A DNA stretch of 45,508 nt from Elusimicrobiota bacterium. Lineage in GTDB: Bacteria > Elusimicrobiota > Elusimicrobia > Elusimicrobiales > UBA9959. The stretch's first letter is position 1. Each line of letters begins with the position of its first letter. The position numbers were made by a program, and so were the translations under genes. The notes beneath the pieces are model-generated. The model saw only the letters and a list, made by a program, of their open reading frames with translations. It was not told the origin of the DNA and ran no database searches. The DNA is taken from positions 1 through 45,508 of the forward strand of contig JAPLKJ010000200.1 in assembly GCA_026388125.1 (NCBI GenBank), written 5' to 3'. Positions 1 through 45,508 of this stretch are shown here, in pieces.

Positions 1-1
1 C

Positions 2-1063
2 TCGACCTCCCGCTCGCTGATGGCGGCCGGTTCCCGGTATTTCTACGACTCGGGCCTGTCCGAGCCGCTGGCCGTATTCGCGCTGAAGGCCGCCGTGTTC
101 CTCGGCGCCGACCCCGACGCCGCGGTACGGGCGGAGGGGCTGGCGCTGTTCGCCGCCTTGACCGTGCTGACGGTGCTGGTGCTGCGCCGCCGGGCCGGCA
201 TTCTCGCGGGCCTGATGGCCGCGCTGTTCCTGGCCGCGAACCCGTACCTGGGCTATTACGCCATGCAGGGCGACACCCACCTTTACGCCCTGTTCTTCCT
301 GCTGCTTTTCTGGCATTACTTCGACCCCGCCGCGCTCAACACGCGCCGGGCCGTCCTGGCCGGGCTTTACGGCGGGCTCGCCTGCCTGGCCCGCCTGGAC
401 GCCGCCTGGGCGGTACTGCTGGTAGCCGGGCTGTTCGCGGCGCTGAATTTCCGCAGTTTCAACTACAAGGCCGCCGGCATTTCCCTGGGCCTGGCGTTCC
501 TGCTGGTGGTCCCCTATCTGGCCTATCAGCGGGCGCATTACAAGAATTCTTTTTACGCGCAGGAACTGGCCCTGCGCCGCTGGGCCAACATCGACCAGTA
601 CCGGCGCGACCCGGCCGCGCCTATGCGGACCGAGCCCCTGTCCGCCGCGGCTTTCGTTTTCCGCGACGGCGCGGCCGGCGCGCTGCGCGGCGCTTTCAGC
701 GGGCTGGGGCGCAGCCTGGCCTATGAACTGCCCAAGGCCGTTTATTACAAACTTATCATCATTTTCGTTTTCCTGGGTTTTTACTCGGCTTTCGTCCTGA
801 AGAAAGACGCGCTGCTGGTCTTTCTGGCCGCGGTTTTCCTGCCGGTGCTGGCGCTGGCCCCCATCAACGAGATCTCCTCCGCCGGCGGGATCACGCTGCG
901 GTATTACCTGTGGACGCTCTGGGCCTTCTGTGCCGTGGCAGGGCTCGGGTTCGGGAGCGTGCTGGAATGGATGGAAACTCAGTTCGGCGAATGGGTGGCG
1001 GAAAAAGAAAAGGCTTTCCTTGAACTGGAGAGGAAGAAGGGCAAGCCGCAAGTGCGGAGGTGA
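2..1063 (+). CDS. GT39/ArnT-like membrane glycosyltransferase, 5'-truncated by window edge
   Basis: The frame is open from the first bases of the window, so the N-terminus lies upstream; the internal ATG at 20 need not be the start. The visible 350 or so residues hold about eight hydrophobic segments separated by short loops, with GYYAMQGDTHLYALFF and a following ARLDAAWAVLL stretch. This pattern is typical of polytopic lipid-phosphate-sugar-dependent glycosyltransferases (PMT/ArnT/GT39 type), which transfer sugars on the periplasmic face of the inner membrane. The catalytic first periplasmic loop is outside the window, so family membership rests on topology. The gene ends in a charged Lys/Glu-rich cytoplasmic tail. 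It is followed 4 nt later by the Cache protein, so the two are probably co-transcribed. Confidence 0.6.
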   Translation, partial: STSRSLMAAGSRYFYDSGLSEPLAVFALKAAVFLGADPDAAVRAEGLALFAALTVLTVLVLRRRAGILAGLMAALFLAANPYLGYYAMQGDTHLYALFFLLLFWHYFDPAALNTRRAVLAGLYGGLACLARLDAAWAVLLVAGLFAALNFRSFNYKAAGISLGLAFLLVVPYLAYQRAHYKNSFYAQELALRRWANIDQYRRDPAAPMRTEPLSAAAFVFRDGAAGALRGAFSGLGRSLAYELPKAVYYKLIIIFVFLGFYSAFVLKKDALLVFLAAVFLPVLALAPINEISSAGGITLRYYLWTLWAFCAVAGLGFGSVLEWMETQFGEWVAEKEKAFLELERKKGKPQVRR

Positions 1064-1067
1064 ACTT

Positions 1068-2027
1068 ATGAACGGTAAATATAAATTCCTGGCCGCGGTC
1101 ATCGGTCTTTTCCTGCTGCCGTTCCTGATAATCAGCGGGCATTTCGTTTACGGGAACACGGCGCTGCGCAAGAACGACATGCTGCGCTATTTCGAGATGC
1201 GCACCCTGGCCGGGGCCAGGATAATCGCCAACGAGATGAACGCGAACTACAACCTGTCGCGGCTGACCGGCGATAAAAAATTCAGGGAAGCCGGCGCCGC
1301 GGGCAGAAGGTCCGTGATGGAGCAGCGTACCAAAGAAATGCCTTTCATCTATTCCGAGCTCGCGCTGGTCACCGCCGCGGGCCGCGAGGTCTGCCGCGTG
1401 TCCGCCGGCAGGGACGGCAAGCCCGCCATAGATTACGCCAAAAGCCGCGTGTTCGAAGAGGCCGCGAAAACCGCGGCCCCCGCGGGGGCGGTGGAATACG
1501 GCGAATACACTCCGCCGGCGCTTATCCTGGCGCAGCCGGTGGAGACCGCCGGCGGCAAGCCCGGGTACTACCTGGCCGGACGGCTGAGCCTGGCCTACCT
1601 CGGTGAAGTGATCAGGCTGCTGGGCAAGAATTCGCTGGGCAATTTCGGCCTGCTGGACGGCGGCGGCCAGGTGATAGCCGATTCCATGAACATGTCCACC
1701 GTAAGGCCGGGCATCCAGGCGCCGCGGGAGATCCTGACGCTGGTGGCCGCCGCGCAGGAACGGGCCATCCAGAATTTTACGCGCGAAGTTTTTTTCAAGC
1801 GGCGCGCCAGCCTGGTTTCCGTCTCGAACGTGCCCGGCACCAAATGGTGGGTCTACGAAATAATGGACACCGGCGACATTCCCTCCAAAGGCTTCTCCAG
1901 CGCCAGGCGGGTGGTCCTTTCCGGCGTCCTGCTGATAGTCATTTTCGGGTTCGCCGCCTATAGCCTGGCCTTGCGCTGGCTGGTGCCCGGGCGGGAAGCG
2001 GCGGAGGGTGGGCCGGACGAAAAATGA
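1068..2027 (+). CDS. Membrane protein with a single periplasmic Cache-like sensor domain
   Basis: This 319-aa protein has an N-terminal transmembrane helix (about residues 7-28), a periplasmic domain of about 230 residues and a second transmembrane helix near residues 275-298, then a short cytoplasmic tail. The layout, an N-terminal long helix and phrases such as LGNFGLLDGGGQVIADS, match double- or single-Cache extracellular ligand-sensing domains. No HAMP, kinase, GGDEF or methyl-accepting domain follows, so it is a sensor without an output module. It may act through a partner or as a structural periplasmic domain. The start is the ATG at 1068, preceded by GGAGG at 1056-1060; a longer frame beginning at 930 is read-through inside the upstream gene. 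Its 3' end overlaps the next gene by ATGA. Confidence 0.6.
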   Translation: MNGKYKFLAAVIGLFLLPFLIISGHFVYGNTALRKNDMLRYFEMRTLAGARIIANEMNANYNLSRLTGDKKFREAGAAGRRSVMEQRTKEMPFIYSELALVTAAGREVCRVSAGRDGKPAIDYAKSRVFEEAAKTAAPAGAVEYGEYTPPALILAQPVETAGGKPGYYLAGRLSLAYLGEVIRLLGKNSLGNFGLLDGGGQVIADSMNMSTVRPGIQAPREILTLVAAAQERAIQNFTREVFFKRRASLVSVSNVPGTKWWVYEIMDTGDIPSKGFSSARRVVLSGVLLIVIFGFAAYSLALRWLVPGREAAEGGPDEK

Positions 2028-3970
2028 GCCTGGCCCGCCGCCTTTTAATTTATTGCCTGGGCGCGGCCCTGTACGCGGGCGCCTGCGCGGCCGGCGAACC
2101 TGAGGGCGAACGGGCCAGGGCCGCCGCCCTCTTCGACGGCGGCGGTTTTTACGCGCTGCCCGGGCCCGGGGGCGGCCGGCCCGGCGCGAAGAACGAATTC
2201 CTGCGGCAGATGAAGGAGGTGCTGTCCTCCGGCGCCTGGAACGGCCCGACCCCGCAGCTGCGGCCGTTCATGTTCCGGAACTCTTCGGGGGGGTGGACCG
2301 CCCAGGCGCAGAGCTCCGGCCTGGAGGGCTTCCTCTGGACCAAGAAAGAGCTGGAGGGCAAATACGGCGTACAGCCCTTCATGAATAACCTCGACGATTA
2401 TTTCGTCTATCTGGATTCGCTGCTTAAGAACGTATCCTGGACCGGCGAACTGCGCACGGCGCTGGAAGGGCTTAAGAGCTCCCAGCTGCCGGCCGCGGAA
2501 AAGAACGCCCGGCTCAACGTCCTGCTTGAAAATTACGTGGCCGGCCTGCAGGCCAACATGGCCCGCTACGACCAGGCCGCCTGGGCCAAGAAGGCCAGGA
2601 TCTATGAGCTGTTCCCGCGCGCCTATAACCTGGCCGGGCGCCGCGGCGCCGGCCGGGGAACTTTCTTCCGCGACTTCCGCGCGGCCGATCTCGACGTTAT
2701 AAAACGCATGGGGTTCGACACCGTCTGGCCCATGGGCATCCTGCCCATAGGCGTGCGCGGCCAGACCGGCACGGGCGGCGGTTCGCCCTACTCCATCAGC
2801 GACCATTCCACCGTGAACCCGGACCTGGGCACCGAGGAGGATTTCAAGAACTTCGTGAAGCTTGCGCACCAGGCGGGGCTTAAGGTGATAGTGGATTTCG
2901 TGGTGAACCACACCTCCCTGGACTCGCAACTGCTGGGTGAGAACCCGGATTACTTCGTAAGCTTCCGCTACGACGGGGCGTGCCCGAAGGAAGGATACTT
3001 CGAAAGCCGGCACGACGGGCAGAAATACTGCGTGCACCACGGCGGCTTCGAATACGGGGACGGGGTCTCGAGCTGGATAGACACCGCCCAGCTAAATTAT
3101 TCCAATACCGGCCTGCGCGACAGGATGACGGCCATCGTCAGGGGCTGGGTTACCAGGTTCGACGTGGACGGGTTCAGGGTGGACATGGCCTATCTCGCCC
3201 TGAACAATGTTTTCGCACGCACCTGGAAGAAGACCATGCCGCCCGGGGAATTCTACCGCCAGCTTATCTGGACGGTCAAGGAGGCCAAGCCTTCGGCGGC
3301 GTTCATGGCCGAAGCCTACGCCTACCAGGAGGACCTGGGCGCGTGCGGTTTCGATACCATCTACAGCAAGCACGAAGACGCCAGGCCGGAGGGGCAGACC
3401 GGCTGGTACAACGCCACCGAGGCCGGCGACCCCTACGCGATACAGAGCTCCGTGAACAGGGCGGCGTACCTGGCGTGGCAGACCGGCGGGGCGGGCTCGG
3501 TGATGTTCCTGGGCAACCACGACGAGCCGGCCCCCGAGAAGGTGTACGGCCGGCGCCTGCCGGCGGCCCTGGCGCTGACGCTGTTCTACCCGGGCGGCGT
3601 AATGATGTATGCCGGCGCCGAGATAGGCTACGACGCGGCGGTCCCCGCGGAGCACAAACCGCTGCCGTTCAGCGTGCCCTGCGAAATCAACTGGAACGGC
3701 GGCGACCCCGCGGTAAAAAAAGTTTACCAGGAGGTCCTGGCCAGGGCGGCCGCCCTGAGCGCGGAGCTGGGCGCTTACGATATCGAACCCCTGTGGCCGG
3801 GGCCCGGGCAGAACTGGGCCGGGTATATCCTGAAGTCCAGGGACAAGCCGGGCCTGCGCAAGGCCGTTATCGGGAACCTCACCTGGAACGCCGCCCGGGC
3901 CGAACTGCCGCCGGCCGGGTTCAGCGGCAGCCTCGAGCCCGGCGAGTACCGGCTGCTGGATCTGAAGTAG
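2024..3970 (+). CDS. Exported GH13 alpha-amylase-family enzyme
   Basis: This 648-aa protein has a signal peptide (MSLARRLLIYCLGAALYAG, cleavage near residue 20-23; a lipoprotein-type Cys21 is possible but the lipobox is weak). About 170 residues of unknown N-terminal region follow, then a GH13 (beta/alpha)8 barrel from about residue 190. The four conserved regions are present: DFVVNHTS (291-298), GFRVDMA (383-389, nucleophile Asp387), FMAEAYA (acid/base Glu430) and FLGNHDE (Asp500). GH13 enzymes hydrolyse or transfer alpha-glucans; the exact substrate cannot be read here. The start overlaps the Cache gene by 4 nt (ATGA), which suggests translational coupling. Export places it in the periplasm or on the surface, unlike the cytoplasmic GH13 that follows. 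Confidence 0.85.
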   Translation: MSLARRLLIYCLGAALYAGACAAGEPEGERARAAALFDGGGFYALPGPGGGRPGAKNEFLRQMKEVLSSGAWNGPTPQLRPFMFRNSSGGWTAQAQSSGLEGFLWTKKELEGKYGVQPFMNNLDDYFVYLDSLLKNVSWTGELRTALEGLKSSQLPAAEKNARLNVLLENYVAGLQANMARYDQAAWAKKARIYELFPRAYNLAGRRGAGRGTFFRDFRAADLDVIKRMGFDTVWPMGILPIGVRGQTGTGGGSPYSISDHSTVNPDLGTEEDFKNFVKLAHQAGLKVIVDFVVNHTSLDSQLLGENPDYFVSFRYDGACPKEGYFESRHDGQKYCVHHGGFEYGDGVSSWIDTAQLNYSNTGLRDRMTAIVRGWVTRFDVDGFRVDMAYLALNNVFARTWKKTMPPGEFYRQLIWTVKEAKPSAAFMAEAYAYQEDLGACGFDTIYSKHEDARPEGQTGWYNATEAGDPYAIQSSVNRAAYLAWQTGGAGSVMFLGNHDEPAPEKVYGRRLPAALALTLFYPGGVMMYAGAEIGYDAAVPAEHKPLPFSVPCEINWNGGDPAVKKVYQEVLARAAALSAELGAYDIEPLWPGPGQNWAGYILKSRDKPGLRKAVIGNLTWNAARAELPPAGFSGSLEPGEYRLLDLK

Positions 3971-3982
3971 CGGACCGCTATT

Positions 3983-3991
3983 TGCTATAAT
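3983..3991 (+). promoter_or_regulatory. Extended -10 promoter before the cytoplasmic GH13 gene
   Basis: TGCTATAAT is a perfect extended -10 hexamer, lying just after the stop of the upstream GH13 gene. A start site near 3998 would leave a leader of about 47 nt with GAGGG at 4036-4040 before the GTG start. No clear -35 box is seen, as expected for extended -10 promoters. Confidence 0.5.
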
Positions 3992-4044
3992 TAACTAAGG
4001 GTAGAGATATATAAAATTTATCGGCGATCGGTAGCGAGGGCAAC

Positions 4045-5541
4045 GTGCTGCGTTCTAATCCGCATTTGATCGAGCTTAATACCGGGCTTTGGCTTAAGCA
4101 GCTTCGGCTCAAGTATTCCATGCCCGAAATGACGCTTTCCTCCGTGCCTGACGACGAATGGCAGGAGCTGCGGCACCTGGGCTTCGATATTATCTGGCTG
4201 ATGGGCGTCTGGGCTCTCAGCCCGGAATCCGAGCGCGTGGCCAAAGCCGACAAGGCGCTGCTCGAGGACGTAAAGCGGCTGCGCCCTGGGTTCGGCCCCG
4301 ACGCGATAGGCGCCTCCCCTTACTCGGTCTTCTGGTACAAGCTCAATCCCGAATTCGGTTTCGAATGGGAGCTGAAGGGCCTCAGGGAAAAGCTCAACTC
4401 CATGGGCATGAAGCTGATGGTGGACCTGGTCTCCAACCATACGGCCAAGGACAATCCCTACGTGCAGGAACACCCGGAATGCTTCATCAACGGTTCCGAA
4501 GAGGATTTTAAAGCGCATCCCGACTGGTTCTTCGAAGTGACGGTGGGGGACAAGAAGCGCTATATCGCGTACGGCCGCGACCCCAACTTCCCGGCCTGGA
4601 CGGATACCGCCCAGCTGAACTATTTCAACCCCGATACCAGGGCGCGCGTGCTCGACGTGCTGCTGCGCATAGCGGACATGGCCGACGGCGTGCGCTGCGA
4701 CATGGTGATGCTGACCTTGAACGAGATCCACGAGACCACCTGGGGCTGGCTGCTCAACCGCAGCAGCTACCGGCGGCCGCAGGACGAGTTCTGGGAAAGC
4801 GCCATCCGCGCGATAAAGGAAAAACACCCGGAATTCGTTTTCCTGGCCGAGGTTTACTGGGGCCTGGAATGGCGCGTGCAGCAGATAGGGTTCGATTACA
4901 CCTACGACAAGGGCACCTACGACCGCCTGCGTTTCCAGGGCGCGCAGGAAGTGCGCGGCCACCTGCGCGCCGAGAAGCTTTACCAGAAGCGGTCCGCCCG
5001 CTTTATAGAGAACCACGACGAGCAGCCCGCGCTGACGGTCTTCGGGAAACAGAAGGCGCTGGCGGCGGCGGTGGTGGTCTCCACGATAAAGGGCCTGCGG
5101 TTCTACAACGACAACCAGCTGGACGGCGTGAAAGTGCGTCCGCCGCTGCAGCTCAAAGAGCTTTACGAGCGGGTGCCGGACCCCGAAGTAAGGAAGTTCT
5201 ACGTCAAACTCCTCAAGATCACCGACCATCCCGCCTTTCACGGGGGGGAATGGTCGCTGGTGGACGTGCGTCCCTGCGACGCGGAGAACCACACCAACGT
5301 GAACATCCTCGCCTGGTCCTGGGCCCAGCGGCGCACCCTGAAGGTGGTGGCCGTGAACTATTCGGCCGAGCCCGCCTGCGGGATCGTGAACGTTTCCATC
5401 AAGAGCGACGGGGAGACCACGGCCCTGTTCGAGGAGCTCTCCGACCGCTTCTTCTCCTTCAAGGCCGAGGAACTTTCCGGCGGCCTGCGGCTGAAGCAGA
5501 TGGCCCCCTATTCAGCGTACATCTTCGACGTCGAGTTTTAA
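4045..5541 (+). CDS. Cytoplasmic GH13 alpha-amylase/glucanotransferase-family enzyme
   Basis: This 498-aa protein has no signal peptide. All four GH13 signature regions are present: DLVSNHT (127-133), GVRCDMVML (215-223, nucleophile Asp219), FLAEVYW (acid/base Glu269) and FIENHDEQ (Asp325). A beta-sandwich-like C-terminal domain follows from about residue 410. The start is GTG at 4045 with GAGGG five bases upstream. Its catalytic motifs differ enough from those of the preceding exported GH13 that it is not a recent duplicate. The pair may handle glucan outside and inside the cell, but the specificity (amylase, glucanotransferase, trehalose- or sucrose-type) cannot be fixed by eye. Confidence 0.85.
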   Translation: MLRSNPHLIELNTGLWLKQLRLKYSMPEMTLSSVPDDEWQELRHLGFDIIWLMGVWALSPESERVAKADKALLEDVKRLRPGFGPDAIGASPYSVFWYKLNPEFGFEWELKGLREKLNSMGMKLMVDLVSNHTAKDNPYVQEHPECFINGSEEDFKAHPDWFFEVTVGDKKRYIAYGRDPNFPAWTDTAQLNYFNPDTRARVLDVLLRIADMADGVRCDMVMLTLNEIHETTWGWLLNRSSYRRPQDEFWESAIRAIKEKHPEFVFLAEVYWGLEWRVQQIGFDYTYDKGTYDRLRFQGAQEVRGHLRAEKLYQKRSARFIENHDEQPALTVFGKQKALAAAVVVSTIKGLRFYNDNQLDGVKVRPPLQLKELYERVPDPEVRKFYVKLLKITDHPAFHGGEWSLVDVRPCDAENHTNVNILAWSWAQRRTLKVVAVNYSAEPACGIVNVSIKSDGETTALFEELSDRFFSFKAEELSGGLRLKQMAPYSAYIFDVEF

Positions 5542-5604
5542 GCCTCATTCCCTGTTCCGCCCCGCGCCCGGCCCCGGATCCCCATCCGTCTTCGGTATCT
5601 TTTA

Positions 5605-5610
5605 TATAAT
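5605..5610 (+). promoter_or_regulatory. -10 box abutting the GH30 start codon
   Basis: TATAAT ends only six bases before the ATG at 5617. Normal -10 to +1 spacing puts the transcription start on or next to the A of the start codon. There is no Shine-Dalgarno sequence at usable spacing (only CAGG touching the ATG), so a leaderless transcript is the simplest reading. Confidence 0.45.
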
Positions 5611-5616
5611 TTCAGG

Positions 5617-7017
5617 ATGAAAACCTTAAAGTTCATCCTGCCGTTCGGCCTGATATTCTTTTTGCCGGTCTTCAGCCGCGCGTCCTCGGAATTCTGGCTG
5701 ACGAAGGCGGATGGCTCGGTGAAGTTCCAGAAACAGCCCGGGCAGGTTTCGTTCACGGCCCGGCCCGCCGTGTCACCAGGGCCGGTCATCGCTATCGACC
5801 CCCGCGTGACCTACCAGGCGATGGACGGCTTCGGCTGCACGCTTACCGGGGGCAGCGCCGGCCTGCTGCTCGGCCTGCCGCCGGAGGAAAGGGCCGCCCT
5901 GCTCAACGAGCTGTTCTCTGCTGAAGGCGCCGCCATAGGGCTCAGTTACCTGCGCGTCAGCATAGGCGCCTCCGACCTGGACGGGCGGGTGTTCTCCTAC
6001 GACGACCTGCCGCCGGGAGGGCGCGACCCCGGGCTGGAGAAATTCAGCCTCGGGCCCGATAAGGCGGCGCTTATCCCGGCGCTGAAAGAGATCCTGAAAA
6101 TAAACCCGGCGCTGAAACTGCTCGCTTCGGCGTGGTCGCCGCCCGCCTGGATGAAGACCAACAACAGCGCTAAGGGCGGCTCGCTGAGGCCGGAATATTA
6201 CGGCGCTTACGCGGCCTACCTGGTGAAATATATAAAAGCCATGAGGGCCGAGGGTATAACTATCGACGCTCTCACCATACAGAACGAGCCCCTGAACCCG
6301 GACAATAACCCCAGCATGTTCATGCCGGCCGAGACACAGGCGCTTTTTATAAAGAAACATCTCGGGCCCGCGTTCGCGAAAGAAGGCATAAGAACAAAAA
6401 TACTTCTCTACGACCACAATTGCGACAGGCCTGAATATCCGCTGGAGATCCTGGCGGATAAAGAAGCCAGGAAGTATGTCGACGGTTCAGCTTTCCATAA
6501 ATACGGCGGCGAGATCACGGCCATGTCGGCGGTGCATGACGCTTACCCGGACAAGAACGTCTATTTCACCGAACAATGGGTGGGCGGGCCCAGCAATTTC
6601 GCGGACGATTTTAAGTGGCACCTGGGAGCTTTGATAATAGAGGGCTCCAGGAACTGGAGCAGGACCGTGCTGGAGTGGAACCTGGCCTCGGACCCGGCCT
6701 ACGGGCCGCATACGGAAGGCGGCTGCCTGAACTGCCAGGGCGCGCTGACCATCGGCCCCGGCCTGATAAAGCGCGACGTGGCGTATTATGTGCTGGCCCA
6801 TGCCGCGAAATTCGTCAGGCCCGGTTCCGTCAGGGTGGCCTCCACGCTGCCGCCGGCGCTGCCCAACGCCGCCTTCATAACGCCGGCGGGCGCGCTGGCG
6901 CTTATAGTTCTCAATGAATCCCCAGCCCCGGCGCATTTTACCGTCCGTTACGGGGGGAAAGATGCGCTGGTGACCCTTCCGGGCGATTCCGCAGCCACGC
7001 TGGTCTGGTACAAATAA
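5617..7017 (+). CDS. Exported GH30 glycoside hydrolase (glucosylceramidase-like)
   Basis: This 466-aa protein has a signal peptide (MKTLKFILPFGLIFFLPVFS, cleavage near SRA-SS). It shows the GH30 pattern: MDGFGCTLTGGSA (69-81), SYLRVSIGASD (110-120), SAWSPPAWMK (171-180), the acid/base motif IQNEP (Glu224) and the nucleophile motif YFTEQW (Glu319). A small beta domain ends the protein. GH30 enzymes are retaining beta-glycosidases such as glucosylceramidase, beta-1,6-glucanase and glucuronoxylanase; the arrangement resembles the glucosylceramidase-type subfamilies. It points to degradation of beta-linked polysaccharide or glycolipid outside the cytoplasm. It converges on comF, with a long inverted repeat at the junction. 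Confidence 0.87.
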   Translation: MKTLKFILPFGLIFFLPVFSRASSEFWLTKADGSVKFQKQPGQVSFTARPAVSPGPVIAIDPRVTYQAMDGFGCTLTGGSAGLLLGLPPEERAALLNELFSAEGAAIGLSYLRVSIGASDLDGRVFSYDDLPPGGRDPGLEKFSLGPDKAALIPALKEILKINPALKLLASAWSPPAWMKTNNSAKGGSLRPEYYGAYAAYLVKYIKAMRAEGITIDALTIQNEPLNPDNNPSMFMPAETQALFIKKHLGPAFAKEGIRTKILLYDHNCDRPEYPLEILADKEARKYVDGSAFHKYGGEITAMSAVHDAYPDKNVYFTEQWVGGPSNFADDFKWHLGALIIEGSRNWSRTVLEWNLASDPAYGPHTEGGCLNCQGALTIGPGLIKRDVAYYVLAHAAKFVRPGSVRVASTLPPALPNAAFITPAGALALIVLNESPAPAHFTVRYGGKDALVTLPGDSAATLVWYK

Positions 7018-7089
7018 AATAAAGGGGACAGCTTACTTTTTCAAGAACTTTCCATGCTTTAGGAAAAAGTAGCCTGTCCCCTTTATTTT
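7016..7089. repeat. Long inverted repeat between convergent genes (bidirectional terminator or REP/MITE-like)
   Basis: A 16-nt arm (7016-7031) is exactly complementary to 7074-7089. After a 2-nt mismatch, 9 more bases (GTTTTTC-type side 7034-7042 with 7063-7071) also pair, leaving a 20-nt loop. The outer arms contain GGGGACAG/CTGTCCCC and A/T tracts, and they include the stop codons of both the GH30 gene and comF. It can terminate transcription from both sides. The length and near-perfect symmetry also fit a small palindromic mobile element. Confidence 0.75.
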
Positions 7090-7816
7090 ACGGTTCGCGG
7101 GCCAGCGTGTAGGCCGTAACCGATTTCGCCCCTGCGGCTTTCAGCTCAGCGGCCAGCGCTTCCAGCGTGGCCAGCGTAGTGGCCACGTCGTCTATTATCA
7201 GCAGGCGGCGCCCGTTCAAAAGCTCCGGTTTTACCGCTTTGAAAGCCCCGGCCATGTTCCGCCTGCGCTCCGTTTTTGAGAGCGAGGTCTGGCTGGGCGT
7301 GTTCTTTACGCGCCTGGCGGCGCCGGCGAGGTAGAACAGGTGCCTGCGCCGGGCCAGCCCCCGCGCCAGCAGTTCCGCCTGGTTGTAGCCCCGCGCCGCC
7401 CGTTTCGACGGGTGCAGCGGCACGTCCAGGATGAAATCGTGCCCGGCGAAGACGCCGAACCTGTCCATGGCGGCGGCCATCTCCGCGGCGAAGAACTCGG
7501 CCAGGTCCTCCCTGCCGCCGTATTTGAACGCGTGCAGGAGGCTCCGCAGCTGCGGATTGAACACCAGCGCCGAGCGCGCGGCGTCCAGCGCGCGCGGCCC
7601 CGCGCCGCGGCAGTCGTAGCAGGCCGCGCCCCCGGCGGCCAGCGGCAGGCCGCATTTTTTGCAGTGCAGTTCCGGCAGCGGCTCAAGCCGCGCCGCGCAG
7701 GCCAGGCACAGCGGCCCCGGCTCCAGGTAAGGCAGGTCGGCGGCGCAATGCGGGCAGGCCCGCGGCAGCGCCACGTTCAATAAATATTTCCAGATTTTCC
7801 CGGGTTCTAACCCCAT
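7088..7816 (-). CDS. comF: ComF-family phosphoribosyltransferase-like protein
   Basis: The 242-residue product has an N-terminal zinc-ribbon-like region with paired cysteines (CPHC, CLAC, CKKCG, CYDC). It is followed by a PRTase fold with DVPLHPSKRAARGYNQAELLA and the PRPP-binding loop LLIIDDVATTLATL, where canonical family members usually read DDVxTTGAT. ComF proteins are linked to DNA uptake in competent bacteria and are widely conserved, but the exact reaction is unsettled. The ATG at 7816 is chosen because it is preceded by AGGGGA and gives the usual family start; the longer frame to 7924 runs into the upstream gene. It lies 35 nt downstream of the SprA-like gene on the same strand, so they are probably co-transcribed. 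Confidence 0.85.
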   Translation of the reverse strand: MGLEPGKIWKYLLNVALPRACPHCAADLPYLEPGPLCLACAARLEPLPELHCKKCGLPLAAGGAACYDCRGAGPRALDAARSALVFNPQLRSLLHAFKYGGREDLAEFFAAEMAAAMDRFGVFAGHDFILDVPLHPSKRAARGYNQAELLARGLARRRHLFYLAGAARRVKNTPSQTSLSKTERRRNMAGAFKAVKPELLNGRRLLIIDDVATTLATLEALAAELKAAGAKSVTAYTLAREP

Positions 7817-7851
7817 TTTCCCCTGCCCGCCGCGGAACTTCTGCCGCCGTT

Positions 7852-10800
7852 CTAGAACTGGAAAGTAAGCGTGCTGCCGGCCTGGTAGGCCACGTATTCG
7901 TCCTGCTTGAGGTACTTGTGCCACAGGCGCTGCAGGCCCAGGTTGAAAGTAAGGCGCAGGTTCTTGGCCGCCTCGTAGTCCGCGCTGGAGTTCAGCGAGA
8001 ACAGGCGGCTGTTCTCGGCGATAGTGATGGGCGAGGACTGGAGGGCGTAGCTCAGCGTGGTGGTCCAGATAATGCGGTTGGTGAACATTATGGTCTTCTT
8101 GGTGAACGGCACCCGCAGGCCTTTGGGCAGCTGGAAATCGGCCTTCATCAGCAGGCTGGGGGTGATGGTCCTCGTGTTCTGCGTCACCACGCCCAGCGTG
8201 CCCTTTGTAACGTCGGAGACGTAGTCTATCTTCGGCGTCAGGCGCACCTTGCGGTAATCCATGGCGCCCTGCAGCGTGAAGTCGTTGTGCCTGACGTCCT
8301 GCGTGATGCGGTCCAGGCGCAGGTCGCGCTTGCCGGACATCCGCAGGTTATAGCTGGCGGCGGTATCCACCTTGTTTATCAGCTTGAAGCGCAGGTCCAT
8401 GCCGTAAGTGTCGGAGTTGTCGAGGGAGATGTCCCTGGACTCGTTGCTGTTGTGCGAATATTTTATGTTCACGGTGGCGTTCTGCGCCCAGCGGCCGGTA
8501 CGGGTGAGCACTTCCAGCTGGGACATGGACACAATCATGTCGGGGAACGTGCGGTTGACGTTCTTGGTGATGGTCCCGGTCACTTCGGAACGCTGCACCG
8601 CGTTGCTGTAATTGTTGGTCACCGACAGGGTGTTCAGCGTGGCCAGCCGGCCTTTGAGCCCGTAGCCCTCGAAAGGCTGCCAGCGCTGGTTGGAGGTCAC
8701 CGTATCGCGCAGCGTGATGGAATTGCGCAGGGCGAGCGGGCTGGACGGCCTCAGTGAATCCCTGAGCCAGATCTTCGAGCGGGTGTCGTATTCCTTCTCT
8801 ATGTTGGACCAGGAATCGCCGTCCTGTATCTGGTAGTTGGAGGACAGCGTGAGCGACCGCAGCAGCTTGCTGGTGGGCAGCAGGTCGTTCATCGACAGCG
8901 TCAGGCTGACGGAGCCCTGCGCCGTCCGGGTCACGGCTTTGATCATGCCCGGAGAAAAGACCGCCGAGCTCCTGGCCACTGTGACGGTGGTGATGGTGAG
9001 GTTGTTGTTCTCCATGGTGGTGATGGAGTAGCTGGCCGACGGGTTGAACCAGCGCGCCAGCGGGAAATTAGAGTTCAGGTCCACCGTCTGCTGCATGGAT
9101 TTGGGGTAGCGTTCGAAGGTGTTGGGCGCGCTGAGCGGAACGCGCTGTTCTCTGGCCGTCTGCAGCGCGTAGCCCGGATTGAAAGAAGCGCCTTTCCAGG
9201 GCACGAAAGCCAGCTTGCCCCCGTAGATATCCGTGCGCTCGTCGGTGTCGTACAGGTCGGCGAGGTTGAGCAGGCGGGCGGGGTCATAGGTTACCTTGCT
9301 GCGCCCCAGCGAGTAATTGGCGTCTATCTTTTCCGGCAGCAGGAAGAAAGAGCCGGGGACGGCGTAGGTGAAATTGGCGGCGTAGATGTCCTTGTTGTCC
9401 TTGCGGCTCAGCACCGTATAATCCGTTACGCCTTTGGTGTAATTGAAGCCGAATTTGGGCAGCGCCTTGATGGCCAGCGAGCCGGTGGCGGTGCCGTCGA
9501 ATTTTTTCACGCGGCCCTGCTGCATGGAGTTCACCAGGTTGTTGGAGCCGGTGACGAAGGCGTTGGGCGTGGCCGTTATCTGCCGCGCCGCCGTAACGCT
9601 GACGGGGAGGAAGGAGAGGCGGGTAATGTTCATGTACCCGGTCTGCTGCTCGTTGTCCTGGTTGGCTATGACCGTCACCGGGGTCTGGAAATTGCGGTCG
9701 ACGTAGCGGTGCTTGCCGCCGAAGCTCAGCCACCCGGGGATCTCGAAAGAGCCTTCCACTTTGCGGGCGTTGCCCACCCGCGTGAGCGGCTTGGCCAGGT
9801 GGACCTCGTTGAGGTAAACCTTGCCGGAGTGCGGGGAGAGGTCGGCGGCGGTCACCCCTACGATGATCTGGGACACCTGCTGCAGGCTCGGGTTGCCCCT
9901 GGAGGAGACCGTTACGTCGAAATTGGAGCCGTTCGTCCAGATCTCGGGTATATTGTCCCCGTTCAGGTCCTCCTGATTTATGGTTATAAGGCGCCAGTCG
10001 CTGAACGACATCGGGATCTCGGCGCGGAAATAATTGTTAGCGTCGCCCAGCTGCAGGTAGAAACTGGTGTTGGGATACAGATTTTCGGGTTTGATCAGGA
10101 AGCGGAACTCCGCGTGCTGGGAAATGTCCACGGGGCGGGAGAATTTCCTGTACACGTAGGCCGTAGAGGTCGAAGTGATCCCTTCGTAGCTCAGCGCGAG
10201 GGTCTGCTCCGAGAGGTTCTTCGAATTGGTCTTCTGCTTCTGCTCGGAGACCGTGCCGTACAGGTCCTTGAAGACCGCAGACGCGTCGCCGCCGGCTTCG
10301 TAAATGGGCGTGTAGCTGACGTTGTCGAGGTTGTTCTCCGCCGCCACGTGCAATACCCCCGTGTCCGAAGGCGTGGTGCTGTCCTGCACGTTCCAGGTGT
10401 TCCCCACGGCGGAGATCCTGGCGAATTTTATCGTGCCGGACACCGGCGCGCCCGAGAACGCGGATTTCTTGAGCGAGATGCGCACCTGCTTAATGGCGTT
10501 CCATTTATAGGCGTCCGCGGAGGCTATTTTCATCGGCATGACGAGGGTGTGCCAGCCGGAGAAGTCAATGGTGTTCTTAAGCGGGGAGAGGGAATCGTTA
10601 TTGTCCGTGAACTTTGAATTACTGACGTAGCCGAAGCTGCCGCCGGTGAAGTCCTGCGCGTCCAGGCGGCCATTCCTGTTGAGGTCCTCCGAATCCAGCC
10701 GGCCGTTGGCACCGCCGTAGCGCCGTGAGGGCAGCCCGGGCGGGGCGTAGAGCCAGCCTATGTCTTCCGCGTTGGAGACCTGTTCGTCGCAGTTCGTGTC

Positions 10801-13236
10801 CTCGCTCTTGGGCGCGTTGGCCAGCGTCAGGCCGGAGGTGCAGACGAAGTTCTGCCCGCCGGTGTTATCCGCGTCCTCGTTTATCTGGCCCATGTGAATA
10901 TTGAACTGGGGGCCTTCGGTGCCGGCGGCGGTACCGTTAGCCCCGAACACCACCAGTTCCATCATGTTCTTCTGGGAGAAATCCACCCCGGTGGGGGAGA
11001 GCGGGTAAACTATCGAAACCTCGGAAGAAACGCTGAAATCATAGTGCACGGAGAGCACCTGCTGCGTGCCGTCGGACGTGGAGGCCGGGTTGATGTCGCG
11101 CAGCTTCACTATCTCGCTCTGCCAGTCGAGCGCGTCCGGGCTCGCCGGGGCCAGCGTCGGGTTGGCGGCTATGAACCAGTAGTTCCTGTCCAGCGAGGCG
11201 GAGTCGTCCTGCTTCACGCCTTCCATGTTGTCCACCAGGGCGTAGTCGTTCATGTTCGGGTTCATCCGGCTCTGCGCGACTTCGCCCGACAGCGTGGTCC
11301 TGAGCCCCAGCAGGTTCAGGCCCTTGAGCTGGGCGTCGCCTTCATAGACCATCATGCTGTTGGTCAGGTCCGTGACGCTGGGCACCGAGTTGGATTTTAT
11401 TCCGCCCTGGTAGAGCAGCGTCGAGCCCAGCGAGAAATGGCTGCCCAGGTCGTAGGAGGCCCGGCCCCCGACCAGGGACTGGTTGCCCACGCCGCCGAAA
11501 GGCGAGACTTCGTAGGTGATGTCTATCTTCGCGTCCTGGCCGATGCGCTCGGGGTAGTAGAAGGTTATGAAGCCGGACTCGTAGTCTATGAAATAGTCCT
11601 CGTTGCGGCCGAATTTAGCGCCGTTGACGCGTATCACTTCCGACTGCAGCACGATGTCCGGCTCGAGCAGGAAGGTCTTGAACCGGTAGGAATATTCCAC
11701 CCGGATCACGCGCTTGGAGACCGGCGAGGCGGAATAGACCTGCGGGTCGGGGCTGGCGGCCGGCGCGCCGTCGAGCGTGAACGGCTGCTTGAGGTGGAAG
11801 ATGCCCTGCTCGAAGTCCACCTCTATGTTGTCCGGGTACTTCGGCATGTTGTTGGTTACCGTGGGCAGCACCTCATTGCGGTTCAGGTCCTGTATCTTCA
11901 GCGTGAAGTTCCCCCGGCCGTCGTCGCGGACCAGGTTGCTCTGGCCGATGGAGTAATAGGTCTTCTGCTCCTGTAAATGCGACACCTGCAGGCTAGAGAC
12001 CGCCGTGTCGGAGGACAGCGCGATATCGTTCTGCGTCTTGATTATGGCGGGCGCCACTACGGCGGCGTCGGCGGTGACGGACGTAGTGGAACCGTTCTGC
12101 GAAAGATAGGTCCCGCCCGCGTTCTGGTAGTCTATGATCACCACGTCCTGCGTGTTGAGCGTGCGGTTGAAGGTCAAAAGGCCTTTCGCGTAGTCCATGA
12201 TGTAGTCGGTGCCGGGGTTCAGCAGCTGGAAGCGGCCGGTATAGGACGAGGTCTGTACGGCCATATCCTTGCCGGTCAGGGCGAGCACGATGACGCCGTC
12301 CACCGGGGCCTGGGTCTGCTGGTCTATGTAGATGCGCTCCGACGCCGACTTTATCGGCAGGCGGGCGGTGTTGCCGAAGGACACGTCGTAGTATTTGTGC
12401 CGCAGGTAGCTGGTGTCGGCCAGGTCCGCGGTCTGGAACTGCGTGTTGCCGGTATACTGCTTGGTCTTGGTAATACCCTTTGTGCGCGAGCCGACGAAAG
12501 TGAATTTCAGCCGGTTCGTCTTCAGGTCGGCCCTGATGCCGAACAGCTGCTTGTTGTAGGAAACGAACTCGGTGGCGGGCAGGGAGAGGTCTATGTCGCC
12601 GAAAGAAACGTTCTGCACCACCTCGTTGGCCTCGCCCTGGTAGACCACGGAGATGTCCTGTTTGTCCTGCTTCGTGTCGTCATAGTCGACGTTCACGGTT
12701 ATCTTTTCGCCCACTTTGCCCTGCATGCGCACCTGCATCTGCTGGGTTATTTCGAACAGGCTGAGGCTCTGGGCGCGGGTGACGGTGGTCTGCCGGTTCA
12801 GGAACTTCTTGCCGCTGTAGCTGAGCGCTATCACTTTGCGCCCGGTCACCGACAGGGTCGTGCCGGATTCCTTGAACTCCACCTGCGGTTCCGGCACCAG
12901 CGGGGCGCCGGAGGAGACCTCCACCACCGGCGCGGGAGCGGCGATCTCGCCGGGGATATTGCCGCTCTCCACCGCTTCGCGCGCGGCGTTCCAGGCGTCT
13001 TCGCTGTAGGAGAAAGGCAGCTCAGAGGACAGTGCGTCCAGCCCGGGCGTCTCGGCCGCGGTGGAGACGTCCGCGTCCAGCAGCGGGCGGCCGGTGTCCC
13101 GCTCCAGCAGCAGGAAGCGCGCGCCCGCCGCGGAGCCGAGCTGCGCCGGCAGTTCGGCCGCGCGCGCGCCCGCCGCGCATGCCAGCAGCGGCAGCAGCAA
13201 GGTCAGCGATAGTTCCCTGAGTTTTATCTGTCTCAA
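7852..13236 (-). CDS. SprA/Sov-like giant outer-membrane beta-barrel protein (T9SS-type translocon)
   Basis: About 1794 aa from the TTG start chosen here. The signal peptide (KLRELSLTLLLPLLACAAGA) ends at ARA-AE, or at a possible lipoprotein Cys. The region at about residues 180-242 (12510-12700) has the signature of SprA of Bacteroidota: KITVNVDYDDTKQD, VVYQGEANEVVQ and NKQLFGIRADLK. Further on come LDWQSEIVKLRDINP, EF-hand-like Asp/Asn-Gly runs (EDLNRNGRLDAQDF) and then many amphipathic beta-strands ending in a terminal Phe (TLTFQF), a classical outer-membrane barrel signal. SprA is the type IX secretion translocon and is usually over 2300 aa, so this is a shorter relative. A longer frame reaches 13350 and would overlap lptF; ATG 13317 is an alternative start. 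It diverges from lptFG and is followed by comF. Confidence 0.7.
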   Translation of the reverse strand: MRQIKLRELSLTLLLPLLACAAGARAAELPAQLGSAAGARFLLLERDTGRPLLDADVSTAAETPGLDALSSELPFSYSEDAWNAAREAVESGNIPGEIAAPAPVVEVSSGAPLVPEPQVEFKESGTTLSVTGRKVIALSYSGKKFLNRQTTVTRAQSLSLFEITQQMQVRMQGKVGEKITVNVDYDDTKQDKQDISVVYQGEANEVVQNVSFGDIDLSLPATEFVSYNKQLFGIRADLKTNRLKFTFVGSRTKGITKTKQYTGNTQFQTADLADTSYLRHKYYDVSFGNTARLPIKSASERIYIDQQTQAPVDGVIVLALTGKDMAVQTSSYTGRFQLLNPGTDYIMDYAKGLLTFNRTLNTQDVVIIDYQNAGGTYLSQNGSTTSVTADAAVVAPAIIKTQNDIALSSDTAVSSLQVSHLQEQKTYYSIGQSNLVRDDGRGNFTLKIQDLNRNEVLPTVTNNMPKYPDNIEVDFEQGIFHLKQPFTLDGAPAASPDPQVYSASPVSKRVIRVEYSYRFKTFLLEPDIVLQSEVIRVNGAKFGRNEDYFIDYESGFITFYYPERIGQDAKIDITYEVSPFGGVGNQSLVGGRASYDLGSHFSLGSTLLYQGGIKSNSVPSVTDLTNSMMVYEGDAQLKGLNLLGLRTTLSGEVAQSRMNPNMNDYALVDNMEGVKQDDSASLDRNYWFIAANPTLAPASPDALDWQSEIVKLRDINPASTSDGTQQVLSVHYDFSVSSEVSIVYPLSPTGVDFSQKNMMELVVFGANGTAAGTEGPQFNIHMGQINEDADNTGGQNFVCTSGLTLANAPKSEDTNCDEQVSNAEDIGWLYAPPGLPSRRYGGANGRLDSEDLNRNGRLDAQDFTGGSFGYVSNSKFTDNNDSLSPLKNTIDFSGWHTLVMPMKIASADAYKWNAIKQVRISLKKSAFSGAPVSGTIKFARISAVGNTWNVQDSTTPSDTGVLHVAAENNLDNVSYTPIYEAGGDASAVFKDLYGTVSEQKQKTNSKNLSEQTLALSYEGITSTSTAYVYRKFSRPVDISQHAEFRFLIKPENLYPNTSFYLQLGDANNYFRAEIPMSFSDWRLITINQEDLNGDNIPEIWTNGSNFDVTVSSRGNPSLQQVSQIIVGVTAADLSPHSGKVYLNEVHLAKPLTRVGNARKVEGSFEIPGWLSFGGKHRYVDRNFQTPVTVIANQDNEQQTGYMNITRLSFLPVSVTAARQITATPNAFVTGSNNLVNSMQQGRVKKFDGTATGSLAIKALPKFGFNYTKGVTDYTVLSRKDNKDIYAANFTYAVPGSFFLLPEKIDANYSLGRSKVTYDPARLLNLADLYDTDERTDIYGGKLAFVPWKGASFNPGYALQTAREQRVPLSAPNTFERYPKSMQQTVDLNSNFPLARWFNPSASYSITTMENNNLTITTVTVARSSAVFSPGMIKAVTRTAQGSVSLTLSMNDLLPTSKLLRSLTLSSNYQIQDGDSWSNIEKEYDTRSKIWLRDSLRPSSPLALRNSITLRDTVTSNQRWQPFEGYGLKGRLATLNTLSVTNNYSNAVQRSEVTGTITKNVNRTFPDMIVSMSQLEVLTRTGRWAQNATVNIKYSHNSNESRDISLDNSDTYGMDLRFKLINKVDTAASYNLRMSGKRDLRLDRITQDVRHNDFTLQGAMDYRKVRLTPKIDYVSDVTKGTLGVVTQNTRTITPSLLMKADFQLPKGLRVPFTKKTIMFTNRIIWTTTLSYALQSSPITIAENSRLFSLNSSADYEAAKNLRLTFNLGLQRLWHKYLKQDEYVAYQAGSTLTFQF

Positions 13237-13318
13237 AATAGATTTCCGGGCAAACGCAAACTGCCCACCGTACAAAGGGGGGCTGCGGCGCCGCAATGAT
13301 TCCACGGCGACGTCCATA

Positions 13319-13325
13319 TATAATA
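13319..13325. promoter_or_regulatory. Divergent promoter between SprA-like gene and lptF
   Basis: TATAATA reads as a TATAAT -10 box for lptF on the plus strand (13319-13324) and as TATTAT on the minus strand (13325-13320). Shared near-palindromic -10 elements are a known source of bidirectional transcription. The plus-strand transcript would start only about 6 nt before the lptF ATG; the minus-strand leader would be about 75 nt to the TTG. Confidence 0.45.
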
Positions 13326-13336
13326 GAATAATTGGT

Positions 13337-14449
13337 ATGCTCGTGCCCATAGCCCGGCTTTACATCCTGCGCGTTTTCGCGAAACACCTTCTGCTTTCGC
13401 TGTTCGTCTTCGCGTCCCTGCTGGTGATGCTGAATTTCGTGCAGATGGTCAACCAGGGCGTGCTGGCCGGCTTCTCGTTCTATTTCCTGGCCAAGAGCAT
13501 GCTCTACCTGGCGCCCAACATCCTGGGCACCTCCCTGCCGCTGGCTTTTCTGCTGGCCGTGCTGCTCAGCCTCGGCCAGATGTCGCAGGACGGGGAAATA
13601 ATGGCGCTGCGGGCCGGCGGTTTCTCTTTTTACGATATTTTTTCCTGGGTTTTCGGCGCGGCCGTTCTCTGTTCCCTGTTCCTGGTGTTCGTCAATAACT
13701 GGGCCGGCCCCAAAGGCCTGAAGCGGTCCACCGATTACACCATCTCGATGATAAACCGCGTCACCAAGATAGAGCTGAAGCCGCGCACATTCCAGCAGGT
13801 CTCCGACTGGGTGCTGTACGCGCGCGAAGTGAACGGCCTTACGGGGAAAATGAGCGGGGTGAAGCTCATCCAGCGCATCAACAAAGGCGACTCCCCGGCG
13901 TTCGTCACCAAGCTGACCGCGCTCGACGGGCGCTACCGGATGGTCCGCGAGCAGGGGCTTGAGATAGTGCTTTCCGACGGGCAGTTCAGCCAGACCGACT
14001 GCGGCAGCGCGGGCAAGCTGCTTTACGGGAGCTTCGCCTCGTACAAGACCCTGATCCCTTTCTTTTTCGAAAGCGGCCGGGCGCGCAAGCTCAACCAGCG
14101 CGAGATCTCCACCCCGGGCATCATGGCGAGGCTGCGCGACGGCATAGCGGACGAGCAGGTGGCGGCCAAATTCCGCATAGAGGCCGCCTCGCGCTTCGCG
14201 CTGGCCCTGGCGCCGCTGGTGTTCTTCCTGGTGGGCGCGCCGCTGGGAGTGGCGCTGGACAAGCGCGGGCGCTCGGCCGGTTTCGCCCTGAGCCTGCTGA
14301 TAATTTTCTTTTACTACGGCCTGACGGTCAGCGGCATGGTGCTTTCGCGCAAGTACCCGGGGCTTTTCCCCTGGGCCATCTTCGCGCCCGCCGCGCTGAC
14401 GGGGGCCGCCGGGCTGTGGCTGTGGAAACAGCGCCTGTTCGCCAGGTGA
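13337..14449 (+). CDS. lptF: LPS export permease, LptF/LptG family (first of pair)
   Basis: This 370-aa protein begins MLVPIARLYILRVFAKHLLL. It has three N-terminal transmembrane segments, a periplasmic beta-jellyroll domain of about 150 residues and three C-terminal transmembrane segments, the standard YjgP/YjgQ layout. The motif MSQDGEIMALRAGG matches the conserved cytoplasmic coupling helix region that contacts the LptB ATPase. LptF and LptG form the inner-membrane part of the LptB2FGC transporter that moves lipopolysaccharide to the periplasmic bridge. The start at 13337 is taken rather than the far longer frame from 13061, which overlaps the divergent gene. The next gene starts 7 nt after the stop. 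Confidence 0.88.
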   Translation: MLVPIARLYILRVFAKHLLLSLFVFASLLVMLNFVQMVNQGVLAGFSFYFLAKSMLYLAPNILGTSLPLAFLLAVLLSLGQMSQDGEIMALRAGGFSFYDIFSWVFGAAVLCSLFLVFVNNWAGPKGLKRSTDYTISMINRVTKIELKPRTFQQVSDWVLYAREVNGLTGKMSGVKLIQRINKGDSPAFVTKLTALDGRYRMVREQGLEIVLSDGQFSQTDCGSAGKLLYGSFASYKTLIPFFFESGRARKLNQREISTPGIMARLRDGIADEQVAAKFRIEAASRFALALAPLVFFLVGAPLGVALDKRGRSAGFALSLLIIFFYYGLTVSGMVLSRKYPGLFPWAIFAPAALTGAAGLWLWKQRLFAR

Positions 14450-14456
14450 CCTGCCG

Positions 14457-15545
14457 ATGAATAAAATATTCTACCGCTACATCGCGCGCACTTTCTGGGC
14501 CCCTTTCGGCTTCGGGCTGGCGGTGTTCTGCCTGCTGCTGATCTTCGGCAGCCTTTTCGACAACCTGAACTTTTTCATGAAAAGCGGCTCCGGCCCGGGG
14601 CTGTTCGCGCGGTATATCCTCTACCAGACGCCTTATTTCATGGTCAAGATGATGCCCATCGCCACGCTGCTGGCGGTGCTGTCCGCGCTGGGCGGCATGA
14701 TCTCGCGCGGCGAGTGGAAAGCCGGCCTGGCCGGCGGCTGGCGGCCTTTCGATATGCTCAAACCCCTGCTGGCCTGCGCGGCGCTGACCGGCGCCGGCCA
14801 GCTGCTGCTGCAGGAGACCGTGGCGCCGGATTTTTACCTGCGCTCCGAATACATCTTCGAGAACAAGCTGCGCGCGCGGGAAGACTGGCGGCAGGTCATA
14901 AAAAAGGACGTTTCCTTCTCCGCCGGCGACGAGGTCTTTGTGACGGCGCGGATGTTCGACGGGCGGCGCCAGCAGATGGAGGGGGTAATACTCAATATCT
15001 ATAAGGAAGGGCGCCTGTTCACCGAGGTGAACGCCGCCCGGGCCAGTTGGCGGAAGGATGCCGGACGCTGGGTCTTCTCTGACGGGGTAGCCATAAAGTA
15101 CCAGGGCGAGGCAGCCCCGGTAATGAAAAATTTCGCCGCGTGGGAGTCCGGGGTGTCTGTGCCCCCTGAGAACCTGATCCTGGAAAAACTCGTTCCGGAA
15201 GGGGTCTCCTCCCTGGAGGTGCTGCGCCGGCTGCGCCGGCTGCGCGTGGTGGGCTCCCCTTCCACCGCCGAGAACACGCTGCTCTGGGTAAAGCTGGCCG
15301 CGCCGCTGGCGAACCCGGCCATGGCCCTGATAGGCGCCGCGATGGTGCTGATGCTGCGCACCAACAACAGGATCCTGAGCTTCGGGCTGGCCGTGGGCGT
15401 GGGTTTTTTCTTCTGGGCCGTTATAATAATGACGCAGGAGGCGGGCAAAGCCGAGCTGCTGCCCCCGTTCGCGGCGGGACTGGCGCCCAGCGCCGTCTTC
15501 GCCCTGGCTTCGCTGTGGGGCCTCAGGCGCGCCCGCGCTATCTAG
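14457..15545 (+). CDS. lptG: LPS export permease, LptF/LptG family (second of pair)
   Basis: This 362-aa protein begins MNKIFYRYIARTFWAPFGFG. It has six predicted transmembrane segments split three and three around a periplasmic beta-rich domain, and LGGMISRGEWKAGLAGG at the coupling region. It starts 7 nt after lptF and is clearly its operon partner. Assignment of F versus G follows gene order, since the two proteins share one family. No lptB, lptC or lptA is in the window. The presence of the pair shows that the host has an outer membrane carrying LPS or a related lipid. Confidence 0.87.
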   Translation: MNKIFYRYIARTFWAPFGFGLAVFCLLLIFGSLFDNLNFFMKSGSGPGLFARYILYQTPYFMVKMMPIATLLAVLSALGGMISRGEWKAGLAGGWRPFDMLKPLLACAALTGAGQLLLQETVAPDFYLRSEYIFENKLRAREDWRQVIKKDVSFSAGDEVFVTARMFDGRRQQMEGVILNIYKEGRLFTEVNAARASWRKDAGRWVFSDGVAIKYQGEAAPVMKNFAAWESGVSVPPENLILEKLVPEGVSSLEVLRRLRRLRVVGSPSTAENTLLWVKLAAPLANPAMALIGAAMVLMLRTNNRILSFGLAVGVGFFFWAVIIMTQEAGKAELLPPFAAGLAPSAVFALASLWGLRRARAI

Positions 15546-15966
15546 CGGCCGGAACTTCGCGGCTTCGGCGTTGTCGCCCTTTACCGCTTCCTTAACAGCC
15601 CGGCATAAGAGCCCCTTACCTGTTCCTGCCAGTAACCTGTACTCCTTAGAAATAAAGCCTTCGGTCTTTTCCCGGTGACCGCGGCGCGTTCTTTTCCGGC
15701 TTCTATGCCGGTATCGTAACGGGCGGGGATGACGGCCCAAATGCCTGGATGGCTTGACTTGTCAAGGCCTATTTTCAGCATGGCGCGCGGCTTCTCTCCG
15801 ACGAGGAACCGCGCGGCCCGGCAGGGGGGGGGCTGGCAGAATCCGAAAAAAGCGTCTATACTATCGGTAAGGAATTCCGGGAGTTTTGCGGCAGCCCGGA
15901 CGGTCGAGAGGCGGCAGCGGTTTCCCCGGTCAAGAGCGCGCCCGGCGCGGCTCGGGAGAGGGAGTT
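15546..15966. other. Intergenic region before the 511-aa protein: promoter candidate and possible gene remnant
   Basis: There is no convincing gene here. A -10-like TATACT at 15857-15862, with CTGGCA 18 nt upstream, may drive the 511-aa protein. CTTGAC-tt-GTCAAG (15753-15766) is a perfect 6-bp inverted repeat. On the minus strand two short frames read one after the other in a protein-like way (15781 to 15546, including AVIPARYDTGIEAGKE and then GKGLLCRAVKEAVKGDNAE), which could be a frameshifted remnant. This is weak. Confidence 0.35.
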
Positions 15967-17502
15967 ATGGAAGGCAATTCGAAACCGGTTTTCGTGCTGG
16001 CTTTTGCTTCCACCGTCGTTCTTACCGGCGGGTTCCTGTTCTTCGTCTATATGGACGCGGAATCCAGAAAGCCCGAAGGGATGCAGTCTCATTTTAATCT
16101 CCGCGGCGCGGCGTCCTCCGCTTCCGTCTATTTTCACGACGTCGAAAAAAAGGGCGCGGAGCTGAAGACCAGGGCCGGGAACTATATCTCCGGTTTCTTC
16201 GGCGGCGGCGCCGGGCCAGCCGCTCCCGCAGTGCAGACCGCGGACGCGCGGCAGGAGCCCGCCCAGGAACAGAATTCCGCCGAGGATGAGTTCGAGAAAT
16301 ATTTCAAGAAGAGTTCCGAAGACGGCGGCGCGTCCGGGGGCAATCCCTGGGCCGATATGGGCGAAGGCGGCTCGTCCGGCGGCGGCGTAGCCGGCGGCGG
16401 AGCCGGCGGCAGCCTCACTGAAGCCGCAGCCGGGCCCGCTCCCAAGGCTGCTTCCAAGAAGGTGGCGTGGGACGGTTCCGCTTCCCCCGAGGTCAAGGCG
16501 CCGGCCTATTCTCCGCGCGCGGTGCTTAATGTGCCGGCGCAGGAGGGGCTGCGCAGCGCGGCGCCGCGGACTTTCGCCTCACTGACCCCGAGGGAAGGGC
16601 CGGGCGGCTCAGAATCAGGTCCCGGCTACGGCAAGGGCAGCGCGGACTACGGCGACAGGACGCGCAACGCGGCCTCAGGCTTCAACAATACGCAGGGAAA
16701 AGGCACGGCTTCTCTTGACGGCGCTTCCGAAAGCGAGAGGTCGGGGGCCCAGAGCAGCTATAATTCCAAAATGTCAGGCGGCGCCGCGGCCGCGGGCGGA
16801 GCCGGTGCCGCGGGGGGAGGTTCCGCCCCTGCCGCTTCCGGCCCGAAAGCGGCCGAGGACGGCAAGGCCGGGGCGGCCGCGGACGGTAAAACCGGGGCCG
16901 AAGCAGGGAAAACGGCCGCCGCGGATAAGACGGCCGCCGGCGCCGCTACCAGGAGCAAATACGACAAATCGATGCTCTCCCCCGACGATACCGCGGAGGA
17001 AGATGCGGACCCCCTGAAATCAGTGGTCACGGACAGGCAGAAAGGGCTGGAGGTCAAGTATGTCACCGACGAGGAGGCTAAGGTGCCTCCGGAGCCTGCG
17101 CTGCTGAAAGCCAACGCCACCGACGGGGATAATACTAAATCGGCTGAGGTGGCCGCACCCGATTCGCCAAAGTACGCCAGTCTGCCCGCAACGCGGAAGC
17201 TGGAGCTGCGAAAAGAGATACATAGATTTTTAAAAAGGATAGAGGTCCGGTTCGAAAGCCCGATGACGGGGATCTATTCCACCTCCTGTAACACTACCCC
17301 GGAACTGTGCACCGACCATGGGATCACCATGAGCTATCTGACCATGACCACGGAAAATAGCGGGCAGGTGGTAATGGGCCTGAAATATTCCAATACCAGG
17401 TGGCGGCGGCATGTCATAGATTTTAAACGGCCGGACGGAGTCACAGGCGGCCAGCATCCCCGCCAACACACGCCTGCTGACGGCCAGAAAAGCGAGGAAT
17501 AA
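15967..17502 (+). CDS. Membrane-anchored low-complexity protein of unknown function
   Basis: This 511-aa product starts at ATG 15967 with GGGAG at 15960-15964; a longer frame to 15886 lacks support. Residues 7-27 (FVLAFASTVVLTGGFLFFVY) form one transmembrane helix with a short cytoplasmic N-terminus. The middle 300 residues are Gly/Ala/Pro/Ser/Lys-rich and probably disordered (for example GGGVAGGGAGGS). The last 95 residues look folded: they contain RKLELRKEIHRFLKRIEVRF, two cysteines, and FESPMTGIYSTSCN, and end in a polar tail. The architecture resembles proteins that span the periplasm, with a helix, a flexible spacer and a C-terminal binding domain. No family is recognised. It follows lptFG on the same strand but after 420 nt with its own promoter candidate. 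Confidence 0.65.
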   Translation: MEGNSKPVFVLAFASTVVLTGGFLFFVYMDAESRKPEGMQSHFNLRGAASSASVYFHDVEKKGAELKTRAGNYISGFFGGGAGPAAPAVQTADARQEPAQEQNSAEDEFEKYFKKSSEDGGASGGNPWADMGEGGSSGGGVAGGGAGGSLTEAAAGPAPKAASKKVAWDGSASPEVKAPAYSPRAVLNVPAQEGLRSAAPRTFASLTPREGPGGSESGPGYGKGSADYGDRTRNAASGFNNTQGKGTASLDGASESERSGAQSSYNSKMSGGAAAAGGAGAAGGGSAPAASGPKAAEDGKAGAAADGKTGAEAGKTAAADKTAAGAATRSKYDKSMLSPDDTAEEDADPLKSVVTDRQKGLEVKYVTDEEAKVPPEPALLKANATDGDNTKSAEVAAPDSPKYASLPATRKLELRKEIHRFLKRIEVRFESPMTGIYSTSCNTTPELCTDHGITMSYLTMTTENSGQVVMGLKYSNTRWRRHVIDFKRPDGVTGGQHPRQHTPADGQKSEE

Positions 17503-17608
17503 GCCTTTCCCGCAGTTACCTCCCCTGTTCCCTTAATTTTTGCCTATGGGCCTTTAGACCCATGTCCGGACTGCCCTTTGTGCTCATGCCAGGGAAAGCC
17601 ATTAAACT

Positions 17609-17614
17609 TATAAT
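17609..17614 (+). promoter_or_regulatory. -10 box upstream of the deiminase gene
   Basis: TATAAT sits 75 nt before the ATG at 17689, within an AT-rich stretch in a GC-rich region. A small hairpin (ATGGGCctttaGACCCAT, 17546-17563) and the palindrome GTCCGGAC lie about 45 nt upstream. No clear -35 box is seen. Confidence 0.4.
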
Positions 17615-17688
17615 TTATTAGCGCAGTATTTGGAACTGTTCGGGCCGCGTTCTGAAGAACGCGCAATCTACAACAAGGCGGATCCTGC

Positions 17689-18903
17689 ATGAAGAAGAAC
17701 ACCGGGTTTATCGCGCTGTCGTTCTTAAGCATTCTCTCCACCGGGGCTTTCGCCCTGGATATCACAAAACCTCTCCCTAACTGGATAGACTCCGCCCGCG
17801 AAATATCGGACGGCGGAGCGCCTTCCATAGCGGCCGGCCAGAAGGCCGCGCCTCCTGCCGATTTCCATATCCCCGCCGAATATGAGCCCGTAGGCGCCGT
17901 GGTCATAGGCTGGGCGGGTTACACCGACATGCTTGCCGCCATAGGCCAGGCCGTGACCGGCCCCGGCAGCGCGCAGCTGTGGGGCGTCGCCGCCCCGGCT
18001 TCCATACAGGGCGTGCCCGCCGCCAAATACAGCCGCATCAACGCCAAGATAGACACCGTCTGGATGCGCGACTACGGTCCTTTCGGCGTCAGCGCCGGCC
18101 AGAACAAGCCCGGCATAGTGGACACCACTTACCGCCATTACCAGTACCGCCGCAACGACGACGCCCTCCCCGCCAACCTCGGTAAGGCCAAGAAGATCGA
18201 AGTGTACGCGATGCCGATAATACTGGACGGCGGCAACCTGATGGTGGACTCCAAGGGCAACCTGTACATGACCAAGCGCACCTATATCTGGAACTCCGAC
18301 AAGACCCAGGACCAGGTGGACGCCGCGCTCAAGTCCTATTTCAGCGTCAAGAACATCTATACTTTCGAATATTCCGGCTATCCCGGAGAGCCCTCCGACG
18401 GCACCGGCCATATCGACATGTTCATGAAGCTCCTCAACGACCACACGGTGCTGATCTCCGTGGCCGACACCGAGCCGTTCAAGACCAATTCCGAGAAAGC
18501 CATGGCTTTCTTCAAGAACCGCAAGGCCGCCGACGGCGAAATGTTCAAGGTCATACCGGTCAAGGCCTGGCAGGAGAACGGCACCTGGTACACCTACACC
18601 AATTCACTGATAGTCAACAAAGTGGCCATCATACCTTCCTACTCCGGACATTCCGCGGAAGAAGCGGCCGCCAAAGCCGCCTACGAGGCCGGGATCCCGG
18701 GCGTGACCGTGGTGCAGGTCCCCTCCGACGACAGCATCACCGCCGGCGGCTCCATACACTGCGTGACGCAGACCATCCCGGTGCTGCCCGGCAACGCCCT
18801 GAAGGCCAGCGACGTTTATACGGACGTGGTCTTTACCGAGCCCGTGACGCCGCTGCGCGGCGACGGTTCCACGGCCGTGGAACAGTTGCTGAACAGCCTG
18901 TAA
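17689..18903 (+). CDS. Exported peptidylarginine deiminase / agmatine deiminase-family enzyme (PAD_porph)
   Basis: This 404-aa protein has a signal peptide (MKKNTGFIALSFLSILSTGA, cleavage near AFA-LD). The guanidino-modifying enzyme core is complete: WMRDYGPF (Asp128), DGGN (180-183), TGHIDM (His241, Asp243), YTNSL (Asn305) and GGSIHCVTQ (nucleophile Cys358). The spacing closely follows that of Porphyromonas gingivalis PPAD (Asp130, His236, Asp238, Asn297, Cys351). The family also includes cytoplasmic agmatine deiminases, but the export signal favours an enzyme acting on peptidyl or free arginine outside the cytoplasm, producing citrulline and ammonia. Unlike PPAD it has no C-terminal sorting domain. 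It stands alone between a promoter and a strong terminator. Confidence 0.8.
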   Translation: MKKNTGFIALSFLSILSTGAFALDITKPLPNWIDSAREISDGGAPSIAAGQKAAPPADFHIPAEYEPVGAVVIGWAGYTDMLAAIGQAVTGPGSAQLWGVAAPASIQGVPAAKYSRINAKIDTVWMRDYGPFGVSAGQNKPGIVDTTYRHYQYRRNDDALPANLGKAKKIEVYAMPIILDGGNLMVDSKGNLYMTKRTYIWNSDKTQDQVDAALKSYFSVKNIYTFEYSGYPGEPSDGTGHIDMFMKLLNDHTVLISVADTEPFKTNSEKAMAFFKNRKAADGEMFKVIPVKAWQENGTWYTYTNSLIVNKVAIIPSYSGHSAEEAAAKAAYEAGIPGVTVVQVPSDDSITAGGSIHCVTQTIPVLPGNALKASDVYTDVVFTEPVTPLRGDGSTAVEQLLNSL

Positions 18904-18916
18904 GCCTTGGAGAGTA

Positions 18917-18955
18917 AAATAAAGACCGCCCGCTTTCCGCGGGCGGTCTTTATTT
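18917..18955. terminator. Bidirectional Rho-independent terminator
   Basis: A perfect 17-bp stem (18917-18933 with 18939-18955) encloses a 5-nt loop (TTTCC). GC-rich inner arms (GACCGCCCGC) are flanked by A-rich and T-rich outer arms, so it works in both directions. It separates the convergent deiminase and 6-phosphogluconolactonase genes. Confidence 0.93.
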
Positions 18956-18970
18956 ATGTCCCTTCGTGTT

Positions 18971-19654
18971 TTACTTTTCGGAGAAAAGCAGGTAATAGCC
19001 GCCGCGGGGCCTGAGGGCCCCGGCCGGGATGCTTTTGTTCCCGTTCGCGGCGGCTTTGAAAATATTTTTTTTAGCGGGACCTGCGGCCATAAGCACCACC
19101 AGGGCGGCGCGGTTGATAGCCTCCGGCGTGAGCGTAACGCGCCTGCGCGGGGCGGCGCTGGCCGGGGCCAGGGAAGGAACCGCGAGTTTATTGCCGGTGC
19201 CGGGCGCGGGAGAGCCCGCGAACAGCGACGCGGTATGCCCGTCCTCGCCCAGGCCGAGAAAAACTATGTCGATAACGCCGGCCGGCCCGGCGGTAGTCCT
19301 CAGTTCTTCTTCATAGGCGGCGGCCGCGGCGGCGGGGGAGCCGTTCCTTACCGGGTGCAGGTTGCCGGCCGGGATGTTTATTTTCGAGAAGAGCCGCCTG
19401 CGCGCCTGCCCGAAATTGGAACTGGCGGCGGCGCGGGGGACCAGTCTTTCGTCCGACATGAAAAAATGAACCCTGTCCCAGGGAAGGGCGGCGGCGGCCA
19501 GCGCCCTGAAAAGCTCCAGAGGCGTCTTCCCGCCGGGCAGCGCGGCGGTGAAAACGGGCGCGCGGCTCAGGCGCAGCGCGCGCCTGAAAAGCCCGGCCGC
19601 GCAGGCGGCCATGGCGGAGCTGCTGCGGAATCTTTTTACCTGCCGGACCTTCAA
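18971..19654 (-). CDS. pgl: 6-phosphogluconolactonase
   Basis: This 227-aa protein of the NagB/DevB fold hydrolyses 6-phosphogluconolactone to 6-phosphogluconate, the second step of the oxidative pentose phosphate pathway. Motifs seen are LPGGKTPLELFRAL (substrate phosphate loop), FFMSDERLVP and FLGLGEDGHTASLF, all characteristic of the family. The start is a TTG whose last two bases overlap the zwf stop (TTGA), with GGGAGG eight bases upstream. It gives the usual family length, whereas the longer frame to 19789 lies inside zwf. It is transcribed with zwf and ends at the bidirectional terminator. Confidence 0.9.
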   Translation of the reverse strand: MKVRQVKRFRSSSAMAACAAGLFRRALRLSRAPVFTAALPGGKTPLELFRALAAAALPWDRVHFFMSDERLVPRAAASSNFGQARRRLFSKINIPAGNLHPVRNGSPAAAAAAYEEELRTTAGPAGVIDIVFLGLGEDGHTASLFAGSPAPGTGNKLAVPSLAPASAAPRRRVTLTPEAINRAALVVLMAAGPAKKNIFKAAANGNKSIPAGALRPRGGYYLLFSEK

Positions 19655-21129
19655 AGCCAGGCCCTCCCGTCTTTTTCTATCAGCGCGGCGGCTTCGGCCG
19701 GCCCCGGCGTGCCGGGCCGGTAGCGGTACAGCGGATCCTGCGCCGGGGCGCCCTGCCAGGCGGCCAGCAGCGGGGAAAGGAACTCCCACATGAAACGCAT
19801 TTCAAAAGGGCTCAGGAACAGCGTCCTGTCGCCGGCCATGGCGTCTATCAGCAGGCGCTCGTAATCCGTGGGCGCGGCAAATTCCTCGGCATGCTCCCGG
19901 TAGTCCAGGCCCATCGTTTTTTTAGTGAAGCAGAGCTTGGGGCCGGGATGCTTGGTGATGAGCGAGAAGGAGACCGTTTCCGCCGGCTGCATGTTCATGG
20001 AAAAAATATTGGCGGGGCCGGTGTCCATGTCCTTGAAGACGCCGTGGGCCGGCTTTTTATAGACCAGGTCGATGCTGGTACGCTTGAGCCCGGTCTTCTT
20101 TCCGGCCCGGACGTAGAAGGGGACGCCGCGCCAGCGGGCGTTGTCCACGCAGAACTTGAAGGCCAGGAAAGTCTCGGTCACGGACCCTGCCGCTACGCCG
20201 GGCTCGGCCAGGTACCCGTCGTATTGAGCGCGCACCGCCTGCCCGGGTTCGGTGCCGCAGGGCCGCCGCAGGCTTTCGAAAAAGCGCTTTTTCTCCGTTT
20301 TAAAGTCGGTGTCCCTGAACGAGGCCGGCAGGTCCATGGCTGTTATGGCGGCCAGCTGCAGCAGATGGCTCATCATGTCGCGTGCCAGGCCCATGCGCTC
20401 GAAAAAAGCCGCCCGGCCCTCCAGCCCCAGCTCTTCGAAGACCGTTATCTGCACGTGGTCGATGAAGCCGGCGTTCCAGGTCTCGTCGAACACGCTGTTG
20501 GCGGAGCGCAGCGCCAGCACGTTCTGCACCGTCTCCTTGCCGGTGAAATGGTCGATGCGGTAGATCTGTTCCTCGGCGGCGGCCTGCTTCAGGCCGGCTT
20601 CCAGGGCACAGGCGCTCTCGAGGCTTTCCCCGTAGGGCTTTTCTATTATCACGCGCGACCAGCGCGCGCGGTCGCCGGGGGGGCTGAGCAGCCCGGAATC
20701 CCTGAGTTCCCGCGTTATAAGGCCGAACGCGGCGGGGGGAGTGGCCAGGTAAAAGAGATGCTTGCGCGGCGCGCCGAATTTAGCGCCCAGCGCGGCCAGG
20801 CGCTCCGCCAGGCGGGCGTAAAATTCCGGGCTTTCATAATCCGCGCGCAGGTATTCCGTGCGGTCCAGGAAATCCTTGAAGCAGTCCGGGCTGAGGCCGC
20901 CCTCCGACTTCTCTATTATCGCGGCCAGCCGGCTTTCGAATTCCGTCCGGTCCAGGGGCGTGCGGCCCGCGAACAGCAGGTAGAAATTCTTCGGCGCGAG
21001 CTTCTTGCTGCAAAGGCCGAACAGCGCCGGAATTATCTTCCTGCCCGCCAGGTCGCCGGTGGCGCCGAAAAGCACGAAACCGCAGTTTTCCGGCCTGGTC
21101 TCCTGGCAGAAGCCTATTGTTTCGGTCAT
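19651..21129 (-). CDS. zwf: Glucose-6-phosphate 1-dehydrogenase
   Basis: This 492-aa protein has normal family length. The N-terminal dinucleotide-binding motif is FGATGDLAGRK (21-31), followed by EKPYG (163-167) and the active-site motif RIDHFTGKE (191-199, usually RIDHYLGKE) with the catalytic His194. It oxidises glucose-6-phosphate to 6-phosphogluconolactone with NAD(P)+. It overlaps pgl by TTGA, so this is a two-gene operon for the first two steps of the oxidative pentose phosphate pathway; gnd is not in the window. The ATG at 21129 follows a -10 box very closely. Confidence 0.95.
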   Translation of the reverse strand: MTETIGFCQETRPENCGFVLFGATGDLAGRKIIPALFGLCSKKLAPKNFYLLFAGRTPLDRTEFESRLAAIIEKSEGGLSPDCFKDFLDRTEYLRADYESPEFYARLAERLAALGAKFGAPRKHLFYLATPPAAFGLITRELRDSGLLSPPGDRARWSRVIIEKPYGESLESACALEAGLKQAAAEEQIYRIDHFTGKETVQNVLALRSANSVFDETWNAGFIDHVQITVFEELGLEGRAAFFERMGLARDMMSHLLQLAAITAMDLPASFRDTDFKTEKKRFFESLRRPCGTEPGQAVRAQYDGYLAEPGVAAGSVTETFLAFKFCVDNARWRGVPFYVRAGKKTGLKRTSIDLVYKKPAHGVFKDMDTGPANIFSMNMQPAETVSFSLITKHPGPKLCFTKKTMGLDYREHAEEFAAPTDYERLLIDAMAGDRTLFLSPFEMRFMWEFLSPLLAAWQGAPAQDPLYRYRPGTPGPAEAAALIEKDGRAWL

Positions 21130-21139
21130 GGTTCAGGGA

Positions 21140-21145
21140 ATTATA
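21140..21145 (-). promoter_or_regulatory. -10 box next to the zwf start codon
   Basis: On the minus strand TATAAT ends 10 nt before the zwf ATG (21129), leaving a predicted leader of only about 4 nt. No Shine-Dalgarno sequence is placed correctly. This is the same arrangement as at the GH30 and lptF genes. Confidence 0.45.
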
Positions 21146-21200
21146 GTATTAATCCCGGGCGGAAACACCCGTGTGCCGGGGCTGTTCCCCGCCCGCGGCT

Positions 21201-22646
21201 TTATTTGGCGGTGAGGTAGTTCACGAAAGCGCTCCAGCCGGTGGCCTTGTCGAAAGCCAGGTCGGTGTATTTGGTCTTCAGCGTGGGGGGAGCGGCGATA
21301 AAAGCGGCCGTGGCCAGGTTATCCGCCGTGCTGGCGGTTATCGCCGGGATATAGACGGACACGCCGTGGCTCCTGGCGTATTCCGTGCCGTCAGCGCTGC
21401 CGATAGCGAAATTGTAAGGTACCAGTTCGTTCGAGATATAGCGCCGCAGGTCCCCCGCCGCTGAGTCCAGGGCGCGCGTCTGGTCCGACTCCGGGATCTT
21501 GCCTTCGGTTATTTTGGCGGCCATGTTCTGCTGGGCCAGCTGCACGAAATTGTACAGGTCCGCGCAATACTTGTAATGATAGCGGATCACGTCCTTCATG
21601 GCCTGCCGGAACGCCAGCCTGGCCTGGGCGCCGCCCACGGCCAGTGCGGCCCGGGCGTAGTTCTTTACCAGCTCCTCGAGCCCGGCCGTTCTCGCGGTGT
21701 CTATCACGGAGAACGTGCCCGGGTACTTTTTGTAGGCGTTCCAGAAGGCGCCGTTGTAGGCCGAAAAGGTCTGCATGAACACGGAGACGAAAGCCGCCGG
21801 CGTCATGCCGGGATCGGCCTTCAGCGGGGCGAAAAGCCTGGCCGGCTTGAAGTGGCTGGTATAACTGATCTCCTCCGACCCCAGCAGGAAGGACGCCTGG
21901 GTCCCTACCTCCGAGGCCACCTCCGCGGCCTGCATCAGGCAGTCGTCGAAAATAAGTACGTCGGCCCCGCCGAATTCCCGCAGCGCGGCGCCTATTTCCG
22001 GCGTGGTTATGTAATTGCTGGTAACGTCGTCGTACGAAACGCCTTTCTGGGGCGCGGGGGCCTTTTTCTTCCTGTCCACCCAGGCGCCGCCGTGGTTGCC
22101 TATCACTACTATGTATTTTTCAGCCGGGAAATTGGCCTTTGTCCAGGTTACGAAAGAGACCAGGTTTTTATAGTCGCCCATGTCGAGGTTGTCGGGCGCG
22201 GCCAGCCGGAGGGAGGAGGCGATCTTCGTATGCTTGGGGTCGGGGTTGCGCACTACGTAGAAGCGCCGCGTCCCTTCCCAGGCGGCCCCGTACATATTGG
22301 CTACGGCGCAGGTGCTGCAGGCCGGCTTGGGCTGAACCAGCCCGATTTCGGCCACGATGTTTATATTTTCGTCCGAACCCACTTCCTCCAGCTCCATCAG
22401 CTTGCGGGCCATGAACGTGCCCAGGTTGTTCTTGCCGTTCATGAACAGCGCTATGGTATATTTCTTCCGCGGCTGCGGCAGCGGTAGTACGGCCGCGGCG
22501 GGCTGCGCGGGAACGGCGGCTGCTTTTTCCGCGGCGGGTATGTTGCCGGGGGCCAGGGACAGCGTTTCCCCGCCGAAAGAGACGGCGGAGCCGGCCGCCT
22601 TAGCAGCCGCGGGCGCGGCCAGCAGCAAAGCGGCGAGCAGGAGCAG
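21201..22646 (-). CDS. Exported clostripain-like cysteine peptidase (family C11)
   Basis: About 481 aa from the CTG start proposed here. The catalytic dyad of the C11 clan-CD fold is clear: VVIGNHGGAW (His185) and LIFDDCLMQ (Cys236), with KYTIALFMNGKNNL at the start of the domain. C11 peptidases are typically Arg- or Lys-specific secreted proteases. Start choice is uncertain. A TTG at 22628 gives a signal peptide lacking a positive n-region, while CTG 22646 is 8 nt after AAGGGAG and gives a longer hydrophobic core; the frame stays open further upstream (RISKGDAS). About 45 Ala/Pro-rich residues separate the signal from the protease domain. It precedes zwf on the same strand. Confidence 0.85.
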   Translation of the reverse strand: MLLLAALLLAAPAAAKAAGSAVSFGGETLSLAPGNIPAAEKAAAVPAQPAAAVLPLPQPRKKYTIALFMNGKNNLGTFMARKLMELEEVGSDENINIVAEIGLVQPKPACSTCAVANMYGAAWEGTRRFYVVRNPDPKHTKIASSLRLAAPDNLDMGDYKNLVSFVTWTKANFPAEKYIVVIGNHGGAWVDRKKKAPAPQKGVSYDDVTSNYITTPEIGAALREFGGADVLIFDDCLMQAAEVASEVGTQASFLLGSEEISYTSHFKPARLFAPLKADPGMTPAAFVSVFMQTFSAYNGAFWNAYKKYPGTFSVIDTARTAGLEELVKNYARAALAVGGAQARLAFRQAMKDVIRYHYKYCADLYNFVQLAQQNMAAKITEGKIPESDQTRALDSAAGDLRRYISNELVPYNFAIGSADGTEYARSHGVSVYIPAITASTADNLATAAFIAAPPTLKTKYTDLAFDKATGWSAFVNYLTAK

Positions 22647-22674
22647 ACTTGCGTCTCCCTTACTTATCCTCAGG

Positions 22675-22680
22675 GTTATA
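22675..22680 (-). promoter_or_regulatory. -10-like box upstream of the clostripain gene
   Basis: TATAAC on the minus strand lies 28 nt upstream of the proposed CTG start. A perfect TTGACA occurs at 22702-22707, but the 21-nt spacer is too long for a standard sigma-70 promoter, so only the -10 is credible. Confidence 0.3.
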
Positions 22681-22829
22681 GTGTAGCAGGCCGCCTTGCC
22701 TTGTCAAGGGACCATGTGGAAGCTGCAAAACTTTTGCGGCACAGCGTTAAAGGTATTCCGGATGTTTGCTTTGTTTTGATCAGGCACTGAAATACTGAAG
22801 CTGATGCTACTGCGGCGGCCTGGATAAGT

Positions 22830-23684
22830 TTAAAAATCCCTCAGTTTTACTATCCGTCCTTCAACATAATACAGCGCGGACTTATTTGTCTTTTCGTTGA
22901 TAGTATAGGTCTGCGCCGTCTCTAAGTTCAAACCCATCACCGGAAAAAATCCGTGGAAAGCCGCCGAATCGACCCTTATTATACCGCCGCGTTCCCATTC
23001 CTGAAAGCCGGAAGCGACAAGTTCCTTATTGTATTTCTCCAGTTTTAACAGCAGTTCCCGGCTGATGGTTTCCAAGTGCGGATATTCCACCATGCCGCCT
23101 GCCGCCAGCGGACAAAGGAACGATCCATTTTTTGTTTTTTTTACGAATTTTATCGCCGCCAGCGTTTTCATGGCTTTCACCACTATGCTCTTTTTAAGCT
23201 TCAGCGCTTTTGCCAGAGCCTCTACCGGCCAAAGCCCGGCGTCATTTCCCATGGCCAGGGCGCATAAATATGTGTCCCGGTCAGATAACATAACGCTCAA
23301 TTGTTTGGAAGTAATATATTGCTTCCCCGCGGCCAGCGCCCTTTTCACGGGGGCATGCATAGGCGATAAGCCGAAAGTCCTTGCGCTATCCCGTATAACG
23401 GGCACCAGAGTATCCCTGAAGATCTGTTCTCCGGCCAGGGTCTTAAGCCAGGCGATAATAAATTCGTTGGCGGCCGCGCTTTTAGGTACAAGGCGCAAAC
23501 CGAACTGCAGCGCCTGTATCCTGGCAATATCAGGGAGCATTTTTCCCTGTTCCAGCATGAGATAAATGCGATAGGAAAGTTTAAGGCTGGCCGCGCCTCC
23601 GTTAGCATGATAGAACCGATATGCGGTCGGGAAGCCGGCCTCTTTGCGCAGCTTTGTAAGTAATTCCGAAAATATTGTTCCCAT
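22830..23684 (-). CDS. Two-domain helix-turn-helix regulator, paralog A
   Basis: This 284-aa protein has the same length and pattern as the protein at 37172-38026 and ends with the same VEGRI/IEGRI...LRDF tail. The N-terminal ~85 residues (FSELLTKLRKEAGF, then YLMLEQGKMLPDIARIQAL) resemble an XRE-type HTH. Residues about 150-205 (VEALAKALKLKKSIVVKAMK followed by a beta wing) resemble a winged helix. A 70-residue C-terminal domain follows. There is no transmembrane segment or sensor domain that can be named, and the target is unknown. It is transcribed outward from the accessory block at 23.7-37.1 kb. The start ATG at 23684 has GGAGG close upstream. Confidence 0.65.
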   Translation of the reverse strand: MGTIFSELLTKLRKEAGFPTAYRFYHANGGAASLKLSYRIYLMLEQGKMLPDIARIQALQFGLRLVPKSAAANEFIIAWLKTLAGEQIFRDTLVPVIRDSARTFGLSPMHAPVKRALAAGKQYITSKQLSVMLSDRDTYLCALAMGNDAGLWPVEALAKALKLKKSIVVKAMKTLAAIKFVKKTKNGSFLCPLAAGGMVEYPHLETISRELLLKLEKYNKELVASGFQEWERGGIIRVDSAAFHGFFPVMGLNLETAQTYTINEKTNKSALYYVEGRIVKLRDF

Positions 23685-24019
23685 ACCCCTCCGCGATTGG
23701 AATCTGTCAATAATGTGCAGCCAAATTCTAACCTAATTGTCCGGTTAAATCAAATACGCCGGCCAATTGCGTGTATTAAAGCGAAAGATTAGGTTACTAA
23801 TCCGCCCTCTTTAATTACCTTCCACTCCTAAGTAAAGAGGGTACGGAGTTTGAGCACTTAGCCTCAGGCCAGGCTAAAGTTCTTATTTGTAGTATTTCAA
23901 TGTGCAAATACGCATAGCGTAAGTGAGTGCCGGAAATAAAAATCCCGGAGGCGTTCTTGCATATGGCCAGGGATGGCTGACATCTGACAAGGCCTTTTCA
24001 CTAGAAGGTTAAGGAGTTT
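23685..24019 (+). promoter_or_regulatory. AT-richer structured intergenic region upstream of a response regulator
   Basis: No gene is seen in these 335 nt. Several inverted repeats follow one another: TAACC...GGTTA (about 23729-23747), GATTAG-gtta-CTAATC (23787-23802), CCCTCTTTA...TAAAGAGGG (23805-23813 with 23833-23841) and TTAGCCT-caggcc-AGGCTAA (23858-23877). The last could be an attenuator or part of a structured leader. AAGGAG at 24011-24016 is the ribosome binding site of the next gene. The function is unknown. Confidence 0.45.
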
Positions 24020-24481
24020 ATGTTTAAAGTAATGGTGATCGATGACGATGAATCCACGGTGTGTCTTCTGAAACACGTAATGGATATTGAAAAATTGGAA
24101 GTGCTTGCGGCTTATAACGGCCTTGAGGCTCTTGTTCTTCTTACCGCCGCCGATTCGGGCCGAACACTCCCGGACGTTATTATTCTTGATATTACAATGC
24201 CTAAAATGGACGGCTATGCTTTTCATTCCAGGCTCCAGGAAATAGCGAGGCTCCGGAATATCCCTATCATCGTATGCAGCGCCATGGAACAAAGAATGGA
24301 TATGTTTACGCCCTCCTCCGATATTTTCGCTTTTGTCGAAAAACCTTTTACCGTTAAAAATCTTGTGGAAACAGTAAGAGCCGCGATAGACAGCAGACTC
24401 GAATGCGGTCCTTATACGCGAATATCTCCGCCAATTAAAAATAGCGCCAGAACTCCCGTTAATTCATCGGAGCGCAAATAG
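24020..24481 (+). CDS. Single-domain response regulator (CheY-like receiver)
   Basis: This 153-aa protein has an intact receiver domain: acidic cluster DDD (8-10), phosphoacceptor Asp57 in ILDITMP, a Ser in VCSAME, and Lys108 in EKPF. About 30 polar C-terminal residues follow with no output domain. It therefore acts as a phosphorylatable switch or relay, as CheY or Spo0F do. No histidine kinase is in the window, so its partner is elsewhere. AAGGAG precedes the ATG. The following OmpR-type gene begins about 60 nt downstream on the same strand. Confidence 0.88.
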   Translation: MFKVMVIDDDESTVCLLKHVMDIEKLEVLAAYNGLEALVLLTAADSGRTLPDVIILDITMPKMDGYAFHSRLQEIARLRNIPIIVCSAMEQRMDMFTPSSDIFAFVEKPFTVKNLVETVRAAIDSRLECGPYTRISPPIKNSARTPVNSSERK

Positions 24482-24542
24482 AACGGAGCCGAAGTGTTTA
24501 GCCTGTTAAAGTGCCGCCGCACCCGTTGGTATGCCGGAGTTT

Positions 24543-25226
24543 ATGAGACAACTTACGCTGCTTATTGTTGAAGATGACATTTTGAATAGTGAAATAGTGA
24601 AAACCGCTTTTCAGGAAGACGGGCATATAGTTAATTGCGCAGCGTCGCTGGGAGAATGCCGGGACGAGCTGGAAAAGAACAAGCCCGAAGTTATTATCCT
24701 GGATAGAGGTTTGCCTGACGGAGACGGATTTCAATTGTGTCTTACCCTTAAGAAAGACCCGCGCTTCAAGGCTATACCGATAGTCATCCTTACCGGAAGA
24801 GCGGATGTCAGGGAAAAAATACTCGGGTTAAGGTTCGGCGCTGACGATTATCTGACCAAGCCGTTCGCTATTGAAGAGTTGCGGGCTAGGGTAGGCGCGG
24901 TAGTGAGGCGGGTATATGGCGGCGCGGAAACCGCTGTGAGCCTGTGCGGGATAACAATGGACTTTAAGGCAATAACCGTTACCGTGAAAGGCCGGCCTCT
25001 TTTATTGACTAATAGGGAATTCGAATTATTGCGTGTTTTTATGGAAAGTCCGAATAATGTGTTTTCGCGCGATTCCCTTATTGCGGCGGTTTGGCATAAC
25101 GCCGTGTTAACGGGCTCAAAAGTGGTGGATGTAACAGTTATGAATTTGCGCCGGAAGCTTGGCGGAGCGGGAAGCCCGATCTGTGCGGTAAGGTCTTTGG
25201 GTTATAAATTCAGAAGCGAAGGCTGA
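24543..25226 (+). CDS. OmpR/PhoB-family response regulator
   Basis: This 227-aa protein has a receiver domain (EDD near residue 10, phosphoacceptor Asp54 in ILDRGLP, Thr84 in LTGR, Lys106 in TKPF). It is joined to an OmpR-type winged-helix DNA-binding domain (LTNREFELLRVFMESPNNVF, then VVDVTVMNLRRKLG and VRSLGYKF). It is a transcription factor activated by phosphorylation. The ATG at 24543 is preferred because GGAG lies at 24536-24539; ATG 24531, four codons earlier, has no ribosome binding site. There is no cognate kinase next to it. It lies immediately before the CTD/PorV and fibre genes, which makes them plausible targets, but this is inference. Confidence 0.93.
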   Translation: MRQLTLLIVEDDILNSEIVKTAFQEDGHIVNCAASLGECRDELEKNKPEVIILDRGLPDGDGFQLCLTLKKDPRFKAIPIVILTGRADVREKILGLRFGADDYLTKPFAIEELRARVGAVVRRVYGGAETAVSLCGITMDFKAITVTVKGRPLLLTNREFELLRVFMESPNNVFSRDSLIAAVWHNAVLTGSKVVDVTVMNLRRKLGGAGSPICAVRSLGYKFRSEG

Positions 25227-25507
25227 ATTACCGTGCCGCGGCCCGAAATGCTTGGGAGGGAAATATACCTGTTTCATCGCCGGCTATTGCCGGTCAATGA
25301 ACCCGTATAAATTACCTTTCCGGGTCATAGTAAAGGAACGGTAAAGTTCCTTGGGTACTTCCGGTAGGCCGTTTAAAAGAAAACGTCGGGCACAAGGACA
25401 GGTAAGGATGCGGTACGAATGCGATAACATTGTGTTTCAGGATTCAAATCCCGGTAGTGTGAGCAGCGTGACAGCATGAAAAGCAAATTAACTAAGTGCG
25501 TCCCTTA
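25227..25507 (+). promoter_or_regulatory. Intergenic region with hairpins and a repeated 35-nt motif
   Basis: It contains CCGGC-tatt-GCCGG (25280-25293) and AAGGAAC-(6 nt)-GTTCCTT (25333-25352). A 35-nt motif at 25340-25374 recurs at 35865-35899 with 27 of 35 identical bases and no gap. It lies upstream of the CTD-protein/PorV pair and may be a regulatory leader. A TTCAAATCC-like stretch near 25443 is not a tRNA. Confidence 0.45.
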
Positions 25508-26068
25508 ATGATAAAACGCCGCAGCAAATTCTCGTTCCTGTTCCTGGCGGCGGTGCTGGCCGGCCCGCTGGTGTATGCCGGCGTTCTTATAAATTCCCTG
25601 TTGCAATCGGTTGTTCCGATATCGGTAAACAGCAGCGGGAGCGGGGCTTCGCTGAACTACAGGAACCCGGCCGGCACGCTCGGGCAGAGCGTGTACGGCA
25701 GCGCGAAAAGCGCCCATTACAGCAACTCGGGCGGCTTTGTCAGCCAGACTGCGGTACTGCTCAACCCGCCGGCCGCAAATTTAAGCGACGCTTATGTGTA
25801 CCCCAATCCTTTCAAGCCGAACAGCCCGGGCAGCTTCCAGGCCGCCAAACTCACTTTCAAGCATTTGCCGGCGGAGGCGACTATCCGAATATTCGAGATA
25901 ACCGGCAGACAGGTGGCCGAACTTCACAAAACCGATACAACGGTCGATTACTACGAATGGAATACCGCTAATAACGACGGCCGGAAGCTGGCTAGCGGCG
26001 TTTACATCTTTTTGATGACCGCGCCGGGCGGCGGCAAAGCAAGGGGTAAATTCGGGATCATAAGATAA
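25508..26068 (+). CDS. Small exported protein with C-terminal FlgD-Ig/T9SS-type sorting domain
   Basis: This 186-aa protein has a signal peptide (residues 1-24, FSFLFLAAVLAGPLVYA). A 60-residue module follows (ASLNYRNPAGTLGQSVYGSA) of a kind common in surface proteins. A C-terminal domain (about 96-186) starts with YVYPNPFKP, runs through IRIFEITGRQVAEL and LASGVYIFLM and ends KFGIIR. That is the pattern of FlgD-Ig-like and T9SS type-A sorting domains. Almost nothing else is in the protein, so it is either a minimal cargo or a structural surface subunit. ATG 25508 is preferred over GTG 25496. There is no strong ribosome binding site. The stop overlaps the PorV start (TAATG), suggesting coupling. 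Confidence 0.75.
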   Translation: MIKRRSKFSFLFLAAVLAGPLVYAGVLINSLLQSVVPISVNSSGSGASLNYRNPAGTLGQSVYGSAKSAHYSNSGGFVSQTAVLLNPPAANLSDAYVYPNPFKPNSPGSFQAAKLTFKHLPAEATIRIFEITGRQVAELHKTDTTVDYYEWNTANNDGRKLASGVYIFLMTAPGGGKARGKFGIIR

Positions 26069-27066
26069 TGACGCACGAAAAGCCCATGGCGGGGATAGTG
26101 CTGGCGGCATTGGCGCTGCCGTGCTGTTTTAATCTTTGTTTTGCGGGAGACGCCCGGGGCACGAGCGGGTTCCAGTTCCTGCGCCTGGGCGTGGGCGCCA
26201 GGCCGGCTGCTATGGGCGAGGCATTCGCCGGCGCGACCGACGATGTGAGCGCCATTTATTGGAATCCCGCAGGGCTGGCCGAGATGAAGCGGGGCGAGGT
26301 GACCATGTCCCATGCTTTGTGGCTTGAGGGCATAACCTATTCCAATATCGCGTTCGGCCAGCCCGCGCTGGGCGGGACCATAGGCGTGGCGTTCAATACC
26401 CTGAATACGGGTGATATTCAGAAAGCAGATAATACCGGGCAGCGGCTTGCCGGGAACTATAGTATGGCTGACACGATGGGGGTTCTCTCCTATGCCCGCG
26501 CGAAGGGAGATCTGGCGCTGGGCGCGAACTTAAAATTCGTTTCGTCGCGCCTGGAAGAAGAGACCGCGCGTTCCTGCGCCGTAGATATCGGCGCGCAATA
26601 TGGCGGTTTCCGGGTAGGGGACAAGCTGCTGAACCTGGGCCTGGCCGTGCAGAATGTGGGAACGAAAGCGAAATATGTGTCCGAAGCGGCCCCGCTGCCG
26701 GTGATAGCCCGCGCGGGAGGTTCACTGACGCTGTTTAAAGGTTTTCTGGCCGCGCTGGACCTTAACTACGCGGAAAAAGACCTTAACTTACGCGCCGGGG
26801 CAGAATATAGGCGCGCGGTGGGTGAATTCATACTGGCCGCCCGGGCCGGGTATAAGAGCGATACTGTAAAAGAGCTGGGTTTCCTCTCAGGCGTAACCGC
26901 CGGCATGGGTATTAAATGGGACGATTACCAGTTCGACTATGCCTGGAATTCGTTCACCGACCTGGGGATCACCCACCGGTTCTCGCTGGGAGTGAAATTC
27001 GGCGGGCAGGATGAAAAGAAAGAGCGGCCTGACGACAAAATAATTTCGGTCATACCCTTAAATTGA
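26068..27066 (+). CDS. PorV/PorQ-family outer-membrane beta-barrel protein
   Basis: This 332-aa protein has a signal peptide (to about CFA-GD, residue 26). The diagnostic N-terminus of the family follows: FLRLGVGARPAAMGEAFAGA and IYWNPAGLAEM. Alternating beta-strands then run to LGVKFG near the end. It belongs to the FadL-like 14-stranded barrels used in type IX secretion (PorV shuttles CTD cargo from the translocon to the attachment complex) and to related PorQ/UPF0164 proteins. It starts 1 nt inside the stop of the CTD protein gene and is followed 4 nt later by a fibre-type gene. The gene pair plus the SprA-like protein at 7852-13236 are the case for a T9SS-like system. Confidence 0.88.
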   Translation: MTHEKPMAGIVLAALALPCCFNLCFAGDARGTSGFQFLRLGVGARPAAMGEAFAGATDDVSAIYWNPAGLAEMKRGEVTMSHALWLEGITYSNIAFGQPALGGTIGVAFNTLNTGDIQKADNTGQRLAGNYSMADTMGVLSYARAKGDLALGANLKFVSSRLEEETARSCAVDIGAQYGGFRVGDKLLNLGLAVQNVGTKAKYVSEAAPLPVIARAGGSLTLFKGFLAALDLNYAEKDLNLRAGAEYRRAVGEFILAARAGYKSDTVKELGFLSGVTAGMGIKWDDYQFDYAWNSFTDLGITHRFSLGVKFGGQDEKKERPDDKIISVIPLN

Positions 27067-27070
27067 ACAG

Positions 27071-28297
27071 ATGCGTATGAAAAACAGAAAAACAGGTATT
27101 CTTAACGCCGTACTGACTGGGCTGTTCACTCTCTTATTAACCGCGGCAAGTCCGGTCTGGGCGGCTGCCCCGGAAATAATAAATTTCCAGGGTAAGCTTA
27201 CCGATCCGAACGGGCGAGCCGCCACCGGTATTGTTTCCATGGTATTCAGGCTTTATACTACCCCCAACGGTGGTACGCCAGTCTGGAGCGAAACCCAGAG
27301 CGTGAATCTTGACAGTTATGGCGTTTACAGCGTGCTGCTGGGGGAGGTCAATCCTCTTAATATAAGCTTCTCCGCCACCTATTGGCTGGGCATGACAGTG
27401 GGAATCGATAATGAAATGGAACCCCGCTACAGGATAGTTGCCTCCGCTTACTCTTTATACTCCGTAAGGAGCGGCACGGCCGCCTGGGCGGCTGGAGCAG
27501 ATTGGGCGGCGATAGCCAATAAACCGGCTGTAACCGCGCAGGGGAATGTTTTTAACGGCGCAAACCAGCTTGTACAGCTGGGCGCGGACGGCAAACTGCC
27601 CGCTTTGGACGGCTCGAATTTGACCGGCATGCAGAGCACCGGCCTGGCCGACGGAGCCGTTATCACCGCGAAGCTGGCCGGCTACGCGGTTACCGACGCT
27701 AAAGTGCTGTTGTCTACGGCAGCCATCAGTTCCGGGAAATTCGGCGACGATCGCGTGGCCATAACCACGACGGCTGTAGCCGGGCTGGGCGCGCTGGCTT
27801 TAGCCAACGCCGAGGCCGATCCGCTATTTTCCGCCCATATTTCTTCGGGTATCCAGGCCGGGGATATTGCTAGATGGAACGCCGCACACGGCTGGGGCGA
27901 CCACGCCCAGGCCGGGTACCTTAAAGTAAATGGTGACGGCTCGCAATTAACTGGGGTGCTGTCCACCAATACAGTGGTGGAAATTGCCGCGAATAACGGC
28001 ACTCTGGGGGTAGGGGTTCCGTTCTACGCGTTCACGCCGGCAACGAATATTACCTTGCGTAAACTTACCGCCACAATTCACGTAAGCGGCTCGGCGGGTT
28101 CCTCAACTTTTCGGTGCGGTTCCGATACGGATTTTGTTGATGTTGTGGTTAGCGGGAGCGACAGTATCGGTCAGAGAGTGATCGCAGTATCATCAAAAGA
28201 AATAACTAAAAACACGGAGGTATCATGCAAAATGCAGACAAGCACGCAAGAAGATACGCCAACGGTGGTAGTATCCTTGCAGTATTCGCCCTTGTAG
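27071..28297 (+). CDS. Exported fibre/stalk-type surface protein
   Basis: This 408-aa protein has a signal peptide (LTGLFTLLLTAASPVWAA). An N-terminal beta-domain widespread in bacterial surface proteins follows (EIINFQGKLTDPNGR, FRLYTTPNGGTPVWSETQ, YRIVASAYSLYS). The middle carries fibre-like repeats (FNGANQLVQLGADGKLP and GDGSQLTGV), and a C-terminal domain of about 100 residues begins at NGTLGVGVPFYAF. That C-terminal domain is homologous to the end of the next protein. It starts 4 nt after porV and is probably in the same operon; ATG 27077 is an alternative start. Its last 73 nt also encode the start of the next gene in another frame. The role is inferred to be surface display or adhesion. 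Confidence 0.7.
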   Translation: MRMKNRKTGILNAVLTGLFTLLLTAASPVWAAAPEIINFQGKLTDPNGRAATGIVSMVFRLYTTPNGGTPVWSETQSVNLDSYGVYSVLLGEVNPLNISFSATYWLGMTVGIDNEMEPRYRIVASAYSLYSVRSGTAAWAAGADWAAIANKPAVTAQGNVFNGANQLVQLGADGKLPALDGSNLTGMQSTGLADGAVITAKLAGYAVTDAKVLLSTAAISSGKFGDDRVAITTTAVAGLGALALANAEADPLFSAHISSGIQAGDIARWNAAHGWGDHAQAGYLKVNGDGSQLTGVLSTNTVVEIAANNGTLGVGVPFYAFTPATNITLRKLTATIHVSGSAGSSTFRCGSDTDFVDVVVSGSDSIGQRVIAVSSKEITKNTEVSCKMQTSTQEDTPTVVVSLQYSPL

Positions 28298-28992
28298 GGT
28301 TGCTCTCTACAAGCGCGTTCGCAGTTGAGGCAGTTTACACTGGTAAGGTGCTGGGTAAGAAAGCGGTGATCGGTGACAGCGTAAATAAGTCAACAATAAC
28401 CGGAACCGGGTTCGAAGTGCAGAACGCCACGGTGGCCACGCGGGTGTTAGTGGGTACGGGTCTGAACATATCCACTATTACCGGAGCGGGTTTTGCCGGT
28501 AACGGTTCGGCCCTGCTTAACCTGAACGCCACCGAGCTGAAGTCCGGGACGGTAGACAACGCCCGCCTGACCACGGCTGTAACCCTTAAGGGTAATGACT
28601 TCAATGGCAGCAACCAGTTAGTGCTGTTGGATGAAAACGGCAAGCTGCCGCTCGGCGTTGGCGCTATCCATCGGAGCGTTGAAGGTTCTAACGGCACACT
28701 CGGCGCCGGGACGAAATTCTTCAACCTGGTTCCTACCGGAGCGATCCAACTGACGAAGATGACCGTGACCATTCTGTCGGCCGGTGAAGGGACCGGGGAT
28801 ACCGTTTGGGAATGCGGTGACGGGACCAACAAGTTAACGGTGACAACTTCGCCGTCAACGGTGGTGGGCGAGGCAACATCATCAACGGACGGGCCTGCAA
28901 GCATATCTGCGGGAACCGCGGTTTATGGTCAGATCACTTCGTCTGCCCAGGATATAACCCCGACAGCCAGTGTTGTTTGTGAGTATCTGTAA
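28225..28992 (+). CDS. Exported fibre-type protein overlapping the previous gene
   Basis: This 255-aa protein has a signal peptide with a long n-region (MQNADKHARRYANGG, then ILAVFALVGLLSTSAFA, cleavage near AFA-VE). Short fibre repeats follow (STITGTGFEVQNA, FNGSNQLVLLDENGKLP). The C-terminal domain of about 100 residues (from NGTLGAGTKFFNL to VVCEYL) aligns with the C-terminus of the preceding protein. CGGAGG lies upstream of the ATG at 28225, supporting this start even though it is 73 nt inside the preceding gene. A GC hairpin follows the stop. No catalytic motif is visible. Confidence 0.7.
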   Translation: MQNADKHARRYANGGSILAVFALVGLLSTSAFAVEAVYTGKVLGKKAVIGDSVNKSTITGTGFEVQNATVATRVLVGTGLNISTITGAGFAGNGSALLNLNATELKSGTVDNARLTTAVTLKGNDFNGSNQLVLLDENGKLPLGVGAIHRSVEGSNGTLGAGTKFFNLVPTGAIQLTKMTVTILSAGEGTGDTVWECGDGTNKLTVTTSPSTVVGEATSSTDGPASISAGTAVYGQITSSAQDITPTASVVCEYL

Positions 28993-29006
28993 GTGAAGAA
29001 CGGGTG

Positions 29007-29032
29007 GCGGCCGCCGGTTTACCGGCGGCCGC
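29007..29032 (+). terminator. GC-rich hairpin after the fibre-protein operon
   Basis: A perfect 11-bp stem GCGGCCGCCGG / CCGGCGGCCGC encloses a TTTA loop and starts 15 nt after the stop codon at 28992. The U-tract is weak (TGATTAAATA), so it may be an inefficient terminator or an RNA-stabilising end. Confidence 0.55.
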
Positions 29033-29121
29033 TGATTAAATAGAGCGTGGGCGCTTCGCGTGCAATAAACGTTGAGGCGATGGGGTGATGTTCATGCCCC
29101 TGTTGTAGAAGGATATTGTAA

Positions 29122-29811
29122 ATGAAGCGATCGATCCTATTTCTATACTTGTTGCTCCCTTTATTCGTCAATGCCGCCGAGTATACGGGCAGATTGCAGG
29201 GCGACGGCTCGGCGCTGACCAGAATACCGCAGCTGGCCTCTACGCAGACCTTCAGCGGCGCGAACACGTTCAGATCTACAGCGGCTTTCACGGCGCAGAA
29301 CGCCTCCCTGCCGGGCGTGATGATCTCATCGGGGCTGGTAGTTTCAGCGGGCAGCGTGGGCATCGGAACGCTGAACCCGCTGGATACTCTGCATGTAATA
29401 GGCAACATCAGGTCCGGGGTGGAATATTACGGCTATGCCGGGCAGTCCGGCAATGATCTTGTTATCGCTTCCAACGGCGACCAGAATTACCGGCTAAACG
29501 TGCCGCCAATAAACAGCGGTACCGGGAATATCGTTTTTAAGACCGCCGCCTATACCGCCGGGGACACGGAAAGAATGCGTGTCAGATATGATGGGAACGT
29601 CGGTATCGGTACGGCGTCGCCCACGTCGCGTTTTACAAGTTATTACGGTGATGCCATCGATCCGTCCTTGACCTGGGATTCATTCGCGCCGGTTAATTTT
29701 AAGGCCGAGGGCGCCACAAGGGATGGGCAGCATATATCTCGCCCAAGACCGGTTGACGAATGGCAGCGCGGGTTTCTATCGCATGTCGGGGGTTGCCCGG
29801 CTGTGGGATAG
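29122..29811 (+). CDS. 5' part of the S74 fibre gene (frame 1, before an apparent +1 shift)
   Basis: This 229-aa reading frame begins with a signal peptide (MKRSILFLYLLLPLFVNAA) and continues with YTGRLQGDGSALTRI. It holds two repeats of the GNVGIGT type (SVGIGTLNP, NVGIGTASP). From about 29720 its codons turn into nonsense (for example RPRPVDEWQRG), while the overlapping frame at 29723 continues the fibre repeat sequence. The two frames therefore look like one gene with a single extra base near AAGGGATGGG at 29719-29728. AAGGA precedes the ATG. If the shift is a sequencing error, the whole gene is about 1884 codons. Confidence 0.75.
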   Translation: MKRSILFLYLLLPLFVNAAEYTGRLQGDGSALTRIPQLASTQTFSGANTFRSTAAFTAQNASLPGVMISSGLVVSAGSVGIGTLNPLDTLHVIGNIRSGVEYYGYAGQSGNDLVIASNGDQNYRLNVPPINSGTGNIVFKTAAYTAGDTERMRVRYDGNVGIGTASPTSRFTSYYGDAIDPSLTWDSFAPVNFKAEGATRDGQHISRPRPVDEWQRGFLSHVGGCPAVG

Positions 29812-32800
29812 TACGGCGGGAGATGTGCTCACATACGGCTCTTCCGGCAATGTGGGCATAGGGACAACGGCGCCGTCTTACCGCCTAGTGGTTTCCAGCG
29901 GCGCCGGCTATACCGGCACTATAATGGCGGTATCCACGGGCGTCACCAATATGTTCTGGGTGGCGGGCGACGGCGCGCACGCGGTAAAGTACTACGGCGA
30001 CGGTTCAAGCCTGACCGGTCTAAGCGGTGCGGATAACCTGGGCGACCACACGGCCACGCAGAACCTGGACATGGCGCAGCACAGCGCGGTCAATGTTGCG
30101 TCCATCGCCATAGTGGGCGACGGGCTGCGTATCGGCACCGACCTTACTTCCTCCGCCAACGGCCTGTTCATCTCCACATCCGGGGCCATAATGACCATGG
30201 GTTTCGGCAACGGTACGGCTTTACCCAATGCGCGCGGCATAGGCGCGGTGGACTTGCAGAACTACCGCGTGGATCCGGCTTCGGTGGCCAGCGGCTCCTA
30301 TGCGGTTATAACCGGCGGAGGCGATAATGCCGCCGGTAACACATATGCCGTAGTCTCAGGCGGGCGGAACAATACCGCCAGCGGCAGTTACGCGGCAGTG
30401 GCGGGCGGCAGAATGAATACGGCGAGCGGAGCGCAGGCCATGGCAGCGGGCGGCTGGGCGAACACGGCCGGCGGAAGTAATTCCTTCGCGGCCGGCTACA
30501 ATTCCGCTTCCATGGCCGACGGCGCGTTCACCTGGTCGGATTCGGAAGGTACGCAGAACATTAACGCCGTTGCCGACCGCACGGTGTTCAAGAACCGGGG
30601 CGGGTTCCTGGTTACAGGGTCCACCAACCCGGTAATGAGCGGGACGCTAGACCGCGGCATGCTTGTTACCGGCAACGGCCTTGTGGGTATAGCCACCGGC
30701 ACGCCGCAGGCCGCACTGGACGTGGTGGCCGCCGGTACCGCGGCGAGCGATTACGCCCAGATCTGGCGCGCGGCTGACGGCACGGTAGTGGCCTCCATGA
30801 CGGCCACCGGCCTGATGACTGCTGGGAGGTTTAATATCCCTGCGCAGTATTCCCTGGACCTGTCCACGGTGAACGCCTCCCCGGCCACGCCTTACGGCGG
30901 CGTCAATATCACCACTAACACCTTTATTTCCGGCAAGGTGGGCGTTGGTACTGTGTCGCCTACTGCCGATCTGACCGTTTCGGGCACGGAGGCCTTGCTG
31001 TTCGGCAGCGATTATACTGACATGGGCAACCAGTATGCTGCCAACCTTGGCGCGTCGTCTACGGTGCGCTATACCGGCGCGGATGCGGCTACGTTCTACG
31101 GAATAGTAGCGGGCGTGCCGGGCCAGATACTGCATTTACATAACGCGTCTAATTACGCGCTGACGCTGGCGAACCAGAGCGCGTCGGCCACTATGGCGGC
31201 TGACCGCATAATTACCGGCACCGGCGGCGATGTGCATATGACGGCCGACAGTTCCCTTATGCTTCAATACGACGGTACGGCCTTGCGCTGGCGAATATTG
31301 GGCGGTTCGGGTTCCGCGTCCGGCGCGGGCGATAACCTGGGCAACCACACGGCCACGCAGGACCTGGACCTGGCGCAGCACAGCGCGGTCAATGTTGCAT
31401 CCATCGCCATAGTGGGCAACGGACTGCGTATCTGCACCGACCTTTCCTCTTCCGCCAGCGGCCTGCTCATTTCCACGTCCGGCGCCATAATGACCATGGG
31501 CCTCGGCAACGGTACGGCTTTACCCAACGCGCGCGGCATAGGCGCGGTGGACCTGCAGAACTACCGCGTGGATTCGGCCTCGGTCGCCAGCGGGGCTTAT
31601 GCGGTTATAGCCGGAGGCAGGGATAATATGGCCTCCGCCTTGTATACCACAATTGGCGGAGGGTATAACAATACCGCTTTTTATCCCTACTCTACGGTCG
31701 GCGGCGGGTGGGGTAACAGGGCCGGCGGTAATTTGTCAAACCCTGCGACCGTGTCCGGTGGACGAGCTAACACCGCCAGTGCCTCGAACGCCGTGGTTGG
31801 AGGCGGCAGTGGAAATGCTGCTACCGCCAGCCAGGCCACGGTGTCCGGCGGTTCCCAAAATAAGGCCTCCGGCGCCGGCGCCGTGGTGTCCGGCGGCGCC
31901 TCCAACACCGCCGTTGGATATTATTCCATGGTGCCCGGCGGCGGCTGGAACACCGCCTTGGGGCAGTATTCTTTTGCGGCGGGCGACTATTCTTCTTCTA
32001 CCGCTGATGGTTCGTTCACTTGGTCGGATTCCCTGGGCGTGGCAAACGTCAACTCCGTGGCCGACCGCACAGTGTTCAAGAACCGCGGCGGGTTCCTTGT
32101 AACAGGCTCCACCAACCCGGTGATGAGCGGCACGCTGAACCGCGGCGTGTTCATAACTGGCAACGGCTTGGTGGGTATTTCCACCGGCGTGCCGCAGGCC
32201 GCGCTGGACGTGGTTTCTTCCGGCACGGCGGCCAATATCTACGCCCAGATCTGGCGCGACAGCATGGGGGTTATAGTGGCCAGCATGACGTCGCAGGGCG
32301 CGCTGTACACCACCCTGTCGTCCGGCCAGGGTATAACGGCGTCAAGCGTGACGCTTACCAACACCGCTGGCGCAGGCCTGGTTGTAAGCTCAAGCGCTTA
32401 TCTGGCCGTATCGGGCGGCAATGTGGGTATCGGGACGGCGAGTCCTTCAAATAAACTTCACGTTGAGGGAACAGGCGGCGGAGCGGCCGGGATATATTTT
32501 AACAACGCGGTGCCTTCCGCCACTTCCTACACGCTTTATAATAATAACGGGACTTTAACCTGGAACGGCAACGCGCTTGGGACGAGCGGCGCCAGCGTGA
32601 GCGGGACCGTAAATTACATCGCTGAATTTACCGGAACCAGCGCGGTCGGCGATTCCGTCATGTATGAAACCGGCGGCAACGTCGGCATCGGGACGACGGG
32701 ACCGGCGTATAAATTGCACTCGGCCGGAACGCTCGGTACAGGATCGACAGGCACTGAAGGATATCTCGGATTTAAACGAGCAAGCGATGGTTTGGAACTA

Positions 32801-34774
32801 GCCTCAATTAAGACCGATAGCACCAATAACATATTCACAATAAACAGCGGCGCTGGTGCATTGACGTTTCAGGCATCGGGTACCGAAGTTGCCCGCATTA
32901 CAGGCGGCGGTAACGTTGGCTTCGGGACTACGAACCCTTCAAATAAACTACATGTTGAAGGAACAGGCGGCGGAGCGGCCGGGATATATTTTAACAACGC
33001 GGTCCCTTCCGCCACTTCCTACACGCTTTATAATAATAACGGGACTTTAACCTGGAACGGCAATGCGCTTGGGACGAGCGGCGCCAGTATGAGCGGGACC
33101 GTAAATCACATCGCTAAATTTACCGGAACCAGCGCGGTAGGCGATTCCGTCATGTATGAAACCGGCGGCAACGTCGGCATCGGGACGATTGCGCCTGCAA
33201 ATACATTAAATATTGTAGGTGGAGCCGGCAACGCAAGCAGCTTGGCAACCTCACAATCGGTGGCAGCTTTGTATGTACAGCCCAAAAACACTTCAAGTTA
33301 CGGATTAGCCTTTGGTTCTGGTCTTAGTAATCTTCCTTACATACAAAACGTAACTACCAATGGGGCTGCTTCCGGCGATATATCTCTACAGCCTTACGGC
33401 GGCAACGTCAGCATCGGTCCGACGACGCCTAATGCGCTGCTGCATCTTTATGCGGCTAATCCGCAGTTCAAGATTCAGAGCAGCGGGAGCGGTTACAGGC
33501 AGTTAATTTTAATGGTCGATGATACCAACGGAGTGATCAGCCTGGATTCCGCTTACGGCACTACGGGTCCCTATCCGCTCTCATTTCAAATGGGGGAAAC
33601 GGAAAAGATGCGCATCGCTTCTGACGGCAATGTCGGCATCGGGACAACCGCCCCCGCTACCACGCTTGAGGTGAACGGTTCGGCGCAGTTCGGCTCCGGC
33701 ACGGCTAAGTCCACCTTTACCGCAACCGGCAATCTCCAGCTTGTGAGCGGCTCCACCGTAACATCCAACGGCACCCTTACCCTGTCCACCGCGGCCACCG
33801 CAGCCACCGCCACGCCCAATTTCTTCCTCGACAGGTCCGGCAATATCGGCATCGGAACGGCGGCGCCGGGAGGAAAATTGGACGTGACGCAAACTGCCGG
33901 AGGCACAACATGCATTAATCTGAATCATACGGGCGCAACTGGAGTGAATTACGGCATTATGTCCGGCATTTCTGGAGCCGCATCATCCAACACAGGCGTT
34001 TATATAAATGTTTCTGGCGCCACTTCAGGGAACTACGGTCTCCGTATCGTTAGCCCAACAGCTGCCGCAAGTAATTGGGCGATCTATTCTGATGCTCCGG
34101 CTCAGAGTTATATAGCAGGCAATGTCGGCATCGGGATTACGGCGCCAACGAATAAATTGTATGTGTTGGGTGAAAACAGTAACGCAACCAGCTTGGCAAA
34201 TTCACAATCCGTGGCGGCTTTTTATCTGCAACCTAAAAGCGGTTCAGGCTATGGATTCGCCTTTGGTTCGGGTCCTGGTGATCTGCCTTACATCCAAAAT
34301 GTAACAACCAATGGCGGCGCTTCCGGAGATATGATTCTTCAACCATACGGCGGCAATGTCGGCATCGGGGGGAGCCCGGGAGCTTTTAAGCTATATATCG
34401 GCGGCTCGCTTGCCGTGAACAGCGTAGATACGGAAAAAACCGGCACCCTGGCATGGACAACCTATTCCGATGCGCGGTTGAAGGATGTAGCGGGCAGCTA
34501 TACCCGCGGTTTAAAAGAGATATTGCAGATCAACCCTATACATTATGCGTACAAGATAAATAACGGGCTGAATATCATTGACCATGCTGATCATGTCGGT
34601 ATTCTTGCTCAGGATGTTCAGCCTGTTATTCCGGAGGCTATTGCTACAGGCTCGGACGGTTACCTGCGGTTTACCGCCGACCCCGTTATCTGGGCGGCTA
34701 TCAACGCCATCAAAGAACTTAAAGCAGAGAATGACGCCTTAAAAGCCAGAATTGAAAAATTAGAGGGGAAATAG
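29723..34774 (+). CDS. Giant fibre protein with YadA-like head repeats and C-terminal peptidase S74 chaperone
   Basis: This 1683-aa frame probably lacks its own start and continues from the frame at 29122. It holds roughly a dozen GNVGIGTxxP-type repeats, spaced through the protein. Two blocks of YadA/Hep_Hag-like head repeats (about residues 190-262 and 624-756, for example VVSGGRNNTASGSYAAVAGG) suggest a trimeric beta-roll. The C-terminal ~110 residues are a peptidase S74 intramolecular chaperone: YSDARLKD with catalytic Ser1582 and Lys1587, then VGILAQDVQPVIPEA and a coiled-coil ending AELKAENDALKARIEKLE-type. S74 domains trimerise phage tail spikes and surface fibres, then cut themselves off. 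No phage structural genes are nearby, which favours a cellular surface fibre. Confidence 0.85.
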   Translation: MGSIYLAQDRLTNGSAGFYRMSGVARLWDSTAGDVLTYGSSGNVGIGTTAPSYRLVVSSGAGYTGTIMAVSTGVTNMFWVAGDGAHAVKYYGDGSSLTGLSGADNLGDHTATQNLDMAQHSAVNVASIAIVGDGLRIGTDLTSSANGLFISTSGAIMTMGFGNGTALPNARGIGAVDLQNYRVDPASVASGSYAVITGGGDNAAGNTYAVVSGGRNNTASGSYAAVAGGRMNTASGAQAMAAGGWANTAGGSNSFAAGYNSASMADGAFTWSDSEGTQNINAVADRTVFKNRGGFLVTGSTNPVMSGTLDRGMLVTGNGLVGIATGTPQAALDVVAAGTAASDYAQIWRAADGTVVASMTATGLMTAGRFNIPAQYSLDLSTVNASPATPYGGVNITTNTFISGKVGVGTVSPTADLTVSGTEALLFGSDYTDMGNQYAANLGASSTVRYTGADAATFYGIVAGVPGQILHLHNASNYALTLANQSASATMAADRIITGTGGDVHMTADSSLMLQYDGTALRWRILGGSGSASGAGDNLGNHTATQDLDLAQHSAVNVASIAIVGNGLRICTDLSSSASGLLISTSGAIMTMGLGNGTALPNARGIGAVDLQNYRVDSASVASGAYAVIAGGRDNMASALYTTIGGGYNNTAFYPYSTVGGGWGNRAGGNLSNPATVSGGRANTASASNAVVGGGSGNAATASQATVSGGSQNKASGAGAVVSGGASNTAVGYYSMVPGGGWNTALGQYSFAAGDYSSSTADGSFTWSDSLGVANVNSVADRTVFKNRGGFLVTGSTNPVMSGTLNRGVFITGNGLVGISTGVPQAALDVVSSGTAANIYAQIWRDSMGVIVASMTSQGALYTTLSSGQGITASSVTLTNTAGAGLVVSSSAYLAVSGGNVGIGTASPSNKLHVEGTGGGAAGIYFNNAVPSATSYTLYNNNGTLTWNGNALGTSGASVSGTVNYIAEFTGTSAVGDSVMYETGGNVGIGTTGPAYKLHSAGTLGTGSTGTEGYLGFKRASDGLELASIKTDSTNNIFTINSGAGALTFQASGTEVARITGGGNVGFGTTNPSNKLHVEGTGGGAAGIYFNNAVPSATSYTLYNNNGTLTWNGNALGTSGASMSGTVNHIAKFTGTSAVGDSVMYETGGNVGIGTIAPANTLNIVGGAGNASSLATSQSVAALYVQPKNTSSYGLAFGSGLSNLPYIQNVTTNGAASGDISLQPYGGNVSIGPTTPNALLHLYAANPQFKIQSSGSGYRQLILMVDDTNGVISLDSAYGTTGPYPLSFQMGETEKMRIASDGNVGIGTTAPATTLEVNGSAQFGSGTAKSTFTATGNLQLVSGSTVTSNGTLTLSTAATAATATPNFFLDRSGNIGIGTAAPGGKLDVTQTAGGTTCINLNHTGATGVNYGIMSGISGAASSNTGVYINVSGATSGNYGLRIVSPTAAASNWAIYSDAPAQSYIAGNVGIGITAPTNKLYVLGENSNATSLANSQSVAAFYLQPKSGSGYGFAFGSGPGDLPYIQNVTTNGGASGDMILQPYGGNVGIGGSPGAFKLYIGGSLAVNSVDTEKTGTLAWTTYSDARLKDVAGSYTRGLKEILQINPIHYAYKINNGLNIIDHADHVGILAQDVQPVIPEAIATGSDGYLRFTADPVIWAAINAIKELKAENDALKARIEKLEGK
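30032..32290 (+). repeat. Large internal duplication in the fibre gene (two blocks)
   Basis: Block A (30032-30802) and block B (31331-32290) share the same order of segments: DNLGDHTATQNLDMAQHSAV / DNLGNHTATQDLDLAQHSAV, then the YadA-like head, then ADRTVFKNRGGFLVTGSTNP and ALDVV. Block B is about 190 nt longer because its head region has more repeats. The DNA remains alike outside the head, so the duplication is fairly recent. Confidence 0.85.
32444..32696 (+). repeat. 253-nt direct repeat in the fibre gene, copy 1
   Basis: This stretch encodes NKLHVEGTGGGAAGIYFNNA and the following segment to ETGGNVGIGT. It recurs exactly 492 nt downstream (32936-33188) with only scattered base changes. 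Confidence 0.9.
32936..33188 (+). repeat. 253-nt direct repeat in the fibre gene, copy 2
   Basis: This is the second copy of the 32444-32696 segment, in the same frame at an offset of 492 nt. A further protein-level repeat pair (about 33209-33420 and 34160-34370, sharing LPYIQNVTTNG and LQPYGGNV) lies downstream. Confidence 0.9.
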
Positions 34775-34779
34775 GAGTT

Positions 34780-34819
34780 CCGGGGACAGCATGTTTAATT
34801 CCGTAGAATTACTGTCCGG
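34780..34819 (+). repeat. Imperfect inverted repeat after the fibre gene
   Basis: TAATTC-cgta-GAATTA (34796-34811) is a perfect 6-bp hairpin. It is flanked by CCGGGGACAG on the left and CTGTCCGG on the right, which pair apart from two extra G bases and an unpaired CATGTT. It begins 6 nt after the stop codon and could act as a terminator. The GGGGACAG/CTGTCC ends recall the long palindrome at 7016-7089. Confidence 0.5.
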
Positions 34820-34848
34820 CTTGGGAGAAAGGCTCTTTTGAATAACGG

Positions 34849-35073
34849 TTATTTTGCGGTTTCCAGCAGAGTAATACGGTTTTCGTGGTTGGAAATTTTG
34901 GTTTCATGCTCCATTATTTTGCCGCCGCGCAACGCATCGTGATTACGGTAAGATAGCGCCTCTGTGGCAAAGGCGTCTATGGCGTTCATTACGCGGCTTA
35001 TGTCGTCCTTAGTGGACATGTCATTTTTAATCTGGCGAACATCCGCCTGTGTTTTTGAAAGGTCAATAGCCAT
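34849..35073 (-). CDS. Small coiled-coil protein of unknown function, possibly 5'-rearranged
   Basis: This 74-aa protein starts at ATG 35073: MAIDLSKTQADVRQIKNDMS, then STKDDISRVMNAIDAFATEA and a heptad-like C-terminus ending ENRITLLETAK. It reads as two alpha-helices with coiled-coil character. There is no Shine-Dalgarno sequence upstream, and the sequence on its 5' side belongs to a truncated receiver gene on the other strand, so its original promoter may have been lost. No function can be assigned. Confidence 0.5.
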   Translation of the reverse strand: MAIDLSKTQADVRQIKNDMSTKDDISRVMNAIDAFATEALSYRNHDALRGGKIMEHETKISNHENRITLLETAK

Positions 35074-35359
35074 GCGGGTAACGGTTGATGAGGCCGAGTT
35101 GCATAAAATAGCCCTTGCGGAAAGGCCTGACCTTGTCATAATCGACCTGCGGATGTCTGAAATGTCCGGGCATCACATAATCTCCATGCTGGATATGCAT
35201 TCCGACCTGTCCGGGATACCTGTAATAATAACCACAGGGGCTTCCCGCGGTGAACTTTCTGGCATGGATATCCCGAAAGAAACGCCGGTTCTTTATAAGC
35301 CGTTCAAGTTAGCCGAACTATCCGCCGAGGTAGAGAAGATATTCGAAAGCCGGTCCTGA
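35072..35359 (+). pseudogene. N-terminally truncated receiver domain
   Basis: The frame from ATG 35072 reads MRVTVDEAELHKIALAERPD and continues as a receiver domain: phosphoacceptor motif VIIDLRM, then SGIPVIITTGASRGEL and YKPF. It aligns with the intact receiver at 35390-35767 from AEL onward but lacks about 30 N-terminal residues, including the acidic Asp pair needed for Mg2+ binding. It is therefore probably non-functional. It shares its 5' end with the antisense coiled-coil gene, which points to a deletion or rearrangement at about 35070-35090. Confidence 0.6.
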
Positions 35360-35389
35360 AAACATGGGCTGCGTACGGTTGGTGAATTT

Positions 35390-35767
35390 ATGCGCGCACT
35401 TATAGCAGATGACGATGAACTTTTGCGGACTATGCTGGAGGACCTGCTGGCTAAACTCGGGCATGAGGTGAAAAGCGCCGGTAACGGGGCTGAACTGGTC
35501 AGACTGGCTTTGGCTGAACGGCCTGATCTTGTTATAACCGACCTGCATATGCCGGAAATGTCCGGGAATTCCATGCTCGCCATGCTGGGCAGGTTTCCTG
35601 ACCTGTCCGGGATACCTGTGATACTGATCACCGGGGCCGCCCGCGATGAATTTGCTGATATGGGTATCCCGGAAGAGATCCCGGTGCTTTTCAAGCCGTT
35701 CAATTTTGCCAAACTATCTGCCGAGATCAGGAAGATAAAGCGGAGACAATGCCCGGCCGATTCCTGA
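35390..35767 (+). CDS. Single-domain response regulator (receiver)
   Basis: This 125-aa protein is a complete receiver: DDDE (7-10), phosphoacceptor Asp51 in VITDLHMPEMSG, Thr81 in LITGAA, and Lys102 in FKPF. There is no output domain. It is a close relative of the truncated receiver just upstream (shared LALAERPDLVI and DLSGIPVI), so a tandem duplication followed by decay of one copy is likely. There is no kinase beside it. Confidence 0.88.
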   Translation: MRALIADDDELLRTMLEDLLAKLGHEVKSAGNGAELVRLALAERPDLVITDLHMPEMSGNSMLAMLGRFPDLSGIPVILITGAARDEFADMGIPEEIPVLFKPFNFAKLSAEIRKIKRRQCPADS

Positions 35768-36070
35768 AAAGTCCCGTCCGGCGTCGGGAATAGGGTTTTA
35801 ATGAGCAATTCGACGGAGCATCCTGGAAAAAGCATAATAAGTATATATTCAAAAGTAAAAGAATGGTAAATTTTCCCTGGTACTGCCGTTAGGCCCTTTG
35901 GCCTGGAACTTAGGGACCAAAGTCCTATCAGAATATGGCGGGGATGCTGTAGACTATATATACTGATTTTGGCGAAAGTATAGTATTAACGAAAGTTGTC
36001 CGGAGGCGGCTTTGGCCGTAGTAAGTTCAAGCGGGTTAAATGCTTTTGAGTTGTAAATAACGGGGGCGTT
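35768..36070 (+). promoter_or_regulatory. Intergenic region with paired hairpins and promoter-like boxes
   Basis: No gene is seen. It carries the second copy of the 35-nt motif (35865-35899). AGGCC-cttt-GGCCT (35891-35904) and TAGG(g)AC-caaa-GTCCTA (about 35911-35927) follow. TATACT (35959-35964) and TATAGT (35979-35984) are candidate -10 boxes for the protease gene at 36071. Confidence 0.45.
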
Positions 36071-37123
36071 ATGAAAATAAAAACTATATCTGTTCTGGCG
36101 ATGATCTTTATCCCCGCGGCTATCGCTGCTACCGCGCATAAGCGCCATTGCGCCCATCCTTCCGATTTAAGGGATGCCGTGGGCGAATCACCCGCTCTGG
36201 AACAACTTGGCGGTACTGGTGTGGCAATGCCATCCTCTCCTGAACCACAGACTGTGAAAGCAGACAGCCGGCAAAACTTCACCCGGGCCGGGGCCGCTAA
36301 CGCCAATTCTCTCATGTCCGTTGCTTTTACCCGTGAGGATATAATGACGCTTATCGCTTCATCCAGGGTAGGCAGCGAATTGCTGGGGCATTTCCAGAAC
36401 GGAGAGGCGGAACTGCCCGCTTTTACCCATGTCGGCCTGCTTGCGCCTGCGGACCGGGAAGTGTTGCGTGCCGGGCACATTGTCAATGAGGAGGATCGTG
36501 TCGCTGTGTTCCTGAAGGACGAAAGATTTATGGGCGGACGCGCGCATGTGGTCTTTTATAAAGCCGACTGGCCTTTATTCGCCACGGCCTGTGTGGCGGT
36601 GCATGAACTGCAGCACGCAATAGACCGTAACGCGCCCTGGTACCTCCATATCGCCAATATGCGCAAAACCGCCTTAAAAAAGTTCGCTGACGCCGAAAGC
36701 AAAGGGTCGCTTACTTCCGCAGACCTTAATCTGAACGAGCTTGCTTACGGATTGGGCTATATGAACACTTTTTTTACCGAATACCTGGCGTATTCCCGCA
36801 GTTCCGAGCTTTTTAAGGAATTGGGGGGGCGCAATACGGCCGCAAAAAGTCAGGTCTCTCTTTTCAGGAAGTCAGGCAAGAATGAGAAATCTATAGTCGA
36901 ATTTGATCCGCTCAATGACCCGCAGGACAGAAGCGAATTTATGGACAGATATTTCTGGCCCGGCAACAGGATCAGGTTCAAGGCCGGCGCCGCGGCGGTG
37001 TTAACCAATAAAAAGCTGATCGGCGAATTGAAAGCCGCCGAGCTGAGCACGGCGATAGCGGAACTCGCCGCTTTTTACGATTCACCGGACCCTGTTTATC
37101 AACCTGTCTATTCCCTGAAATAA
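36071..37123 (+). CDS. Putative exported zinc metalloprotease (HExxH)
   Basis: This 350-aa protein has a signal peptide (KTISVLAMIFIPAAIAATA). The central motif AVHELQHAID gives a zincin HExxH site (His178, Glu179, His182). A candidate third ligand is Glu237 in FFTEYLAYSR, about 55 residues downstream, as in some small gluzincin-like families. No named family is recognised. The region before the motif contains RVAVFLKDERFMGG, a likely edge strand. It lies between the receiver genes and the second HTH regulator and has its own candidate promoter. It could process surface proteins, but this is inference. Confidence 0.6.
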   Translation: MKIKTISVLAMIFIPAAIAATAHKRHCAHPSDLRDAVGESPALEQLGGTGVAMPSSPEPQTVKADSRQNFTRAGAANANSLMSVAFTREDIMTLIASSRVGSELLGHFQNGEAELPAFTHVGLLAPADREVLRAGHIVNEEDRVAVFLKDERFMGGRAHVVFYKADWPLFATACVAVHELQHAIDRNAPWYLHIANMRKTALKKFADAESKGSLTSADLNLNELAYGLGYMNTFFTEYLAYSRSSELFKELGGRNTAAKSQVSLFRKSGKNEKSIVEFDPLNDPQDRSEFMDRYFWPGNRIRFKAGAAAVLTNKKLIGELKAAELSTAIAELAAFYDSPDPVYQPVYSLK

Positions 37124-37171
37124 CTTTACCGGCGCGGCCTGGCTACGCTAATCTTAAAAACAGGATAACCT

Positions 37172-38026
37172 ATGGCAACGATATTTTCCGAAGTGCTTAC
37201 CCAGTTAAGGAGGGATAGCGGGTTCTCCTCGGCTTACAGTTTTTACCACGATAACGGCGGCGCGCCGGTACTGATGGTCTCCTACCGCAAATACCTCCTG
37301 ATGGAACAGGGAAAGATCCTGCCTGTCATAGACAGGTTGCGGCGCCTTTTTTTCGCCTTGCGGCTGCCCCCGCAGAGCCCGCAGGCCAACACCCTGGTAG
37401 TAGCCTGGCTTAAAACCATGGCCGGGGAGGATAACTACAGGGATATATTGGAACCGATAGTTTCACCGAAGGCTGAAGTGAAAGTGGGGTCCTCGCTCCA
37501 TGAGGCGTTGAAAAAGAGCCTGGCTGATAATAAATATTTCATGTCCCCGTTCCAATTTGCCGCGGTAGTTTCCAGCTTTGATACTTATCTTTGTTATCTG
37601 GCCATGTCCAGCGAAACGGGGATCTATACCGTTGCCGAACTGGCCAAGAGCCTTAAGCTTGATAAAACCGCCGTGGCAAAAGCGGTAAAGTCCCTGGCCG
37701 AGGCCAAGCTATTGCAAAAGGTCAGACAGGGGGCTTACAAATGCCCTCTCTCGTCATATTCTTCCGTTGATTTCCCGCATATGGACCTCATGGCGCCCGG
37801 CGTGAGAGGTAAGCTGAAGGAGTATATGAGCAAGTTGGCCGCCTCCGGCAATACCGAGTGGTTCACCGCCTGCACCATCCGCGCTGACGCCGCCGCCTTC
37901 AAAGGTTATACTCCGCTGCTGCAAATGAGCGTTCATGCGGCAAAAACCTATGAGATCTCGCAGAAAACCGATACGTCCGCCCTCTACACGATAGAGGGAC
38001 GAATAACCAGGCTGCGGGATTTCTAG
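37172..38026 (+). CDS. Two-domain helix-turn-helix regulator, paralog B
   Basis: This 284-aa protein is a paralog of the protein at 22830-23684, with matching motifs: TIFSEVLTQLRRDSGF, FYHDNGGA, EQGKILP, VVAWLKTMAGE and the final IEGRITRLRDF. The N-terminal XRE-like HTH is followed by a winged-helix-like segment (VAELAKSLKLDKTAVAKAVK, then a wing YKCPLSSY) and a 70-residue C-terminal domain. It starts 48 nt after the protease gene, with AGGATAA before the ATG, so it may share that transcript. The two paralogs point outward from the block they enclose. Confidence 0.65.
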   Translation: MATIFSEVLTQLRRDSGFSSAYSFYHDNGGAPVLMVSYRKYLLMEQGKILPVIDRLRRLFFALRLPPQSPQANTLVVAWLKTMAGEDNYRDILEPIVSPKAEVKVGSSLHEALKKSLADNKYFMSPFQFAAVVSSFDTYLCYLAMSSETGIYTVAELAKSLKLDKTAVAKAVKSLAEAKLLQKVRQGAYKCPLSSYSSVDFPHMDLMAPGVRGKLKEYMSKLAASGNTEWFTACTIRADAAAFKGYTPLLQMSVHAAKTYEISQKTDTSALYTIEGRITRLRDF

Positions 38027-38470
38027 AAAGACCGGGGGCATGCCGGGCGCTGAATCCCCGGTTACATACGGCTGGCCCTCGGACAGATCATTTCCAGACC
38101 GGATATATTTTCTCAACCCTGAAATTCCAAACAGAAGCGAACGGCCTAATTCCCGATCGCTTTTTGGTCCACTTCAAAACAGCGAATTCTGAATCCGCCG
38201 GCCGCGCAGACAGAACGCTGCCGAATGCCTTGGCGTTATTCAGCCTCGCGGCAGACCATATTGGTTAAGCCATAGGCTTAACAAAAATAACTTTTGATAA
38301 ACCGCCGCTCCTAGGCCAAAAAACAAGGCGGCTCTGGTTCTTTGTCCTCAAGTACTCCAGCCTGCAAACTGAGTAAAATTATGTTCATGAGTTATGAGGG
38401 CTGTACGATAAGCGGCATATAGGTAGGAAGAAAATGTTGAGCGTAAAAAATCAGTAAAGGAGAAAAAATA
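38027..38470 (+). other. Intergenic region with perfect hairpin, no gene seen
   Basis: The 444 nt have no convincing frame. GTTAAGCC-ata-GGCTTAAC (38264-38282) is a perfect 8-bp hairpin. CCGCC...GGCGG around 38303-38333 is a second, larger one. Neither has a T-tract on the plus strand, so they are more likely regulatory or operator-like than terminators. AAAGGAG near 38456 is the ribosome binding site of the next gene. Confidence 0.4.
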
Positions 38471-38998
38471 ATGAAAAAACTTCTAATCGCAGCGGTATTT
38501 GTGTTAACGGCGGCCGGCGCGCAGGCGTCCAATTATCCGGCGGACTACTGTCAGCAGCATGTGAGAGTAGCCACGAACGGACCGGCTCTTCTGGCCGTAG
38601 TCGGAAGCGGTTGCATGGGAAAGGATGTCCTCGGCTACAAAAAAAGCGGTATTCTCGGCAATGCCTACAGCGTTGAAGCCGTGATCAGGACGGAGTGCGG
38701 CGAGGGATATAGCGGCGGATACAACACTACTACTGTTGAGACCAGGTTAACCCTTACCAGGGAATGGAACGGGAACGGTTTCCTTTCTTATTCTCTCGAG
38801 CCCTCGTTTTTCTGCGGCAACGGCTCCAACTATATCCGCAAAATGGAGATTTCGTTTAACGCCAACGGCCAGTCGGATGGGAATCATGTCATCACCTACG
38901 ACGATATTTATAAAGGTGATTCAATTAAGACGAATGATTTCGGCGGCGATATCGGCACGGAGAGCTGGGCCGTAATTGTTGATCAGATGAGGAAATAA
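38471..38998 (+). CDS. Small exported Cys-containing protein of unknown function
   Basis: This 175-aa protein has a signal peptide (MKKLLIAAVFVLTAAGAQA, cleavage before SNYPADYC). The mature part has four cysteines (in YCQQH, GSGCMG, RTECGEG and FFCGNG), which could form two disulfide bonds, and a beta-rich pattern (VETRLTLTREWNGNGFLSYS). No family is recognised. A clear AAAGGAG ribosome binding site precedes the start. It is the first of a run of small exported proteins. Confidence 0.7.
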   Translation: MKKLLIAAVFVLTAAGAQASNYPADYCQQHVRVATNGPALLAVVGSGCMGKDVLGYKKSGILGNAYSVEAVIRTECGEGYSGGYNTTTVETRLTLTREWNGNGFLSYSLEPSFFCGNGSNYIRKMEISFNANGQSDGNHVITYDDIYKGDSIKTNDFGGDIGTESWAVIVDQMRK

Positions 38999-39248
38999 TC
39001 AGAAAACTGGAAAGCGCAAAAATATATAGACCAGAACCATAAGTTAGCGCCATTCGGGGCAGTATATGGAATTGCCGGATCTGATGTGTATACTGTTCCC
39101 GAGACCACCTCAGCATGCTCCGAGACGGCCCTTGGCTTAGTCCGAGATACCCCTCGCCATGCTTCGAGAGGCCCCTCGGCTTGGTTCGAAAAACGCAGTT
39201 TTTCAGGGATACTTGTACGGCCGGGGGTTTAGCATAGGGGATTTAAAT
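38999..39248. repeat. Intergenic region holding four tandem ~22-nt repeats
   Basis: Units at 39099-39119, 39120-39141, 39142-39163 and 39164-39185 all begin YCGAGA and continue to a GGCTTGGT-like end. The first is one base shorter. A further partial unit (TCGA) follows, then the hairpin GAAAAAC-gca-GTTTTTC (39188-39204). The repeats may be a REP-type palindromic element. No CRISPR-type spacing is present. Confidence 0.7.
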
Positions 39249-39779
39249 ATGAGCTCATGTAAGCGTTTAATTCTCTGCGGCCTTTCGGTAGCGGCTTTTT
39301 TCGGGAGAGCCGCCGCCGGCGGGCTTCCCGCGACTGGGCCCTACGGGCCTCGCCAGGAATGCCGGGATTTCATGTTCGTGGACATCCATGCCTACTACCA
39401 GCGGGGTTTTTGATGTAGTGTTGAGCTTTCACCGTTTTGAGGCGATAACCCCGCTGGTCACTAAGAACAAGAGTTCGGGGTATTCCTTAAAGAAGCGTAC
39501 GCCAGTGTCCCCGAGTGGGCGGGACTGCTGACGGTTATGGCTCATGATGCGGATGGTGAAATTTCCCGAGCCGAACAGCGATCCTGATTTGAAAAAGTTT
39601 TTCAGGATCTCTATCGATCCATCACCGATGATGAAATCCACAGACCGGCGCTGATTCTGTCTGACAACCACTGCGAGGCTTTCCTTGGCTTGGGAGCGCA
39701 GTTTTTTGCGGCCTTCCGACGGATACTGAATAACGGCGAAAGGCAGGATCTATTACTTCTTCCTGCATACATCTGGTGA
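39249..39779 (+). pseudogene. Decayed exported protein gene
   Basis: ATG 39249 opens a signal-peptide-like start (MSSCKRLILCGLSVAAFFG) and 54 readable codons. The protein then continues in the +1 frame (DVVLSFHRFEAITPLVTKN), entered at a run of five T bases near 39410. It returns to the first frame near 39474 (FGVFLKEAYASVPEWAGLL, then AHDADGEISRAEQ, EF-hand-like). After an in-frame TGA at 39585 it runs to FRRILNNGERQDLLLLPAYIW and a stop at 39777. Two frameshifts plus a nonsense codon mark a pseudogene. It has no recognised homolog in the window. Confidence 0.6.
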
Positions 39780-39967
39780 CCCTGGCGGTCACTGAAACCG
39801 CTTTTTCCGCATAAATTTAACGTGAACCGAACGGGCAATACGTATGAGAACGAATACGTCGCCCGCGCGGGCATTCCGCCTCATGTGAAAATACGGCGGA
39901 CCCGCTAGAATATGTATGTAGCCGAACCGGAAAGAAAAACAACAGTGGTACTGCCACTTCCGGAACC
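39775..39967 (+). repeat. Intergenic cassette, copy 1 (hairpin, conserved core, promoter)
   Basis: It shares an ordered set of blocks with 43289-43476: GTGACC-ctggc-GGTCAC hairpin, the 20-nt-plus block starting CGTGAACCGAACGGGCAATA, a CGCCTCA segment, CGGACCCGCTAGAATAT with a TAGAAT -10-like box, and CCGGAAAGA...CCGGAACC. In this copy AGTGG-tactg-CCACT nests inside a CCGGAA...TTCCGG stem. It ends just before AAGGAG of the gene at 39990, so it probably supplies that gene's promoter and leader. Confidence 0.8.
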
Positions 39968-39989
39968 TACTTAAGGAGAATACTTAGAG

Positions 39990-40508
39990 ATGAAAAATTC
40001 AATAACGGAGAAAAACAAAATGGAAAATAAAAACATAGGTCGTTTCTTAGCGCTGGCTTTGCTGATAGGCGCGGGTTTCGTGTCGGGCGCGGTTGCTTCG
40101 CCGCCCCAGGCCCCGATGCTGGCGGCAGGCTGTCAGAAGATCACCCAAAGCAATGGCGCCTGGATAGCTTCGGTCTGCCCCGCTGCCGGCAAGAACCTCG
40201 GCCACAATGTGGTTGGCGTTGATGTGTATTACTGGGGATACTTAGGCGCCCAGGAGCTGCCTTTTGGCGGCGCCACGCCTACGGTGCAGGCTTATCTTAA
40301 GGTTGACGCCGACCAGCCCGTTAATACGCCTCTTCTCAGGGACAACGGTACTTACTTTTCCAACCCCACCGGCGGAGCGTTCTTCTACGGCAGGTATCTC
40401 ACCGCTAAGCCCCTGTCCGGCGAGCTGAACCTTGAGCTGTACTTCGCGTTCAACGGCCAGGAAGACAGCGATTATAACCGGAATTACCGGACCGTGCTTA
40501 GTTTCTAA
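39990..40508 (+). CDS. Small exported protein of unknown function
   Basis: This is a 172-aa frame from ATG 39990 (AAGGAG 11 nt upstream). ATG 40021, ten bases after GGAG, is an alternative that gives a cleaner signal peptide (ENKNIGRFLALALLIGAGFV, cleavage before SPPQAP). The mature protein has two cysteines and a beta-rich pattern (VVGVDVYYWGYLGAQELPFG, LNLELYFAFNGQ), and ends in TVLSF. No family is recognised. It is preceded by cassette copy 1 and followed 22 nt later by a paralog-type exported gene. Confidence 0.65.
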   Translation: MKNSITEKNKMENKNIGRFLALALLIGAGFVSGAVASPPQAPMLAAGCQKITQSNGAWIASVCPAAGKNLGHNVVGVDVYYWGYLGAQELPFGGATPTVQAYLKVDADQPVNTPLLRDNGTYFSNPTGGAFFYGRYLTAKPLSGELNLELYFAFNGQEDSDYNRNYRTVLSF

Positions 40509-40530
40509 AACTTATTAAGGAGAAAATATA

Positions 40531-41487
40531 ATGAATAAAATCTTGCTTACGGTGCTGGCGGTGGCGGTAAGTTCGGGCGTGGTTAACGCGCTTGAGCTGG
40601 AGAAGGTGAACGCGAAAGAGATAGTGAAGCTGACGCAGACCGGGGAAATAGTTGTTCCCGCTATTCCCGCGGCCCAGGCTTCACGGGAAGCTAAGTCGGA
40701 CTGGCAGCACGGCGTTCTTCGGGCGGTAAACGGGACTGTAATAAACGTCGATTACCTTACCCGCAGGCTTGAGTCGGACCCGAATTCCGGCGATACCGCG
40801 TATGTGTACGCGGATCCGGTGTGGATAAACGTTTCAAACCCCGCGTTTACCGGGAATGAAGCTGTTACGGTGGAGCTTAGCGGCAACCCTACAGAAACCT
40901 TTAAGCTGTGGTATGCCGGCGGCGGGCGCTATACCGGCAGGCCCTCGCGGGACATCACGCTGCTCTTCCATCACCACGGCGTGGATTATCCCCAGTCGCA
41001 GGAATTGTCCGTAAGGGTGGGCGAGAACTACCTTATTGACCCGGTAAGCGTAACGGAGACCTTTAAGCTGAATCTGCCGTGGCTCAGCAATGTTACTTCC
41101 AAAGCTGTTTCGGGAACCGTTATTCCGGACGTAAAAGCGGCCGAAAGTGTTAGTTACCAATGCACGAGCCTGGATAACAACGGGCCTTACGGGATAAACG
41201 AAATTAAACTTGAGATCAATGGGCGTAACGAACCGTTGCTGCTCACTTTTACGGCCAGGAAGGAAGTGACCGAGAAGTACCTGATCGACGGAGCGTATAT
41301 CCCGAAACCCGGCAGTCCGCTGGCAGGCTTTTTTAAGGCTAATGTAAAAGATGCTGATCATACGGCCTATGCGGAGGGCGCGATCACTTCGTTCTATGTA
41401 GAGGAGCAGGTTCTACTCGGGAAGGGCGGGGTTATACAGACTTCCGGCGCGGGCTATTCCTGGGCCAGATATTCCTGTGTGCGGTAA
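40531..41487 (+). CDS. Exported protein, paralog of the one at 44493
   Basis: This 318-aa protein begins MNKILLTVLAVAVSSGVVNA, then LELEKVNAKEIVKL. Residues up to about 185 align with the protein at 44493 (shared YVYADPVW, VELSGNP, RPSRDITLLFHHHGVDY). The extra C-terminal ~130 residues carry SGTVIPDVKAAES, two cysteines near the ends (YQCTSL, RYSCVR) and a beta-rich fold. The leader AAGGAGAAAATATAATG is the same as that of the paralog. The function is unknown. It probably forms an operon with the genes on either side (gaps of 22 and 24 nt). Confidence 0.7.
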   Translation: MNKILLTVLAVAVSSGVVNALELEKVNAKEIVKLTQTGEIVVPAIPAAQASREAKSDWQHGVLRAVNGTVINVDYLTRRLESDPNSGDTAYVYADPVWINVSNPAFTGNEAVTVELSGNPTETFKLWYAGGGRYTGRPSRDITLLFHHHGVDYPQSQELSVRVGENYLIDPVSVTETFKLNLPWLSNVTSKAVSGTVIPDVKAAESVSYQCTSLDNNGPYGINEIKLEINGRNEPLLLTFTARKEVTEKYLIDGAYIPKPGSPLAGFFKANVKDADHTAYAEGAITSFYVEEQVLLGKGGVIQTSGAGYSWARYSCVR

Positions 41488-41511
41488 AACCGGAAAAAAA
41501 GGGAAAAAATA

Positions 41512-42249
41512 ATGAGGAAATTAATACTTGTACTTGGTATCGCGGCGGTAGTAAATCCGGCTTGGTCATTCGCTCTCGAACTTGAGCGGACAGGCTTAGA
41601 GGCGATAAAAAGCATTGAGGTAACCGTTCCGGAGGCCGCCAAAGCTTCCGAAATTGTCCCGTTTCAGTCAGGCGCGCAGTTCGCCTGCATGAGCGCGGGG
41701 TCCAATGTGCTTTTCGACCTGAAGATAGCCGATGTGGGCGATGAGTCCGGGGAAGTTGTAGTAAACGACGGCGGCGCTCCCAAAACATTTAAGGCCGGCT
41801 ACAATAACGGCCGTTTTGTTTTTGGGAACAATCAGGACTCGGTCATTGTACTGCCCCCTCCCGGATACTTTGCGTGGGTTGTGGGGACTGTCCGGCATGA
41901 CGGCTCAAATGGCAAGCTTATCTGCCAGTACGGCAAAGCCGTAAGCCAGACCATTCCCGCTTCGCTCGGATCGCGCAGCGCGTTTTCCTGCATAGGGACC
42001 CGCACTGAAAAAATGTATGACCTGAATATAGTTGACGTGGGCGACGAGTCCGGTAAAGTGGTAATAAACGCCGGCGGCGCGCCTGAAACTTTTAACACCG
42101 ACTACAAGAACGGCCGCTTCTTATTCGGCACGTCGCTGATCGAGCTTGACCAGCCATACTGGTACGAGTGGACCACCGGCAAAGCCGTGGATGTTAAAGG
42201 CTTGAGCGAGCCCCTTGTCTGCAAATCCAGAAAATACGGGAAGATATAG
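41512..42249 (+). CDS. Exported protein with two tandem ~80-aa repeats
   Basis: This 245-aa protein has a signal peptide (KLILVLGIAAVVNPAWSFA) followed by LELERTGLEAIKS, like its neighbours. Two repeats then align: FACMSAGSNVLFDLKIADVG and FSCIGTRTEKMYDLNIVDVG, each followed by DESGEVVVNDGGAP or DESGKVVINAGGAP and ending FVFG/FLFG. Each carries a Cys near its start and one near its end. The pattern suggests duplicated small beta-domains with a disulfide each. No family is recognised. Confidence 0.7.
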   Translation: MRKLILVLGIAAVVNPAWSFALELERTGLEAIKSIEVTVPEAAKASEIVPFQSGAQFACMSAGSNVLFDLKIADVGDESGEVVVNDGGAPKTFKAGYNNGRFVFGNNQDSVIVLPPPGYFAWVVGTVRHDGSNGKLICQYGKAVSQTIPASLGSRSAFSCIGTRTEKMYDLNIVDVGDESGKVVINAGGAPETFNTDYKNGRFLFGTSLIELDQPYWYEWTTGKAVDVKGLSEPLVCKSRKYGKI

Positions 42250-42317
42250 CAGGGGCGGGAGCTTGAAGGAAAACAGCGGATAAGTGCAGTAAACAGAATA
42301 TAGGAGGAACGTTTATC

Positions 42318-43193
42318 ATGAAACAAAAACATTTGGCAGGTGTAGGGGCGGTCGTCCTGATGGCTTCCCTGATAGGGTGCGACGCGATCATCTTCAGCGG
42401 CGTGTTTAATGTGCGTGAAGCTCTGACCATTACGCAGCCGGGCGATGATAACTGCCAGGAATATATCCCGGGCCATGGCAGCTGCAAACCGGCTAGAACA
42501 ATTGTTCTGCAGCCGGGGCAGTTTACGGCGAGAGCCGACCTGGGCCTGTCCAGTGGCCAGAAGCAGATACGGCTGGAAGTGGATAATGCCAACCCGCCGA
42601 CGGCGGTAGAGTTGAACTTCAATAGTAATATTCCCACCAACGGTCATTTCCTGCTTGCTGCCGCGCAGATAAAGCAGAATTTTGACCTGACGGGAGATAT
42701 AGTTACCAATGTCACTCAAACCCAGCAGCAATCAGCAATAGAATCCTGCACTTATGAGGTTCCGCAAACTGTTTGCCGTAATGCGGAACTTCTCAAGGGC
42801 TTTGATTCTGATTCTCAGGCTCTGAAAGACCTTACTGCGGCTGCTGACAGCCTGGGATTAGAGGATAAAGGCCTTTTCGGCTCCATTCCTCAGTCTCATC
42901 CGCAGCCCGGGCCCGGCTTTGGGCCTGGTCATGGCCCCGGCCCCGGTCCTGGCCCCCATTCTGGTCCCGGCTTCGGCCCCGGACCCCACCCCGGCCCCAG
43001 TCAGCATCCCCAGCCCGTTTGCCATACGCAATGGGTAACGAGGTATGGCTATCAGTCAGTGAACTTCTACTACGAAACTACCGCGAGTAATATTACCGCT
43101 GCGTTCCTGCAAGGCAATAAAACCCTGGCCGATTATCAGGGTAACGGGTCAAATACAAAAAAGGTATACACCTACCAGAGTAGTTGCCAGTAA
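42318..43193 (+). CDS. Lipoprotein with a Pro-Gly-rich tract
   Basis: This 291-aa protein has a clear lipobox (MASLIGC, Cys21) after KHLAGVGAVVL, so it is predicted to be lipid-anchored. Residues about 40-190 look folded, with four cysteines. About 38 residues near 196-233 are an imperfect (Pro-Gly-x-Gly)-type tract such as GPGFGPGHGPGPGPGP. A short C-terminal segment with two further cysteines ends YTYQSSCQ. The tract may be an extended linker. Two terminator arms follow. No family is recognised. Confidence 0.7.
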   Translation: MKQKHLAGVGAVVLMASLIGCDAIIFSGVFNVREALTITQPGDDNCQEYIPGHGSCKPARTIVLQPGQFTARADLGLSSGQKQIRLEVDNANPPTAVELNFNSNIPTNGHFLLAAAQIKQNFDLTGDIVTNVTQTQQQSAIESCTYEVPQTVCRNAELLKGFDSDSQALKDLTAAADSLGLEDKGLFGSIPQSHPQPGPGFGPGHGPGPGPGPHSGPGFGPGPHPGPSQHPQPVCHTQWVTRYGYQSVNFYYETTASNITAAFLQGNKTLADYQGNGSNTKKVYTYQSSCQ

Positions 43194-43221
43194 CCCTGGT
43201 ACGCGATAATAGTTGAGGTAT

Positions 43222-43252
43222 AAAAGCCGGGTCTTAACCGACCCGGCTTTTT
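43222..43252 (+). terminator. Rho-independent terminator after the lipoprotein gene
   Basis: A perfect 12-bp stem AAAAGCCGGGTC / GACCCGGCTTTT encloses loop TTAACC and ends in TTTTT. It lies 28 nt after the stop codon at 43193 and separates the operon from cassette copy 2. Confidence 0.93.
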
Positions 43253-43288
43253 GCTGTTCCCTGTAGGTTCCGGTTCCGCAACATGAGC

Positions 43289-43476
43289 GGTGACCCTGCC
43301 GGTCACTAAAACTGATTTTCCGGCAAAAAAACAACGTGAACCGAACGGGCAATACGTATAAGTAAGAATCCGCCGCCCGCGCAGGTCTACCGCCTCAGGT
43401 TAAAATGCCGCGGACCCGCTAGAATATATATGTAGCCTGACCGGAAAGAGAAACAACGTGCGACAGTCCCGGAACC
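43289..43476 (+). repeat. Intergenic cassette, copy 2
   Basis: Copy 2 contains the GTGACC-ctgcc-GGTCAC hairpin, the block starting CGTGAACCGAACGGGCAATA, a CGCCTCA segment, CGGACCCGCTAGAATAT and CCGGAAAGA...CCGGAACC in the same order as copy 1 (39775-39967). The loop sequences and some arms differ while the pairing is kept. It ends 24 nt before the ATG of the SUMF1-type protein at 43500. Confidence 0.8.
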
Positions 43477-43499
43477 AGTAAATAGGAAAGCAATAAAAT

Positions 43500-44408
43500 A
43501 TGAAAAAGACAATATACGCGGCGGCAGTGGTGTTGTTCGGCGTTAATGTTTCTTACGCGGGGGAGACCGCGCTTGATTCCTTAAGAGCCTCGGTTCCGCC
43601 TTCGGTCTTAAGCGGAACAGTTCTGCCTGCTGTCTCCAAAGGTTATGTTGCCGGGGCATATTCGCCGGCGGGCGCGCCTTCCAGGCCGCTAGAGTGGATC
43701 CCCATTAAAGGCGGAATACTTACAATGGGAACCGACACCGGTGAAGCGGGTTTTGCGGATGCCAGGCCGATCCATGAGGTCGCTATAAGAACTTTTGAGC
43801 TGTCGAAAACAGTGGTGACGGTGGAGCAGTACGCGGAGTGCTGGGTCAAGGGGGCGTGCACGGAGCCGGCCACCGGCGACTATTGTAACTGGGGGAAGGA
43901 CAGCCGGCAGCTTCACCCGGTTAACTGCGTGACCTGGAACCAGGCGAATCAATATGCCAAATTCAAAGGCGGGAGACTCCCCAGCGAGTCCGAATGGGAG
44001 TACGCGGCTACAAGCGGCGGCAAGAACCAGAAATACCCCTGGGGTAACGCTGCCCCGACCTGTGAGAAGGCCGTAATGGCCGACATTGGCGGTTACGGCT
44101 GCGGCGCAGGCAGCACGCTGCCGGTTTTGTCCAAAGACGGAAAGAAGTGCGCCAGAGAGGCGGGCCAGACAAAGCAGGGCTTGTGTGATATGACAGGCAA
44201 TGTCTGGCAGTGGGTGCAGGATAAGTACCAGGACTCATATAAGGGCGTGCCTGCCGACGGCGGTGCGTTTGAAAGCGCGGGCTACAACAGGGTGTTGCGC
44301 GGCGGTTCGTTCTTCGACGATGCCGCCGGAATGCTGCGGACCGATTTCCGCTTCAGCCGCCCCGCAGCGACGGCAGCCCCTTTCTACGGGATCCGCCTTG
44401 CGAGGTAG
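43500..44408 (+). CDS. Exported SUMF1/FGE-fold protein, probably non-catalytic
   Basis: This 302-aa protein has a signal peptide (KKTIYAAAVVLFGVNVSYA). After about 45 linker residues it has a formylglycine-generating-enzyme-like (SUMF1) domain: WIPIKGGILTMGTDTGE, KTVVTVEQYAECW, GRLPSESEWEYAA, CDMTGNVWQWVQDKY and RVLRGGSFFDDA, ending FRFSRPAATAAPFYGIRLAR. The paired active-site cysteines normally after RGGS are absent, so sulfatase activation is unlikely. In Bacteroidota the T9SS lipoprotein GldK/PorK has this fold, but this protein lacks a lipobox. It has its own promoter-type cassette and is followed by the paralog gene at 44493. Confidence 0.85.
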   Translation: MKKTIYAAAVVLFGVNVSYAGETALDSLRASVPPSVLSGTVLPAVSKGYVAGAYSPAGAPSRPLEWIPIKGGILTMGTDTGEAGFADARPIHEVAIRTFELSKTVVTVEQYAECWVKGACTEPATGDYCNWGKDSRQLHPVNCVTWNQANQYAKFKGGRLPSESEWEYAATSGGKNQKYPWGNAAPTCEKAVMADIGGYGCGAGSTLPVLSKDGKKCAREAGQTKQGLCDMTGNVWQWVQDKYQDSYKGVPADGGAFESAGYNRVLRGGSFFDDAAGMLRTDFRFSRPAATAAPFYGIRLAR

Positions 44409-44492
44409 GACGGGTAACTTTTTAAGGTTATCTAAAGAGTATACTCGGCAAGAGCGCTCAATAAAACAGAAAAACAAAAAGGAGAAAATATA

Positions 44493-45062
44493 ATGAATAA
44501 AATAATGCTTGCGGTGCTGGCGGTGGCGGGAAGTTCGGGCGTGGTTAATGCGTTTGAGTTGGAGAAGGTGAGCGCGAAGGATGTGGCGCGGACTGAACAA
44601 GCTATTCCCGCTGTTCCTGCCTTCCAGTCTTCACTGGCGGCGGTGGGTGCTGGTCAGGACTGGCAAGATCAGGAATGGCAACACGTTGTTCTTAAGGCGA
44701 CCGACGGGACGCAGATAAGTATTGATTACCTGGCCCGCAGGCTTGATTCAGATCCGCATGCCGGAGATGCCGCGTATGTGTATGCGGACCCTGTATGGGT
44801 AAGCGTTTTAAATCCGCGCTACAGCGGAGGTGAAGAGGTAATAATGGAGCTTAGCGGCAACCCCAATGAAACTTTAAGGCTGGTGTCTGCCGGCGGCGGG
44901 CGTTTTATCGGCAAGCCTTCGCGCAACCTCACACTGCTTTTACATTATCATGGCGTGGATTACCACCAGAAGCAGAAAATATCCGTGAGGGTTTTCGGGG
45001 AACCGCTTAAGGACCCGGTCAGCGGAACTGGCGTGTTTACGGTAAGTCTGCCGTTGAAGTGA
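44493..45062 (+). CDS. Exported protein, paralog of the one at 40531
   Basis: This 189-aa protein begins MNKIMLAVLAVAGSSGVVNA, then FELEKVSAKDVART. It aligns with the first ~185 residues of the 40531 protein (SIDYLARRLDSDPHAGDAAY, YVYADPVWVSV, MELSGNPNETL, LTLLLHYHGVDY) and ends at its domain boundary, lacking the extra C-terminal domain. The upstream sequence AAAAGGAGAAAATATAATG is nearly identical to that of the paralog. The function is unknown. Confidence 0.7.
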   Translation: MNKIMLAVLAVAGSSGVVNAFELEKVSAKDVARTEQAIPAVPAFQSSLAAVGAGQDWQDQEWQHVVLKATDGTQISIDYLARRLDSDPHAGDAAYVYADPVWVSVLNPRYSGGEEVIMELSGNPNETLRLVSAGGGRFIGKPSRNLTLLLHYHGVDYHQKQKISVRVFGEPLKDPVSGTGVFTVSLPLK

Positions 45063-45196
45063 GCAGCGGAAAGGGATTTGGCGCAAACAGGGCTGTTGTG
45101 GAAAAGAACGCCGTTAAGTCAGGCCGAAATGTTACGACAGACTAAGCGGACGCGTTGGCGGATATTATGCGGAATACGCGGCAACAGAGTGACTTT

Positions 45197-45508
45197 ATGG
45201 GAAAAATAATTCTGACTATTATTACAATCGTTATCGGGGGGAGTGCCGCCGGCGCGCTTGAGCATAAAAGTATAAGCGCAAAAGATAAGGAGTTTTTGGC
45301 GGGTCAGAATGTCCCGCGGGTTTCCGCCCCGGCGCGGGAAAAAGGGATTTTGGATTTACCTGTCAATAACAGCGGGAATACCAGCAGCCACCGCAACACT
45401 AACAGTGCAGCCGGCATTAACCCCCAGGCTGCCAAGGACTGGACCGTGCTGGTCTATCTTAACGGGAAAAACGACCTTGAACGGGGCGAATTGTATAGCC
45501 TTAATAGC
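45197..45508 (+). CDS. Second clostripain-like (C11) protease, 3'-truncated by window edge
   Basis: ATG 45197 opens a frame of 104 codons that runs off the end of the window. It begins with a signal peptide (IILTIITIVIGGSAAGA) and LEHKSISAKDKEF. Asn/Ser-rich residues follow, and then WTVLVYLNGKNDLE, which matches the KYTIALFMNGKNNL start of the clostripain domain at 21201-22646. Catalytic residues lie beyond the window. The usual start of the C11 domain (a strand, then NGKNxLE) makes this assignment fairly firm. Confidence 0.7.
   Translation, partial: MGKIILTIITIVIGGSAAGALEHKSISAKDKEFLAGQNVPRVSAPAREKGILDLPVNNSGNTSSHRNTNSAAGINPQAAKDWTVLVYLNGKNDLERGELYSLNS

Follow-up and report, generated by a model that had tools for sequence, protein, structure and literature searches.

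The window, which is the whole 45,508-nucleotide stretch of contig JAPLKJ010000200.1 analysed here, comes from an Elusimicrobiota bacterium (assembly GCA_026388125.1). It carries two copies of an intergenic cassette (Table 1). The copies align with each other over 169 ungapped bases at 84% identity (blastn; E 5e-49 in the window, 3e-47 in the genome), which bears out the two-copy repeat described in an earlier note on this DNA. That note also had the order of the blocks, the TAGAAT box and the CGTGAACCGAACGGGCAATACGTAT block right. The repeat is real, but the ends it was given, 39967 and 43476, are slightly too far downstream. Past 39943 and 43457 the only clear similarity is CCGGAACC (39960-39967 and 43469-43476), which puts the end of the conserved unit about 30 nt 5′ of the ribosome binding site.

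The first genes behind the two copies have no meaningful similarity to each other, as had been stated, and both of their N-termini are signal-peptide-like. A second aligned segment, absent from the earlier note, joins 40517-41080 to 44479-45054 with 72% DNA identity. This segment encodes paralogs, and the cassette was thus copied inside a larger tandem operon duplication. In a relative genome (G041), a second cassette copy at L086:5139-5185 stops after CGAACGGG, where unrelated sequence takes over. It may be that tandem copies predate the split of G041 and the genome of the window (G000). At 38191-38209, 3′ of the regulator gene, 18 of 19 nt are identical to the middle of copy 2; the match is possibly a decayed cassette, or due to chance.

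Two further promoter-like stretches lie in the window. The one at 38264 precedes the exported-protein gene 38471, and its palindrome is like that of divergent regulator promoters on contigs C310 and C13. The one at 23796 has on one side a second regulator gene (22830-23684, minus strand) and on the other a gene at 24020 that encodes a response regulator, not an exported protein.

Table 1. Features of the window that bear on the cassette.
Feature	Position	Strand	Basis
Weak divergent cassette 5′ of the second regulator gene	23796-23874	+	HMM E 0.01; both GCCTCAGG and the upstream boxes present
Regulator gene, 284 aa, putative cognate regulator	37172-38026	+	Helical domain at the N-terminus, conserved; MarR/DUF4423-like winged helix in the centre
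Probable sister promoter of another type: GTTAAGCC-N3-GGCTTAAC palindrome, TCCTCA, TAAAAT	38264-38379	+	Aligned with C201, C310 and C13 promoters; weak HMM E 0.03
Cassette copy 1, long class, two TRAGC-type boxes	39775-39943	+	blastn, 84% to copy 2; profile model R1 E 1.8e-30
Inverted repeat GTGACC-N5-GGTCAC, copy 1, putative operator of the adjacent regulator family	39776-39792	+	6-N5-6 geometry, arm covariation in paralogs
Upstream box CGTGAACC, 57 nt 5′ of GCCTCA	39821-39828	+	Spacing tally, conserved columns
Second box TATGAGAA, 35 nt 5′ of GCCTCA	39843-39850	+	Spacing tally, conserved columns
GCCTCA box, copy 1, about -40 from the predicted start site	39878-39883	+	GCCTCA-N22-TANANTAT enrichment
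TAGAAT, putative -10, copy 1	39906-39911	+	T, A and the last T do not vary among 21 long-class homologs
Gene for an exported protein (172 aa, no family match) following copy 1	39990-40508	+	Signal-peptide-like N-terminus
Gene 2 of unit 1, paralogous to the 44493 gene	40531-41487	+	57% aa identity
Cassette copy 2	43289-43457	+	blastn; profile model R1 E 3.6e-28
Inverted repeat GTGACC-N5-GGTCAC, copy 2	43290-43306	+	Arm covariation
GCCTCA box, copy 2	43392-43397	+	Pattern search for GCCTCA-N22-TANANTAT
TAGAAT, putative -10, copy 2	43420-43425	+	Spacing tally, conserved columns
Exported FGE-sulfatase/SUMF1-like domain gene behind copy 2, 302 aa	43500-44408	+	Pfam PF03781 E 2.8e-46
Gene 2 of unit 2, paralogous to the 40531 gene	44493-45062	+	57% aa identity

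Architecture and distribution of the cassette

A profile iterated over some 80 regulator loci yielded 75 cassettes at E<1e-3. From 5′ to 3′ these comprise a 6-N5-6 inverted repeat, TAAAA, a (C)GTAAGCC-like box, GCCTCA and TAnnnT. In the long class a second TRAGC-type box stands 22 nt after the first and before GCCTCA, and short-class cassettes have a box related to TATGAGAA at 33-34 nt 5′ of GCCTCA. The spacing is rigid. TAnnnT is found exactly 28 nt from the start of GCCTCA in 57 of 71 cassettes, and for most cassettes the inverted-repeat box is 88-89 nt (long class) or 64-66 nt (short class) from GCCTCA, a step of about two helical turns. Conservation runs just beyond the -10 box and not across the 5′UTR. 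Transcription would start near 39918 at copy 1 and near 43432 at copy 2.

The arms of the inverted repeat vary together. Their 37 distinct pairs hold 150 complementary positions compared with 106.6 ± 6.4 after shuffling, a comparison that is inflated by shared descent. Perfect arm pairs include GTGACC/GGTCAC in the window and GTGTCC/GGACAC, GTGCTC/GAGCAC, GTGCCC/GGGCAC and GAGAAG/CTTCTC elsewhere. Five different perfect pairs in a single geometry appear hard to obtain by shared descent alone, and such covariation would be expected of a dimeric operator that tracks its diverged paralogous regulators.

Genome-wide counts for the window's genome come from searches of the 311 contigs of its 3.47-Mb assembly. 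The earlier note had named a lack of further copies in the genome as grounds against its reading; many copies were found. Three of these are strong (contigs C234, C121 and C232), and each lies directly 3′ of a regulator-family gene and directly 5′ of an exported-protein gene. The inverted repeat at C121 is GAGAAG/CTTCTT. The layout of the window is the same, except that gene 38471 and its own promoter are interposed. Of 150 genomes searched by blastn, 9 have the cassette, counting that of the window, and approximately 75 relatives were located in Elusimicrobia loci. For 48 of the 75 cassettes at E<1e-3 a regulator is no more than 200 nt away: 16 follow it on the same strand, 31 precede it on the opposite strand, where the cassette sits between two gene starts, and one is arranged in some other way. 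Hence 47 of the 48 are downstream co-oriented or upstream divergent; as the loci were fetched for holding a regulator, it is this orientation rule and not the adjacency itself that is informative. Regulators are present in the distant Elusimicrobia families f11-f15, where just 2 of 20 loci show the core promoter next to the regulator.

The 3′ part of the cassette also occurs elsewhere in the genome. GCCTCA-N21-23-TANANTAT has 20 matches, 18 of them at exactly 22 nt, while control spacings gave four matches at N10-20 (eleven shorter spacings) and three at N24-34 (eleven longer spacings), and the reversed pattern gave one. By our own tally the core is found 84 times in the genus against six times for the reversed pattern; in the sister family f2 there is no excess (25 against 39, likewise our tally). 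The next gene encodes a hydrophobic N-terminus for 17 of the 20 genome matches. Many core promoters bear other palindromes: TATAAC...GTTATA at C159, C31 and C299, GTTAAGCC-N3-GGCTTAAC at C201 and at 38264 in the window, and GTAACAGGTCCTGTTAC at C179 and, nearly so, at C295. Nine promoters have a TATAAC...GTTATA-like palindrome 5′ of the core (C159, C31, C299; L240-L246, L255, L256), six of them in contig C159. Searches for a sigma-70 -35/-10 pair at 16-18 nt found none at either window copy, and given the missing pair this is to all appearance an unusual class of promoter. A terminator search at both copies returned nothing relevant on the coding strand.

The genes behind the cassettes have export in common. 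For 61 of the 66 cassettes with an ORF, a simple test of hydrophobicity scores the N-terminus encoded by the next gene as signal-peptide-like, against a background of 5 of 24 ORFs in a small sample under the same crude test. The bodies of 57 target proteins were sorted by blastp into 35 families. A common post-signal segment (for example ALELEKVSAKDV or ADFSGLQTTRVADF, followed by a Pro/Ala-rich stretch) often recurs in exported proteins whose bodies are unrelated, and was noted in window genes 40531, 41512, 43500, 44493 and 45155 and in other cassette targets. It is perhaps a sorting or pro-segment.

The adjacent regulator family

The regulator family has 19 matches in the window's genome. 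Paralogs are present in 35 of 150 relatives, and a phylum-level search found matches in 64 of 341 genomes. The relatives with names are uncultured Elusimicrobia MAGs. The N-terminal 90 residues are the most conserved part of the protein. This domain may be HTH-like, judging from its helix pattern, and it has no Pfam HTH match above cut-off. The central winged helix of the window protein matches MarR and DUF4423 weakly; its DUF4423 (PF14394) score is 15.2 bits against a Pfam cut-off of 30. DUF4423 is matched weakly by 15 of 65 family members (best member E 2.9e-5), and none of the 65 matches the NCBIfam model TIGR02147. A fold search with the AlphaFold2 model of the regulator (pLDDT 84) returned no match at E < 0.001. 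The best fold matches are mostly MarR/ArsR winged helices at E of about 0.05-0.1, mixed with methyltransferase-type folds.

Similarity between inverted repeats follows similarity between the adjacent regulators, with a rho of 0.49 for the N-terminal domain and 0.40 for the winged helix, values that could arise from shared descent alone. Similarity between cores hardly follows the adjacent regulator (rho 0.17), and many core-promoter copies in the genome have no family regulator within 1.5 kb.

Competing readings of the cassette

We favour the reading that the cassette is a DNA promoter region in which a lineage-specific operator is joined to a shared promoter core for exported-protein operons, with a probability of roughly 0.77. 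The earlier proposal of a shared regulatory element or promoter gains from the further copies, the rigid spacing to a -10-like box, the adjacency to regulator paralogs and the exported-protein targets. The promoter region would reach about 140 bp 5′ of the transcription start and would consist of two layers. The upstream 17-bp inverted repeat would be the operator, particular in sequence to each regulator lineage, and the TRAGC-type boxes, GCCTCA near -40 and TAnnnT at -10 would form a core that is common to many promoters of the genome. The neighbouring regulator, one of up to 19 paralogs, is predicted from sequence to bind the cassette, most likely as a dimer, and to recruit RNA polymerase. 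Recruitment is suggested because the boxes lie at about -140 to -35 and there is no sigma-70 -35 hexamer; with the boxes 5′ of the putative polymerase site, activation seems preferable to repression. In the window, an ancestral unit of promoter, exported-protein gene and ELEK-type gene would have been tandemly duplicated, after which the first genes came to differ, and one regulator may therefore serve both copies.

A different division of labour is conceivable, in which GCCTCA-N22-TANANTAT is the site of a dedicated alternative sigma factor and the paralogous regulators act only at the upstream palindromes. The sharing of one core by promoters with different palindromes speaks for it, as does the low correlation of the core with the adjacent regulator. 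Sigma-70-family promoters usually have a shorter gap between their hexamers than 22 nt, however, no sigma factor is linked to the core, and GCCTCA at -40 fits an activator site overlapping the -35 region equally well. We consider such a sigma factor unlikely.

The earlier note had also raised a structured RNA leader with compensatory changes. Such a leader or riboswitch-like cis-regulatory RNA would be made from a more distant upstream promoter and would act on the gene that follows. The hairpin pairing described in the note is kept at the first inverted repeat, GTGACC-N5-GGTCAC, which stays complementary with changes in both arms, but the GGGC/GCCC, ACGTAT/ATACGT and CCGCC/GGCGG pairings are lost across relatives, and the hairpins taken together covary no better than shuffles. 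Covariation of the inverted repeat would equally be seen in a DNA operator that is bound by dimers of diverged paralogs. Folding of the 5′UTR surpasses that of shuffles for copy 1 (z -2.7) but not for copy 2 (z +0.8). RNAalifold on 21 homologs gave four pairs at -2.4 kcal/mol, none changed on both sides, and an Rfam scan of the window had no match at gathering scores. The nearly gapless spacing over about 130 bases that ends in a -10-like box, the position of the element between two gene starts in divergent loci, the placement of the conserved part 5′ of the predicted start site with the putative -10 at its 3′ end, and the diversity of the targets all fit DNA. An RNA leader is thus very unlikely. 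The other suggestion, a mobile promoter, or a MITE-like element that reaches sites 5′ of genes by transposition, would account for several dispersed copies, two of them within one locus, and for the 8-bp repeat GGTTCCGG/CCGGAACC that flanks copy 2. The left repeat is missing at copy 1, however, and no terminal repeats are consistent across homologs. The cassettes keep a fixed orientation to regulator genes, the window pair is part of the larger operon duplication, and a pattern scan of viral contigs had no match, all of which leaves mobility extremely improbable.

Relation to known systems and biological meaning

Operators adjacent to regulators are a known kind of arrangement. The DNA promoter reading resembles one-component MarR/winged-helix systems in that the regulator gene lies beside its presumed target, the inverted repeat is short and of dimeric type, and the layout is divergent or co-oriented. 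Unlike those systems, the cassette joins one rigid shared core to lineage-specific inverted repeats, and exported proteins here have a large family of paralogs dedicated to them. We take the DUF4423/TIGR02147-type regulators of Fibrobacter and Bdellovibrio to be the closest regulator family context. Many paralogs in one genome and the weak DUF4423 matches are shared with them, whereas the missing TIGR02147 match and the low DUF4423 score of the window protein set the family apart; in the literature found, no operator is described for regulators of that type. Class II activator-dependent promoters have a weak -35. The cassette is like them in its -10-like box, the lack of a recognisable -35 hexamer and a conserved box near -40, but it has further boxes to about -140, fixed spacing and two length classes. 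In the open-licence literature searched, nothing was found on the cassette promoter or its regulator family, nor on the combination of a rigid common core, lineage-specific palindromes and a large paralog family for exported proteins.

Tentatively, the system might be a dedicated control of the surface coat, in which paralogous regulators with their own palindromes and one common core (possibly with its own sigma factor) choose between interchangeable sets of exported proteins that have a common post-signal N-terminal segment. With the cassette, the cis-regulatory code of exported-protein genes in an uncultured Elusimicrobia lineage becomes readable, and up to 19 unnamed regulators of one family are tied to their likely targets. 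The cassettes also provide diverged regulator/operator pairs, a natural set built on one fixed core, which is useful for understanding how paralogous regulators keep their specificities apart.
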